From NCBI RefSeq assembly GCF_000165395.2, contig NC_010575.1, forward strand, positions 295,001-359,000: DNA of 64,000 bases, given 5' to 3'. This document shows positions 1 through 64,000 of this stretch, piece by piece. Positions within the stretch are counted from its first letter, which is position 1. Each line of letters begins with the position of its first letter. The notes beneath the pieces were generated by a model that worked only from the letters and a program-made list of their open reading frames with translations, was not told the DNA's origin and did not search any database. The translations under genes were made by a program, and so were the position numbers. The DNA comes from Babesia bovis T2Bo. Taxonomy: Eukaryota > Apicomplexa > Aconoidasida > Piroplasmida > Babesiidae.

Positions 1-684
1 GCCCACCTGGAGTGGCTCGGGTCGTCGGTGTTGTTGTGGTCGGCGACGAAGTCACCGACGTGTTTTCGGAACAACGGCTCGGACCCCGGGGTTACCCGGG
101 GTGGGGCTTAGTACCCAGGGCCCCATTACACAGGGGCGCCGAAGGCGCGCTGGGGGGTAGTAGGGTTAGTATTAGTTGGGGACGGATGTGGTGATATAGT
201 GTTATTGTCTAGTGCTATATAGGGGCGCGCCCGTGGAGGAGTGGTAATTGGAGTGTGAGTGAGGGGGCGCGCTATAAGGGTCTTAGGAGGGGGTTATGGT
301 AGGGGTGTGGTGAGAGGGTTGAGGAGTGGTGGGAAGTAGGAAGGGAGGAGGAGGGTGGAGAAAGGAGGGAGTAGGAGTAAGAGGGGTTGAGGTAGAGAGG
401 GACAGTAGATGTTTAGTGGTACTTTTATTTGAATGGTACTGGTGTTTCCAGTGAAAGGTTCATAGAGTTGTAGTAGCAATGTTGTTAAAAGTTTAGTCGC
501 AGTGTTGGTAGAGGTCTATTAGCGCTTCTACGTAAAAGGTAGCAATGTTTTAGTGACACTTTTAGTGAAAGTTTTATGGAAAGTTAGCAGCACTTTTGGT
601 AACAATCTGATGGCACTTCTACGTAAAATGTAGTGACACTTTCAGTAGCACTTTTAATTAAAAACTTCTAGCTGTTCGGGGTAG
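1..684. repeat. ves1 intron-like sequence, G-rich tract and AT-rich ves1 flank repeat
   Basis: No gene is supported here. Bases 1-240 are GC-rich and contain blocks also seen in the ves1-beta introns of this window: a GCGCC-GAA-GGCGC hairpin near 136 and a TAGTGCTATATAGGGGCGCG block near 212, which recurs near 3655. Bases 270-420 are strongly purine- and G-rich on the plus strand. Bases 420-680 are a degenerate repeat built on ACTTTTAGTGAAAG; CTTCTACGTAAAA occurs twice. The last bases, AGCTGTTCGGGGTAGTATGG, match the end of the sequence downstream of the first ves1 copy (4441), so this looks like the 3' flank of a lost ves1 gene joined directly to the remnant that follows. Confidence 0.6.
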
Positions 685-3600
685 TATGGTAGTAACAGCG
701 CTGCCAGTACTACCTGCTCTGGTGGCACCGAGGTCATAAGGACACTGATAGACCAGTTGGCACTGGGACTACAGAAGTGGGTTGGGTGGAAGGATAAGGA
801 AGATGAGTGTTGTCTGAAGGGGGATAAAGGAATAGGAAAGAAATGTAAATGTAGTACTGGTGGTGTTAGCGGGTGTTGTAGTACTAGTAGTGGTACTACT
901 TGTCATCAGTGTAGCAAGTGTGGTACCACTGCTAGTGGTCCTGACCAAAAATGCTACCAGTCGGCATATAGCAAGACGGAAGCCCTATGGACTACCATAG
1001 TCAATGGTACCAAAGGTAAGTAGCCATTGGTAGTCATGTGGAGTAATCCTGTAGTAGGTAGTGCCGGAGGAAGTGGATCGGCTGGTAGTGCAGTAGGTGG
1101 TAAAGGTGGTAGTGGTGTAGCTGCTGCCACTGCAGACCCAATTAGAGCCGCCCAGGGTACGTTATTATGGCAATACTACCGACAGTACTACAGAGGTCCA
1201 CCTCCTGGCCCGTATTTTCCTAGGGTCAGTATGTCTCATCTGGAGTGGACTCAGTCAGTTGGGGTTCCTAACTGGAAGTGGGAGTGATCCGAGGTGGTCA
1301 ACAAGTAGTTTGCACAAGATAGATGACGCTGACCAGGCCGGTCTCGGCTCATTCATGGCGGCCATGGGCTATGACCTGGATAGGTTGAATCAGGGGAGTG
1401 GTACAGGTAAGTACTGCCTAGGGTAGTCATGTGGACTTATGGTGTAGTAGGTCAGAAAGGAGAGTTTGTGCAAAAACTGTTGAATGGAGAGCAACCTGCT
1501 AAGGACGGGATTAAGTGGAACGAATTCAAGAATGGCACTAGCAAGGGTAAGTCCACTTCCTCTATAGTACCAATGTACCCTAGACAGTGTAGCTGAGTAC
1601 TACAGCACTATCTATGGTGCAGCTAGTGCTGGCAAGGACAAGAAAACAGAAGACATTTGTAAGGAGTACCCCCTATTGGTACTCCACATCCTGGCCAGTG
1701 GGTACTTCAGGGCAGGCAGTGCCGGGGCGAAGGGAGTGACTACGCCGGCTTCGCCGGCGCCACCAAAGAAGCCCGATACTGAAACTACCAAGAAAGACGA
1801 TACACCCAGGAAACCACGTACAATCCGTGAGATCCTCTACTGGCTAAGTGCGTTGCCCTATAGTGAGAAGTACAAGGGACTGGTAGGGAGGATGGGAGAT
1901 AAGTATCCAAAGAAAGAGACTAATCCACAGGAAACAGTGGAACAGATAGAACTCTACAATGATAGCAGTACTTCTGTCAGTACCACTCTCCAGCGTAAGG
2001 ACATTACCCACTACCTACTGGCCGCCTGTGGCTACTGCCCACTGGTACTCATCGGTATCCAGGGGACCATAGCTACCAGTGGCAAAGAGAGTGCTACACA
2101 AGGTAAGTACATTATTCTAGTGCTATATATAAGGGCGCCATGGGCGCAACGGTGTCTCTAGGGGTAGTCATGTGGACTTATGGTGTAGTAGGTGCAGGAG
2201 GAGCTGGTGCTGGTGCTGACCAGAAGAAGTGTCCCAATCATAGTAAAGACCGTAATTATAGATGTACCCTTGAAGACGCCAACAAGGCACCGGCCACTCC
2301 CCAGGCACAGTCTTCCACTAGTGAACTCCAGCCCGGTGAGGTCTGCTACGGCGGGTACCACCTGGAAGTCTCCAAGTTTGGTAAGTACCCATGAGTACCA
2401 CTTCCTAACACTCTGTGTAGGCCCCCTCCATGGGATGTACGCCAATGGGCTCTTTGGCTTCCAGATGGAGATTAGTCCCGCCCAGTGCCTGGACCAACTG
2501 AGGATATATGTCTACCACTGCTTCTACCAGCTCTATTTCCTGAGGAAGCAATGCAGTACTGCTGTGGAAGGGGGAGTAGGAGGAGGGAGCTCAGTAGTGC
2601 TGGGCTGGCAGAGTTGTAGGTATGGTAGTGGAGTGAATCCAAATGCTGGAGTGAACATTTCATCGTCTTGGTTATGTGAAACACAAGGTAGGTCTTACTA
2701 CAGACACTATGGGAACGCCATGTGGATAATAGAGAACATTATCAGTGTCTTATATGGCGCGCAACCGTGCCATATGGATTCATGGTGTAGCAGGTGGTAC
2801 GGACTGTCAGTGCAAGAAGAGCGCCAGTCATAAATCACCACTGATGTACTTCTTGTGTGATGCGTTGGGTTCCATGGCATGCAAAAAGACAATAGGCAAG
2901 AGTTCCGATAGTGAGACGAATCCCTATCCGGATATCGAGGATCATATGAACAAATCGGTAGATTCTAATGGAAAAGAACAGGGTCCACACCGAGACTATC
3001 CTCAGTTATGCCCTGTCCCAATGGGTTGGAGTAATGAAAGTACTGGCAGTAGCACTAGCGGTGGCCAAGTCAGAGTGAACCACTTCAAAGGTACGTCCCA
3101 GTACTCTATATGGCACCCCTAAGGCACTGTATATACACTAGGGGCACCCCCTGGGCGCCACAGTAACCAATAGTGACTCATGGTATGCACAGATTTAACC
3201 CAGACGCATAAGACAGGGACACTGACCACTATTCCACCAGGTACGTCCCACCCTAGTATATAAGGGCGCCTTCGTAGTCACATGGACTCATCGTGTAGCA
3301 GGCAAAGAGAAGTACCCTGCCCACTGCACTGGGAATACACTGTCACATCTCCTGGAATACTACTGTGACCCAGGAAAGTGCCAGAGTGGCACCCTAGTGG
3401 TACTACTGAGACTGCTGGCATGTATCACTCCCACGGTGCCACGGACACTGGGTGACCTCTTTGGGTTCTATTACTATATAGTGTACATTGAAGGACAAAG
3501 TGGTGGAGGACAGCAGGGAGTGCATGAGAAGCTAGTAGAGTTCGAGAAGGAATCTAAACTGCACATGCCGTCTATTGGTGGTGGTCCTGATGCAGTGGTC

Positions 3601-4326
3601 GAGGCACTGACAAAGTGGAACGGTAAGTATACATACAGGGAGTAGTACTTGTCTAGTGCTATAGGGGCGCGCCGTATAGAGATAGTACCTGACAGTGTCC
3701 GTTAGGGTGGCGCGCTGTGGTAGTGTATAGGGTAGTGATGTAGTGTAATGGAGTAGTACCACTGACAGTGACTCATGGTGGTGTAGGTAATAGTAGTAGT
3801 GCTGTTGGTGGTGCATGCCAGCACAAAGCCGATGGAGGCTCCCTAAAGACCCTCTATGGATGCAGTAATGGAAAAAACAACTGTTGTCAATACCTCTCTC
3901 CTCTTAGTGGCCAGCAGTATGGGCAGTTGAGTCCAGCGATGGCCGGGACCTACCTGTCATGGTTGGTCTATTTGATAGGGGAGTTCCAGGGAGGGCTGAA
4001 GGGGTTGAAAGGGGAGTTTCAGGGGATTAGTTGCACAGAAGCAGAGTGTAAAAATGGTAAGTTCTAGGGCCTATAGGGCGCGCCTATGGAGAAGGGGCGC
4101 CTTCGGCGCAACCGTGTCATATGGATTAATGGTGTAGTAGGTGCGGCAGGAGCTGTTCCTGGATGTGGTGGTGGACAGTGCCAAGCAGGAACCCATGGTA
4201 AACCCTGCGATGGTGGTGACGGAGTATGTAAATGCACCTCTGTGGTATCATGTACCGGGGTACTGCCGGTGTTGTACAAGTATGGGTTCGGGTATGGTGA
4301 TGTCAGTAAGTTGCACCCTGCTGGAG
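685..4326 (+). pseudogene. ves1-beta-like remnant, 12 exons, both ends missing
   Basis: Part of a variant erythrocyte surface antigen gene, beta-like because of its many introns. Exons by splice sites and frame: 685-1015, 1058-1156, 1194-1406, 1451-1546, 1584-2102, 2192-2380, 2421-2687, 2794-3090, 3193-3240, 3302-3622, 3787-4056, 4141-4326. The joined frame is open throughout. It carries VESA1 hallmarks shared with the alpha gene downstream: IDQLALGLQKWVGW followed by a cysteine-rich block, GSVCLIWSGL, RTIREILYWLSALPYS, YCPLVLIGIQG, FYQLYFLRKQC, RTLGDLFGF, YLSPLSGQQYG and SCTGVLPVLY. There is no start codon in the first exon, whose left edge abuts a ves1 3' flank. The last exon ends at a donor (GTAAGT, 4327) with no membrane exon after it. 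All introns are phase 1. It is probably not expressed as it stands and could serve as a sequence donor for antigenic variation (known for the family; inference here). Confidence 0.85.
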
Positions 4327-4807
4327 GTAAGTTGTAGTATAGTAGTATGGATGGTGTAGTGGTAGTGTAGTACCAGTTTTGGTAAAAGTTTCACAAAAGT
4401 TTAGTACTACTTTTGCTGAAAGTTTAGTATAAAAGCAGTAGCTGTTAGGGGTGGTGTATGAGGTCTATGATTTTTTTGGTCTCTACATAGTGACAACAAA
4501 GTGTTAACTATCTGTTGATATCCGCGATTGATATAGACCGTGCCCTGCTACATCTCTACCAATTACAATACACTCTCACCAACACCATTACCTTTATTCT
4601 ACCCACCACTATATACACTTCCCCCTCACAATGGTCAGTTAAGTGGGGGCACTATATATGTTAGAGTTACCCTGGTGGGGTTTATAGAGTATGGGGGTGA
4701 TAGGGTACTGTAGAGACACTGATATAGAATGCACGTCATATTGAAAGTACCTGACACTGTCCGTTACAGTGGCGCGCCCAGTACTATGTAGACTCACCCC
4801 CGTACAG
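4327..4807. repeat. ves1 3'-flank repeat, then intron-like sequence
   Basis: After the last exon of the ves1 remnant come ACTTTTGCTGAAAG-type repeats (4371-4445), a pyrimidine-rich tract (4545-4635) and the box GAGTTACCCTGGTGGGG near 4664, continuing TTTATAGAGTATGGGG. The same box lies at 8919, downstream of the ves1-alpha gene. From about 4740 the sequence resembles a ves1 intron: TACCTGACACTGTCCGTTA followed by GGCGCGC also occurs near 3685 inside intron 10 of the remnant. No exon with a start codon was found for the gene that follows. Confidence 0.6.
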
Positions 4808-7800
4808 AATGCATATGTGGCCTGGCGGCGGCAGTGACTGACCTACTGCAGTCAGTAGAACTCGAGTACAATGGTAAGTACCTAGTACTAGAGTAGTACT
4901 ATCTAGTACCACTACTGGTATACAGTACCTCATGGTGTCCTATAGGCTATCAAGGCGAAGCCAAGGACAAAGGCGCCTCTCAAGAGGAGGTCACTAATCG
5001 CCTCAATGGACTATTCTCCCTAGTCCAGGGACTAGGTGGTACTGCAGTGGTACGGACCTATATAGACCAGCTGGCACAGGTACTCAGTGCACTCGTTGGG
5101 TGGAGTAGGATAGTGCAGTGTGAGAAGGGCAGTGGCTGCGGTGGCAATCCACATGGCAAAGGGAAGTGCGAGTATCTGAAGGATTTGACGCCTAACGATA
5201 TGTCATGTGGAAAGTGTGGGTGTCTTAAGGTAGGCCCTGACAATCATCACCTGGGCAGGGGGTGTACAAAGTGTGATGGAGACAAGTGTGGCAATACTGG
5301 TAGTGGTGGTGGATGTCAGTGTAAGTGCAAAGATGGTACCTGTACCAGGGCTGGTGATGCTGTAGACAACTGCAAATGTGACCGAAGATGTTGCTGTACC
5401 ATTGATACATATAGATCGGCATACAGAGGAAGATACAGCTCTGAGTCATACGTAGAAGGAACAATCACTGCATACCGAGAATGTATGTGGAATTCATCGA
5501 CAAATACTCCCACTCGTCACCAATGTGCCCGTATCCTACTAGGGTCAGTATGTCTCATTTGGAGTGGACTTACTTATATGTATTGGACTGGTAAGTGGGC
5601 CAAGGGTAGCCCCCGGTGGAACAATCACATCCTGGACGGTAGTGGTCTAGATGATGGCACACTATCCCAATGGCTTCAGGCCCTAGGGTTTCCTAAAGGG
5701 ATGTTGAACAATAGTGGGCCAAAGAATAGACTAGATAAGGTCATATGGGATGGGCTTAGGGATATGCTTTTCTTGGGATTCCTGGAGCCTAGTGGTCTCA
5801 GTGGTGATGATGTCAAGGACGAAAATGGCAATACAGCGAGAAGTCCTTTCGGTATGAATTACGCTGGATTTGTACATACTGCACATAGGGATTCATTCAA
5901 CACTGATCAAGCTACTGTCTTCCCTAATGGTACTAGCTCTAGTACTACTGACACTAACCTCCACAAATGTGGTGCCTTGTACAAGCTCTATATTCTATCA
6001 TGTGCCTATTTTACCGGGTTACAGAACAAGGCTGCGCCGAAGGCGGACAATAGAACCCCTAGGACAATCCGTGAGATCCTCTACTGGCTTAGTGCATTGC
6101 CCTATAGTCAGGCATATCCAAAGATACTGAAGCATGGTAAGGATAGACTCACAGAAGTACTCAAGAAACCCGGAGAAACTGAATCTGGTACTGACAATGA
6201 CCAGAAACAACTCGCCTTTCACCAAACAGGCCGCACAGCACCCATTACCGTTGATGAATTCAACCTGTTTGCTCACTTCCAAGCAGTGACCCAGTACTGC
6301 CCACTGGTCCTCATAGGTATCCATGGTGGACTAGGAAAAGGCACTAACAACACCAAAGAACCTGCCATTCACTCCCTGTATGCCAACTCTCACTTCTCCT
6401 TCACCTACCCAGAAGTTAAGATTCAAGCATACAACCAGGTGGTACACTACATTAGGGCTCTATTCTATCAACTCTATTTCCTTAGGAAGCAATGTGCAGT
6501 TAAAGTGGCTCTAGGAGGGAAGTGGCGTGAATGTAGGTATGGTCATGGAGTGGTGTCCAAGGGGGTAATTAGCTGGATGTGCCTGGGGTGTGACCCCATG
6601 GAACATGATAGGAATTATAGGGTGGAGAATATGAAGAAGGGATTGGATGGGGTAGTAAATAAGCTAAAGGCATTGGAAGGGAAGGATAAGGGGGCTGTAG
6701 ATGGGGTGATGGAGTTGAGAAAGGGACTTGAGGCGGCAAAGTCACTATTGGATGCAATAGGTCAGGTAGTGGTACAATTGGGTAATGCCCAGGAGAGGTT
6801 GGATACGGGAAAGTCAGATCTAGACGGAGTGATGAAGGCACTAAAGAAAGTATTTTCAGAGGTGAATAATGGAAGTGATCTAAAGGATGTACTACAGAAG
6901 GTACTAGGGGAAAAGTTGTGTGAGAAGGTGGGGGCACTAGAGAAGGCGGGTGGACTAAAGGATGCTAAGGCTAAGGCTACAGAGGCACTAAAGGCGGCTA
7001 AGGAGGCAGTAGAAAAGCAGAACGGTACTGATGTTGATCCATGTAAGAACCTAGTGAGTGCTGCTATCCATGGGTTACACAAGGCATTGGTGCTATTGAA
7101 GGAGGGAGTGAAGAAGCAGATAGAGGACAGGACAGATCAACTACTGAAAGCAAAAAAGAATCTATCGCATGTATTTGCAGTAGGTGTATCGGTTGATGAA
7201 GAGTACACCACACTGCTCAATGCCATTAACCAGCTTATCTCCCTATGCACCTCTCCCAAGTGCCCAGGATGTAAAGACCACGCCAAGAAGTGTGGTCAAC
7301 CATCAAATCCCACTGTCTGTCAGACCTGCCTCCAACCCACTACCACTGGTGTCCCCTCCCCCCTCCAGGCATTCCTGGAAGACAGGTTGCCAGGGTTTAG
7401 TTGTGATGTAGTACGAGACATAGAGGACCCGGACAAGTACCCACCTGCTGCATCCCACTTAGGACACTGTAATGGCTCAGGTCAGTGCTGTCCACTGCCA
7501 ATGGGATTTAGAAATCAATTCTATAGTGGCAGCATCGGTGATATGACTGGCTCAAGACTCTATGGCATCCTATACTTCTTCAGTAACGAGAACATGATGC
7601 AATCATGTGTCTATAGGCTAGTCAGGGTAACTTCCGCACTCAGTGCCACTACACCACAGGTATTGGGTGATGTATTCGGGTTCTTTAGGGGAGGTGTAGG
7701 AAATAAAGAGGAGGGAAAGAACCAGAGTGGACAGCAGAAGAACTGTGATCACACAGGGGATCCAAGTGGATCTTATGATGAGAACAAGGACAAATACTTT

Positions 7801-8757
7801 TGCGGTTGGTGTGCCTCTGGGTTACGGGAAGAGGTAAAGAAGATAGAGTGGATACCCAATGGGAACAGTACTCCAGGAGGGCACTACATGGACAAAGTCG
7901 GTAAAGCGCTAATAGGTATTAAGGGAGAGAAAAACGATGGTAGTGGTGCTCTAAAGTCCAGTGCTGCTACTGCCAATACCTCCCTCTCAAGACTCACTGA
8001 GAACTGCCAGTACCTCTCCCCCCTAACAGGTGAACTCTATACCGCAGTGAGTGCCACTTTCGGTGGAACATACCTCTCATGGGTACTGTACCTATCAGAT
8101 GCACTTCATTCAGGACTAGAGTCACTTGCTAGTGAGTTCAAGCAAATTGAATGCCGTGGCTGTAAGGGACAGTGTGACCCCAATAAGTGCAAGAAGGGAA
8201 GTCATGGTACCAATGGTGGTGGACAGTGTGGATGCCAATCAATCGTATCATGTACTGGGGTGCTACCAGTACTGTATAGACATGGATTCAGCTATGGTAA
8301 TCCATTCAATCTGGAGGGGTACCACCAGAGGGATGGAAAGACGGATGGACAGTATGACATTGAAGATAAGAAGAAAGAGCGTACTAAGCAGTGCCATCAA
8401 TTCTTGGACAGTCTCAGTGCAGTGATTGACAAGAACAAGCAGGACACATCTAAGGTCGCCTCTCAGAATCATCCCCTGACAGAGCTACTAAAGCAGGTCG
8501 GCAAGCTCCAACACGACATACGGCTCCCCTGGATCTTTGTACTGACCATAGCCTGGCTAGTAGCGGTACTCTACCTAGCATTTGGTGCCATATGGCCACT
8601 GGACTGGACACATATGAGGTCACATTGGTTACGGGGTGGAGCACACCAGTGGCAGTCTATGTGGTATAAGGTGATGACGGGACGGAAGGGAAGAGTAGTG
8701 CTGGAGGGGGTGGAAAATTTTGGTCAATGTTTAGTAGTGCTTTTAGTAATGTTTTAG
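4808..8757 (+). CDS. ves1: variant erythrocyte surface antigen-1, alpha-type (5' end not found)
   Basis: VESA1 subunits are exported by Babesia to the surface of the infected red cell and mediate cytoadhesion and antigenic variation. A short exon, 4808-4873 (22 codons after a CCCCGTACAG acceptor), joins through a 72-bp phase-1 intron (4874-4945) to one long exon, 4946-8757. The long exon encodes, in order: IDQLAQVLSALVGW; a Cys/Lys-rich block (about 5110-5400); GSVCLIWSGLTYMYWTGK; RTIREILYWLSALPYS; YCPLVLIGIHGG; FYQLYFLRKQC; a Lys/Glu/Ala-rich coiled coil (about 6610-7020); a CxxC cluster (7255-7330); QVLGDVFGF; YLSPLTGELY; SCTGVLPVLY; one membrane segment (about 8525-8600); and a short basic tail. 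The stop lies inside the TTTTAGTAATG-type 3' repeat, so the last residues are repeat-encoded. No ATG exon is evident upstream, so the gene may be 5'-truncated or may have a distant first exon. Confidence 0.85.
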
Positions 8758-9486
8758 TATCATGGTTAGTAAATGTTTAGCAAGGTAGTGGTAGAATTTT
8801 TGGGTAGAGTAATATGTGTAGTAGTACCTTTTGGCGACTACATAGTAACTGCTAACTCTCTGTCTCACCTCCCCTTATCCTGCACAAAGGTGTATTTAGT
8901 GGGGCCATAATTTATCTTGGAGTTACCCTGGTGGGGTTTATAGAGTATGGGGTAGTGTAGTGGTGGGGCACTTGCTGGTGGCTTGAAAAGTGGGTTTGGC
9001 AGATGATAGGCACAGATCTCTTCCAATCACAGTCTATAGTCCAATTAGGAAGGATCTTACAATTTAATTTCAGGGCTCCTGCAGTGATTACTGTGGATAT
9101 CCTGATAGAGGTAGTGATATGTACTAGTCTAGAGTGTAATGGACAGGGTGGTATACATATTGTAGTAATAACAATGGATGTTACGGTGGGCCAGTTTTCT
9201 GAAGCAAAGTCACTTCCATGGGACATTATGGATACGGTGGTTAGTATGTTGTACCATACTGGGCTATTACCGGGGAATCACAGAGTAGTGTATGTATGCT
9301 AATGACCAGTGTTGTTAAAGTAGTAGTATAGGGTGTTATTGGGCGTAATGGACGTTATTGTTGGTTAATATATAGATAAACAGTGTGGCACAATGGAGGA
9401 GATGTATTAGGGTAGTGTGGTAGAGAAGTGTATAAACTGACATTATAATAACTTCGTTTTCATTAAGGTAGTCCAAGATTGGTGAT
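8758..9486. repeat. ves1 3'-flank repeat and unassigned sequence
   Basis: Bases 8712-8830 repeat the AT-rich ves1 flank motif. Bases 8917-8951 carry the box AGTTACCCTGGTGGGG followed by TTTATAGAGTATGGGG, seen also after the first ves1 copy (4664). From 9000 to 9300 an ATG-started open frame of 99 codons exists on the plus strand, overlapped by a similar-length frame on the other strand. It has no recognisable motif and I do not call it. Nothing else is evident up to the SmORF remnant. Confidence 0.5.
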
Positions 9487-9915
9487 TTACCAAAGGAGAC
9501 CAGAATAATGTGCACGTCTCAAACTCTGACTTTTCTCACTCAATGAAATAAACTTCCTAATACGTTTTTCTACCACGGGCAATATTGCTTTGCTAGAGTT
9601 ATTTGGCACATTCATGGCCAAAGGCCATGGCAACCTGTCCAGAAGATGTTTTCTATTTTCCGGCTTTGGTAACAGATACCATTCAACAGAGTACTTGGGT
9701 GGCTCTGCTGCCTCAGTGTTTTCTTGTGCCTTGGTAATCTCTTATTGCAGTACTTCCACAGGTTCAGTGCCATGTTCCTCTTTCTTATTGAAAAATCTGC
9801 TTAAGAAAGACTCCTTCTTGGATTGTTCCTGGGCTACATCAGTAGAAGTGGCCGTAACACAGAACCCGTATGCCGATACTAGACAGATCTTCCATAACAT
9901 GTTGAAGGCTATCAT
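9487..9915 (-). pseudogene. SmORF-type secreted protein, broken by one in-frame stop
   Basis: A degraded copy of the SmORF family, small signal-peptide proteins found beside ves1 genes in B. bovis. It starts at ATG 9915 with a hydrophobic leader, then ATSTDVAQEQSKKESFLSRF, almost identical to the intact copy at 18458. A TAA at 9744-9742 interrupts the frame. The same frame then continues without another stop for 84 codons and encodes EWYLLPKPENRK, matching the intact copy residue for residue, up to TAA 9489-9487. The last 25 or so codons no longer resemble the intact copy. The family function is unknown. Alternative: the 57-codon leader product is still made; the sequence cannot decide this. 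Confidence 0.85.
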
Positions 9916-10600
9916 TTTGTTACAGTCACTGGAGACTGGGATTCTTAATGGAGCATCTACAGTTGTTATCACGCCCCATCCATAGTACAGTTGCCCCAAA
10001 GTTAGGGGTTGCTCTTCAGTGCAGTTCTCTACAATGGTTGTATTATGTAATTGCTGTTACATGAAGTGATGAATTCAACGGACGTCACATGTCGATACTA
10101 CAACAGACCTTATGGCAATATACCCGAGACATTACAGTAACATTACAATAAACTTCCCATATAGTGATATATTACAATACTATTGTATGCTTCCAATGAT
10201 TATATTGTTCATTTGTTATTCATTGCAAATAGGGGATTATCCTATTTGCATGCTGCCAGCCAGTTATATACACATGTGCTATATGACGTATGTATATAAG
10301 TGGGTTACCCTAGAGCGCTCTGTAATTCCAATAGACTCCAGGAATGTAGGCCCATTAAGAAGGCTTACTGGTACCTACCCATTAGACACTAATGAATTCC
10401 TATCTATTGATGAATCACTAGTTCCCATGTTAACTACACTACCCATGTAGACTGCAGTTACATAGTCATTGTATCCCGTGTTCATCCTTAGATTCATCTA
10501 TTGTTTACCGAATAACGTACAACAATGTTAGTTCTTCATGTTTATAATATCATTTCTCCTTGATAGTCACAGAAACACTACATGTAAATGTGGAATATCA
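9916..10600. other. intergenic stretch, no supported gene
   Basis: This stretch lies between the SmORF pseudogene and the small mtm-like gene. A 112-codon ATG frame (10112-10450, plus) is present, but it has no signal, repeat or family motif and its composition resembles the surrounding non-coding DNA. I do not call it. Confidence 0.4.
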
Positions 10601-10882
10601 CTAAGTACTATGTAGTGCCCTTTTTGTACTTCCCCTTAAGGCATCTTTGAAAGCTGCGTTTACAGTATCTCGGCTAGCAAGGTACATCAGTAAAGCAATA
10701 CATATAGCTCCAATAGCTGCCACAATGCATCCCCAATATTTCGAGACATCATCCTTAGCTTGGTATATCATGACTGCTACAACAGCTACCACAATGACAA
10801 TAACCACTATGCATAGTCCCGCTATGCACCACGGGTTGTCCAGGAACCAGTCGTGGTGTTTGGGCAGTACTGTAGTCTCCAT
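10601..10882 (-). CDS. small two-pass membrane protein, mtm-like fragment
   Basis: ATG at 10882 opens 93 codons. Two hydrophobic segments are clear, about residues 19-40 (IAGLCIVVIVIVVAVVAVMI) and 48-68. The second segment, with YWGCIVAAIGAICIALLMYL, resembles the penultimate membrane segment of the full mtm-type genes nearby, which follows a YWPKD or YWPRD motif. It is therefore probably a fragment or short relative of that family. It is oriented like the full mtm gene just upstream (11129-12265). No catalytic or binding motif is seen. It could be a relic that is no longer translated. Confidence 0.5.
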   Translation of the reverse strand: METTVLPKHHDWFLDNPWCIAGLCIVVIVIVVAVVAVMIYQAKDDVSKYWGCIVAAIGAICIALLMYLASRDTVNAAFKDALRGSTKRALHST

Positions 10883-11128
10883 TGTGAAGTGAGAAATTGT
10901 ACTTAGTGTAACTCAATAGTAGTGCAGTATTACTCTACAATACTACTATATATACACTACTGCTATTTGATGGCTATTGTTGCATTAGATCAGTAATATG
11001 TGAATACTACACTATATAGTATGAATTATACAAATTTCGCTTACACAGTGGATGTTCCAATTCATATTGGGCCACCCAAAGTTGGGCCGTCCAATCTAAC
11101 AGGTGGCAGCACTCAACGGTGCCCACCA

Positions 11129-12265
11129 CTATGATTCCTTTGCGATATCAGTGTCTGCTGCAGTGTTTTCAGCAGTGTCTGTACCATTCAAATTCTTCTT
11201 CTTGGGGAAACACCATGTAAGTAGACCACATCGGTATGCATACCACAATGTCGGTACCATCAGTACCATTGAGTAGCCCAGGAGGGTGTATGACATATCA
11301 CCTAGTCTGTTTCGATGATCCTCCGTACTTGCCATTGCCATTGCTACCAGTGCTATCAGTATTACAACTGCTGCTAATATCCCGAAGCACATGCAATCCT
11401 TGGGCCAGTAGAATACCCTTTTATACTCCAGGCAGTACAAGGTAATGCCTAGGGCCAATAGATGAACCGATAGGAGGGGACACCCTGTAGTAATGAGTAA
11501 TACTGAGCCGCCGCCTTCATCTTCATCCTCACTAGCACTCTTGGGAACTGCCACAGCCAATATAGAGGCCACTGCAAGTGTTGATGCTATTAATGCCACT
11601 ACTTCCAATACAGTATACGGTAGCTTTAGTATAGTGTTCCATATCAATGCCATGGCATAACACTGAGTACAGGGTACTGCCATGTTACCAAGGTAGCTTA
11701 TAGTATGCATTACGGTACCTGCTTTATTGTCGTCAATGCGTCGACTATAGTCGTAACCGTCTTCCTCAACAAACCGTATCAGTGATACCGTTACTGCCAG
11801 AACTACTAGTACGACTAGCACTAAAACTATTGCACTACCATAGCAAATGTACTGGCTTTTGCAACATGGTCTACAGAATAGGTTACACTTCCATCCACAG
11901 TATAGGGTACCACCTAGTATACCCAGCAGTACTACTGCAACAGCGTAAATGGGATGTGTCGATTTGATGAATAAAGAATTCCAAAGACCCCAACCCTGTC
12001 GCTCCAATACCACTGCCATTACCTGTAGTACTACTAGTAGTGCCAGTAGCATCCAGTGGTACCAGGTCATTGGTTGTACTAGATACCCAGCATTTTTGCA
12101 TTGCCACAAACAGACACCTAGCAACACAATAGAGAGTGTAGTGGTAGTGGGTATTGCTGTAGCGTTGCCTGCGTCTATCAGGGACACCAAGAAACCCAGT
12201 GCCTGGCAGCACAAGTAGAGCCATAGAAGGACCAGTACTATAGTAGTACAGTTAGTTATATCCAT
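11129..12265 (-). CDS. multi-transmembrane (mtm-type) protein
   Basis: ATG 12265 opens a single-exon gene of 378 codons. Nine or ten hydrophobic segments run through the protein, beginning at residue 9 (VLVLLWLYLCCQALGFLVSL). The last loop carries KRVFYWPKDCMCFG and the C-terminus has a WCFPKKKN basic tail. The same layout recurs in the genes at 16415 and 20990: a YWP(K/R)D loop before the last two segments in the first, and a Y(R/K)CG(L/N)-type turn near the end in both. This defines a paralogous family scattered among the ves1 genes, as described for multi-transmembrane genes of B. bovis. Substrate and location are unknown. A multi-pass transporter-like or export role is possible but not shown by any motif. 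Confidence 0.75.
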   Translation of the reverse strand: MDITNCTTIVLVLLWLYLCCQALGFLVSLIDAGNATAIPTTTTLSIVLLGVCLWQCKNAGYLVQPMTWYHWMLLALLVVLQVMAVVLERQGWGLWNSLFIKSTHPIYAVAVVLLGILGGTLYCGWKCNLFCRPCCKSQYICYGSAIVLVLVVLVVLAVTVSLIRFVEEDGYDYSRRIDDNKAGTVMHTISYLGNMAVPCTQCYAMALIWNTILKLPYTVLEVVALIASTLAVASILAVAVPKSASEDEDEGGGSVLLITTGCPLLSVHLLALGITLYCLEYKRVFYWPKDCMCFGILAAVVILIALVAMAMASTEDHRNRLGDMSYTLLGYSMVLMVPTLWYAYRCGLLTWCFPKKKNLNGTDTAENTAADTDIAKES

Positions 12266-12661
12266 GATATCCTAGGAATCTACTATGTAGTACTTATAAG
12301 TAGTGATTTACTCACGATATCCTGGGATTCCATGGTAGCACTAGGGTGGTACTCAACGGAACCCAGTAGTGGTGAGGTTGTTACAGAGGCATGGGTATGT
12401 CCAAGTGAAGTGTGTTATAGAAGCTTCTATGAAGGCTCATTATAAGCAGATAATAACTACGGGGTGTGGGGGATTGAATGGTTTCATCGGTAGAGTCATA
12501 ATATTTCTCAGCAGTACTAGTTGGTACCGAAGTAGTGCTGTCGTACCGTTCCATGATATTCAGCAATATCACATGATCATCGTCAGAAAGATTACTATAT
12601 AGAGCTCCAGAAACACATTGTTTTTCATCTTGTCCACCTGACTACCCTAGGCTGTACTCAC
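12266..12661. other. intergenic; intron end of the broken ves1 copy and a short direct repeat
   Basis: Bases 12625-12661 are the start of a ves1-beta intron on the minus strand (GTGAGTACAGCCTAGGGTAGT), after which homology stops abruptly. Near 12264 and 12314 the block ATGATATCCTAGGAATC recurs as CACGATATCCTGGGATTC, a short direct repeat just upstream of the mtm gene. No coding region is supported. Confidence 0.5.
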
Positions 12662-15575
12662 CTGCTCCCTGATTCAACCTCTCCAGGTCATAGCCCATGG
12701 CAGCCATGAATGAACCGAGACCCTTATTGGCATCAATCTCTATCTCGTGCAGCTTACTATCCTTCCACCTCTTATTGTTGCCACCACCCGTTAGGAACCC
12801 CAACTGACTGAGTCCACTCCAGATGAGGCATACTGACCCTAGGAAAATACGGGCCAGGAGGTGGACATCTGTAGTACTGTTGGTAGTACTGCTACAATAA
12901 CGTACCCTGGGCGGCCTTCACTAGGTCGGCACTACCGGCACTACCTACTCAGGATTACTCCATATGGCTACCAATGGGTGCTTACCTGGTGTACCATTGA
13001 CTATGTTGGTCCATTGAGCATCCGTCTTGTTGTAGGCCGAGAGGTAGCATTTGTTGTTAGGATCACTAGCACTAGGACCAGTACCACACGACTTGCATTC
13101 ATGACAAGTAGTAGCACTACCACCAGTACCACCGGTACAACAAGTGGCACCACCACCAGTACTACTACATGTACACGCCTTCCCTATCCCCGTACTTTGT
13201 TTAGTACTACCATCTCCCTTAAGACAACAGATATCCTGATCCCCTTCCTCCCACCCAACCCACTTCTGTAGTCCCAGTGCCAAGTGGTCCATCAGTGTCT
13301 TTATAATCTTTTTACCACTACTTATAGTACTAGTGTAATACTAACCATATGTCACCACTACTGCAATGCCACCCGCACCTTATGGATTAACGTGCTGACT
13401 GTGTTCTTACCAGGATCTACTTGTAGAGATCCACTGGACACTTCTATGAAGTCCTTCAGTGACTTTTCTTTTTCACCTAGCTGCCGACCCTAGTTTCGTC
13501 TCCACATCCTTTAGCTTTCCATTACTACCACCATTATTCCCTGTCAGATTATCTAGTGCCGTCTTAGCTTCCTTTAGTTTCCCATTCAGCCCATTCTTAG
13601 CCCCCTCCAGTGCCATCTTAGCCTCCCCTAGTTTCTTTATAACCCCCTTCATCGCATCCTTATCCTTCCCTTCCAATGCCTGCTGGGCATTACCCAATTG
13701 TACCACTACTTCACCAATCTTCTCCAGTACATCCTTTAGCTTGCCTGCATCACTGCCATTCGATCCTAATGGCAGTTTGTTGAGTTTGTTCCCCATCTCC
13801 TTTACCCTACATTTCCTATCATGTTCCATGGGGTTACACCCCAGGCACATCCAGCTGATTACCCCCTTGGACACCAGATCCTTGCCATACCTACACTCGC
13901 GCCATTTACCTCCCATAGCAACTTTTACTTCACATTGCTTCCTTAGGAAATAGAGTTGATAGAACAGAGCCCTAATGTAGTGTACCACCTGGTTGTATGC
14001 TTGGATTGACACAGTGGGATATGTGAAGGAGCACTGAGAGTTGGCATAGAGGGAGTGAATGGCAGGAGAATCAGTGCCTTTAGTGTTACCAGTGCTTTTG
14101 CCTAGGCCACCCTGGATACCTATGAGGACCAGTGGGCAGTACTGGGTCACTGCTTGGAAGTGGGCGTAGAGGTCAACCTGTTGTACTGTGAAGGGCCGTG
14201 CATCTGGCTTAAAGGTGAAGGAGAGCTTTTGCTGGCTACTATCCTTGAATATATCATCTAGCTTCTCCTTACAGTGATCCATTATCTTTGTATACGCCTG
14301 ACTATAGGGCAATGCACTTAGCCAGTATAGGATCTCTCGGATGGTCTTAGGAGTCCGATTCTCCGCCTTCGGCGGAGTCTTTTTCTGCAATCCAGTAAAA
14401 TAGGAACATGATACAATATGGAGCTTGTACAAGGCACCTCGTTTGTCCTGATTAGTGTCGGTCCCATTGTCAGTGCCATCCTTGAAGGGTCCCTCCTTAT
14501 CAAATGCACCCTTATCTAAGGTATGTATGTATCCTGCATAGTTCATACCAGCTGGTTGTCTGAATGTATTAGCATTATCGTCAATGCCATGGACATTAGC
14601 ACCATTACCAGTATCCGGGAATCCCAAATATAACTTATCCCTTAACCCATCCCATATAATAGCATCCCATCTATTTCCAGGACCATGGTTATTCAACATA
14701 TCCTTAGGAAACCCTAGGGCCTGTAACCATTGGGACAGGGTACCGTCATCTAGGCCACTGCCGTCCAGGATATGGTTGTTCCACCGGGGGCTACTTTTAT
14801 GGTACTTTCCAGTCCAATACATATAAGTAATGCTACTCCAGATGAGACATACTGACCCTAGGAGGATACGGGCACATTGGTGGCGACGTTGGGAGGGCGT
14901 CAACTTGTCACGTAGATCTAGGATGGTGTTGCCACCAAGTAACGTACCATTGAGGTCATTCCATATAGGTTGTCGGTATGCCTGTTTCGTTCCACCTACG
15001 TATGAATCGAAGCTGACTATCCCTCCATATGCCGACTGATAAGTGTCCTTGTATATACGATGGCCACGGTTATTCGTCCCCTGATGGTCCTCCTGTTCGA
15101 TACAGATACACTTAGCCTTTTCTCCAGCACACCCACTACTACACTTATCCTTACAACAACACTTGCAGCATTTGCCTGCTAAAGCGCATTTACACTTCTC
15201 AGCAGTACACTGCGTGCCGCCACCAGTAATACAGCTACAAGTATGCGCATTACCACCACTATCCATACACTTCGTACACCTCCTTCCTAGGTGGTGTCCT
15301 TCATTACTGCTCTGATCGGGATCTTTCCATTTCATACATTCACATTTGTCGCACGGCGTGTTCGCTTTTACTTCGTCTAGATACTTGCAGCCACTATTTA
15401 TGCCATGTTGATTGTTATGGCCACTACCACCACAGCTACTGCCCTTATCACACTTATCTATCTTACTCCACCCAACTAGTGCACTGAGTACCTGTGCCAG
15501 CTGGTCTATGTAGGTCCGGACTACAGGGGGTACCACCACGGCAGTACTAGATGACCACCCTGAACATCTGGCACT
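12662..15575 (-). pseudogene. chimeric ves1 copy: alpha front half running into beta-like front exons
   Basis: On the minus strand, an alpha-type reading frame runs from about 15575 to a TGA at 13475-13473. It contains RTYIDQLAQVLSALVGW, a Cys-rich block, GSVCLIWSSITYMYWTGK, RTIREILYWLSALPYS, YCPLVLIGIQGG and the start of the Lys/Ala-rich coil. It then stops, lacking the rest of the coil, the conserved second half and the membrane segment. A second open stretch in a frame shifted by one base (about 13487-13411) ends at a GTAAGA donor. Beta-like exons follow at about 13340-12986 (LALGLQKWVGW and a Cys-rich block), 12944-12906 and 12868-12662 (ARIFLGSVCLIWSGL), matching exons 1-3 of the remnant at 685. 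Intron 12905-12869 is 37 nt, as in that copy. There is no start codon, no membrane exon and no frame-consistent join across the junction. Confidence 0.8.
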
Positions 15576-16414
15576 ATTATACTAAACTTGTACCAAAAGT
15601 ACCAAGCAACTTTTTATGAATCTCTTACTAAAAGTCTCACTAACTTTGCTATCAAATTTCTATGAATCGTTCATTAAAGTGGCTTATACAGTGTCGTTAT
15701 CTCTGTGTAGTCTAGTGAATGATTTGTGTTCTGTCTAAATACAGTGGAGACCTGTAGCAGGGACACTCTATTTCTATTGGGGATAACAATATATATTTAA
15801 GACATTATCGTAGTGACTAGCATTGTTTTGTTCACTAGGTAGTCACTGTATAGTTACATATTCATTAGCTTCATCGTTATCATATCAGTGATTACTACCT
15901 TGTACTGCTAGGATTCCATATAATAGTGTCTATAGTACTATATAGTATCTATTATCCCTTATAACAACGTCTATAATCCCATATAACGCCTATCAGTCCG
16001 TATAACAACATCTATGATCCTACATGACATCCATAACATTTCATAACAATGTCCATATTGATATATATAATACCTTCTAGTTAATATAACACATATTATC
16101 CCTTATAACAACCTCTACAATCCTAGATAGCATCTATAATTCCCTATAAAACCACCTATTCCCTACTACAACTTCTACCACCCCCTTTATCACCACCCCT
16201 ACCTCCACTCCCTCCATCACCACACCACCTCACCGCCACTGAATACCTACCCTACCCTTTCCCCTTTCCGTGATGCCATCATGGGGCATCACCACTTGAG
16301 CCCCTGTTGTAATACGCCGCCTATTCCACTGGGTACCACCGAATAGTAGTACTCACTAGTACCGGTAGTGGTGCTGCCGTAGCAGTGCACGCCTCCACAT
16401 CGCTACGCTTCACA
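15576..16414. repeat. ves1 flank repeat, degenerate tandem repeat and C-rich tract
   Basis: Bases 15580-15690 carry, on the minus strand, the ACTTTTAGTAA-type repeat found beside the other ves1 copies. Bases 15925-16150 form a degenerate tandem repeat of about 20-22 bp with the core ATCCCTTATAACAAC followed by a variant of GTCTATA. It repeats at least six times with drift. Bases 16150-16270 are C-rich on the plus strand and thus G-rich in the direction of the ves1 copy. The order G-rich tract, spacer, AT repeat, ves1 start mirrors bases 270-690. Confidence 0.65.
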
Positions 16415-17590
16415 ATGTCCTCCCAAGACACTGTAGAGGTGCTACCATGGTACCAATGGATGTTCATGGCGGTACTGGTACTTGGCGTTGCCATGGCAGT
16501 GGCACTCATTGTACGGACGGTATTACTAGCCACGGGATATGGTAGTGACGGTAATTCAGATCCATTATGTAGTACCTTGTCCTTTATGGTACTGCTATGC
16601 TATATAGGATTACATTTACTAGGGTACTATTGCCAGTATGTCAAAACGCCACTCACTAGGTGGTACCAATGGATGGTAATTACAGGATCACTCGCTATTG
16701 TGAGTGCTTGTTTTAGTGTATTAACAATATACACGAACTATACTAGTAACATTGCAAAGACAGCCTATATAGTACTGGCCAGTGCAGTAATGCAGTGTTT
16801 ATCCTATATAGGGTTCCTGGTTTGCGCCGTTAACACGCAGTGTTTCGGGTGCATCAATATACACAGGATAGCATTCTATGTGATGGCGGCATTATCGGCT
16901 ATAGGGTTCCTGGTATATATATTCATATTCCAGTGGTATTATGACAGTGCTGTGCAAGATTCGTGGAGCGGAGATGGTAACCATAGAAATAAAATATCTC
17001 TATTTAAGACTACTGTACCAACCAATTTGGTGTGTTCAATAATGCTCTGTGTTGGTGCCTACCAGGTGAACATGTGCTGCATCCCATGGTCCAGGTGGGA
17101 TGTACTGCTATTAGTACTCCTGGGTAGTGCCTTAGGGATCTTAATTGTTATTGTTATTAGTGGTCATGGCAGTCTATCTGGTGGTAATGACCCTGCTAGT
17201 TATATTTTGTTATTCTTGGCAACCATAGCTACTATAGTACTCCTGGTGATAATCCACTTCAAGGAGCCACTGTCACAGTATTGGCCCAGAGACCGAGTGG
17301 CTTGTGGAGTGCTCAGTCTCGTATCGCTAGTAGCGTGGATAGGCGTGATGAGCTTTTATGGTAATGATGAAAGGACTCCTCTATACTGCCTTGTAGTGTA
17401 CGGCTGTATTACATTTGGTGGTGCTCTGTACTATGGTTTCCGGAGTGGCCTTGCTCAGGGCAGTTGCTTCACCAAGAAGAGCACCGGTAGCTCAACACAG
17501 CTACAGGGTAGTGAAGAGGCAGTGAGTAGTACGGAAGTTACTGTAGAGAGTACATCTGACACAGTAGAAGTCACAAGAGACACTGAGTAG
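16415..17590 (+). CDS. multi-transmembrane (mtm-type) protein
   Basis: I chose ATG 16415 (MSSQDTVEVLPWYQWM) as the first ATG in a long open frame of 391 codons; the frame is open a little upstream but without ATG. About ten hydrophobic segments cover nearly the whole protein. It shares with the gene at 11129 a WYQWM turn, the loop QYWPRDRVACGVLS before the last two segments, and a C-terminal GFRSGLAQGSCFTKK turn. The hydrophilic tail (about residues 352-391) is Ser/Thr/Glu-rich. It is a single exon with no introns, unlike most core genes in the window. It belongs to the same accessory family; function is not known. Confidence 0.75.
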   Translation: MSSQDTVEVLPWYQWMFMAVLVLGVAMAVALIVRTVLLATGYGSDGNSDPLCSTLSFMVLLCYIGLHLLGYYCQYVKTPLTRWYQWMVITGSLAIVSACFSVLTIYTNYTSNIAKTAYIVLASAVMQCLSYIGFLVCAVNTQCFGCINIHRIAFYVMAALSAIGFLVYIFIFQWYYDSAVQDSWSGDGNHRNKISLFKTTVPTNLVCSIMLCVGAYQVNMCCIPWSRWDVLLLVLLGSALGILIVIVISGHGSLSGGNDPASYILLFLATIATIVLLVIIHFKEPLSQYWPRDRVACGVLSLVSLVAWIGVMSFYGNDERTPLYCLVVYGCITFGGALYYGFRSGLAQGSCFTKKSTGSSTQLQGSEEAVSSTEVTVESTSDTVEVTRDTE

Positions 17591-18457
17591 TACACGATAA
17601 CACTGCTCTAATGTAGTCTAGCTATTTGCTTGTAGTCCCTTGTTAGAACAGATACAGTTGAGACAGTGTTACTAATGGTGTGGATATCACTCTAGCTGGT
17701 TGGAAGTTCCAGAGTGGTTGGACAGATTAACTGGAGTATAGGGTATAATTAGAGATGATGTGACTTGGTGGCATTTAGCATTTAGGGGTATGCCCTATCT
17801 AGTTCCATTGATACATAACACAGGCACAATAAGGTGTACATATAGGTGGAAACCAATAGGATTGCAAAGCTGCGGTAGGTAAGAGACGTTAGCTGGTAGT
17901 GATATCATAGACAATGAATGTTGCAGTCTATTGGAGTAGTGGTAGTAGTAATTGTGACAGTGCTGGTGAGACACTGCTTGTTGTGGTATGTTACAACATG
18001 AAATGGCCTGTATAGTGACTTATAATGTAGTGATCTAAGGAACTGTAGTAATATCAATACTGCAATAATGCCACTATGGCACCACGTGGATGTAGAGTAT
18101 ACATTGTTGTGGAGACAATAGCATTTATGTAGTAGGCATAATGGCATTGGATATGGCCTGGTCGTATATACTTTCCATAGTATGTGGCACTGCAATTGGT
18201 ATTGTACACCTTAAGGAGTCATTGGCCAGCGCTGGTCTCTAGAACACCTATGCTGACAGCGATCTCATCAGTGTTTGACAATGAAACAACCATAAATACA
18301 ACAATAGCATATCATATTGATAGCCATTTCACAGTGTCATTAGAAGGTGCAAGGATGATCATCCATTAACTTTCCGGCAATTGTACTATGCATGGGGGGC
18401 ATGACAACAGCAATCGGTGCTTAATTAAGAAGCACACATTCCACTGACTTTGCCAAG
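17591..18457. other. intergenic, nothing recognised
   Basis: This stretch between an mtm-type gene and the intact SmORF is AT-rich and holds only short frames without motifs. It presumably contains the SmORF promoter, but I see no defined element. Confidence 0.4.
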
Positions 18458-18865
18458 ATGGTATCTTTCAACACAATACTAAAGCTCGGTGCAGTGGTGG
18501 CATTTGGACTTTCCACCACAGCTACCTCTACTGAAGTAGCCCAGGAACAGCCCAAGAAGGAGTCTTTCTTAAGCAGATTCTTTGGTAAGAGAGATGAACC
18601 TACCACGAAGCCTGAAGAAGTGTCCAAATCAGATAATGTAGAGACTCAAGAAAACACTGATACAGATGATCCACCGATGTTCACCGTTGAATGGTATCTG
18701 TTACCCAAGCCCGAAAACAGAAAACAACTTCGTGAAAGGTTGCCACCAAAATTAGCTGACGCTGTTCCAGAAAACTGTAAGGAGGCAATAGACCCTTCAG
18801 TGGTGAAAGACATTAGGTGGCTGTTGGAGATACTAGGAAAAAAACAGTTGTCAAACAAAAGCTAA
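18458..18865 (+). CDS. SmORF-type small secreted protein (intact)
   Basis: ATG 18458 opens 135 codons. The N-terminus is a signal peptide (hydrophobic core LKLGAVVAFGLSTTA), followed by EVAQEQPKKESFLSRFF, an acidic linker rich in Thr, Asp and Glu, and then VEWYLLPKPENRKQLRERL, ending in a Lys-rich tail. Leader, FLSRFF and EWYLLPKPENRK are conserved in the broken copy at 9487-9915. The family is known in B. bovis as small genes lying beside ves1 loci. Secretion is inferred from the leader; no enzymatic motif is visible. It is the only undamaged member in this window. Confidence 0.85.
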   Translation: MVSFNTILKLGAVVAFGLSTTATSTEVAQEQPKKESFLSRFFGKRDEPTTKPEEVSKSDNVETQENTDTDDPPMFTVEWYLLPKPENRKQLRERLPPKLADAVPENCKEAIDPSVVKDIRWLLEILGKKQLSNKS

Positions 18866-20989
18866 TCACACCCTTTATTTATGTGAATCGTTACTTTGGA
18901 CTACATAAATAAAACATAATGTTACTTAATGTCATAGTCTATAGACTTCTTTAGCTACCGGCATTTCCCATGATACGGTTAGTATACTATGTATAGACCT
19001 AGTTTATACCTACAACAACATTTCCCCAGTTATATACCTCCTAACAGCAACATGATAATCTGTTTTTCAATGTCATACGACACGCTGCTTCGTTAATATC
19101 TATGATAGATGGACTCAAGAGTGCTCCCATCGAAGCACCACTACATTATAATACATGATTGAATCTCTATAAATGAATCATCATGACTGCACAAGGTAAC
19201 TTCCTGGCAACATTGCTCATAGGTTAACATGTCATTATACCGTTAGTTATAATGTGATACAATGCAAATGAAGGCATAACCCGTGGTGGATCTACAATGG
19301 AATATGCTTCTATAATGGACAGTAAGAGATCTCATGTGCCTATGACACCACTTATATATATATATATATATATATATTTATCACACCGTATCATGGTCAA
19401 AAGGAGACAATAGCACTTGGTGAGGTAGCAAGTGATCTATCATGCCTTAACAATGTGCTGATTGTGGTAATTACGTTCGTGTTAGCGATATTTACCGCAA
19501 GGAACCATTGGTCAATACTATTCTGTAGAGCACCGGTTATGTGTAATGCTAATTACAGCTGCTACATCTGTATCAGCCTATTTAGCATATATCATATCAA
19601 GGCATATGTATGATATCGAGCAAGGCAAGTGTCTTCTGGTGATCCACAGGGCTGTTTTGTTTTGTGGTTTTATTAGGTGCAGACAACGTCTGGCGATGGT
19701 GTCCATATGGATGTAGAAAAAGAGTTCATACCATGTAAAAGCACAAATGGTATTGATCGTAATAGTATGATGCATTTTTCAGACTACACTCTCATCGAAT
19801 GTTGACTTAGTGAATCCACGAACAATGGTTGGGATAGAGATCTCTCGTTGTTAGAAATATATAAAAAAGTGGGTATGCCAAAGAGAATAGCTCAACTGAC
19901 ATAAGAACGGTACGTAGATTGAATAAGTTTAACATCGTCAAATTGAGTGTCTTTTAATTTGACGTTCAAACTATAAGTGTCCATACTACAGACATACCAC
20001 ATAGTACTAAGTTCTAGTATTTCATCCATAAAATGCAGCACAAAGGTTGTCATGACGATTAAATGTTAGAGTAGCAATGATTATTCGCCATTAATAGCCC
20101 ATTTAATACCAGGCGGAGCAGTAGTTAATCAGAGTCTGAATTACACCTGTTCGCATATTGTATGCTTGTGCTTACAGGTTAGAGATTCATATAAGCGACT
20201 CGCTGGTATAAGAGCTATACAATGAGTAACAATACAACATTGACAAAGCGTTCAACTTACAGATTTGCGACAACACGTGGCCAATCAGAAGGTAGGCTAG
20301 AAAACCAAAGTATATGAAATTAAATGAACAAAAGGATTCAGACATCACGTAATGTGAAGAATACTGGCAGAGTTGATATATTATAGATTATAACTGTTAA
20401 CATATAATGCGCGGAGATATTTTGCATCGCTAGCATGGTAGAGAAGAGGTTTGACGCAAAAATTACCAACAAGTAAGAAATGAACTGAGATTAACGAAGT
20501 GGCAAATGGTTCTTAACGCGTCTACAATATGTACATGATCAAAACAAAAAACAACCATAGACATCATCCAAGTGAATATGTGTAACTACCAATTCGAATA
20601 GTTAATTGCCTTCCTCAATATACTCAGTAAAAATCCATTACCTAGGACTGAATCTAGTTAAAGGTTCTGGAGTTGGCTGCTAACATTCAACTTACAACCA
20701 AAAGTAGCGTGAAAACGGCTCTAAGATGGAAATCCAATGGTGCGAACTACTGTCACCTGCCAATATACCTTAATCTTTCGTAAATCCTTTAGAATTAGAA
20801 CATATATATGGAATATAATGGTATACACTAAACATATAGGCAAGGAGCGTTATGAAAGGTGACTGAGAACCTATATTCACCACCAAATGGGAATCGCATG
20901 CCCCAATTTCCGCACGTCTTGGGATAGACACACCTGCGAAAAAGGTCACAAGGCACAATGCACATGGAATCCTTCTGCTGAAATATTCC
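18866..20989. other. long intergenic region with a TA microsatellite
   Basis: About 2.1 kb without a supported gene. A (TA)n run lies at about 19352-19377. The stretch 19800-20760 has many stops in all frames. The segment just before the next ATG, about 20760-20989, is open on the minus strand for 88 codons, but that frame has no motif. Confidence 0.5.
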
Positions 20990-22501
20990 ATGGCAATGAC
21001 GACTGAAACACCGGTTCCGTTGAGCACCCTGGGCAAAGCAGCCAGCGTGTCAGCTTGTGAACAGAATGGATTCTATCTGTGCCCTAGTACTGCTATCTTC
21101 TTCGGTCTCATTATCTTGTGCCTCGGTAGTTGTGCAGCTTTGTTAATAAATGATGTCGTATGGACAGCTACACAGATTAAATATAAGGGTACTTTCCAAA
21201 ATGGAGACCTAGACCCTTCGTTCAACGTGATATCGTTGGGCATTCTTTTATGTTATATACTAATCCATGTTTTTGGATACAAATGTGGATTGATTAGCGC
21301 CTCTTTGAGTCAGTGCCAAAAAGGGTTTATTGCTTGCGCCGGGATTGTAGTTTTCTGCAGCTTCCTCAACGTTTTCGTCGTAGGCTGGACTGAAGGTGTT
21401 GACATCCCATTCAGAGGTTTTACCGTCTTTTGTTTCACATCAATACAAGCCTTGGCCATGATTGGTTTCATTATCGCAAGCTTCAAGCTCCACTGCTTCG
21501 GAGGGTGCTACACCAGGAGCAAGATAGTGTTTTACATTGTAGGAATTCTCAACATACTCTACGGTGCCCTATACATCCTCGAATGCCTGATCTTATGTGG
21601 TGATAAAATTATAACAATACCATTCAAAGATCAAATTTTAAAATGGACCCATTATAAAAACGTTGCACCAGTTGCCTACGTATTACAGGTAGCTCTTTCC
21701 CTCTGTGCTTATCAGGTGTCCTTATGTCACATAAAATTTGCTCCTGTTGACGTTGCATTCCTCTGCATAGGAGGTTTGATGGTTGGTACACTAGTAGCAG
21801 TTACTTTTTCGGCATACGGTAAAGACGTTCACCAATACGTTGTATACCCGCTTATGGCGCTCCACGTTATCGTATCGGTTGGTTTGTTGATTCTTACCCA
21901 TCAAAATAGGCCCCTTGCCCAATTCGAAGGTGGTGAGCTACTAGGAGGCTCATCATGGGATGTCCTATACGTGGTGATAGCAGTGGAATCCCTTGTGTGC
22001 ATTGCAGGAGGCGTATCTACCATTTTTGCGAAATATGAAAACAGGCAGCGGTCATCATCATCATCATCAATAGAGCGCATTGAAGTCTCAAAACAACTAC
22101 TCGGGCTCCATATTTATGTAACCATTCAACTTTTGGTGTTAACAAAGCTCAAGAAGCCTTTCAACAAATATTACACTGCCGATTACATGTCCGCGCTAGT
22201 ACTGGCAATGATTTTAGTTATCCTACTAGTTGGAACAGCTGTGGGATATGGTTGGGCCCAACTAGGACCGCTTATAATTATAAGCCCGAATTCAATTGAA
22301 ATTCCGTACCTGACATATAAGGAGCCATCGGTGGGAGATTACGTTCCTTTCGCTGTATACTTATTAGTAGTAATAGCAGCATTTCTAACATTTGGCTACA
22401 AATGCAACATTTTGGAAATTTGGGGCGATTGGATTAGTGACAAGGCTGGAACGTACTACAAGGAAAATCCCAACTTGAAGAGTACCGCAGATAACCCGTG
22501 A
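20990..22501 (+). CDS. large multi-transmembrane (mtm-type) protein
   Basis: ATG 20990 opens a single exon of 503 codons. About twelve hydrophobic segments are present, starting at residue 34 (AIFFGLIILCLGSCAALLI). A Cys-rich turn (KLHCFGGCYTRSK) in the middle parallels NTQCFGCINIHR of the 391-residue gene, and the C-terminal turn FGYKCNILEIWGDW parallels the family C-terminus. A TCA-repeat encodes a run of six serines near residue 356 (RQRSSSSSSIERIE). It is longer than the other two members, apparently through extra segments in the second half. Family membership is inferred from layout and short motifs. Confidence 0.7.
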   Translation: MAMTTETPVPLSTLGKAASVSACEQNGFYLCPSTAIFFGLIILCLGSCAALLINDVVWTATQIKYKGTFQNGDLDPSFNVISLGILLCYILIHVFGYKCGLISASLSQCQKGFIACAGIVVFCSFLNVFVVGWTEGVDIPFRGFTVFCFTSIQALAMIGFIIASFKLHCFGGCYTRSKIVFYIVGILNILYGALYILECLILCGDKIITIPFKDQILKWTHYKNVAPVAYVLQVALSLCAYQVSLCHIKFAPVDVAFLCIGGLMVGTLVAVTFSAYGKDVHQYVVYPLMALHVIVSVGLLILTHQNRPLAQFEGGELLGGSSWDVLYVVIAVESLVCIAGGVSTIFAKYENRQRSSSSSSIERIEVSKQLLGLHIYVTIQLLVLTKLKKPFNKYYTADYMSALVLAMILVILLVGTAVGYGWAQLGPLIIISPNSIEIPYLTYKEPSVGDYVPFAVYLLVVIAAFLTFGYKCNILEIWGDWISDKAGTYYKENPNLKSTADNP

Positions 22502-23445
22502 CCGTGGTTGATTAATCCCTTTTAACAAACCATAACTTTAGGGCACAACCAGGTAAACAGTCGACCAATGAGACAGATTCACGCAAACTGTGTTTGTTAA
22601 ATATTCCATGGTTGGAAAGAAAACGTCTGTGACGTATTTGTCTATGCTAATATTTACAAAAATCCGTGTCTTTGTACTGTAATGTTCCATTTCCCGGTGA
22701 AGTTCTTTCTCCGACCATGGGTACAACTACACGGAAGCGTTCAGCAGTCAGTCATAATGAAATCCAACAAAACTGTTGAGCGTAGATACACGCCACTTGA
22801 TATGTAATGATGAGTGTCTATGGTCATCCATACAGTAGAATGTTTCCTAGATGTTTTGTGTTGTGCCATTGAGGTGGTAGCTGTTGCAACTCATCATTTC
22901 CTGGCGGAATAACAACGCTGTATTGCACGGTGTCTTCATCTATTCGGCAGCTTCCACCATCTATACGCAAACATGGCTATGCAATTACCGAAGGGCCGTC
23001 CATCAGTATCCCTTGTTGATCGCACTGCGGGTGGTTATGAGTATTGATGCATGGTCAGTAAAATCGAACAGTTTTTGGAGGCTGAATGCAGATCCCCTGG
23101 GTATCATGTTAGGCGCCTTTCCATGGCTACAGAGATTGTTCCATTCGGATTAGACGAGCATATTGAAGAACTATATGCAATCACCTGAATTTGTAGCATA
23201 ACTCCTAATTTAGCAGAGTGGTCCTATTCCATCCAATAGCAGTTGTCCATTACCATTGGATGGACTTTCATTTGGATACATGTTACTACAATCCCTGCCT
23301 GTGCTCGGATACTGTATTCAATGGGCATTAGCATTACAAATGGGTCGTAACAACTAGATATGGGCACACTCACAATTCCCAGTGCGTATGGGATCTTCAT
23401 GGGCTGCATTTAGAGCGTCCTAGTCACCTCGATTACACTACCACA
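22502..23445. other. intergenic, nothing recognised
   Basis: A convergent gap between the large mtm-type gene (plus) and the 41-residue-repeat gene (minus). Only short frames without family motifs are present. Confidence 0.4.
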
Positions 23446-24534
23446 TCATTCAAAATCATCTTGTGTCCTAGTTGACGTTCTCTTCTTAGACAACCTTTTA
23501 TGATGTTTCACTTCGGTACCGTCGAAGCAGTGCTTACTATAATGGTCATGTATCTTATGTTTCAATTCGTCATGAATTTTATCGAATGATCCACACCGCT
23601 TAACTTCGTCAGAAAGTTCCTTGGGGAGGTTGGCCACCAGGTCGTCAAAATGTTGAATGTCCAGATACTTATTTACTGCTTCACGCAGCTTCGTTGGAAT
23701 GGCATCGATTGACCCATATGAATAAATTCTTCTGGCAAGCACTTTGGGTAAACATGATAGCTGATTCAAGAAACGCTCCTTTCTCATGTGACTTTGTAAC
23801 CGGTTAACCAGATCACGCGGTATATCTTCATATTTCGCAAACTTACTAACCTCTGAAGCAAGGTTTTCAGGCAGTTCATCAAGCAACATTCCAAATTCAT
23901 GTTTGGTCAATGGTTGCTTAAGTCTGGATGCTATGTTTCCCGGTAGATCGCCACATTTTCGGCATAGGAAAATCATGGATGCAATGGACTCAGGGAATTT
24001 ATATATAAGATCATCAGTCCTGTGCTTCACCATATATTTAATCAATTCGCTCCGCATTTTTTGCGGCACTTTCGCGATGTTGTCATATTTAACCAGTTCT
24101 TTTGCGATATCATAGGGTATATCACCAAATCTCAATCCCATATGCTTCAGCCTTACGAGCATCTTCATTCGATTTCCATCCTCCTTACTTATAGCGGTGA
24201 AATCAATAGCAGCAATATCCTTTTCATATGATTCGCCATTTAGTGTATCGAGTTTATTGCGATAACCTGTAACGGGATTAGGCTTGTCTCTGCGGTGGCT
24301 TGGTGACCTAAGGAGCACGGGTGCATTGTCGTCGCTTTGGAAATCGCTAGACTGCACATCGTCTTGTCTACCTTGAGAAACAAGAGGCCGCTGCTGCTCC
24401 AACCCAGTGGATTGTCCATTACTAGCATCCTGGAGTATAGCAGTACCAGATGAAGCACAACATACGACATTACCAGTGGCTGCGTGAGTTACTATAGCAA
24501 GTCCGGCGACCCATTTAGTAACCTCCTGAACCCG
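23446..24534 (-). CDS. protein with five 41-residue repeats, probable secreted protein, start unresolved
   Basis: I do not recognise the family. The frame ending at 23446 is open from 24534. Five consecutive units of 41 residues cover about 24120-23505. Each follows the pattern (L/I/F)P..(L/I)A..., then (I/L)P..L at about position 18, then a basic helix, then F..L. Examples of unit starts are LPENLASEVSKF, LPKVLARRIYSY and LPKELSDEVKRC. The tail is Lys/Arg-rich (KRLSKKRTSTR). Upstream in the same frame is a hydrophobic stretch, WVAGLAIVTHAATG, typical of a signal peptide, but no in-frame ATG precedes it. An ATG at 24566 is in another frame, so either a small intron was missed or a frameshift has damaged the start. 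The next in-frame ATG is within the repeat-proximal part (MKMLVRLKHMG). Confidence 0.65.
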   Translation of the reverse strand, partial: RVQEVTKWVAGLAIVTHAATGNVVCCASSGTAILQDASNGQSTGLEQQRPLVSQGRQDDVQSSDFQSDDNAPVLLRSPSHRRDKPNPVTGYRNKLDTLNGESYEKDIAAIDFTAISKEDGNRMKMLVRLKHMGLRFGDIPYDIAKELVKYDNIAKVPQKMRSELIKYMVKHRTDDLIYKFPESIASMIFLCRKCGDLPGNIASRLKQPLTKHEFGMLLDELPENLASEVSKFAKYEDIPRDLVNRLQSHMRKERFLNQLSCLPKVLARRIYSYGSIDAIPTKLREAVNKYLDIQHFDDLVANLPKELSDEVKRCGSFDKIHDELKHKIHDHYSKHCFDGTEVKHHKRLSKKRTSTRTQDDFE

Positions 24535-24566
24535 TTAAAGCGACGGGAGTTATGACTTAACTCCAT

Positions 24567-25453
24567 ATTTGCAACAGAGAATACAACGATTAGTTAGCGT
24601 TAAAATCCATGAGCTACACAAACTGCATTATAACATCCACAATATAATACTACATTTGCAGGCACATACGGTGAATCCCAGATGGTCTGAGATTAAGAAG
24701 GCTTCACCGATGTCGCTGGATTCTTCATTTACCAAAGCAACGAATGCGCAATCACCAATGCACGCATTGCATTAGTGTCTTTTAAATTATGTGAATCCAA
24801 CCTTTTATTCAAGAGCAGGTTGTGCTACCATGCTGTGATCAAGGATTAATTGCTGCGGCAAGTATATCTACATTCAACACGACATGACCTCATTGAAGTT
24901 ATCCACTGCATTAAATATATGAACATGAACTATAAGATAATACAAACTTTTGTAGTACACATCTGAGTATGGCTTTGCGAACATTACCTTCCATTGTGAC
25001 GCGCGACATGGATCTCCATGCGGCAAATCCACTAATCATATAATTTCCGTTGATCTAACCAACTAATGTGCATTATAACCGGACTAGGGCAATTTAAACG
25101 TATGATACAGCACAGTACAATCGAATTATAAGCAATACTGTTCATTACCTCTGATAATGTGGAACCGTTTGAAAACAGCGTTCCTCTCTCATAACATACT
25201 AGAGCAGCAGACAACGTCGATGTCTCTGTCCTTTATCGCTTAATGTAAACTGATATGTACCATTTGACTACAACTAATTACATGGATACCAATAGCTTTG
25301 TGAGTCCGGATAATGATAACTTAACTTCGTTTAGCGATTCGATAGTACTACTCTACCACCATCACAGCTCATAGAATATCCACTATGTACACCTGTATAT
25401 TTTTATAGCATTAAATGTCCGATGTCAGCTTTAGGGACGGGCGACCGTGACCT
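24567..25453. other. intergenic, boundary between accessory and conserved regions
   Basis: AT-rich, no supported gene. It separates the antigen/mtm/SmORF region from the conserved gene core that starts with ribosomal protein eS17. Confidence 0.45.
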
Positions 25454-26005
25454 TCAGAAACGCTGGTGAACGCCCTCACTGTGCATGTTGGCAGTGATAA
25501 CCTTTACGTTAGGTATGTTCAACTTGAGGAACGTCAACATGTCAGCGGTGTCCTGGTCGACCTGGATGAGAGGCACATCAACCTCGGAACGTTCGGGAAC
25601 AAAGTCCATGCGGCGCTCACGCTCTTCCTCCTGCAGCTTCAATGAAATGCCACGTACTGGTCCCTTTTGGATGCGCCGCATCAGATGGGTGATGAAGCCA
25701 GCAACCTTATTGCGCATACGCTTTGATGGGATCTGGGCTACCTCTTCAGCAACCTTCTTGTTGAAGTGGAAGTCCAAACTCAGCTTGGCGTAATACTTCT
25801 CTACGATCTGGCGCGCAGCACGCTTTACGGTCTTAGTACGAACGCGACCCTGCGATATGATATAGTGATCAACACAGTACAAAAGATACAAACAACACAC
25901 TTCCCATGAACCAGAAACGGGTTGCGCTATATATTTACACTCATTAGTGCATTAGTTATACACCAGAACCGCTAATTGCTATATATAGAATCCAAAACAT
26001 ACCAT
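25454..26005 (-). CDS. RPS17: 40S ribosomal protein eS17
   Basis: Component of the small ribosomal subunit. Exon 2 (25849-25454) encodes [20 protein letters not shown], then [20 protein letters not shown] and a Glu/Arg-rich segment with [11 protein letters not shown], all typical of eS17. The frame before GGT is spliced: CGCAG ends an intron at 25850. The start codon lies alone in exon 1 (ATG 26005-26003, followed at once by GTATGT), giving MGRVRTKT as in other eukaryotes. The product is 132 residues, normal for the family. The C-terminal part after the conserved core is species-specific. Confidence 0.92.
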
Positions 26006-27032
26006 GTTGATACCAGTTGGCCCGATGACAGCGGTGATATACACGATATGTTGAACAACCCAGGGTAAAACCGGTTTCCAGTGATTGTAACACAATAATA
26101 CCAAATGTTCTGGCTAACACAGAGCGATTGTAGGCCACGAGATAGCCAATTTCTTGCGACACGACACTGTGGGGACGGCCTGGCCAGTTATGATACTAGG
26201 TCTTAAAATGGCATATTATATTCAGATTCACGGCAATCTGGATAAGAATCGTTGTGACTATCGAATCAAAACCTATATAGCGTTGCAATTATTAATGAGG
26301 CCATATAGTTTAATCGCAGTGGCCCGGTACACCAATGCCTTGTGCAGCGTTACGAATCCATTCCTTTTCCCCCTTTAGAGCTACACATTTCATAGATATA
26401 GTGTAATTCTATTACATATATAACAATATTGCATTTTTGCGTAAATAGTTTACCATACATATATATTTATGCAACATCGCGAAAGACTCTACATAAGCCG
26501 CTTTGACTGGAAGGTACTATTACGTTATGATACTAATTAAACACCGTGTTTAAGCATCGACTGAAATTATAATAAGTTGAATAACCCATGACGGGTACAT
26601 CTACTATAGTTCGACGTGATCAGATACGCGAAGTTCATATTTTTGAGAACAAAAGTGATACACGTAGGAATGGGTGCAGCACAATGACCTGAATATTTTA
26701 CAACTCATTATATATATATATATATATAAACAGACGGAATGCAAATAATACACTAAAAGGACCATTTTTATGATTCCACATTATATCAAAACAAGAATCT
26801 GGCATTAATATTCACAGTTAATATTTCCAGATAAAATGACCATCAATAGACATTAGATCTTAATCACTTAAACTACCAAATGGATAATGCTATATACTCA
26901 CAGATCGATACATAAGCATTTCTTTTTTACATCCGTGGCTATTAGATACTCTTGAGTTGGACTACTCTTATGGCACCAAAGCATAATTTTGACCACAATG
27001 GCAGACAAATTAGTGACTAACTGGCGGGAAAT
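26006..27032. other. divergent intergenic region with TA microsatellite
   Basis: This region lies between eS17 (minus) and the MYND-SET gene (plus), so it probably contains both promoters. A TA run lies at about 26708-26728. No gene is supported. Confidence 0.45.
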
Positions 27033-28888
27033 ATGGTGAATGAGGAATGTAAACACCTAACTGATCACTTGACAAAGGGGTACATTAACGCTTATGAGGG
27101 TAACGGTTGTTTTTTTGAAAGTACTTTAGACAACACGCCTAAGTTTTTATACGACCAACCTTTATATGCTTTTGTCCACAGTTTTTCACGGTGAGGCATA
27201 TCTACAGATAAATTTAATGTTATTTCAGAAGGGGCTGTTTATTTTGTGAACATTGCTTCAGGCCTGTGGGATCTTTGATGGACAACATTAATCATCTCAT
27301 TCAACAGTACTGTCTAGTTCATAAAGTTTTCACAAGCAATAGATTATACCCCAAACTTTCTGTGGATACATGTCATTTGATTGCTCCGCACAACGTGGTT
27401 TGTTGATTATTTCCCTCCTCATGTTTATGTAGCACTTTACTCAGACGACTTTTCATTGCGAGGCATGCAATTCCCCTTTCTGTTCTTCATCGTGCTTGAA
27501 GGTTGATAAGAACCTGTTACGTCAAATGTTATTTAGGCATCTGATTCATTTCACAAATTCATCTGCCAAAAATTGAGCCCGACTGAAAGCGAAGGTTTGA
27601 AAGATTTGCAAAGGTTGGCTAAATAATATCGTGAATCTTATGTATTGCAGTTATGCTTTGAGAACAAATGAAAATTTTTACTTTATTGGTATGTAGGATA
27701 TTCATTGTATGACTGTTTTCAGGAATAATATACATGACTATTATCGCAAAAGTTTTAGACAATAATGAGAGATTGGACCATTTCATTATTGAACTGTCCG
27801 AGTATTACGACGTTTCATGGTTGGTAACGATATGTTTGTTTACACCTTCTGGTTTTTGAATCTACATAGAAATGCTCATATGCCGCTTTCATTAAAACTT
27901 ACACGTTAACTATACACGTATTAGATAAATGTACTCTCATTTTACTCATTGTTACAACAATGTCTCACTGTCTTTCAGGGAGGAAGTACCGCCAAAAGGT
28001 GACACTACTGAGGAATTCGGTAGTGCAAAATATGAAAGGTATTAGCACTTAGATTCAATTTATATACTACTTACAGTGCATTATATGCTCATGGACTTTT
28101 GATTTCTATAGTTCGGCGTCATATGGAGATGATACCGCAAGCGTACGCAGAGGTTACAAGAAAATTCTTTAGTTTCGATTACTACCTCCATTTGCTGGTT
28201 TGTCAATTTTACACGTACACTATAGTACTAAGGGGAAAATAGAACTGGTTTCTATCGAAATTGAGATAGAGAATCCGCTGAACAGACACCTAACACGGCT
28301 AATGGAAAACCCATCTATTAGAGGAGCGCTTGGTGAGGTTAGCCTCTTTTTATTGTTTTTGATGTATACAGAAGTTGGATAATATCAAGCGATTTTTATA
28401 TGGTCAAGTAGATCTATTTTCCTTTTAATTTTGCTTAGGTCTTGACATCAATGATGATGTGGACATTCAGTACGTTGAAACATTGGGATTTTTCATGATT
28501 TTTTAACACAGAAGTATAGAACTACCTGATATACTAGGCGTTGGAATATACAAATCTTTGTCATTACTCAATCATTCATGTCAGCCTAATATAGAGTTTG
28601 ATTACGTCGATAACAACACAGCGAGAGTAGGTCACTTTAATATCGTTGTCTAACGTACGATACAGGTACAACTACTCCGCCCAGTTTCAGCAGGGGAGCA
28701 AGCAACCATTTCATATGTAGATGCCACATTACCACTGGAAAAGCGCCGAAGGGAACTATGGGATGTGAGTGAAACTGTGGATTCATTATGACCATTTACA
28801 GAATTACTTGTTCATATGTCGTTGTCAAAGGTGTTTAGAAGAAGATGGAAACGAGATCCATGAAATAAGTGAAACTGTTGCTGAATGA
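27033..28888 (+). CDS. SMYD-like protein: MYND zinc finger plus SET methyltransferase domain, about a dozen exons
   Basis: Protein lysine methyltransferase of the SET/MYND type. I assembled it from splice sites; no long open frame marks it. Exon 1 starts at ATG 27033 ([13 protein letters not shown]). The MYND finger is built from RGCLFCEHC (exon 2, from 27229) and [15 protein letters not shown] (exon 3, 27433-27501). A 35-bp intron (27502-27536) leads to [20 protein letters not shown]. Later exons encode [10 protein letters not shown], the helical middle, and [17 protein letters not shown], whose NHSCQPN is the SET pseudoknot motif. They then give [10 protein letters not shown] and [12 protein letters not shown], where the CxCxxC is the post-SET zinc cluster. 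Stop is TGA 28886-28888. Many introns are 35-40 nt. Target substrate is not deducible. Confidence 0.85.
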
Positions 28889-29078
28889 CATACCAACGTT
28901 TACACACACCTTCCATCTTTAATTTGACACCCTCTACTAAAGTCTATTGATTTTCTGGACAATCTACAATGTAAACACAGTGCTATATAATGTATGCCTG
29001 TCTTTCGCATAACTATTTAAATACATTACACATTCATGGTAGATATTCACTACACATCGCAGATCAGTACAGACTATA

Positions 29079-31181
29079 ATGGACGGATCCCCTGTCCTTT
29101 CCTTTGAAACGTTTTTAGAGTCTTTAATAACAAATCGCATTTTGGACTTGAATTATAACGATATTTTGCCACGTTTGGTTGCCAGTGTCAGGGCGAGCCA
29201 CAATGAAGGAATGCGAACTCCCTTTGGTTCTGCATCTCCAGCGGGCGCTGTCTTTGTTAAGGCGGCTTTACATACGGAATCATATCGTCCTGGCCTATCT
29301 GGACCCATATTCAAGCCACATGAAGCCCGCAAGTTTGCTGCACAGCGCAGAGCAATGACACAATGGTTAAACCAGAAAAAGCAAGAACTTCCCAACCGCC
29401 ATATAGCTTCTACAAGTAAAGTTCGCTTTCTAACTCTAATGTTTGATTACCTAAGTTTTGCACCTTCGCTTTATGAAACGCATGGTGGTAGGTTTTTTTC
29501 TTGAAAAATTGTGAGATTAAATCATTTTATCTTTAAGTGTTACTCATTGTCTAACTGTATGGTAGATATGTATTGGAACGGAATTGTTACGGGGAACGAT
29601 TTACACTTTGCGGAATCTGATGGAAGTGAGGATGATACACAATATCCGGGAGAGACGTCAACGGTACCAGTTACTTCCCAGAACGGAGATGGTATGCATT
29701 TAATGCAACCATACTATGCATCCGATCAAAGTGAGAGCCACACAAATTCACAAGGCTGCTACAGTTATACAACGCCATTGGAAGGGGAATCGCAAAACAC
29801 TGTTCCACTGGATAGTAACACGGTTAACTACGCATGTGGATATCCTGATTATATGGTCGACATTAGTGTAAATAATACGAATTGCGTTTCAGATGATGGG
29901 AATGCATTAGTAACCAAGCCAGTTAAAGGTTTTTGGAATACGAACGGCAGTCCATCAGGTACTTTAATATCTACATTGAATATGTATACCTCAGATACTT
30001 ATTACACATCTATTGACTCGGATATGGATACTGACGTTTCTATTAGAGGAACTATGAATAGCCAGCCTGATGATGAATATGCAAGCGCGGATGAAGCCAT
30101 TATTGTCGATTCTATGGAATATGCAACTACAGGTCAAAAATATTTGTGCAACACATCGGTTATATTTTTTGGTGGCGCAAATTTAATTACAGCGTGCTAC
30201 TACTTCATTAAGGAATTCACCTCCAAGTCATTTATCGATTTAATAGCGTATCCTGATCACATGCGGAGCCGTCATTCTTTTATATTATGGCAGAACCCCT
30301 ATTTACAGCATATTTGTTGTCGTGAGTTGATGTTTGCCCTTTCAAACAAAGAAATAAACTGTTCCAAAATTATTGAGATCTTGTCAAACAAGAAGAGCAA
30401 ATGCTGCATATTGGAGGATTTCGACCTTCTATCTTTGGACATACAGTTGGCGATTAGCAAACATATTCAACGTAATGATCGTCCATTCTTATTTTTAACT
30501 CGCAATTTGCATAAAACACCCGCCCGGTTACGCGCTTTTGCTTTCACATTTCGTGTTCCTTCTCTAAATACGGGTTTGCTTATTAATTCAGGACTCTCGG
30601 GTGCCTTCTGCCCATCAATGTTCAGTGGAATACCTCGCAATTCTATTATGGATCTTGCAGTGCGTGCCAAGGATGACATAGCTTGGTTTTATCAGGCTAT
30701 GACAAATTTGCGACAGAAAAGAACTGTTTCATTGCGGCGTGATACATTACCCCTGAGGAAACTAGTACATTACATTGCATTCGAAGAACTGAACGAGCGC
30801 ACTGTCTATCGCATTATGGTGATTTTGTCAAGTTTATCACCTACTTATATGCACAACCAATATACCTTTTGGTTGGATTTCTGTGAAGAATTCGACGCAA
30901 TAACTAGCGTCCATATGTTTGATATCAAAGAAGGGTTGTATCACATTATCGCTGAGGTAGGTAAATGTTTAGATTTGCTCCCTGCTGTATCCATATACAT
31001 CGAACGTTTTACTATTCAACTTATGCTTGTGTGAGATATTGAGTACATATAACTACCATTTTTAACGTGTTCACAGAAATCAACCGCTTTGGCAAATGTG
31101 TTGGATCCTAGACACACCATCGCGACCGCCTTTTTGGATATGATGAATATTATCCACCCTAACGCCGACTTACCATCATAA
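29079..31181 (+). CDS. unnamed conserved-looking protein with an AAA-like stretch
   Basis: Three exons: 29079-29487, 29566 to about 31028, and a last exon from about 31078 to TAA 31181. Phase-1 intron 29488-29565 uses GTAGGT and ATGGTAG. The N-terminal part (about residues 1-135) contains FKPHEARKFAAQRRAMTQWL. The middle (about 150-330) is Ser/Thr/Asp/Gln-rich and probably disordered. The C-terminal half includes CCILEDFDLLSLDIQLAISK followed by RPFLFLTR, which resembles the Walker B and sensor-1 region of clamp-loader-type AAA proteins, but I see no clear Walker A. The function is therefore open. The stop is only 19 bp from the Mak16 stop on the other strand. Confidence 0.7.
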
Positions 31182-31200
31182 AAATCTGCTTTGCAAGTTT

Positions 31201-32229
31201 TTATGCCAGATCACGTTCATAATCCTCTTCATATTCAATTTCCATATGAGGCATGGCTGAGAGTGATTAAAATAATGATTATGAGTATTGCAAACTGCAT
31301 TTAATGATGGGACCATCGTAAAACACATCTCAATTTAAAACATAATGTTTTTTTATTTAGATTTTATTAGTTCACAATATATACAACCAGATAACATGTA
31401 AGGCGTAGAATATAAACGAATGTACAATTACCTCTTCTCTTTACAGATTTATTCCTTGCGTAGTCTACATCTTCCTCGTCTTCTTCCTTTTCAATTTCAC
31501 CATCAATATCTTGTTCAAACTGGTATAATTCTCCGTATGTACCCTTTAAGATATTAAGTATCTATATTTAACATACCCTGGAAAGGCGATTAAGTAGTTC
31601 CTGCTCGATTGCATTATCCAATCTAGCTGCGATTTCGGCCTTCTTTTCACGTATTTTTTCACGCCTTTCAGTTTTCTTTTTAATAGGGACAAGTTTTGTT
31701 TTTTGTATGAGTGCTTGTCTCCTCATTCTTTGAAGCACTTCACGCCATCTTTTCAGTCTCAAATGGCATTTTTCGGTGAGATATTCTGCGATACCGACTT
31801 TAGTAGCTTCACTAATTTGGTTCAATGAAGTTTCCAAATTCTTCGATAGTTTAAGCCGTTCCCATTGCTCCGAAGGAGTATGACACCTTTCCGCAGTCTT
31901 CATACAAAGAAAAAGTGTTCCTGCATAAACAATATTACCCAGTTATCAAAAAGATGTGTATACGTAATTTTAGGTGAGAAACGTTGACATAGACCACAAC
32001 GTTGTACCCTGTGGAACATACCTTGATCTTCGATTACAGTGGCATAATTGCTATTTGCCAGTGGACAGCTTGCTCGATTGCACAATCCCGTGACATTATA
32101 GGCATTACTACAGAAGTCTTTTGTATCGGTACTGCGAAAACATTGATCTAATATGGGTAAGATGTATTACCATTTCCTAAAGGCGCAGAAACCTTCCCTG
32201 ACGAGTTGCCATACCACATCGTCACTCAT
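31201..32229 (-). CDS. MAK16: Mak16, 60S ribosome biogenesis factor
   Basis: Nucleolar protein needed for maturation of the large ribosomal subunit. Exons on the minus strand: 32229-32171 ([17 protein letters not shown]), 32131-32022 ([18 protein letters not shown]), 31920-31577 ([10 protein letters not shown], then [20 protein letters not shown] and [15 protein letters not shown]), 31543-31432 (acidic [11 protein letters not shown]) and 31256-31201. The joined frame is 226 residues and open. CNRxSCPLANSxYATV and VPxxKKxERREKxREKKA are diagnostic of Mak16. The last exon was recognised by an acceptor at 31257 and the acidic end [11 protein letters not shown]. The tail is shorter than in fungi and animals. 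Confidence 0.9.
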
Positions 32230-32778
32230 TATATTGATGAAAAATACAATTATTTATATTGATTTAGTTTCGCTGGCTCTAGGTTATAATGAATTATAGC
32301 TTGCGATATGCAGTGCCACTATTAATCTGTTCACATGAATTAAACATTGCTACGATAAAATACTTATTTACATATGCTTTTATAATTCTTCCAATGATGT
32401 TCATATGATGTTTTCTGTTGATGTGTAAGGCTGGTGGTGTAGACATTTTTTATACTTGGGTCGGGGGCAAGGATTCCTCCTTCTATGATTTTTACGATAT
32501 TACCTCCATAATCTAAATGTTAACAGTTCAATTTATTGCATTTTAGGGTTGGTATGTTGCCGTGTTTTATAGAAGGTGTAAGGGCATAATCATCGCACGG
32601 AGTTTTTTATGTTTTATAACATAAGACCTTATCGCATCTGGTTACATCCCGAATTACCGTATGGTAGCTACTCCATGATAAGTCTACAGTGAATTTCTAC
32701 TCGATTAAAGTGGCTACAAAGACCGTGGGATCAATATAACTTTTCAACCTAGAGTGACTTTGTTTTTGTTTTCTCAAA
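32230..32778. promoter_or_regulatory. shared upstream region of Mak16 and ATAD3-type genes
   Basis: Divergent starts at 32229 (minus) and 32779 (plus) leave about 550 bp, AT-rich and without a supported gene. It is likely to contain both promoters, but no specific element is identifiable by eye. Confidence 0.4.
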
Positions 32779-34630
32779 ATGTTTGGTTTTGGTTCACCTC
32801 AGGTGCCTTCCAGCGCCATTCCACCATTGCCTAATGATGATGCGAACATTACTGGAAAATGTGAGTTCGAATGTCTATTTAGTTGCATGATTTTATACAG
32901 TTGATCCTACAGCGTTGGAGCGTGGCGCCAAGGCGCTGAAGATGCTAGATTCATCGCCTAACGCGCAGAAAGCATTTGAATTGACGAAGATGCAGGAGAT
33001 GACTCGTCAGCATGAGATTCAGAAGGAAATACAGCAGATGCAACTTCGTCAGAGTGAGCTTGGTGCTCAACGCGCTCGTGTTGAAAGTGACGAGAAGCGC
33101 AAATTGATGGCTCAACAGCAGGAGCAAGATCGAATAACTGCTCAGTATAAGGCTAAGTTAGAGGCGGAAGCTTATCAGAAGAAGTTACAAGATCAACGTC
33201 GTCAGAATGAAGAGTGGTTGAATCAGCAGCATCAGCAATTTTTGCGTCAGGAGGAAGCGAGGAAGAAAACTGAGATGGAGATTCTCAACATGCGTAAAGC
33301 TCAAATTAGAGAGGAGAAGGCTTTGGAGCGTGAGAACATTAAGGCACGCGTTCAGGAGGAGGGCCGTATACGAATAGAGCAGGAGCGTAAAAACTTTGAT
33401 ATTCACGTTAAGATGATGAAGGAGAGGTCTGTGGAGGAGCGTAAAACTAAGTTAGAATCATTACAAATAACATTTTCATCTCTTGGCACTGCATTTTCAT
33501 CACTTTTGGCTGACAAGCAACGCCTTACTGCAGGGGTAGGTCGACTTTATTGTTCATACATTTATTGCAAGGTAACTACTCTAAGTGCATTGGCACTAGG
33601 AATATATGGTGCCAAGAACGGCACGCGATTAGCTGGACGTATTTTGGTAATTTCCGGTTATTAACACCAGCATTATGTACAGGAACGTCGGTTGGGTAAA
33701 CCTCCCTTGGTTCGTGAAACGTCACGATGGACTCTCATGGGAGGCATATCCAATTTATTTAAAAGATACTTTCCTACTGGCAATGTCAATGCTTTAACCA
33801 AGATAGTTCTTGATAACAATTTGCACCAACGTCTTTCCTGGACCACCAACTCACTTATGAATGCCAAGAAGAATGGTGCTCCTTTCCGTAATTTACTTCT
33901 TTATGGTCCTCCTGGTACAGGAAAGACTTTGTTTGCGAAGACGTATGTTTATTTCTATAACTCGTTAATTTTGCGTAGTTTAGCCAGTAACAGTGGGATG
34001 GACTTTGCCATAATGACGGGGGGAGATATAGGCCCTCTTCAGGAGGAAGCTGCTAGTGAGATTAACAAGTTATTCAAGTGGGCTAAGAAGACCAAAAAGG
34101 GTCTTCTTTTATTCATTGATGAAGCTGATGCATTTTTACGTCAGGGGCGCTCATCTGCTAATGGAATGTCTGAAAACATGCGGAATGCACTTTCCGCCTT
34201 TTTGTATCACACTGGAACGGAGAGCAAGGAATTATCTTTGATTTTAGCTACCAACGAGCGTGAGATATTGGATAAGGCCGTTTTGGACCGCATGGATGAG
34301 CAATATGAGTTTGGTCTTCCTCAACTGGAGGAAAGAAAACGCATGATAGCTATGTTTATGAAAAAGTATGTATTGACTCCAACCACTCGTGGCAATAAGG
34401 TTGAGATTGATGAAAATATTAATGATGACTTTTTCGCTAAGGTAGCTGAACGCACTGAGGGGTTTTCAGGGCGTCAGTTATCGAAAATGTGTATCGCTAT
34501 TCAAAGTGCTGTGTTTGGTTCTGGGACTACTAGGCTTAGCCTTGAACTTGCTGAAACTGTGATCAACTGGCATATCGATGAACACCGCAAAAATCACAAA
34601 ACCACTGAACACGCAGAGCCCGCTGACTAG
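32779..34630 (+). CDS. ATAD3: ATAD3-type mitochondrial AAA ATPase
   Basis: Inner-membrane AAA+ ATPase that organises mitochondrial nucleoids and membranes in other eukaryotes. Five exons: 32779-32860, 32901-33535, 33572-33646, 33683-33942, 33979-34630, giving 567 residues in one open frame. Exon 2 encodes the Gln/Glu/Lys-rich ATAD3 coiled coil (ALERGAKALKMLDSSPNAQK at its start). Exon 3 encodes a hydrophobic Gly/Ala membrane segment. The AAA domain has Walker A GPPGTGKT, Walker B LLLFIDEADAF, sensor LILATN and RMDEQYEFGLP. The intron 33943-33978 is 36 nt, a multiple of three and free of stops, so an unspliced reading inserts twelve false residues inside the ATPase domain. The other two internal introns are also 36 nt. 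Confidence 0.92.
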
Positions 34631-34733
34631 TCAATATTTTAGCGTTATAGAACTTAACACGCTTTGAATTGTATGCTATGCATGAATAATACTGCAACTA
34701 TGGAGTACACTGTAGTTGAAATATTGATATACG

Positions 34734-36479
34734 TTAAGCGGTTGAGATCTGTTTATTTACCAAAAACAGCACATCTTCTTTCCACCTAGGGATGCGATGC
34801 ACTGGTTTCAGATCTAAATCTATTAAAGAAAATCTAAAAAAATTCGGACCTGCTCTCTCGCCTTTGGAGCCTGTATGGAACAGGACGTTGAGCACAACGG
34901 ATAGATCCATAGCTGTTCTCCCTCCTAAATAGAGGTTGATCCATTGCTCGATATGATCGAGTAGCATTTTACATCTTTTCCACGAATGGTGGTTACTTAT
35001 TGGATTACGGCCAGCCATGCTACATTTAGGCGATTCGCTACTACAACTTGTTTTTTTGCGTGCACTATAATGTTTTCGGTTGAAATATTGATTAGCCACG
35101 TGCACATTGATCCGTGAGAGAATGGTTTCTAGCTCCTTGTACAGCACCAATTGAACTGCTTCATCATTTGCGCCGACATTCCTTAAAAGTCGCCCTTGCG
35201 AGTGTATTGTCAGCTGTGTATCAGGGCTTTGTATACAATTGCGTTTGTCATTGACACCTGTCATTCGATACAAACATATATTCCTTTTTGAGAAACAAAA
35301 ATGCTTAGTCTTGTTATCCAATAGCATTTTCAGAACATTACACATGGAGCATATTAATTTGCGACCAATGATATTAAACATACGCTGGATGCGATATGGA
35401 TTAGCGTGTTGGCACAACACATGGGCAAGCAGCTCCTTTGACAGAGCCATGAGGTTTTGTGTTATGCTACTCACTTCCCACTTCTTTTGAACCTTGTCTC
35501 TTATTTTTTCCTTTGCGTTAAAAAACCTATAGACCATATTGCAAAGCAGATACAGGACACTTGCTACGATTTGTTGTCCTGATGCTAGTGCTTGCAACTT
35601 TAGTATGCGGTTCATGATGACTTTATTTTCCACCAGGCATCGAGCGACATTGTCCATTGCGCATTGATCCTGTATCAGTATTGCAGGATCCACTTCTACA
35701 TTATTGATGAATATGCGTATGTTGTTCTGTGGCACCTTTGCCAGACATTGCAACTCTTTTTTAACATCAGCTAATTCCATCCCGAAAAGCTTGATGGGTG
35801 AGTATCCAGAGTTGTAATTTTCTTGAGCCCTTTCGTTTATGATCCAATCTGTACTTTCTGGGCATTGCGAAGACACTATATTTTCATATCTGATTCTTGC
35901 CTTATATGGTTGGCACATTTGAAATAGACTTGGGAATCCGCTAAAATTGAGTATCCCGCACTTTGGCTTCATTTCAACAGAGATATTCCGATAGTATTGC
36001 ATGATTGTTTGCATAACTGTCCTACCGAGGGAAACGCATACTGCTAGGTTGAACAAATCTTCTTCCAGAATTGCCAATTCATATTTCAACGGATCATATG
36101 TGATGTTATTATTTCCCAATATTTGTATATCTGTTGGTTTTATATCGATAGTAGTTTTGCGTGCCACTTCTTTCACATGGTAGATACGTTTTTTATATAC
36201 GACTTCTGACTCAAAGAGATTTACTTTCCACCAATTGGCGTAATCTCCATCTCCATTAATTACCATGCGTTTACAACCACATTTTTGTTTTGATGTATGC
36301 TTGCATTCATCATATTTGTTGTCCATTAGCTTTGACAGATGTGTTCGCAATCTGTTGGCTACACTTCGTTTTATCAGGCATCCTACGCGTTTAGGTGTAC
36401 AAGACTCAGAGCTTTTGCAGCATCCCTCTTGCATAAACAGACAGAATTCATCATGGTATAGCATTCGATGCATAGTCAT
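34734..36479 (-). CDS. unnamed cysteine-rich protein
   Basis: Single open frame of 581 codons from ATG 36479. I do not recognise it. The N-terminus is Cys-rich (QEGCCKSSESCTPKRVGC, then CKHTSKQKCGCKRM, residues about 18-70), which could bind metal. The middle has a short hydrophobic helix (ASVLYLLCNMVYRFF) and a CNVLKMLL segment. The C-terminus has VLNVLFHTGSKGERAGPNFF and PRWKEDVLFLVNKQ. No signal peptide is seen. It converges with the ATAD3-type gene (103 bp between stops). A possible intron-containing 5' end cannot be excluded. Confidence 0.7.
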   Translation of the reverse strand: MTMHRMLYHDEFCLFMQEGCCKSSESCTPKRVGCLIKRSVANRLRTHLSKLMDNKYDECKHTSKQKCGCKRMVINGDGDYANWWKVNLFESEVVYKKRIYHVKEVARKTTIDIKPTDIQILGNNNITYDPLKYELAILEEDLFNLAVCVSLGRTVMQTIMQYYRNISVEMKPKCGILNFSGFPSLFQMCQPYKARIRYENIVSSQCPESTDWIINERAQENYNSGYSPIKLFGMELADVKKELQCLAKVPQNNIRIFINNVEVDPAILIQDQCAMDNVARCLVENKVIMNRILKLQALASGQQIVASVLYLLCNMVYRFFNAKEKIRDKVQKKWEVSSITQNLMALSKELLAHVLCQHANPYRIQRMFNIIGRKLICSMCNVLKMLLDNKTKHFCFSKRNICLYRMTGVNDKRNCIQSPDTQLTIHSQGRLLRNVGANDEAVQLVLYKELETILSRINVHVANQYFNRKHYSARKKTSCSSESPKCSMAGRNPISNHHSWKRCKMLLDHIEQWINLYLGGRTAMDLSVVLNVLFHTGSKGERAGPNFFRFSLIDLDLKPVHRIPRWKEDVLFLVNKQISTA

Positions 36480-37434
36480 GGGAGAATTTGGGTTTCTCGG
36501 TAGTTTCAGGACATAGCACTGGTCCCATGAGGCTGCATATATTGAGTATTTGTATTTACAGTAGGAACTATATATATTATTAGACCAACATCACTATATA
36601 AACACTGTCCAAAAGCAAACATCAGCAAGATAATATAATGATTCTATTTAATGGGCACATCACTGTTCCAACATCACATCACCCATTAACCAGAAAAATA
36701 GATACAAATCTACGTACACCCATTACATTACATCTGATTTCCACCTATTAGGTATATATATCTCTGATATCCACGGGGAATCATTGTAGTACGTTCAGAC
36801 GCGGGACTTACCAGGTGTGTTACTTTTAGATTTCCATGATTTGTGTTCTATACGATATACGAATTGGCAATTGCCAGTTCCCAGTGGTACAAGTCTCATG
36901 TTTTTGTCAGCCTTGTGTCTCGCGGGGATAAATTAGCAACGCAGGCCACCGAGTGGTACAGTGCGTACAAACAACGGTTGCTTGTTGGCAGCTCTGCGTT
37001 GCCTTTATCACAATTTAATTTAAACCATAATTATGTTTTTAGTTTAATGCTCGTTGTTGTTTAGAGATTGTATACAAAAACAACTGGCGGGGTACTGTGC
37101 TGTACCCTCCACAAGATCGCGCCCATGTCACCATATCTCTACACCTAACTACACATTGGTAAGTATTAGTGTGCATTGTAACAATCAATCGTAATTCAAA
37201 TCATTAGATGATCAAATTGATGACGCTGTTTGTTGCTTATCACCCCTTGTTATACATAGACATAGTTTTATGGAATCCCACAAATCTCTCTTGAGTGTAG
37301 TTTCCAACGGCTTATTTTCATTGTCATGTTGGTTATCTAGGTCGAAAAGGGTGGTTGCATGAAGCACCAGAGAAAATTCTCGGTGGAAGGTAGGTTGTGT
37401 AACCTTTGTTTGCAGCGAAGTTTCAATATATTTC
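36480..37434. other. intergenic, nothing recognised
   Basis: This region between divergent genes contains several AT-rich simple stretches. An ATG frame at 37359 (MKHQRKFSVE) ends at a GTAGGT donor (37389-37394) and could be spliced to an acceptor at ATAATAG just before ATGATGGGC, giving the kinase an alternative first exon. Confidence 0.4.
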
Positions 37435-39150
37435 ATGTTTATAATAGGTATGATGGGCAGCATTTATCCGAGCACAGAAATACCACCAACTCAGGGCACA
37501 GGGGTGAATTTACCCATGGTAGGGTGTCGCTGGCCGGGGGATGGTCAATCTCCTATCCGTTATGGACCTAACAAATGTGTTGGTGTTCCGTGCGATTCAT
37601 CATGTGTACGCGTCCAGCAAGATTCTAGTATATCTTTAGGTCCGCCATATTTACAGTTTGATGACACTGGCGTGGCATACCCTGAAAATGCGTGTATTAC
37701 CTATTCCAAGGTTGGTCCTTACAAGCGCCGTTCTAATGGTGTTTACGTTAGTACTCAGCCTGGTAAGCGTGTTTGTGTCATGTCCAATGGCAATTTATCG
37801 GTATCTGACGTTGCACTGCGTCGTGTTCTTCATTCACAAAACAAGACTGTTATGCCTGGTGTTAGTTGTTCTTGCTGTATGGTAAATAGTTACCCCAACG
37901 CGCCCATGTATTCTGATTTGGGTTACCGTGGTATGATGTGCAATTCGTATAGCACTATGTTTGGTTATCCTCAGGTTATGGGTTTGAATACATGTCGAGT
38001 TCCTACAACTTATTGCGGCACAACCTCTGATTCTCGTTTTCCCAATGGATGTGTTCCGCAAGATAGCAACGTGTTGGTTTACCTCAATAGTGACCAAGAT
38101 ATTGTGGACATTTATGGTTGGCGTTACGTTGACACTTTGGGCGAGGGATCCTACGGTAAGGTGTATTTCGTTCGTAACGAGTTCACCAGTGAAGAATCTG
38201 CGTTTAAGCGTATGCTTTTGCACAAGAGTGGTGCTATGCCGCCTGCTATATTGCGTGAGATTCATTCTCTCAGGTCCTGCAATCACGAGAATGTCATTAA
38301 GCTGAACAAGGTATACGTTGGTGACTGTCGAGTATACCTTAGTTTCCCTCGTATTGTTGGTGGTAACTTACGTCAGCTATTAGAGAAGCACTATCCAACA
38401 GGAGTCCCTTTGGATAATGTGCGATCTATAGCGAAGCAGTTGATAAGTGGCATTGCTCATATTCACTCTCGCCGTATAATTCATCGTGACATAAAGCCGG
38501 AGAACATCTTGGTAGAGACTGAGTTTCAAGACGACCTTCAAGTTCCCAGGGTTGCGTCTGACGACGAGAGTTCTTGCAGTGACGCTCCTGGCAGTCTTTG
38601 CGGCGACATCGGTATAGGTCAATTCATTGAGCCCACTGTTAGGCCACGTATAAAACGTGTTGTGATAAGTGATTTTGGCTTATCTCGTGTTCACAAATCT
38701 GTTGATCATCCCTTATTTGAGAACGATGAGTCTAAGTTGATGAACAGTCCCATGTCTCCTGAGGTAGTGACTTTATGTTATCGTCCTCCTGAGCTTTTGC
38801 TTGGTGACTTCCACTATTCATTTTCGGTTGATATATGGTCACTGGGCTGTGTTCTATTTGAGTTGATAACAGGCAAGCCAATATTTGAGGAGCGCACTGA
38901 GTTTGCTTTGTTGATAGCGATGTTCCGAAGGTTCGGTACTCCAAAGGAAGAGGACTGGCCTGACTTGACATCTTTGCCTTTTATGAATCCATCATTACCT
39001 AACATTCGCACTTCTTCTTGCCTTGTTGAGTGTTTGAACAAGGTCGACCGTGATTGTATGGATTTGCTGGAGCGTATGCTTGCATTGAATCCTCAGAAGC
39101 GTATTTCTGCTAGGGAGGCTATTGTCCATCCGTGGATTGTCAAAGCTTGA
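37435..39150 (+). CDS. cyclin-dependent-kinase-like protein kinase
   Basis: Serine/threonine kinase of the CMGC/CDK type. ATG 37435 opens 571 codons; ATG 37450 is a possible alternative, or exon 1 may lie at 37359. The first 220 residues are a non-catalytic extension with Cys, Pro and Tyr. The kinase domain follows: glycine loop GEGSYGKVYF (about residue 235), lysine in AFKRML, MPPAILREIHSL in the place of the cyclin-binding PSTAIRE helix, HRDIKPENIL, DFGLSR, LCYRPPELLLGDF and FSVDIWSLGCVLFELITGK. A roughly 45-residue acidic insert with Ser and Cys lies between HRDIKPEN and DFG. The activation loop is also extended. All catalytic residues are present, so it should be active. Confidence 0.9.
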   Translation: MFIIGMMGSIYPSTEIPPTQGTGVNLPMVGCRWPGDGQSPIRYGPNKCVGVPCDSSCVRVQQDSSISLGPPYLQFDDTGVAYPENACITYSKVGPYKRRSNGVYVSTQPGKRVCVMSNGNLSVSDVALRRVLHSQNKTVMPGVSCSCCMVNSYPNAPMYSDLGYRGMMCNSYSTMFGYPQVMGLNTCRVPTTYCGTTSDSRFPNGCVPQDSNVLVYLNSDQDIVDIYGWRYVDTLGEGSYGKVYFVRNEFTSEESAFKRMLLHKSGAMPPAILREIHSLRSCNHENVIKLNKVYVGDCRVYLSFPRIVGGNLRQLLEKHYPTGVPLDNVRSIAKQLISGIAHIHSRRIIHRDIKPENILVETEFQDDLQVPRVASDDESSCSDAPGSLCGDIGIGQFIEPTVRPRIKRVVISDFGLSRVHKSVDHPLFENDESKLMNSPMSPEVVTLCYRPPELLLGDFHYSFSVDIWSLGCVLFELITGKPIFEERTEFALLIAMFRRFGTPKEEDWPDLTSLPFMNPSLPNIRTSSCLVECLNKVDRDCMDLLERMLALNPQKRISAREAIVHPWIVKA

Positions 39151-40314
39151 TTTTTCTTTTAGGACACATTTCTTTAATGTTATTTTCTGTCCTATTTTTC
39201 TTTGCTGGTATTGTGTGTTGTACTCCTGGTATCATTGCTTTGTTTTTGCACAAATTGCAATGATACATCTGTTATATCTATAATTCTGAGTTAGTTTACT
39301 TACCACTACTGTTTTATGCGATTGTACTGGAGCATTGATTGCTACTAAAGCTCTACTTTTATTTTTTTGTTTACTACATTTCTTTCGGCCTGGGTTATAT
39401 GAGAATTCATGTTCAATACATACACTTTCTACGTTGCTGAAGATTGGATCTTTGGCATTTGACGGTTGTATTGATTCCGAATGTTCTCACAGCTCCGCAA
39501 TTTGGGCACAGGAGGAACTTTTGTTCACTGTTTATTTCTGTCTTGTTTGTTATGATCAATCATAGTACTCACCTCCATCAATATCATTTATATGACACAA
39601 TGCTTGTCGCCTGAATGATTATATGGGTTGGTTCATGCAATTCGATTTGAGCCACACGCAACATTCTTAGACTATCACATGAATCTATATGATTTCACGC
39701 ATTACTGAGATTTCACATGTGGAAAGACCTAACCATAACATTCATTTAGTTATATCCACTATTCATACCATAGATTGCATGAATTTATCCATTGAATATG
39801 GTTATAATATTAGAGGAAAGGATATGACTTTCACTCTACGAGACAATATAGCTATGATGCAACGTTTACATATCATATAGAGACACATAGGACATTGTCC
39901 GATGTAAGTTATTTAATTCAATGCAACTTACATCAATGCATGGGATACTGAAGGTATTTTATTGGCCAATTGTACTGCTGCTTCTGCTACATGCTGTATT
40001 CTTCTCTCTAGCAATTCTCTATCTTCCTGACTCTTTTTTTGACTATAAAGTTTCATTTGTTTTTAGAATTTGCATTAATTGCTTCCATTTGTTTATTATG
40101 ATTTTTTAAAAATGTGTATGTAGTGCTCGGGGTGGTTAGGTATTCTAGCTATGTACGTTTAAGATTTCAGTGACTACCTTCTATGATATATATTTATTTT
40201 AGTTATATTTATATACTGTTTTGAGTGCTAATTGCGTTTTGCTCAGTATGTATTTTGTTTAATTGACAACATTATCCTTCTCTTTTACTTGTGGTTTCAT
40301 ATATATCAATCGCA
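39151..40314. other. intergenic, nothing recognised
   Basis: About 1.1 kb, T-rich on the plus strand, with short open frames only. No motif, repeat or RNA gene seen. Confidence 0.4.
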
Positions 40315-41074
40315 ATGGCATCTGGAAAGGATGTTCTTCATATTGCCGTAAAGATTCTTGCGGATAATGGCTACTACAAGACATTGAAGCGTTTACGTAA
40401 GGAGTCTGGTGACGAATTGGTATGTTTTTATTGGATGATGTGTATGCCAGTTTGACTTTTATATTAATAATATTACAGTTACGCCCGGAGAACGTGCCAT
40501 TAGGTGTTCAGCAATTTAATTTGAATGCGTTATGTGCTGGTTTGATCACACCCATTGAATTGGCCCCTTCTAAACAGCCTATTGTCGATGTTGTTTCTGA
40601 TGTAGAGGACAGTTCAGTCGTTGATAAACCTTCTTTGCCACCATCTAGTGCAAAAGACAAGAGGTTGTGCAAAGCATCAGATGATTCCAATACTGACTTG
40701 GACGCTCCTTCTACAGGTACATTATTGTTTTATTGTGCTTATGGGTTTTAGGTCGTTTTAAGCGTATTCAGGATGACGTGTGGTTAAATCGCATAGAGAA
40801 GGAGGAGTTAAAGCAGAATTCGTACACTATGAAGAATGACGAGTTTTCGTTGAAGGCTGCTCAGGACCTTATTCAGGTAACAATTAGCTTTCATTATGAA
40901 TCAATCTAACCTTTTATAGGTGAAGGGTAAAAACTTCCGTACCGAGAAGATGAAGAAGAAGCGTGCTTCTTGGAAGGGTTCAGGTATACAATGTGATATG
41001 TTATTCAATCGGTTTCAGGTGAAATCACATCTCAAGTGAATTCAATAAAGTTTGACGACTCTGACAGTGACTAG
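40315..41074 (+). CDS. LisH and SRP40 C-terminal domain protein (Nopp140/Srp40-like)
   Basis: Probable nucleolar protein. Exons: 40315-40419, 40479-40716, 40752-40876, 40920-40983, 41019-41074, giving 195 residues with no stop. The N-terminus (VLHIAVKILADNGYYKTLKR) fits a LisH dimerisation motif. The middle is an acidic Ser/Asp linker, much shorter than in yeast Srp40 or Nopp140. The C-terminus is the diagnostic SRP40_C domain: RFKRIQDDVW, GKNFRTEKMKKKRASWKG and VNSIKFDDSDSD. Srp40/Nopp140 proteins chaperone snoRNPs and support ribosome production. The small size with most of the serine-rich part missing is unusual, but all conserved elements are present. Confidence 0.85.
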
Positions 41075-41216
41075 TTTTAACTGTTACTTTATGTGCCATG
41101 TTTTGTGGCGTTTCAGTGCATCACTACTATGTCAATCGTTAAAAATTATTCCTGGTGCCTACATTATATATTTTGTTATTCTATTGTTGGTATCCGTGAT
41201 ACATCACGCGCTTGAT

Positions 41217-43118
41217 CTATATTGTGAGTGTCAGTGCGTGTGTTGCCTGTCCAATGTACCACGCTGTAGTCATTTGTTCCAATGGGCTGCGATAGTCTGT
41301 TTCGGTCGTTTGTGGTATTTCTTCAACCCGTTGTCTTTTTTTCGTTCGTTCCGATTTATAAAACTGGTAGTATTGCAGTGCATGTTCGATTTCTGGTAGC
41401 GTTTTATATTCCTTTTTCTTGTGTTCCACTATTTCTTGAGGCTTTAGTGTTTCGAAGCATCGTGCTATTATTGCGTTATAAATCGGTATAAAGTTTTCTG
41501 GGTTTACTGCTTTACATGCATATCCGTCTAGCGTTTCCTTGATCATGAGTTGTGCTTCGCATGACATGTTGAAGTTTGCTGTTTCATGTATGCACTGTAC
41601 GATATCTTCGTAGCATGCTTCGTATAGGATTACAAGTGCCATATGCACAATTTCTTGGCATGTGAATGATTTGAATTCTTCCAATTTTAAGCCTGTTTTT
41701 GCATATTGCCTGTGTGCTTGTCTATGTTTCTTGAAGAGTATGTTCAGCAGCAGTGGTACCATTGGGAAGTACAGAATGCGTTTTGCTGTGAGCGGCAATT
41801 GTTCAATACCGCACATGGCTCCGTATAACATTGTGATTGAGCATTTTGGGTCAAGTATAGTTTTTTTATACAACTTCATGAGGTATTGGTCAATGCCTTC
41901 CAAGCCCGTATTGGATTCTCTCAGTGCCCTTGCTAGGTTTCCTACTGTCTTTGCTGCCAGTTTCCTGAAAGACAGATTACGGTTGATCGCTTGTATATCT
42001 TCTTTATCATCTTGTTTTAGCATGAGTTTAAGCAGTGGCGCCACTAGTTGGTGGATGTGGTAATGTATTTGTATTTTAGTGTTTGACGTGATAGCTTCTG
42101 CGAACTTGAGTATAGCTTCAACATCTCCTGTTGGTTGTTCCAACTCCGCAACAAAGAATGCTGCAAGTTCTGGAAGCAGCTGATCCAGTGCTGGTGACTT
42201 TCTGAGTATTGAGAGCACCTTTCCCAATTGTACATGCACTTGATGATCCATTGTTGTTGACGCTTTTTTTACTGTATTCTTTATTTCCTTTAGGAAGAAC
42301 CTCTGTTCCTTGGTGAGTATATGCTCCACTTTCGGTATTGTTATTGCTGTCTGTTTTCCATTTTTGTCATCTGTATTTCTTTCAGTTACGTTTGTTATAT
42401 GTTTTTGCAGTGCGTCTAGTATAGCTCTTTCTATATTGTTTTCGTATGACAGCGTATCTATTGTCATTGGCAGTTTGATATTTGTTAATAGTTTGCCCAC
42501 GCTTGCCAATTGTCTTGCTGTATCTTGTGCATTTAGAACGTTGATATCTTCGACAGCCATTTGTATGATTTGTTTTTTCGCTACTTGTTTGAATCTTTCA
42601 GTGATGCACTGTGCCATATTTGATGCCAGTGCTGGCACTTCTTCGTTGATTAGTGTCCAGTGCACTGTCAACGCTGGTTGTGCTGGTATAGCCTTTTGCA
42701 TATCTTTGGTTACTACGTCTGTAAGTTTTTGTCTTCCCCAGCACCTTTCATCCATTCCACTTTTCAGTGCCGACTCTCTTTTGACTACTCTATTTCCTTT
42801 GTATAGTTTGGATGATATAACATATCTATAATCGTAGCAGTTGTTATATCCATCAATGTTGTCCATTTTCAATGTTCTGAGTGCATCTCTTACATCGTTT
42901 GGCAGCAGTGTTGGTCCATTTTCCACGTATCTACAGCTTTTGATCATGAATCTCTGTGCCGTTTGTATGATTTGTTTCATTTTGAATTCTACGGTGTTTG
43001 CGATGAGTGCTGCGGCTTCTTCTCCAAGTGTTATATTCCCGCTTTGGAATAGCGGGTGTGTTCTGGATAGTGCCAGTATGGCTTCCGTGGGTATTATCGT
43101 CGTACTTGTGTCCTCCAT
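41217..43118 (-). CDS. TAF6: TBP-associated factor TAF6
   Basis: Subunit of general transcription factor TFIID. ATG 43118 opens 633 codons in one exon. The N-terminus is the TAF6 histone fold (LIANTVEFKMKQIIQTAQRF, then LLPNDVRDALRTLKMDNIDG, residues about 33-90). The C-terminal half has the TAF6 HEAT-repeat domain (HIHQLVAPLLKLMLKQ, FRKLAAKTVGNLARAL, ILDPKCSITMLYGAMCGIEQ). Between them is a roughly 170-residue helical stretch longer than in model organisms. The assignment rests on the order histone fold then HEAT domain and on these blocks. Confidence 0.8.
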   Translation of the reverse strand: MEDTSTTIIPTEAILALSRTHPLFQSGNITLGEEAAALIANTVEFKMKQIIQTAQRFMIKSCRYVENGPTLLPNDVRDALRTLKMDNIDGYNNCYDYRYVISSKLYKGNRVVKRESALKSGMDERCWGRQKLTDVVTKDMQKAIPAQPALTVHWTLINEEVPALASNMAQCITERFKQVAKKQIIQMAVEDINVLNAQDTARQLASVGKLLTNIKLPMTIDTLSYENNIERAILDALQKHITNVTERNTDDKNGKQTAITIPKVEHILTKEQRFFLKEIKNTVKKASTTMDHQVHVQLGKVLSILRKSPALDQLLPELAAFFVAELEQPTGDVEAILKFAEAITSNTKIQIHYHIHQLVAPLLKLMLKQDDKEDIQAINRNLSFRKLAAKTVGNLARALRESNTGLEGIDQYLMKLYKKTILDPKCSITMLYGAMCGIEQLPLTAKRILYFPMVPLLLNILFKKHRQAHRQYAKTGLKLEEFKSFTCQEIVHMALVILYEACYEDIVQCIHETANFNMSCEAQLMIKETLDGYACKAVNPENFIPIYNAIIARCFETLKPQEIVEHKKKEYKTLPEIEHALQYYQFYKSERTKKRQRVEEIPQTTETDYRSPLEQMTTAWYIGQATHALTLTI

Positions 43119-43241
43119 TTTAACCCACTAGCTTCAATCGATTATATTATGTTACTTATATCCTACCTTTCATCCGTTTGCTGATATCCAATTTGTCCTT
43201 TAGTGATATGTATAGATCACTGTCTCTGCTTTAGATGTTAA

Positions 43242-44209
43242 TTATTCTATTTTGACATACTGTAAATGGTACTTTTCCAGTATCTGTATTATATCTTGTA
43301 TTTCTATATCGTTGAGACTATCTTGTTTGAGCTCGAGAGCGCTTATGAATATCCTTAGCGTCTCATCATCAACAGCTTCTAATACTTCCAGCGCGTTGAT
43401 TACTTTTTTCAATTGCATATGATCCCATTTACCTTTGGCAATTGCTGGTTTCACTGCGAGCTCATGACGATAGTGTATATGCTTTTTAAGGCACATGTAA
43501 AAGATATACACTTGCTTATTTAAGATGGAGTCCACATACACTTGAATAACACACACTCACCTTTCTCTGCTATTACTCTACTCAGAACATCTGTATACTG
43601 TGTTTTCGGGAGCTTTGGCAATGCTATGACCACTTTGTATATTAGGTTATAATCTTTGAGTTCTACAGCCTTTGCAACTAATTCTCCCTGGAGCTGTTTT
43701 ATATATTTGTGATACACGGCTAACTCTTCTTTTGGTATATCAGCGTATTCTACTTCTTGCTTTACTTCCTTTGGTATATGATGTGCTGCATAATAGGTTA
43801 ACTCCACCAGTTGGTTTGGATTCAACAACGAGACTGCTTGTGACTCTACGAATACCTGTGTCAAGTGTTTGATAGCCTGTGTATCATGTAGTTGATAGAA
43901 TTTGTTAAGGAAGTAGAATAGTAGTTCCTTTCTATATAGTTCCACACTGTTTAAAATTCTTGTCACCACTGGTTTATAATACGGATTCCTTCTTATTTCT
44001 ATTACACCTTTACTATCTACGTTTTCCAGTAGTCTTTTGAGTACTGCTGCAGCGTCGAATGGTGATATTTGTTGTATTTGTGATTCCGCTATTTGTTTGA
44101 GGAAATTATTCGCGGTATCCTTCAGCAATGTTTTATATATTGACTTCTCTGTACACTTGGGTGTTATTCTATATACATTTGGGTATATAAGTTGTCCATT
44201 ATATTTCAT
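43242..44209 (-). CDS. unnamed helical-repeat protein
   Basis: Two exons joined by a short intron: 44209 to about 43561 and about 43510 to 43242. The intron begins GTGAGTGTG and ends ATAAGCAAG. The protein (about 300 residues) is almost entirely amphipathic helix, with Leu/Ile/Val spacing as in RNA-binding helical repeats such as heptatricopeptide or RAP-linked repeats of apicomplexan mitochondria. That class assignment is inference. No catalytic motif. Start ATG 44209 (MKYNGQLIYPNVYRI) has no obvious transit peptide. Confidence 0.65.
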
Positions 44210-44448
44210 GTCCTCTTTCCATTGAAGTCCGCCTATAGGATTATAGTTTGGGAAGATATGTTTTTTCCTCTAGTCTATATTTCCGTTTATATCCTTCGGT
44301 ATGTGTTATTCGTCATTGGTGTTTATATGTTATTGTCGTTTTAGTAGGCCCCGACATGGCCTCGGGGATGTGTAAGCTGAGTAGTTTGTATAATTAGGAG
44401 GCTAGTAAGTTGACTTATATTATTATTTTGCGATATGTTTTTTAATAA

Positions 44449-45276
44449 TTATGCTACTTTGGCAATTTTTCTTTGTCTAATGTATTTAGATGCTAGTTCT
44501 TCTCCTGCCATTGCTGCTACAGCCTTTTCGAAGTATGCATATCTTTTTTTGAGTCTATTTTGTTCTCTGTATTCTTCTATGTGTTTGTCCAGTCTTTTAA
44601 GTTCCATTTCCATTCTATGTTTTCTGAATGCGTGTCTATACCAGACCTTTGGGTGTAGTACATCTCTGTCGTGGTAGTGTACCTTTCCAAGGTAATAATC
44701 TGGATTCCACACCCATGGCAATCCTAATGACGGTTGTTGTGAACGATATTGTTATCTTACCATTCATGTAGTACTGTTTTTCTATATCTGCTTTGTATCT
44801 TGCTGATATTTTTGGTGGATGTGCTTCTCCCAGTTCATCCTTGGTTGGTAGGAATGCCTTTGGTATGGCATGCCTTCGTCTTCCACCTCTTGTATAGCAT
44901 TCCGTTGGGTTCCAATCATCCCAATTTCTGTAGCATTGTCATTTTATCATTGTGACTCGGTACATCATGTGACCAAATATGTTCTTACCTTGATGGCCAG
45001 TTATCGAGTCTGTATCTTTTTTCTTTATTTAATTTTACGTATGGATTGAATGTTGGCATGATTCTGATTCCATTGATCATATTTGTCTGGTATTCTCTTC
45101 TGGGTGTGCCTATACATTCTGCCATATAGGTTGGTTTTACACGTTCTTTTAATATATCGAATCTCGATCTCCAAGGTACTTCTCTTACCACTCTATCCTA
45201 TGGCTTCGTTATATCTATATACGTTCTTTCTTACCACGATGGCTGTCGCGGCAGTTTTCATTGCTCTTTCAGTCAT
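44449..45276 (-). CDS. unnamed basic conserved-looking protein, possibly mitochondrial ribosomal
   Basis: Four exons assembled by splice sites. The first, ATG 45276, encodes MTERAMKTAATAIV and ends at GTAAGAAAG. The second runs from about 45197 to 44992 (VVREVPWRSRFDIL to YRLDNWPS). The third encodes NWDDWNPTECYTRGGRRRHA and ARYKADIEKQYYMN. The last (about 44723-44449) encodes GLPWVWNPDYYLGKVHYH and a Lys/Arg/Glu-rich helix. The product has about 230 residues, is strongly basic, and has Trp/Tyr-rich loops as in mitoribosomal proteins. That role is only a guess. Neighbours are ITPase and the helical-repeat gene on the same strand. Confidence 0.65.
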
Positions 45277-45399
45277 TCTCTATATCTATCAAATTCGCCC
45301 TTCATGTTATATACATTTTATATATTTAAATATACGTACTACGTATTAATGTGTCATTAGTTATAATGCCACACATTGGCAAAAATGTGTTGGTCCATA

Positions 45400-46171
45400 T
45401 CACTTTTTGTGTAGTTCCATGATGTAGTTCTGTATGGGATGCGCTTTATATAGTTGACAACATACTTTAAGTTTATTTACGGCATGGAACCTGTGTGATA
45501 TTTTGTTTTTTTCTTCTTCTCCCATTTCATTATATGTTTTCCCTGTTCCGTCTACTTCAAATATTCCATCCCTGTCTGGTTGTGTTATTGTTTGGGTTGT
45601 ACCTAACCACCCGAAAGCTTCCTTTTCTCTTGGTTCCACTATTTTCCCCTGTATCTAATTATACTTGTACGTGTATCATTACCTTGACAATTCCTTGGAA
45701 TATTTCAATTACATTTTCATCCGCATATCCTATTGTACAAATTGCGCTTGCCGTTTTATCCTGTTATTAATATTATAATAGTTTGATACGTACTTCGAAG
45801 TTTTCCAGTGCTTTATATAGTGCATTGGATCCCATTTTTGTAAGGAAGTCCTTTCTGCGATTTGTTTATTTTCTATGGTTTATATCCTTACATGTACGGT
45901 CCTGGTAACCCGTTGAATGCATTGAAGCAGAGCGATACATCTTCTACTATGCATGGTTCCTTGACCACTGCGTATGCATCTGCTAGTTTCCTCATCAGTA
46001 TATCTCGTGCTTCTCCTTGTATTTCGGGCACTTCAAGTCCTAATGGTTGATAGAATATGGCTTACCTTCTACGGGTCTATGTATGAGATCAAACTGATCT
46101 CCCAGTATTGCTGCCACTTCTCTGTATTTATGTTTATTACTTGAGCAGAAGTTGATTCTTATCTTTTCCAT
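45400..46171 (-). CDS. ITPA: inosine triphosphate pyrophosphatase (HAM1/ITPase)
   Basis: Hydrolyses ITP, dITP and XTP to monophosphates, keeping deaminated purines out of nucleic acids; cytosolic. Six exons: 46171-46066, 46039-45892, 45854-45794, 45760-45683, 45648-45608, 45571-45400; 201 residues, normal for the family. Motifs: RINFCSSNKHKYREVAAILG (substrate loop), IVEDVSLCFNAFNGLPGPY, ENFEDKTASAICTIGYAD, and, across the last intron, FGWDGIFEVDG, followed by TYNEMGEEEKNKISHR. The last intron (45607-45572) is 36 nt, a multiple of three and open, so unspliced translation gives a false insertion in exactly the FGWD active-site motif. Confidence 0.92.
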
Positions 46172-46303
46172 ATTTGTTTATTTTGGATATATAATATTAT
46201 TCTGGGAAGTTAGTTACACGTTTATCAATGTGCTTATGTTATTCTCTTTTGTGTGTATATACTTGAATAGCTGTTATATCTCCAGTTATTTCCTTTATCA
46301 CTA

Positions 46304-46477
46304 TTAGAAAGCGTCTGTATATATTACAGATCGTGTTTCCAGCGTACATGTGTATAGTTTCCACCTTTTTGGTCTATTCCTGTTAGTTTGTCTTTTAAAC
46401 TGCCTCTTGAGTACGCTGTCTGTCCCACCAAAGGGCCACCCTCTGTATGTGAGCGGATATAGCGCGTCATCTATCAT
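46304..46477 (-). CDS. small basic open frame, doubtful
   Basis: ATG 46477 to TAA 46306-46304, 57 residues, rich in Arg, Lys and Trp (YPLTYRGWPFGGTDSVLKRQ). Base composition over this stretch is higher in GC than the surrounding intergenic DNA, which is the main reason to list it. It could be a small mitochondrial ribosomal protein or the first exon of a spliced gene. I do not recognise it. Bases 46480-46830 upstream hold nothing else I can support. Confidence 0.35.
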   Translation of the reverse strand: MIDDALYPLTYRGWPFGGTDSVLKRQFKRQTNRNRPKRWKLYTCTLETRSVIYTDAF

Positions 46478-46830
46478 TATACGTTACATTTAATCATTAA
46501 ATTTGTTTTTTACTTGGATGTGTATTGGTATACTGTGTTGATTTGTTGGTGTACATTGTTTTAACTTGCTTCGGATTACTTTATCACGCTTGTGTTATCA
46601 ATCTCTGGGATTGCTTTTATTATACACTTTTTAATACGTTTGCTTACTTTGGCACATCATTGGTGCAGATATCGTAACATCTTTGGTATTACCTCATCTG
46701 TGCATTTACTAGGTAATCTTCTATTTGTGTTACTGAAGTTTGTTGATTAATTTGTCAATTATATGAATTTCCAGATGCCTTTTGGTGTGTGTATGTATGT
46801 CTAAGGCGATGTTTGTTATTCTAGATTGAC

Positions 46831-49800
46831 ATGGTGGATGATTATTTGGACAAGGGTTTTGGTTCATCATCAGGACCTCTTAAGGATGTGGAATCCGGTT
46901 CTATTTCTGGGCGTGGCACATCTAGTACCCGTCGTTCTAACGTTCTAGGCTATCGTGGCGTAGCCTCTATATCGATGTCACCTGGTCCCATGGGACTTTA
47001 TACATCGTTTTCTCGTTCTGGATCTCCGTTACAATCGCAGGATGTAACTCCATGTTCAGGATTGACTTTTGGTAACGTTTCGGGTACTGTTGGTCATCCT
47101 GTATTTAACGTTGCTTCATCATCATTGGATGCTGTGACTTCAGTTTCTGCTGAATTTTTGCACGGTTACGGTTCTACTGAGGGTCACGTGTCATCAAGTG
47201 ACACCTTTGGTTTAAAGGGTATAAGCTCTACTAAATTTAATCCACCAGGATCGGGTACCACTAGGCCCAATTTGGGTATATTGGACTCTTTTTCTGGCGA
47301 CGATGTTTGTATGTCTGGTGCTCAGAGTGCCTACGTTGACTTATTGGATTTCCGCATAACGGACTACTTTACCAATACTCGTTGTTTTTGTAGTTTTATA
47401 TCATATTCAGTTCATTTTACTGACTTCGGCATTCGACGTGTATCTAATCGTCGTTTTTCTGACTTTTGTCGTTATGACACTTTACTTCGTGAGTTTGGTT
47501 ATATTCCTCCTATATCGCTCCCTGAGAAGCGTTATTGGGACAAGTCGCCTTCATTTTTATCGCAACGTTTTCAGGGTTTATGTGCTTACTTTCGTCAGCA
47601 ACTAACTCGCGGCAGTCGATTTCAGCTGTATATGTTGCAGTTATTTTTGGGTTGTGGCTCTGAGAGTGTTTTGTACATCCACTTGGTAACTTGTGGCAAC
47701 CCTACTGAGCGTATGAACGCTTTGAGTTTATTATTTCGTTATTTGATGCGTTCTTCCAGTGGTCGTGCTAAATTTTTATCGAGTATTATGAAATACCCTT
47801 TGGACAGTTTCATTGATTTATCAGTTTCAGTTCGCCTTGATGGCGATGCTGATGAATGTTCATTGGATTATCGTTTGTACCATCCTCTGGTTGTGGATTC
47901 TATGTTGGATTGTTTGGTATCTGGTGACGGTCGTACTGTTTACGAGGTATGTGGTATTTTCCTACGTATGCTACACATTGAGGATTGCACTTGTCCTTCA
48001 GTATATAGTTTGAAGGCTATTAGTTACGTGACTAAGGCGGTATCTCGTTTGATTGGCAACACTGGTCTCGGTGCCATATCGGTATCAGTTACTTCACTGG
48101 ATGACCCTATATTCCTGGGTATATTGGATGGCATATCCAGTAGTACTGATCTTGGTTGGCATGTAGTTTCCTACTATTTGATAATGTCGGTTAACTTGGA
48201 CACTAGTTGCGTGGTTTCATTTTTGGAGGACGACTCTTTGAATCGTTTTATTCGTTTACTGGGTTACAATGACCGTTATGTGATTCGTCGGTTTTCACTT
48301 TGGGTATTATGGTTGGGTTTATTTGATGACAAGATTCGTTCTGTTGTTAGTCACGATACCCTTGACCGTCTTTTACGTGCGTTATATGGTTCTACTGATA
48401 AGACTTGCAAGTTGCTTTGCGGGTTAGTTTTGAGTGTTTTGATTTCTCGTGGTTGGTATGAGGGTTCGGAGTTACCTCGTGCTGCTATTTCTGTATCCAA
48501 CTTAATTCCTCATTTACATGGCATTGATCAATTCATTGAGCGTCAGATATTTTCTCACGCATCCCTTAAGTCATTGTGTACATTGTTTTCTGATAGCTCT
48601 TTACCAGGTTGCGTGCGTGTATTTTTGGCATCTCTTTTGGAATATCACGTTATAGTGGGTCGCGAGAGTGTTCCTGAATCTATATCTACATCCCATTTGT
48701 GTGACACTGACTTTCACGGCAACACTGCTGAGCTTTCTCATGCGATATTGGGTCCCATTGACCCTGATTGTCGTTTGGATATAACTGTTGATGATTCGTC
48801 TTTAATGACCAAATTCGGTTTACTTTACTTACGGCAGCTGGGTGACATTAGTACCTTATTTTCCGAGTGTCTGTACGGTATATTGGAGTGCTACAGTTCG
48901 GATGACTCTTGTGAGTGGTCTTGGTCGTTATACCATTCATCTGCTGTTTGTTTATTGTTTTTACCTTATTCGGTATCTACTGTGGTCTCTAGTGACTACT
49001 TTAATGTTGACTTTGACCCCTGGAGCATGGCTTTTCATTATCGCAACACTGTAAGTTTGGGCAACGGTTCGGAGCGTCTTACCTTAGATGGTATAAACCC
49101 AATTCATCTTGAGGAGCCTGTTGTTTTACGCTTTGACCGTCAATTTTTCTTGAGGCGTATCTTGGTATTACGTGCTATGGTTAGTTTTATGCAAGCTCAG
49201 GTTCGTGAGTTTGAGGAGTTGCATTTATCTCGCAATGAGTTACCTCATGAATGCATGGAGTTATTACGTCAATGTTGGTGTGGTCGTGATTCTGGCACTC
49301 CCTTATCTGAGGACGTTCGTGTTGAGAAGGAGATCCACGAGGGCGTCGACCCCTTTAACAACTTTACTTTTGATGGTTTTAACTATTCCATGTTGGACTT
49401 ACCTGCATTTCACCGTGTGGATGCTTTTGAGCTTCGTGGTTATGCCAATGACCTGATTGCTTACGGTCATGCTCAGCGTGGTCTGGTTAATGTGCTAAAG
49501 ACATGCATTTTATATCACCAACTATGTTCCGGTCGCATTACCAAGTTCAAGGATATGATTTCATGTTTAGAGTCACGTGTTGAATCTATCCAATTGGGTG
49601 ATTTAGTGGAGCTTGATGATCTCGAGGAGCGTTATCTTGGTGAGTGCAGTGCCTTGTCCTTGGGGCTACAGGAAGAGAATTCGTTACTGTCCACCCTACA
49701 GGAGAAGCACGGCGTAGCATCACGTTTACAATCTATGTTGCGCAGCAGTCGCGTCAAGCTTGATGCGTGTCATCGTGACATAGCTGCTACTCAGCAGCGC

Positions 49801-50778
49801 CTTGACGAGTTACCTCGTTTGCGTAGTGAGAACCTGGCTACGCAAACCAAATTGAATCTCACTGCTGAGCGTCTTTCCGAGTCCATCAAATCCGCCAATG
49901 AGCGTATATTGGAGCTTCAGGATAACGTTGCCCTAGAGGAGCGTGAGAAGCAGGAGTTCAGTTTGTGTATTCAACGTCTCAGTTACCTGTCATCTATTTT
50001 AGACGATGGCAAGTATCGCGACGTCACTGATGCTTTGGATTCCATTCCTCTGGCGGACGTCAGTGCTACGTTACACCGTGCTTTTGGCACACTACTTGCG
50101 GAATCCACATCGTCTGAGCTTTTGGACTCGGAGACCGTATTACAGATGAAGACCCTTGTTATGCAACAGTTAACATCGGTACAGGAGCGTCTCAATGCTG
50201 TGTATAGTCGCGATTCTAACCTTCAGATAGCTGCTCTAAACCGTGAGGTCACTGCCAAAGAGGATGCTTTATACCAGGCACAACTTGATCTTAATACAGC
50301 TCGCAAGAACAGTGTCATTGACGGTAGTGTCCTTGAGGACACTCTGGGCACCCAGAAGGTGCTCATGGAGAGTCTTGAGGGCACCATATCCAACTTGATG
50401 CGTGAATTACGTCAGGTTAATGCTACCAACAGCGAGTTGGACACTCGTTTGGCCAGTGTTAAGGAGCGCAACAACGCTGCTCGTGCTCGGCTGGAATCGA
50501 CCAAGGCAGATCTCAAGGAATCGATTACCAATCAGCGTGGTGTGCGTGAGCGCATGTTCCTCCAGGTAATAGCTGCTGAATTCCTGTGCAAGAAAGTTTG
50601 GCAGGAGCACCGCAAAATGTCGCATCTCTTATCTTTCAAGGACGATATCCTTGCGACGCTATCGTCACGTAAGGACGCCGAGTGCCTGGCACGTGATTCC
50701 GTGGTTACTATGTTACGTAACGCCGCTGAGCGCATGTCGCAGACAGCTGACTTTTTGGGCAACGCTGCGCGGAACTAG
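46831..50778 (+). CDS. PX-domain protein with long C-terminal coiled coil
   Basis: ATG 46831 opens 1315 codons in one exon. Residues 1-165 are Ser/Gly-rich and probably disordered. A PX domain follows (about 170-275): RRVSNRRFSDFCRYDTLL, then IPPISLPEKRYWDKSPSF and LCAYFRQQL, ending LYMLQLFLGC. PX domains bind phosphoinositides, commonly PI3P, on endosomal membranes. Residues about 280-900 are helical, ARM/HEAT-like without a named family. Residues about 920-1290 form a long coiled coil rich in Glu, Gln, Arg and Leu. The layout suggests a membrane tether or sorting factor (inference). Its stop lies 34 bp from the stop of the next gene on the opposite strand. Confidence 0.8.
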   Translation: MVDDYLDKGFGSSSGPLKDVESGSISGRGTSSTRRSNVLGYRGVASISMSPGPMGLYTSFSRSGSPLQSQDVTPCSGLTFGNVSGTVGHPVFNVASSSLDAVTSVSAEFLHGYGSTEGHVSSSDTFGLKGISSTKFNPPGSGTTRPNLGILDSFSGDDVCMSGAQSAYVDLLDFRITDYFTNTRCFCSFISYSVHFTDFGIRRVSNRRFSDFCRYDTLLREFGYIPPISLPEKRYWDKSPSFLSQRFQGLCAYFRQQLTRGSRFQLYMLQLFLGCGSESVLYIHLVTCGNPTERMNALSLLFRYLMRSSSGRAKFLSSIMKYPLDSFIDLSVSVRLDGDADECSLDYRLYHPLVVDSMLDCLVSGDGRTVYEVCGIFLRMLHIEDCTCPSVYSLKAISYVTKAVSRLIGNTGLGAISVSVTSLDDPIFLGILDGISSSTDLGWHVVSYYLIMSVNLDTSCVVSFLEDDSLNRFIRLLGYNDRYVIRRFSLWVLWLGLFDDKIRSVVSHDTLDRLLRALYGSTDKTCKLLCGLVLSVLISRGWYEGSELPRAAISVSNLIPHLHGIDQFIERQIFSHASLKSLCTLFSDSSLPGCVRVFLASLLEYHVIVGRESVPESISTSHLCDTDFHGNTAELSHAILGPIDPDCRLDITVDDSSLMTKFGLLYLRQLGDISTLFSECLYGILECYSSDDSCEWSWSLYHSSAVCLLFLPYSVSTVVSSDYFNVDFDPWSMAFHYRNTVSLGNGSERLTLDGINPIHLEEPVVLRFDRQFFLRRILVLRAMVSFMQAQVREFEELHLSRNELPHECMELLRQCWCGRDSGTPLSEDVRVEKEIHEGVDPFNNFTFDGFNYSMLDLPAFHRVDAFELRGYANDLIAYGHAQRGLVNVLKTCILYHQLCSGRITKFKDMISCLESRVESIQLGDLVELDDLEERYLGECSALSLGLQEENSLLSTLQEKHGVASRLQSMLRSSRVKLDACHRDIAATQQRLDELPRLRSENLATQTKLNLTAERLSESIKSANERILELQDNVALEEREKQEFSLCIQRLSYLSSILDDGKYRDVTDALDSIPLADVSATLHRAFGTLLAESTSSELLDSETVLQMKTLVMQQLTSVQERLNAVYSRDSNLQIAALNREVTAKEDALYQAQLDLNTARKNSVIDGSVLEDTLGTQKVLMESLEGTISNLMRELRQVNATNSELDTRLASVKERNNAARARLESTKADLKESITNQRGVRERMFLQVIAAEFLCKKVWQEHRKMSHLLSFKDDILATLSSRKDAECLARDSVVTMLRNAAERMSQTADFLGNAARN

Positions 50779-50812
50779 TGTCATCAATTTAATACTACAT
50801 TATATCCTGTAT

Positions 50813-53800
50813 TCATAGTGAGTCCTTTAGCAGTGCCAGGTGCTCCACGCGCACCTTTACAATTGTACTGTTGAAGGTGAATTGTACTGTGCCAGCATTT
50901 GTGTATCGCGATATAAGTTGGTCTATGGCCTTGGGCAGCAGATCAAACCTGTGTTTGAATTGTCCAATTAGGTGTGGAAAACGTGTGAGCCATGATGATA
51001 TGAGTGCTGCTAGCATATCGCTCATGAAGCGTGCTGCTACGGTATCGTAGCGCTTACGGTTCCACAGTAGCGACGCTGCGTCCACAACGTCGCACAGCGC
51101 TGGGACTGTAGGTATTGTGTGTACCAGTATGGGAAATGACGAGAATATTGCTATTTGCATGATACTCAATTCACCTTCACGTACGGCATCCAGGAGTCCC
51201 GCGGATATCGTACCTATACGTTCGTTACTAAACAATTCATTTTCAAATGTGTACCCACGCTGATACTTCATGAAGTTATTCCTTAGGCTACTCGTGGACC
51301 CTAGGAGGCACCCTGGCACACGCTCTTCAGGTTCTGTGTCCTCCGCCGTGAAGTACCGTACACGCCCTATATTGCGTTGGTTATGACTCTGTTTGGCTAC
51401 TTGCAGGAACCCTCGATCACGGTTTAATACTTCATTCATACGATCAGTGGCGAAGCACTGCTCGAACATGCGGCATACCAGCTGCCAGCATATGAAGCAC
51501 TGTCTTTTGCGCAAGGGCCCGCCCATACGGCCGCCCAGTACACTTTGCAGGTACGCACTGGAATCCACGGAGTCCAGCCATCCATTTCGGAATACGTTGA
51601 ACCCCTTTGGCAGGAGTACTGAGATAGTGGATATCGGTGTTAGCGTCACCATGAGCGTGAACACGGCAGCCAGGCTACCCAAATGCTCGTATGAGTTCTT
51701 GAATATTGCCTGCAGAGTGTACCGCAGAGGCACTAAAGCACCCATTACAATGGATATATCTTCACTCGACTGAGATTCCAGCCATTGTACCACATGCCCT
51801 ATGGCATGTTCGACTACAGCATCACGGTGTGTCCCCTGCACGGAGGCAATGGAGTCCAGTGTGTTTACAACTAGAGTAGTGGCAACTAGCGTTCGTTTAC
51901 GCAGATTGAATCCCACGTCATCATCGCCATTCCACTGCTCAACTGCGTTGGTCAGGGCGCCCATGTAGTACAGCAACTCCCACAATAATCCGAGTTCACC
52001 CGCTAAATAGAGCGATACAAAAAGTCTAATAAAGACATTGAATATGTGGACTACCCACTCCTTGAACAGGATGCTGTCCACACTGGCGCCTTTGTTGACA
52101 TCATCCTCCAGACACTGCAGTGCGGTTTCCATTAAATAGGACACTATTACATCAATGGCATTGGCCACGTGGTAAGGGAATTCAAGTGCACCCTGGGGAT
52201 GTACGATTTTAAGGGAGTACAGTGGATCCAGTAGTATACAATAATTCGGCGGCCCCGTGCGTAGACCTTGCTTTAGGTACATATACAGCTTATCACGTGC
52301 GTAATCCTTGTTAACATCGTCCATTGAGCTGTGGACGTAGTCTTGCACAATTTGCCTAAGTTCCGAGCTTTGCATACCGGGGTCGAGGTCCACTGCATTT
52401 TCACCTACAGGAGCCTGTTTGTTAAAGCCCCAACCGCATGAAGCTAGGTTTTCAATTGCGATTTCACCGATATCTTGTGGACTCATGTCGTCCTCGAAGT
52501 CAGTGCTAATATCACTTAACGAGCTGCTGCTAACCATTTCGCTTAGATCGCTACTTTCACCCGATTGCCTGGTAAACTCCTGGATGCTGTCGTACTCAAC
52601 CTCTGAGTTGAACATGCTGACGTTAGTGTACAGGCGTGGGCACTGCGCAGCTTCAATCTGCTGCATCTCGTAGTTTGCCCGTAGGGTATCTGAAGTCAAG
52701 TGGTTACCCTGGTACACGGCAAGTAGGGAATCCCAGTTGATCACATACTCAAGTACCATGGCATAGCACTGTAACAGTATATCTTTGAGCATACTGTCAT
52801 AACACCCCTGGGTACGCGTTTCGTTAACGGCTGCCACCATAGTGTACGTGTCGTTAAGCGGCTCAAGTTTAGATTTGGGCTGCATCAAGTATACAGTTTC
52901 CAGATCCTCCACTTGCGATATGTGCACCTCGGTACCTTCCAAAAAGATATCCAGCGCCGTGCACATACGCCCTAACAACGTGGTACGCAAGGCCCTTTGT
53001 AGACTGATGGAAGTATATCCAGTCTTTGGCAAGTCAAGCACCGATACCAAGAATATAGACGACATGACACCGACAGCAACTATTCCAACCTCGGAATGGT
53101 AATGCAATATAGCGTTCAACAGATAGTCAATCAGGCGTTTGAAAGTGTCGACTGCAGTGTTACAAGCAAACCCAAGGACGGCACTTGCGCCAAGCAATGT
53201 GCCCAGACGCGCGCAGTGCTCGTTGTCTGCAATATCAGACCTAGTCATGGCGTAGATGCATTTGGCAAGCTCCTTCACGAGTAACCTGCGGCATACGTAC
53301 ATGCCGGACAACACAAGTGCAAACTGGGCACCTGCATCGGGGCCGCAGCACAGCCTTATGATGCTAGAGTTATACTGGTAGTTGAAAAACAACCAGTCAA
53401 CGAACAGCGCCATCTTAACGTTAGCCAGCTCCAGGCACCCGCTGCCAACACTGCAGCCAATGGCTATGCCCAGCATCCAGCAGCAGAAGACACCAACATT
53501 GGCACTCGCGTGAGATACGCCACTGCGCTCAATACTGGGATAGACTGTTATAGCAAACCTAATAATAATAGCTATTTTCTCCAGTGCCAGCACGGTTTTC
53601 GTAACTTTGCAGTACTTACGCAGGTACCAGTCCATGAGATATGGGATTACATCATGGTCTGCAGCCAGCATCGCAGTTAGGAACTTAGCCTCCTCACTAT
53701 GCAGGGACGTGTATACGGCGTCATGCTGACCTCCACGAGCTAGCGCCCTCTCGAGGTGTAAAGTACCTCCAGAGTCCGGTGACAGTAAATCTGACCATAT

Positions 53801-55696
53801 ATTAAACTTGATTGACTGTACCCCCGATACACAGCCTAGGATGCGCACTGTTTCGTAACCTATATGCTTGAGCATCGCCTCCTTACCACGAGGATTGAGC
53901 CAAATCTGTACGGCGAGGTCAGCGGCTGCGCCGCGAACTACTATCCGGGAGTCATCGGCTGATTGGACTACTAGCTGGATACATTTACTGAAGACCGCCA
54001 TGCAACTATCCTCGCAAAACACAAAGACATTGCACCAGCTCTTTAGCATACGCAGCAGCGTAGCCACACTGCCGGAGCTGCGCGAACCCAGGCGCAGGGT
54101 GTCCACTGACTGCATTATCGACTTTATACTGGGTGACCATGCATCTGGATTCGGTATCGCCAAACACATGGGTAAAATGCGCTCTAAATAGCGCTCCATA
54201 TAAAAACTGCCTATATTATAACGCGATGTATCAAGTACCTGGGCTATTTCACGGTAAAACTCTACCTGCAGAGCTATATCCAGGGTACTGATAACGGAAG
54301 TGGCCAGAGTGATGAAGCTGTCATCTTCACAAAACAGGGCATAATAACCCAATGCACGCAATACACGCTGCCTTGAAGTTGAGCCGGATTTGCACATTAC
54401 ATTCACTTCTTTAAGCAGTGATTCGAACACCTTTACACTGATACCGCGTAAAAGGACACAGTGGCTACGGTCAACAGGAGCGTTGCCAAAGCTCCTGACG
54501 TAACATGGACTACCATGTGCCGCAACAGGTGATCCGCCACCCTGGATACTCTCATCCCAATTTACAACGAACCAATTAGGATTGTATCGCAGTGGGCGCA
54601 AATCCAATGTATTACCGAGGTCACCCACGTTCACTACCGATATGTTGGAACGATCCCCGACGAAACGTATCAAGGGGGTGACCATGGATATCGACCGAAC
54701 ACTTTTCTTTTGCTCTGAAAATATAGGATGCGCATCATGAGCACTGGCAACATGTACAAACAAAAGATAACGAAATACTTCCTCAACAGTCGATATCATA
54801 GACTCCTCATCTGGCCGTAGCTTAAATCCGTTACGCACGCGAAATATACTAGGCAACACTAGCTTCACACCCGATAAAGCCTCGCGGATAACTACCAACG
54901 CATCATATACGGCACTAGTGTCACTTAAAATCTCAGAATGGTCAATTAAAGACTCAAGACTGGCACTACGGGGACTCTCCTCCGATGGTAGGCTATCTGA
55001 TGAAACATCAGGTGAACTACCACGATTATAAGATCCTACACGTCTGTTATGAGCGGCGTCTGTACCTGGCCCGCGAGGACTTGAGCGCCTCTTATCGTAG
55101 TCACGAATAACACGACGATGTCTAACATCCAAATCCCTCAATGGCCTTATGTTCCTAGTCGTATCAGATACGTGACCAGGTCTAGGTCCACCCCTTTTAC
55201 TATCAAATTCATGCATAAGATCGATATGTGACTTAACGAAAAGTGGTCTGAAACGATTATTAACTCTAGGTGGTACCACAGCGCGATTGTAGACCTTGCG
55301 AGAATCAGGCACACCGGAATTATTTGATATAGCGGTATTACCTTGGGGTGGCTCACAAACCTTTAATGGAGGACCCCTAAATAGCGGAGTGGCACGTTGA
55401 GGCATCGGTGGAACCATATTAGGAACGAACCCTGGATGCATAGGCACCGCATTCGGACCAAAAGTGCCAATACCCCTTTGAGGCACTAAACGTGGAGAAC
55501 CCCTGTACCTAGGAGACTGACGAATTTGAACGGGAGCCTCAGGATACGGCGGACGAGGTCCGCCTGGGAAGGGTAACCCAGCCTTTGGAGCATTGGGGAC
55601 GAACTGTAACGGAACTCCACGACCAAGGCGTAAGAAAGGCGGTACACCGCGACCACGCGAACTGCCTCGGCCACTAGATTTATCACGGCCGCGCAT
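50813..55696 (-). CDS. large unnamed RGG-containing helical protein
   Basis: ATG 55696 opens 1627 codons without an intron. The first 30 residues are an RGG-type stretch (MRGRDKSSGRGSSRGRGVPP) followed by a Pro/Arg-rich segment to about residue 240, suggesting RNA or nucleic-acid contact. Most of the rest is helical, with short hydrophobic stretches but no signal peptide, and could be a HEAT/ARM-like scaffold. An acidic Ser/Asp-rich patch (SSDLSEMVSSSSLSDIS) lies near residue 1070. I do not recognise the family; a scaffold in mRNA metabolism is conceivable but unproven. It is a single long exon, like its convergent neighbour. Confidence 0.75.
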   Translation of the reverse strand: MRGRDKSSGRGSSRGRGVPPFLRLGRGVPLQFVPNAPKAGLPFPGGPRPPYPEAPVQIRQSPRYRGSPRLVPQRGIGTFGPNAVPMHPGFVPNMVPPMPQRATPLFRGPPLKVCEPPQGNTAISNNSGVPDSRKVYNRAVVPPRVNNRFRPLFVKSHIDLMHEFDSKRGGPRPGHVSDTTRNIRPLRDLDVRHRRVIRDYDKRRSSPRGPGTDAAHNRRVGSYNRGSSPDVSSDSLPSEESPRSASLESLIDHSEILSDTSAVYDALVVIREALSGVKLVLPSIFRVRNGFKLRPDEESMISTVEEVFRYLLFVHVASAHDAHPIFSEQKKSVRSISMVTPLIRFVGDRSNISVVNVGDLGNTLDLRPLRYNPNWFVVNWDESIQGGGSPVAAHGSPCYVRSFGNAPVDRSHCVLLRGISVKVFESLLKEVNVMCKSGSTSRQRVLRALGYYALFCEDDSFITLATSVISTLDIALQVEFYREIAQVLDTSRYNIGSFYMERYLERILPMCLAIPNPDAWSPSIKSIMQSVDTLRLGSRSSGSVATLLRMLKSWCNVFVFCEDSCMAVFSKCIQLVVQSADDSRIVVRGAAADLAVQIWLNPRGKEAMLKHIGYETVRILGCVSGVQSIKFNIWSDLLSPDSGGTLHLERALARGGQHDAVYTSLHSEEAKFLTAMLAADHDVIPYLMDWYLRKYCKVTKTVLALEKIAIIIRFAITVYPSIERSGVSHASANVGVFCCWMLGIAIGCSVGSGCLELANVKMALFVDWLFFNYQYNSSIIRLCCGPDAGAQFALVLSGMYVCRRLLVKELAKCIYAMTRSDIADNEHCARLGTLLGASAVLGFACNTAVDTFKRLIDYLLNAILHYHSEVGIVAVGVMSSIFLVSVLDLPKTGYTSISLQRALRTTLLGRMCTALDIFLEGTEVHISQVEDLETVYLMQPKSKLEPLNDTYTMVAAVNETRTQGCYDSMLKDILLQCYAMVLEYVINWDSLLAVYQGNHLTSDTLRANYEMQQIEAAQCPRLYTNVSMFNSEVEYDSIQEFTRQSGESSDLSEMVSSSSLSDISTDFEDDMSPQDIGEIAIENLASCGWGFNKQAPVGENAVDLDPGMQSSELRQIVQDYVHSSMDDVNKDYARDKLYMYLKQGLRTGPPNYCILLDPLYSLKIVHPQGALEFPYHVANAIDVIVSYLMETALQCLEDDVNKGASVDSILFKEWVVHIFNVFIRLFVSLYLAGELGLLWELLYYMGALTNAVEQWNGDDDVGFNLRKRTLVATTLVVNTLDSIASVQGTHRDAVVEHAIGHVVQWLESQSSEDISIVMGALVPLRYTLQAIFKNSYEHLGSLAAVFTLMVTLTPISTISVLLPKGFNVFRNGWLDSVDSSAYLQSVLGGRMGGPLRKRQCFICWQLVCRMFEQCFATDRMNEVLNRDRGFLQVAKQSHNQRNIGRVRYFTAEDTEPEERVPGCLLGSTSSLRNNFMKYQRGYTFENELFSNERIGTISAGLLDAVREGELSIMQIAIFSSFPILVHTIPTVPALCDVVDAASLLWNRKRYDTVAARFMSDMLAALISSWLTRFPHLIGQFKHRFDLLPKAIDQLISRYTNAGTVQFTFNSTIVKVRVEHLALLKDSL

Positions 55697-55989
55697 TATT
55701 GCCAAATTGTAATATCCACAGTACAAGACGCGACAGCGGCCATCGACAATCTCAACGCCAACGCGTAATTAAACCTTAGAATCGTACACATCACAACATG
55801 AATATATACAACATAGGAATAACAATATAAACAAGTAAATCTCAAATGTGTCATAGGCCAATCCCGGAACACCCCGCATAAAATTATAGAGAACAACACT
55901 ACACATACTCATTAGAGACATTAAGTCAAAACAGGTCGATTTAATAGACGCCTCATGGCAAAAGCGACTAGAAGAATCACAGGGAACGT

Positions 55990-56847
55990 CTAAGCTTCCT
56001 GAGCGTCCAACTCCTTGGTAAGAAGGTTCGCAGCCTCCTCGGACTCTTCTACCTTAGTGGCATGACCAGTTTCCTCAGAAATGTCAGTGTGGACCTCCAT
56101 CAACTTGGTCAAGTCGAACTTAGGCTTCTTCAACACCTTAATCTTGCGAATCAAAACGTTCTGAAGAGGGAACACACTCTTGCAAGCCTTCTCAATCTCC
56201 TTACCGATCGATTCAGGAATAATCTTCTTCACAACCTCACGCATAGATGTGGTAGATGCCTCGCGCTGCATAACCTCAATCATCTTACGACGCACAACGC
56301 GAGTGCGAGATGAACGGATGTAGCAAGTGCTCTTAAGCTGACCAGGACGCCTTTTAGTGTAACCGATGCAAAACATGCGAAGAGTGTAACCGTCAGTGGT
56401 CTTCACATCAGTGAAGGCCTCAATCAAAGAGTAGTTCTTGCGAATCAAGGAACACAACTTGTCACGAGTCACACTGGTACCATGGAAGTTAGTCAAACAG
56501 TTGCGACCCTGAATGTCCTCACAACATAACTTAATCTTGCGGTACGATTGGTCCTCATCAGCATTCAAATCAGCCAGGGAAACCTCATAGATACGACCAC
56601 GGAGACCATCAGTAGCAAGCTCTGAAAACACGTTAGGCCACACCATAGTAAAATAATAAATGTATATATAGAACTAATACTTACTGGTACCCTGGGTCTT
56701 GGAAACCAACGTCTGCCCAAAGTTACGCACATGGAACATAACAGGAGCCTTCAAAGTGTACCACTCCTTCTTCAAAAAGGGATCAACAATCTTCTTCTTA
56801 CCACCCTTTTTACCCTTGCTAACACGCTTATTCTTTCCAACCGCCAT
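55990..56847 (-). CDS. RPS3A: 40S ribosomal protein eS1 (S3a)
   Basis: Small-subunit ribosomal protein. Exon 1, 56847-56685, encodes [19 protein letters not shown] and [17 protein letters not shown]. Exon 2, 56621-55990, encodes [19 protein letters not shown], then [37 protein letters not shown] and a C-terminal Glu/Ala tail. The splice (GTAAGTATT to TTTTCAG) restores [14 protein letters not shown] as in other eukaryotes. The total is 264 residues, the family norm. An unspliced upstream extension beginning MVWPNVFSE lies inside the intron and is not real. Confidence 0.95.
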
Positions 56848-57504
56848 CTTGTTAAGAAACGCTACGTACAAGTCAACACAATAGCAACACCAAACAAACC
56901 CTGCGCTGATAAACTCAATACCGATGCGAGCCGCCGCAAAACAATGACACATACAAAAGTACCAACAAGTAAATTACCAGCGGCAACGATTATATAATAA
57001 ACCACCGAGAAAAAAGGACGTTAGGGATTCCGGAAGCCACTATCACCCCATCCGGAACTCCCCACCCAAAGGCGTCGATGCTATACCATCCTATAAAACT
57101 AAATACAACGACACATTAATAATCTAATGCCATTAAATAACACATATATGGATAATCTGGCAACAGTAGCTTTATAGGAGCATTTTAACATAGTCATGTC
57201 TTAGAAAGCGAGACCTATATAAACAAGGGCTATACAATAGGTACACATAGACAACAACAGATATGAAAAGGCCTAGATTTTCAATTATATATCAATATAA
57301 TCCAACGTTAAGGACGTATGAACCCAGATTGTGACATTGTTTATGGAATGTTGTATACATCACGGCGCGTACCGCTATACCAATTGCGACACATCAACAC
57401 GATAAAATTAGATTCTAAATGAATACATGACACGCTGAAGTATAACTAGAATTTGTATCTAGTCTAGAACAAAATAAAGATTACGCCCCCAAAGCTTAAT
57501 GTGT
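56848..57504. other. intergenic, nothing recognised
   Basis: Contains the eS1 promoter side and the 3' flank of TMA7. AT-rich with no open frame of interest. Confidence 0.4.
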
Positions 57505-57781
57505 TCACTTCTTCTTAGCCGCTTGCTTCTGCAGTAATTCCTTACGAGCTGCTTCAAGTTGTCTATAAAATGTCAAAAAGCACATATCTAGGACCTACTT
57601 CTTCTCCTCAGCCTGACGCTTCTTGAACTCTAGGTCTTCGTCAGTAGTCACAACCACCTTCTTTGGAGCCTTTAAAGGCTTCTTCTTACCACCCTGTGAT
57701 AGATGAGTATGGATAGATAAAATCAGCCAGGAAATGTAGAATGTCCACAGATGAAAACCATACCTGTGTACCAGCAGGCAT
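57505..57781 (-). CDS. TMA7: TMA7, translation machinery-associated protein 7
   Basis: Tiny conserved protein that associates with ribosomes. Three exons: 57781-57764 (MPAGTQ, 18 nt), 57693-57599 (GGKKKPLKAPKKVVVTTDED and FKKRQAEEK), 57562-57505 (QLEAARKELLQKQAAKKK and stop). The joined frame is 56 residues. GGKKKPLK.PKK followed by a Glu/Lys/Gln helix is the family signature. The C-terminal GKGPLxxGGIKKSGKK-type end of other eukaryotes is missing here and replaced by a plain Lys tail. It is too short and too split to appear as an open frame. Confidence 0.85.
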
Positions 57782-57956
57782 CTTGCGTCTACAAATGAAC
57801 AAACCGCAAAATAATCTGCTGAAATATATACAAACTACACGTGTGTATATATTTTAAAAATCATTAGCCCCTTAGACCACAATGGAGTGGCTCGCGTAAA
57901 ATTACCCTACTAATATTATGCACTAGAAGTAAAATATTATATTAAACGATGATAAA

Positions 57957-59378
57957 TCAGTACACCTTTGTGATTAACCCCGAGGCAACTGTACGACCGC
58001 CCTCACGAAGCGCAAATCGTAAACCTTCATGGACAGGCATGGGATAAAGTAACTTGATCTTGCAACGCACGTTGTCACCAGGAGCTGCCATCTCAACACC
58101 CTCATCCAAATGAACTGAGCAGCAAACGTCTCCAGTACGTATAAACGCCTGAGGACGGTAGTTAGACACAAACGGATGCTTGCGTCCACCTTCCTCCGTA
58201 GTCAACACGTACAAGTCAGCATCAAATTCACCGTGACATTTGTAACTACCGGGCTGAATCAATACAAACCCGCGCTCTACCTCGTCGCGCTTCACACCCT
58301 TGAGCAAAACACCAATCTGGTCACCAGCAATACCCTCACTGAGACTCTTGCGGAACATCTCAAGACCAACACACACAGTCTTCTTGCCGGACTTCGGACC
58401 GCCGCAAACCTCAATAGGGTCACCACAACGAATCTTGCCCTGCTCTATCCTACCGGTTACAACAGTACCCTTGCCAGGAATGGCAAGAACATCGTCAATA
58501 GCAACCAAGAGCGGCATGTCATCCTTACGTTCTGGAGTCAGTAAAAAGGCATCACACGCATCCAATAAATCCTGAATTGGCTTAATGTCAGCCTCGGAAC
58601 TACTGTTCAATGCCTTTATAGCACTGCCACGAACGATAGGCGTGTTGTCACCGTCGTAACCAAACTCACTCAATAACTCACGAACCTCTAACTCCACCAA
58701 CTCCAATAGCTCAGAGTCCTCTAACATATCAAGCTTGTTCAAAAACACAACTAAACGTGGCACACCAATCTGCTTAGCAAGCAGCACGTGTTCCTTAGTC
58801 TGAGGCATGGGACCGTCAACACAAGAAACAACCAATATGGCACCATCCATCTGAGCAGCGCCAGATATCATGTTCTTCACATAATCAGAGTGACCTGGAC
58901 AGTCCACGTGACCGTAATGACGGTTCTTAGTCTCATATTCAACATGTGTCGAATTTATAGTAATACCACGTTTACGCTCCTCAGGAGCACGGTCAATTGC
59001 TTCATAAGGAGTGTACTCGCCATGACCACCCATCGAACAGACCTTGGTCAATGCAGCTGTCAATGTAGTCTTACCATGGTCAACGTGACCTATAGTACCG
59101 ATATTCAAATGCTCCTTAGTGCGCACAAAGGTACCAATCGCAAAGTAACGACGAGACCCTATAATGCTTCCACGCATAGAAGACACATTGCCAAAACTCC
59201 AAGATAACAAACCATACGATGAATCACTACTGGGACAACGAACAACCGATACACAACCACGACGCGCAACACCAACACCCAAATTGCAAGCTAAATACGT
59301 AGATTGACGCGAAGCGCCGACTGCAGACTCAGCAGCACAAGGCAATACACCAAACAAACAACGAGAAGCTACCAACAT
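57957..59378 (-). CDS. tufM: organellar elongation factor Tu (probably mitochondrial)
   Basis: GTPase that delivers aminoacyl-tRNA to the ribosome. ATG 59378 ([10 protein letters not shown]) was chosen; the frame is open further upstream but without ATG. About 85 residues of presequence, with Ser, Arg and Cys, precede [20 protein letters not shown]-motifs: [18 protein letters not shown] and SAIKAL. Domain 2 and 3 blocks include [38 protein letters not shown] and [13 protein letters not shown]. Nuclear-encoded with a presequence, so it is most likely mitochondrial, since apicoplasts usually encode their own tufA. Single exon, 473 residues. Confidence 0.92.
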
Positions 59379-59805
59379 GGCGATTAATAAAGACGATATA
59401 AAGTATTCCAGACCTACACAACACAAGCACGAGGATTAGTATTACAACATAGAAGGACGCCTCAATAATACAGGAATAGTGACTCCATATAATATGAAAC
59501 CTAAAGACGGCAGTATCCACTAATGGGTGTATGGATTAATCACAGAACAACGACGTAGTGTTAATGTCACCTGACATACACACCAAACATATACAATGGA
59601 CATTGCCACTAAACTATGTTAATACACATTGAAATGAATGGAATATAATATCAAAAAACATTGTTGTTATGCATCATGCACTATTCGATACTATAGACCA
59701 AGGTACTACAACATGGAGAGCACGAAACAACACAGTAACCTAATACGTCATTGCTTTATGTATATAAGTTGATTGACCAGGTATATCCGATAGCGTGAAT
59801 GTAAA
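59379..59805. other. intergenic, nothing recognised
   Basis: About 430 bp between EF-Tu and the topoisomerase III stop, AT-rich. It presumably carries the EF-Tu promoter. Confidence 0.4.
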
Positions 59806-62131
59806 CTACCGAATAACCTGGTATATAGGCATAGGAGCGGCGTCAGGTGAAACGTCCTGTAACCCATTCATAGACTCGTCAAAGGCGCCAATGGAACCTT
59901 CAATGTGTAGATATATCTGACGCATCTGCTGAGAATATTTGTTAACCACGTCACCCTTATCCTGCGAACCCTCAGCTATGGCACATATGTCGCTCTCCAT
60001 AAGAGCACGCAGATTAGGCTTGGTGAGGTCAATTTGTTGATGAGCATAGCTCTTAAAAGCATTGTATAAGGCCTTACCAAGGTTAGTAGGAATTAACGTG
60101 AAGTTACTCTCCTTTTTCACGTAACGACGGTCCTGGACCTTCTGAATGTGCTCGTGCATCGTAGCGTCAGTACCAATGCCATGCTTGTTCATAAGGTCAA
60201 TCAAATCGGTTTCCGTCAATAAACCAGGAGGACGCGTGCAACCATCAGATAACAGTATCCTAGATGGCATTAACTCCTGACCCTCCTCCATAGCAGGAAT
60301 GGGAGTCCCGTTCCTAAAATAGTTATATTCACCATGACCTAACCCACCATGAGGCATATGGATATATATCCAGCCAGTTGCGCTCACGAACTACTAGGCC
60401 CTTAGCGTGGAAACCTTCGCCGGAAATATCCAAAAATACTATTGATTCATCACCAACGGCAGCAGGACTGCAACAAGCAAGAAATCGACGTGTGATATAT
60501 ACATAGAGATCCCAGCTCTGAGGTGATTCAGCCTCTTCACGCCTTAGAGGCTTTACAGGATGGATAGGCGGATGCGCCTCATCGTTTTTATTGCCCTTAC
60601 GCGGGATTATTTCACCTGGGCATATAATGACTAATAATCTGTACCTACCTTGCAAAAGGCGATTGGCATATTCACCAAATAGAGGATGACTAGAGAACAT
60701 GCCAACCAAATCACGCAAATTCATACTTGATGGAAATACATTCGTCTCAGTGCGAGGGTAACTGACATAACCCTTGTTGTACAATGATTCAGCAAGACGC
60801 ATGCTCCTGTAACCAGTTGGAACACAACAAATTAAACATACTCATGTGAAGATATCTTAAGATGCATTGCAGCATCCTTGTGCATCTCCACAGTGTCCAA
60901 AGGTAATGGAGGATAACGCTTAGTTGATCTGTTGGATACCTAACAGTGGATGTGAAGGCCCCAAAAGACATACATGAGTAACCTTAGCCATAGGATTCTC
61001 CAGACACGCCTCATATAAAGTAAGCACCGCCAAACGGTCAAATAACTTCACGCGGTCCCAACGGAATAAGTAGTCCTTCCCACCAGACTCTATAAACACC
61101 TGAATGGACCAAAAGGATTCAGGCTGGAAACTCTCTATCTTGAAAAAACGATCAACCACAAATCCTAACGTAGGAAGCTGACAAGGACCGTAACTGAAGT
61201 ATATAGATAACACAAATCAACATATACCTCAAAACCTTAGACTCAGTATCTATGCGCTCACGATATCGAGTGGTCATAAATCTAGTCATGGAAGAACCTA
61301 GTGACCCATGATACGATAGAACGCCAAAATACCAATACGTAGGTCAATCTCCTGCCTAGCCTCAACTGCCTAATAGACATTACATAGGAATTAAGTATCA
61401 TACCTGAGCTAAATTAGGATTAGGTTCACGTAAAGTGGCACACGCAGTTTCAATTTCGTGACCTACAACGTCTAGATCACATATAAACGACCAACGAGTG
61501 ACAGCAGAAAAAATAGCACGGCGAATTGCTATCGCAGAGTTTACACGCTGACATACAGCCATCACCTGCAGGAATAAGCGGATACATGGTCAATATACCT
61601 CATAAGCAATGGCCTCACCCTCACGGTCACAATCCAACCAAAGAACGAGTTTGCTGCACCTACACAAATATAAATCAATCTATCAACAAACAAACATCCT
61701 AGCATAGTGTAAAAGGTTCTTCTCAATGTCCTTGCAATTAGACGATACTGCAGCTTGAATAGGAGCTGAAACAACATCAGTAGCATGACAACAAACAAAC
61801 CACAGAATAAACTTTCTATAGGAGTACGCTGCCAATTGCGATATCTAGCGTCAAAATCAATCTCCATTAAGTGACTACAATGATATGGATCGATGAACAA
61901 GAATGCATTCACCCTCGAACTGAAGTGAAGTACATTTTGCAATGACGACCCTCGAGGGGAGCCGTAAACGAATATACAGGATTGGTACGTGCATTGCTCA
62001 TCTCCTGTGGGTACATGAAAATACACAAACAAATGGAATCCACTAACAGAACGCATACGACCTCCCGAAAGAATGTCCGATATACTACGAGCCACAGAAG
62101 GCTTCTCAGCAACATTCAACACTGACTCCAT
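59806..62131 (-). CDS. TOP3: DNA topoisomerase III (type IA), many exons
   Basis: Type IA topoisomerase that decatenates recombination intermediates, usually with a RecQ helicase. Exon 1 (62131-62048) starts MESVLNVAEKPSVARSISDI, the toprim start. Exon 2 (62004-61912) gives NPVYSFTAPLEGRHCKMYFT; the next starts GHLMEIDFDARYRNW. Toward the end, YNKGYVSYPRTETNVFP holds the catalytic Tyr (codon near 60758-60760) and HGIGTDATMHEHI the conserved DNA-binding block. The gene is split by roughly ten short introns. The last exon ends at TAG 59806 after PMPIYQVIR. No zinc-finger C-terminus (Cys clusters) follows, so this is the compact form. Some middle exon borders were not resolved. Confidence 0.85.
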
Positions 62132-62204
62132 TTATATTAAGTCATTAAATTACGAGTTAAAAACATTACACGCTGCATTATGGCAACGGAAATTGATGTG
62201 TAAG

Positions 62205-63742
62205 CTACCTCACCATCCGCTGCCAGTACTCGTCAGTCACATACTCGGCCTTGATAGTGTTACCAGCAAACACACGGCCATTCAAACTACGAAATGCAAC
62301 TGTGGAGTCAACTACATTGCCAAACTTAACCCAAACCTTGCCGTCAATCACACCACGGTTGATGTAAACCTTCAACACCTTACCGTACTTGTTGCACTCC
62401 TCGTTCACGTCCTCCTCAACCTCGTCAAAAAACGTAGGCTCGGAAACAGATGGGTCTGAGGAACTAAACATATTGCTCAATGTAATGTTGCAAGTAGGCT
62501 TGCTCGATATACCTGAATTCGTATCACCCTGTAGACAATGTCATCAAAAAACACAAAAACATACCGATGAACCAGAACTGAGATGACTATTGGTATCCGA
62601 AGATGTACGCTGTAACTTGTGCATCAATGCGATCTTGTTGGTGGCACCAGATATAAGACCACCACCGTCCTCATCTAAACGTTCAATGTCAACCTCACCG
62701 TGAGTCGATAAACGACCTTTGGCACTAGCACCGGTAGCATAGGCAACCTTTATAGTCTGACCGCCAATGTCAAAGCCATTCATAGCAGTAACAGCCTCCT
62801 TAGCCTCCGATGTACGCTTGAACTTGATGTAAGCCTGACCAAGAGGTAAGTTAGAATGTGGATCACGTAAAATCTCAACTGATATTATATTCCCAAAAGG
62901 AGAAAACATCTGACGAATCTCGACCTCACTGATCGATGATAGGGATCCAGTTAAACCAGTTACTTGAATTGTAAAAGGAGAATCTGCTACCTCAACAGTC
63001 TGCTGCTGAATCATCTTAGCAGCACGAGCCGCACGGTTCTTCTCAGCCTGAGATGATTGAACACGTATACGCTGACCGTTCAACTCAAAACCGTTCATAG
63101 CAAGAGCCTTGATCACAGACTCCTGAGTGTAAAATTCAACATATGCAACACCCTTAGAACGACCAGAGCGAGCGTCACGAACACACTGAACGTCACGGAC
63201 CTTCCCAGCATGCTCACTAAACACCTCATATATCTTACGCTCATCAGCACCCAAGTATAAGTTGATCACCAACACAGTCAAGTCTTCACGCTGAGCCTCC
63301 TCAATCTCACGCTGACGACGCTTTTCATGCTCAATGCGAGCCAACTCCTCAGGGTCTAGGCGAACCTTCTCAGAACGACTTTTGCTCCGATCATCACGCC
63401 GCCGGTGAGAACGATGACGAGATGAGCTACGGTCACTACGACCAGAACGACTCGATCGATGACGAGAACGCTCATGAACGCGACTCAAAGATGCATCACG
63501 AGAACGCCTACGCATATACATCAAATCATAACACAAACTAACCGCCGACTTGAACGATCATGGCGACTACGAGATCGACTGGAACTGCTAGAGTAACGAC
63601 GAGAATGACGACGTCGGTGACGATGATGATCACGACTAACAGAACGAGACTTGTAACGACGATGTGAACGACTCAGACTCCTCTCACGACGATCACGACC
63701 CGAAGTTTGGCGGTCGTCATCTGCAACGTCAGCTGATACCAT
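62205..63742 (-). CDS. RBM39/CC1-like splicing factor
   Basis: Splicing coactivator of the RBM39 (CAPER/HCC1) family. ATG 63742 opens an SR/RS-rich N-terminus (SRSVSRDHHRHRRRHSRR). After an intron near 63540 the RS domain continues and leads to LDPEELARIEHEKRRQREIE. RRM1 starts TVLVINLYLGADERKI; RRM2 has FTIQVTGLTG and GQAYIKFKRTSEAKEAV. A spacer follows with GLISGATNKIALMHKLQRT. The last exon (about 62480-62205) is a U2AF-homology RRM: ECNKYGKVLKVYINRG, VWVKFGNVVDSTVA and NGRVFAGNTI, whose R-x-F is the UHM signature. Stop after WQRMVR. At least two introns. Binds U2AF-like ligands in relatives. Confidence 0.88.
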
Positions 63743-64000
63743 CGTAAGCAAGTGTACCCTTACAATCGGAAGATTATAGCACCAATAATTTCTGTATTAA
63801 TTTAACACATCCATATGATAGATTCAAACAATAATTGTGTAATTATGCCCTAAATTAGACCCAGGGGTGGGGGCGCGAAAAGGAATATTGAACTAGAAAC
63901 CATAACTCTACAAGTATTCTACAACGAAATGTGCAGTTTTACAACTAAAATTAAATTATTTTCTATTCTGAGCTAGGTGAAGCTAACTTGTCACATTAGA
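63743..64000. promoter_or_regulatory. upstream region of the RBM39-like gene
   Basis: Under 260 bp to the window edge, AT-rich, with one GC-rich island (GGGTGGGGGCGCG near 63866). It probably holds the promoter. No defined element. Confidence 0.35.

What the first reader, a model, noticed from the sequence alone, without database searches (positions are those of the whole stretch)
685..4326. All introns of the ves1-beta copy are phase 1 and all internal exons are multiples of three
Reading splice sites by eye gives eleven introns. Each splits a codon after its first base, and exons 2-12 measure 99, 213, 96, 519, 189, 267, 297, 48, 321, 270 and 186 nt. The alpha gene's short exon (66 nt) and its intron follow the same rule, as do the 39- and 207-nt exons in the minus copy. 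Such symmetry means any exon, or run of exons, can be swapped, duplicated or dropped without a frameshift. For a gene family that varies by segmental conversion this could be a designed-in tolerance.
Basis: partly seen in the sequence, partly recalled or inferred. Interest (0 to 1): 0.8.

Follow-up and report, generated by a model that had tools for sequence, protein, structure and literature searches.

The report
Antigen gene family with phase-1 introns
In a cattle parasite's variable surface-antigen genes nearly every intron cuts the reading frame at the same codon position, and about half of these introns look like old copies of one another sitting at the protein's most variable loops.

Summary
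Confirmed: in this truncated ves1-beta copy all eleven introns are phase 1 and exons 2-12 have the stated lengths. It is a family rule: 194 of 200 introns in 22 public Babesia bovis beta models mapped to this genome. A phase-blind gene finder, at the strictest of four settings, gave 170 of 176 in beta genes and 15 of 55 in non-ves DNA. The cause looks different from the one proposed. Introns I1, I3, I5, I7, I9 and I11 (with I10, I12) are sequence relatives; I0, I2, I4 and I6 are not. The related introns split glycine codons at variable loops, mostly end in tandem AGs, and none of 113 tails is open in phase 0. So much of the uniformity looks like common descent of introns. Symmetry is not needed for the short homologous conversion already known, but it is not idle: E9 is skipped in half the readable public models, and extra partial exon blocks in five loci start inside intron-12-like sequence. 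No transcript reads were available; the public models of this locus differ at I1, I5, I7, E9, I11 and alpha intron 2.

The parts
685..1015 (+). E1 of ves1-beta copy, 5'-truncated (no start codon in the open frame); ends in phase 1
   Evidence: N-terminal exon not found in window; cut inside E1 relative to complete genes
1016..1057 (+). I1, 42 nt, phase 1, class B (shared 3' module)
1058..1156 (+). E2, 99 nt, Gly/Ser-rich optional exon
1157..1193 (+). I2, 37 nt, phase 1, class A
1194..1406 (+). E3, 213 nt
1407..1450 (+). I3, 44 nt, phase 1, class B
1451..1546 (+). E4, 96 nt
1547..1583 (+). I4, 37 nt, phase 1, class A
1584..2102 (+). E5, 519 nt
2103..2191 (+). I5, 89 nt, phase 1, class B with GC block; public model uses an acceptor 30 nt earlier
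2192..2380 (+). E6, 189 nt
2381..2420 (+). I6, 40 nt, phase 1, class A
2421..2687 (+). E7, 267 nt, conserved; used to find 36 beta loci
2688..2793 (+). I7, 106 nt, phase 1, class B; public model ends it at 2745
2794..3090 (+). E8, 297 nt
3091..3192 (+). I8, 102 nt, phase 1; body related to I5 and I10, tail not of the B kind
3193..3240 (+). E9, 48 nt mini-exon, skipped in the public model of this gene
3241..3301 (+). I9, 61 nt, phase 1, class B
3302..3622 (+). E10, 321 nt
3623..3786 (+). I10, 164 nt, phase 1, class B-related; present in only some beta genes
3787..4056 (+). E11, 270 nt
4057..4140 (+). I11, 84 nt, phase 1, class B
4141..4326 (+). E12, 186 nt, followed by a donor
4327..4442 (+). 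first part of I12; gene is cut inside this intron, terminal exon missing
4874..4945 (+). ves1-alpha intron 2, 72 nt, phase 1, unrelated to the B set; public model P0001 does not use it
12906..12944 (-). E2 (39 nt) of the minus-strand beta fragment
12662..12868 (-). E3 (207 nt) of the minus-strand beta fragment, which is cut just downstream inside I3

Best explanation
This is a truncated member of the ves1-beta variant-antigen family, and the phase-1 rule belongs to the whole family. Shown: the rule itself, and a split of the introns into two kinds. Class A introns (I0, I2, I4, I6) are short, position-specific and followed by conserved protein. Class B introns (I1, I3, I5, I7, I9, I11, with I10 and I12 and partly I8) share sequence with one another, split glycine codons in variable Gly/Ser-rich loops and mostly end in two AGs three bases apart. 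Inferred: the B introns descend from one ancestral intron that was copied to several glycine codons before the family expanded, so their common phase is common ancestry; duplication and conversion then passed the same structure to every copy. Inferred: phase 1 is kept because in phase 0 a slip to the first TAG acceptor, or inclusion of the intron tail, would put a stop in frame, whereas in phase 1 it adds one codon or about ten. The symmetry makes exon skipping, acceptor shifts and the joining of exon blocks inside B introns frame-neutral; it is more likely a by-product of this history than a device for segmental conversion.
For: Phase: 194 of 200 introns in 22 mapped public models; 254 of 271 in a phase-blind prediction trained on public beta introns over 25 positions, two of which overlap neighbours, and none of the 17 exceptions lies between E1 and E12; every class between labelled exons phase 1 only; alpha 7 of 7 resolved in four genes. 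Generic phase-blind model: beta 170 of 176, non-ves 15 of 55. Intron relatedness, splice consensus trimmed, up to 40 pairs per class pair: median z 3.9-10.8 for all 15 pairs among I1, I3, I5, I7, I9, I11; 14.6 for I5-I12, 8.0 for I10-I11, 9.3 for I10-alpha I1; I0, I2, I4, I6 and alpha I2 between -1.0 and 2.6 with every other class. Tail identity between positions 0.67-0.88 against 0.31 for B versus A; I3 and I5 consensus tails identical over 27 nt. Tail motif: 99 of the 100 genome hits were checked; 93 lie within 2.6 kb of a beta E7 on its strand, 4 more at 2.8-3.1 kb, 2 elsewhere, at 0.7 and 3.0 kb from alpha hits; 0 in 49.5 kb of control DNA. Tandem acceptor B 97 of 123, A 0 of 62; junction Gly B 114 of 123, A 30 of 62; mean identity of the 12 residues downstream 0.26 (B) and 0.85 (A), upstream 0.38 and 0.53. 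30-nt tails open if phase 0/1/2: I1, I3, I5, I7, I9, I11 0/102/59 of 113; I0, I4, I6 27/11/31 of 58.
Against: Class A introns and alpha intron 2 are also phase 1 and unrelated to the B set, so common descent does not explain them. Splice sites rest on sequence and public models, not on reads; 10 of 34 beta models read through an intron tail as protein and P0001 has a phase-2 intron in the alpha gene of this locus. The gene finder's beta share was lower at looser settings (291 of 545, 212 of 319, 192 of 218), and at the strictest it matched 101 of 187 public introns. Tails at different positions in one gene are no more alike than in different genes, so no copying between positions is visible in them today; yet I12/I5 hybrids exist, which speaks for selection-relevant joining at B introns. 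Weak pairs: I7-I10 2.1, I9-I10 1.5, I12 with I1, I3, I7, I10 0.6-1.0; I10 has the tandem acceptor in 0 of 6. I2 had one distinct sequence, and 4 of its 5 rows used an alternative acceptor, so its values there are unreliable. The open B tail may be inherited from one ancestor rather than kept by selection.
Confidence: 0.55

Rival explanations
1. Selected exon-shuffling tolerance: symmetric phase-1 exons are kept because exons or runs of exons are swapped, duplicated or dropped during antigenic variation.
For: E2 is an optional exon (5 of 25 positions); E9 skipped in 14 of 29 readable models; extra exon blocks in L011, L016, L018, L025, L026 starting inside I12-like sequence, two with I12/I5 hybrid introns; tract ends enriched in introns, 18 of 58 versus 16.9% by length, p 0.006; mobile domains in animals prefer phase-1 introns (PMC3488318, passages).
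Against: Best exon hits were in order in 22 of 25 slices and the other three are slices holding a second partial copy, so no reordered gene was seen; the extra blocks follow a complete gene and may be silent; most tract ends lie in exons; published conversion is short and homologous; the highest tract-end density was in a class A intron, I6, 9 ends in 1075 nt.
Confidence: 0.25
2. Codon composition alone: introns settle at G^GT sites and this protein is rich in glycine codons, so phase 1 is favoured without any further cause.
For: Phase-1 share of G^GT is 0.56 and of G^G 0.48 in the window's beta exons; B junctions are Gly in 114 of 123.
Against: Even then 11 of 11 has p about 1.8e-3; class A introns I0 and I4 rarely split Gly codons (0 of 12 and 3 of 22).
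Confidence: 0.12
3. Partly an artefact of gene models: some B introns or their tails are really coding and the true structure has fewer introns.
For: Public models retain tails (10 of 34); tails are open in the exon frame; P0090 differs at five places.
Against: Donors are strong, and in 9 of 11 exons the other frames are closed; other public models splice the same sites; the shortened introns of P0090 are still phase 1.
Confidence: 0.08

Closest known systems
Babesia bovis ves1-beta genes (VESA1b subunit), with up to 11 introns
   Same: The window gene is one of them; multi-intron structure is published (PMC4066756, passages; PMC12064010, passage).
   Different: Phase uniformity, the two intron classes and the shared intron tails are not mentioned in the passages I saw; the listings of searches showed no title that I recognised as reporting them.
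Symmetric phase-1 exons of mobile domains (animal exon shuffling)
   Same: Phase 1 on both sides of every internal exon (PMC3488318, passage).
   Different: Here exon order appears fixed and the variation known from print is homologous conversion.
Introner elements (Micromonas, Amoebophrya)
   Same: Families of sequence-related introns at different sites (PMC3488318, PMC7789003, passages).
   Different: Found only near ves genes, about 8 positions, one phase, no sign of current mobility; terminal inverted repeats and target duplications were not shown here.
NAGNAG tandem acceptors
   Same: Two AGs three bases apart.
   Different: Concentrated in one class of introns of one antigen family; alternative use not shown. 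Literature seen as a listing with starts of abstracts only.
SICAvar genes of Plasmodium knowlesi
   Same: Multi-exon variant antigens for which exon shuffling has been suggested, with gene fragments of first or last exons (PMC5798397, passages).
   Different: Phase is not mentioned in that paper (0 occurrences); introns long there, short here.

Membership tests
ves1-beta | Sequence match to annotated beta subunits | tested here: met
   P0090, named beta subunit of B. bovis T2Bo, maps to the window over 793 of 793 residues
ves1-beta | Complete gene with start exon and C-terminal membrane exon | tested here: not met
   N-terminal exon not found in window; no terminal exon in the slice; cut inside I12. 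It is a truncated copy
ves1-beta | Transcribed and spliced as drawn | not testable with these tools
   no reads available
Symmetric exon-shuffling modules | Same phase at both ends of internal exons | tested here: met
Symmetric exon-shuffling modules | Exons found in different order or copy number | tested here: inconclusive
   order unchanged in the main genes; extra partial blocks in five loci, E2 and E9 variable, but their use in messages is unknown
Introner elements | Introns at different sites share sequence beyond splice signals | tested here: met
   class A introns as internal control
Introner elements | Spread over many unrelated genes | tested here: not met
   97 of 99 tail-motif hits lie within 3.1 kb of a beta E7, the other two near alpha hits; 0 in 49.5 kb of control
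Introner elements | Target-site duplication or terminal inverted repeats | tested here: inconclusive
   filled and empty I10 sites compared only by eye; no systematic test
NAGNAG alternative splicing | Both acceptors used in transcripts | not testable with these tools
   tandem sites present in 97 of 123 B introns

The most novel reading that the evidence does not exclude
The B introns are an introner-like family confined to one antigen family and placed at its hypervariable loops. Their shared bodies are joints at which exon blocks from different positions can be spliced together in the DNA, and their in-frame tandem acceptors and frame-open tails would let RNA splicing itself add or drop loop residues (one codon, about ten codons, or the E9 mini-exon), giving antigen variety on top of segmental conversion. 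Phase 1 would be kept because it lets tandem TAG acceptors, tails and hybrid introns be read without a stop or a frame change, as phase 0 does not.
Probability: 0.2. Interest if true: 0.8.

Novelty: new variant of a known kind. Interest (0 to 1): 0.55.

Why it matters
It gives a simple, checkable account of why one antigen family has a single intron phase, and suggests that intron copying, rarely reported in apicomplexans as far as I recall, may have shaped it. It also shows that public models of these genes disagree in predictable, in-frame ways (E9, intron tails), so existing RNA reads could settle both splicing and possible RNA-level variation. A general caution follows: uniform phase in a gene family need not mean selection for exon shuffling.

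Tried and rejected
A first gene-finder setting gave hundreds of false introns and was discarded; stricter penalties were then compared against public beta introns. Phase-1 shares by setting: control 129/431 at -6, 59/230 at -8, 40/145 at -10, 27/88 at -11, 15/55 at -12, 5/33 at -13, 4/22 at -14; beta 291/545, 212/319, 192/218 and 170/176 at -6, -8, -10 and -12 (beta was not run at the others). RNA folding of three whole window introns and the first 140 nt of I10 was unremarkable (z -1.41 to 0.15), so a structural role of the GC block was dropped. That B introns are present-day anchors of exchange between positions was first dropped (no within-gene concerted evolution; conversion-tract ends denser in A introns I4 and I6 than in B introns) and then partly taken back: extra exon blocks start inside I12-like sequence, and of 10 fragment ends compared five lie in exons E1, E3 or E11 and five in B introns (I3, I12, I12/I5), B introns being 13% of gene length; the L024 3' end is less certain. 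The idea that E2's Gly-rich segment moves as an exon was dropped: a similar segment lies in the middle of E12 in P0077, not at an exon edge (by eye). Rows dropped: of 34 beta proteins 25 had a candidate locus and 3 of these failed 95% coverage; P0093 and P0096 are two models of one gene, and one counted intron is only 20 nt. Of 36 beta E7 hits 25 were catalogued; two overlap neighbours and were left out. In one search, 21 of 25 positions gave an I10 reading (6 filled, 15 empty, two of the empty ones being the overlapping positions) and 24 gave an E9 row. In one search the E9 alignment threshold was too strict; one search replaced it.
Full report
What it is. The window lies in an 8.23 Mb, 8-contig genome whose encoded proteins match Babesia bovis T2Bo entries. 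The gene at 685-4326 is a ves1-beta copy: the public beta-subunit entry P0090 maps onto it over all 793 residues. It is truncated at both ends: the N-terminal exon of full-length relatives was not found in the window, the 5' end lies inside E1 of complete genes, and downstream of E12 only the start of intron 12 is present.

The observation. Each of the 11 introns is phase 1 and each exon is open in that frame. The two minus-strand exons are as stated.

Family test. Of 34 beta-type proteins, 25 had a candidate locus among the DNA fetched and 22 mapped with at least 95% coverage. They hold 200 introns: 194 phase 1, 4 phase 2, 1 phase 0, 1 unresolved; four of the five exceptions have poor donors, one (P0096 intron 6) has a good one. 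A phase-blind gene finder trained on public beta introns gave 254 phase 1, 12 phase 2 and 5 phase 0 over 25 positions, none of the exceptions between E1 and E12; 152 introns agreed exactly with public ones. A generic phase-blind model gave, at the strictest of four settings, 170 of 176 in beta and 15 of 55 in 91.5 kb of non-ves DNA; there it recovered 101 of 187 public introns, and looser settings gave lower beta shares because of false introns. The control introns are predictions, not read-supported. Alpha introns that could be resolved were 7 of 7 phase 1 in four genes. A review states that nearly all analysed genomes have an excess of phase 0 (PMC3488318, passage).

Two kinds of introns. 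With splice consensus trimmed, introns I1, I3, I5, I7, I9 and I11 are alike across positions (median z 3.9-10.8 in all 15 pairs), I10 and I12 are tied to them through their bodies, I8 in part, and alpha intron 1 resembles I10 and I11; I0, I2, I4, I6 and alpha intron 2 resemble nothing (-1.0 to 2.6). The shared 27-nt tails are 67-88% identical between positions and 31% to class A tails. The tail motif stays near ves genes: of 99 hits checked (of 100), 93 lie within 2.6 kb of a beta E7 on the same strand, 4 within 3.1 kb, 2 near alpha hits; none in 49.5 kb of control. B introns have tandem acceptors in 97 of 123, A introns in 0 of 62; B introns split glycine codons in 114 of 123; the protein just downstream is variable (mean identity 0.26 against 0.85 for A) while upstream the contrast is smaller (0.38 and 0.53). 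The 30-nt tails of I1, I3, I5, I7, I9 and I11 are open in the phase-1 frame in 102 of 113 and in the phase-0 frame in none. The B tails are related, so these counts are not independent.

Presence and absence. I10 is present in 6 and absent in 15 of 21 readings, two of the absent ones being overlapping positions. E2 stands as a separate exon at 5 of 25 positions, E3 and E4 are predicted fused in L021, L022 and L028, and I0 is missing in several genes. The mini-exon E9 was found in 20 of 24 rows, 39-51 nt, each time a multiple of three and without stops, though public models include it in 15 and skip it in 14 of 29.

Extra exon blocks. Exon by exon, best hits were in order in 22 of 25 slices; the three others hold a second partial copy. 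L011 has a second block from E6 to the terminal exon, L025 one with E6-E8, L016 two extra terminal exons, L018 and L026 one each. The extra terminal exons carry intron-12 sequence from about 43-50 nt after its donor; the two E6 blocks are preceded by I12-like sequence running into I5-like sequence, that is, hybrid introns at the segment the two share. Of 10 ends of fragments compared, five lie in exons and five in B introns, which make up 13% of gene length there. These blocks follow a complete gene, and whether they are spliced into messages is unknown.

Does symmetry serve conversion? Published tracts average 109 nt in wild type and use flanking homology (PMC7485966, passages). Among 23 genes here, 32 near-identical tracts of at least 150 nt gave 58 ends, 18 in introns against 16.9% expected by length (p 0.006) and 12.7% by difference density (p 0.0002). 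Tract ends are alignment ends, not observed events, so this is suggestive only. Symmetry is not needed for homologous conversion; it could matter for E2, E9 and the extra blocks.

Interpretation. The simplest account is that part of the introns are old copies of one intron at glycine codons of variable loops, that their phase is common ancestry, and that duplication spread the structure. The phase of the class A introns is left unexplained. If B introns count as one event, the leftover coincidence is about 0.003 (my arithmetic from 0.56 and 15/55 to the fourth).

Literature. Passages were seen in PMC4066756, PMC12064010, PMC3459096, PMC6630957, PMC7485966, PMC1431722, PMC5798397, PMC7789003 and PMC3488318; none of the passages shown mentions a ves1 phase rule or shared ves1 intron tails. 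Searches were seen as listings. The B. bovis genome paper asked for by DOI was not held, and Al-Khedery and Allred 2006 was not read.

Noticed in passing
4086-8754 (+): The public alpha model P0001 begins inside beta intron 11, includes beta E12 and splices it in frame to alpha exon 2, so it is a beta-alpha chimera; an alpha N-terminal exon was not found in the window.
   Followed up: partly
12400-15600 (-): A minus-strand alpha reading frame (VESA1_N) is followed by a beta fragment with E1, E2 and E3 that is cut inside I3, within the shared tail.
   Followed up: partly
L011, L025, L016, L018, L026: Extra partial exon blocks downstream of complete beta genes, starting inside I12-like sequence.
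   Followed up: partly
about 9600-9990 (-): Sequence encoding VEWYLLPKPENR, a motif quoted for SMORF proteins in PMC3459096, seen by eye.
   Followed up: no
11129-12268 (-): 379-codon frame that looks rich in membrane segments by eye; no Pfam match.
   Followed up: no
ves loci L009-L030: A GC block (regular expression HP) occurs 78 times in the loci examined, 48 in predicted beta introns on the same strand and 30 elsewhere, none in five control loci.
   Followed up: no
23 beta genes: Introns take about 17% of length but 12.7% of differences between paralogs (60 of 253 pairs), so they vary less than the exons.
   Followed up: no
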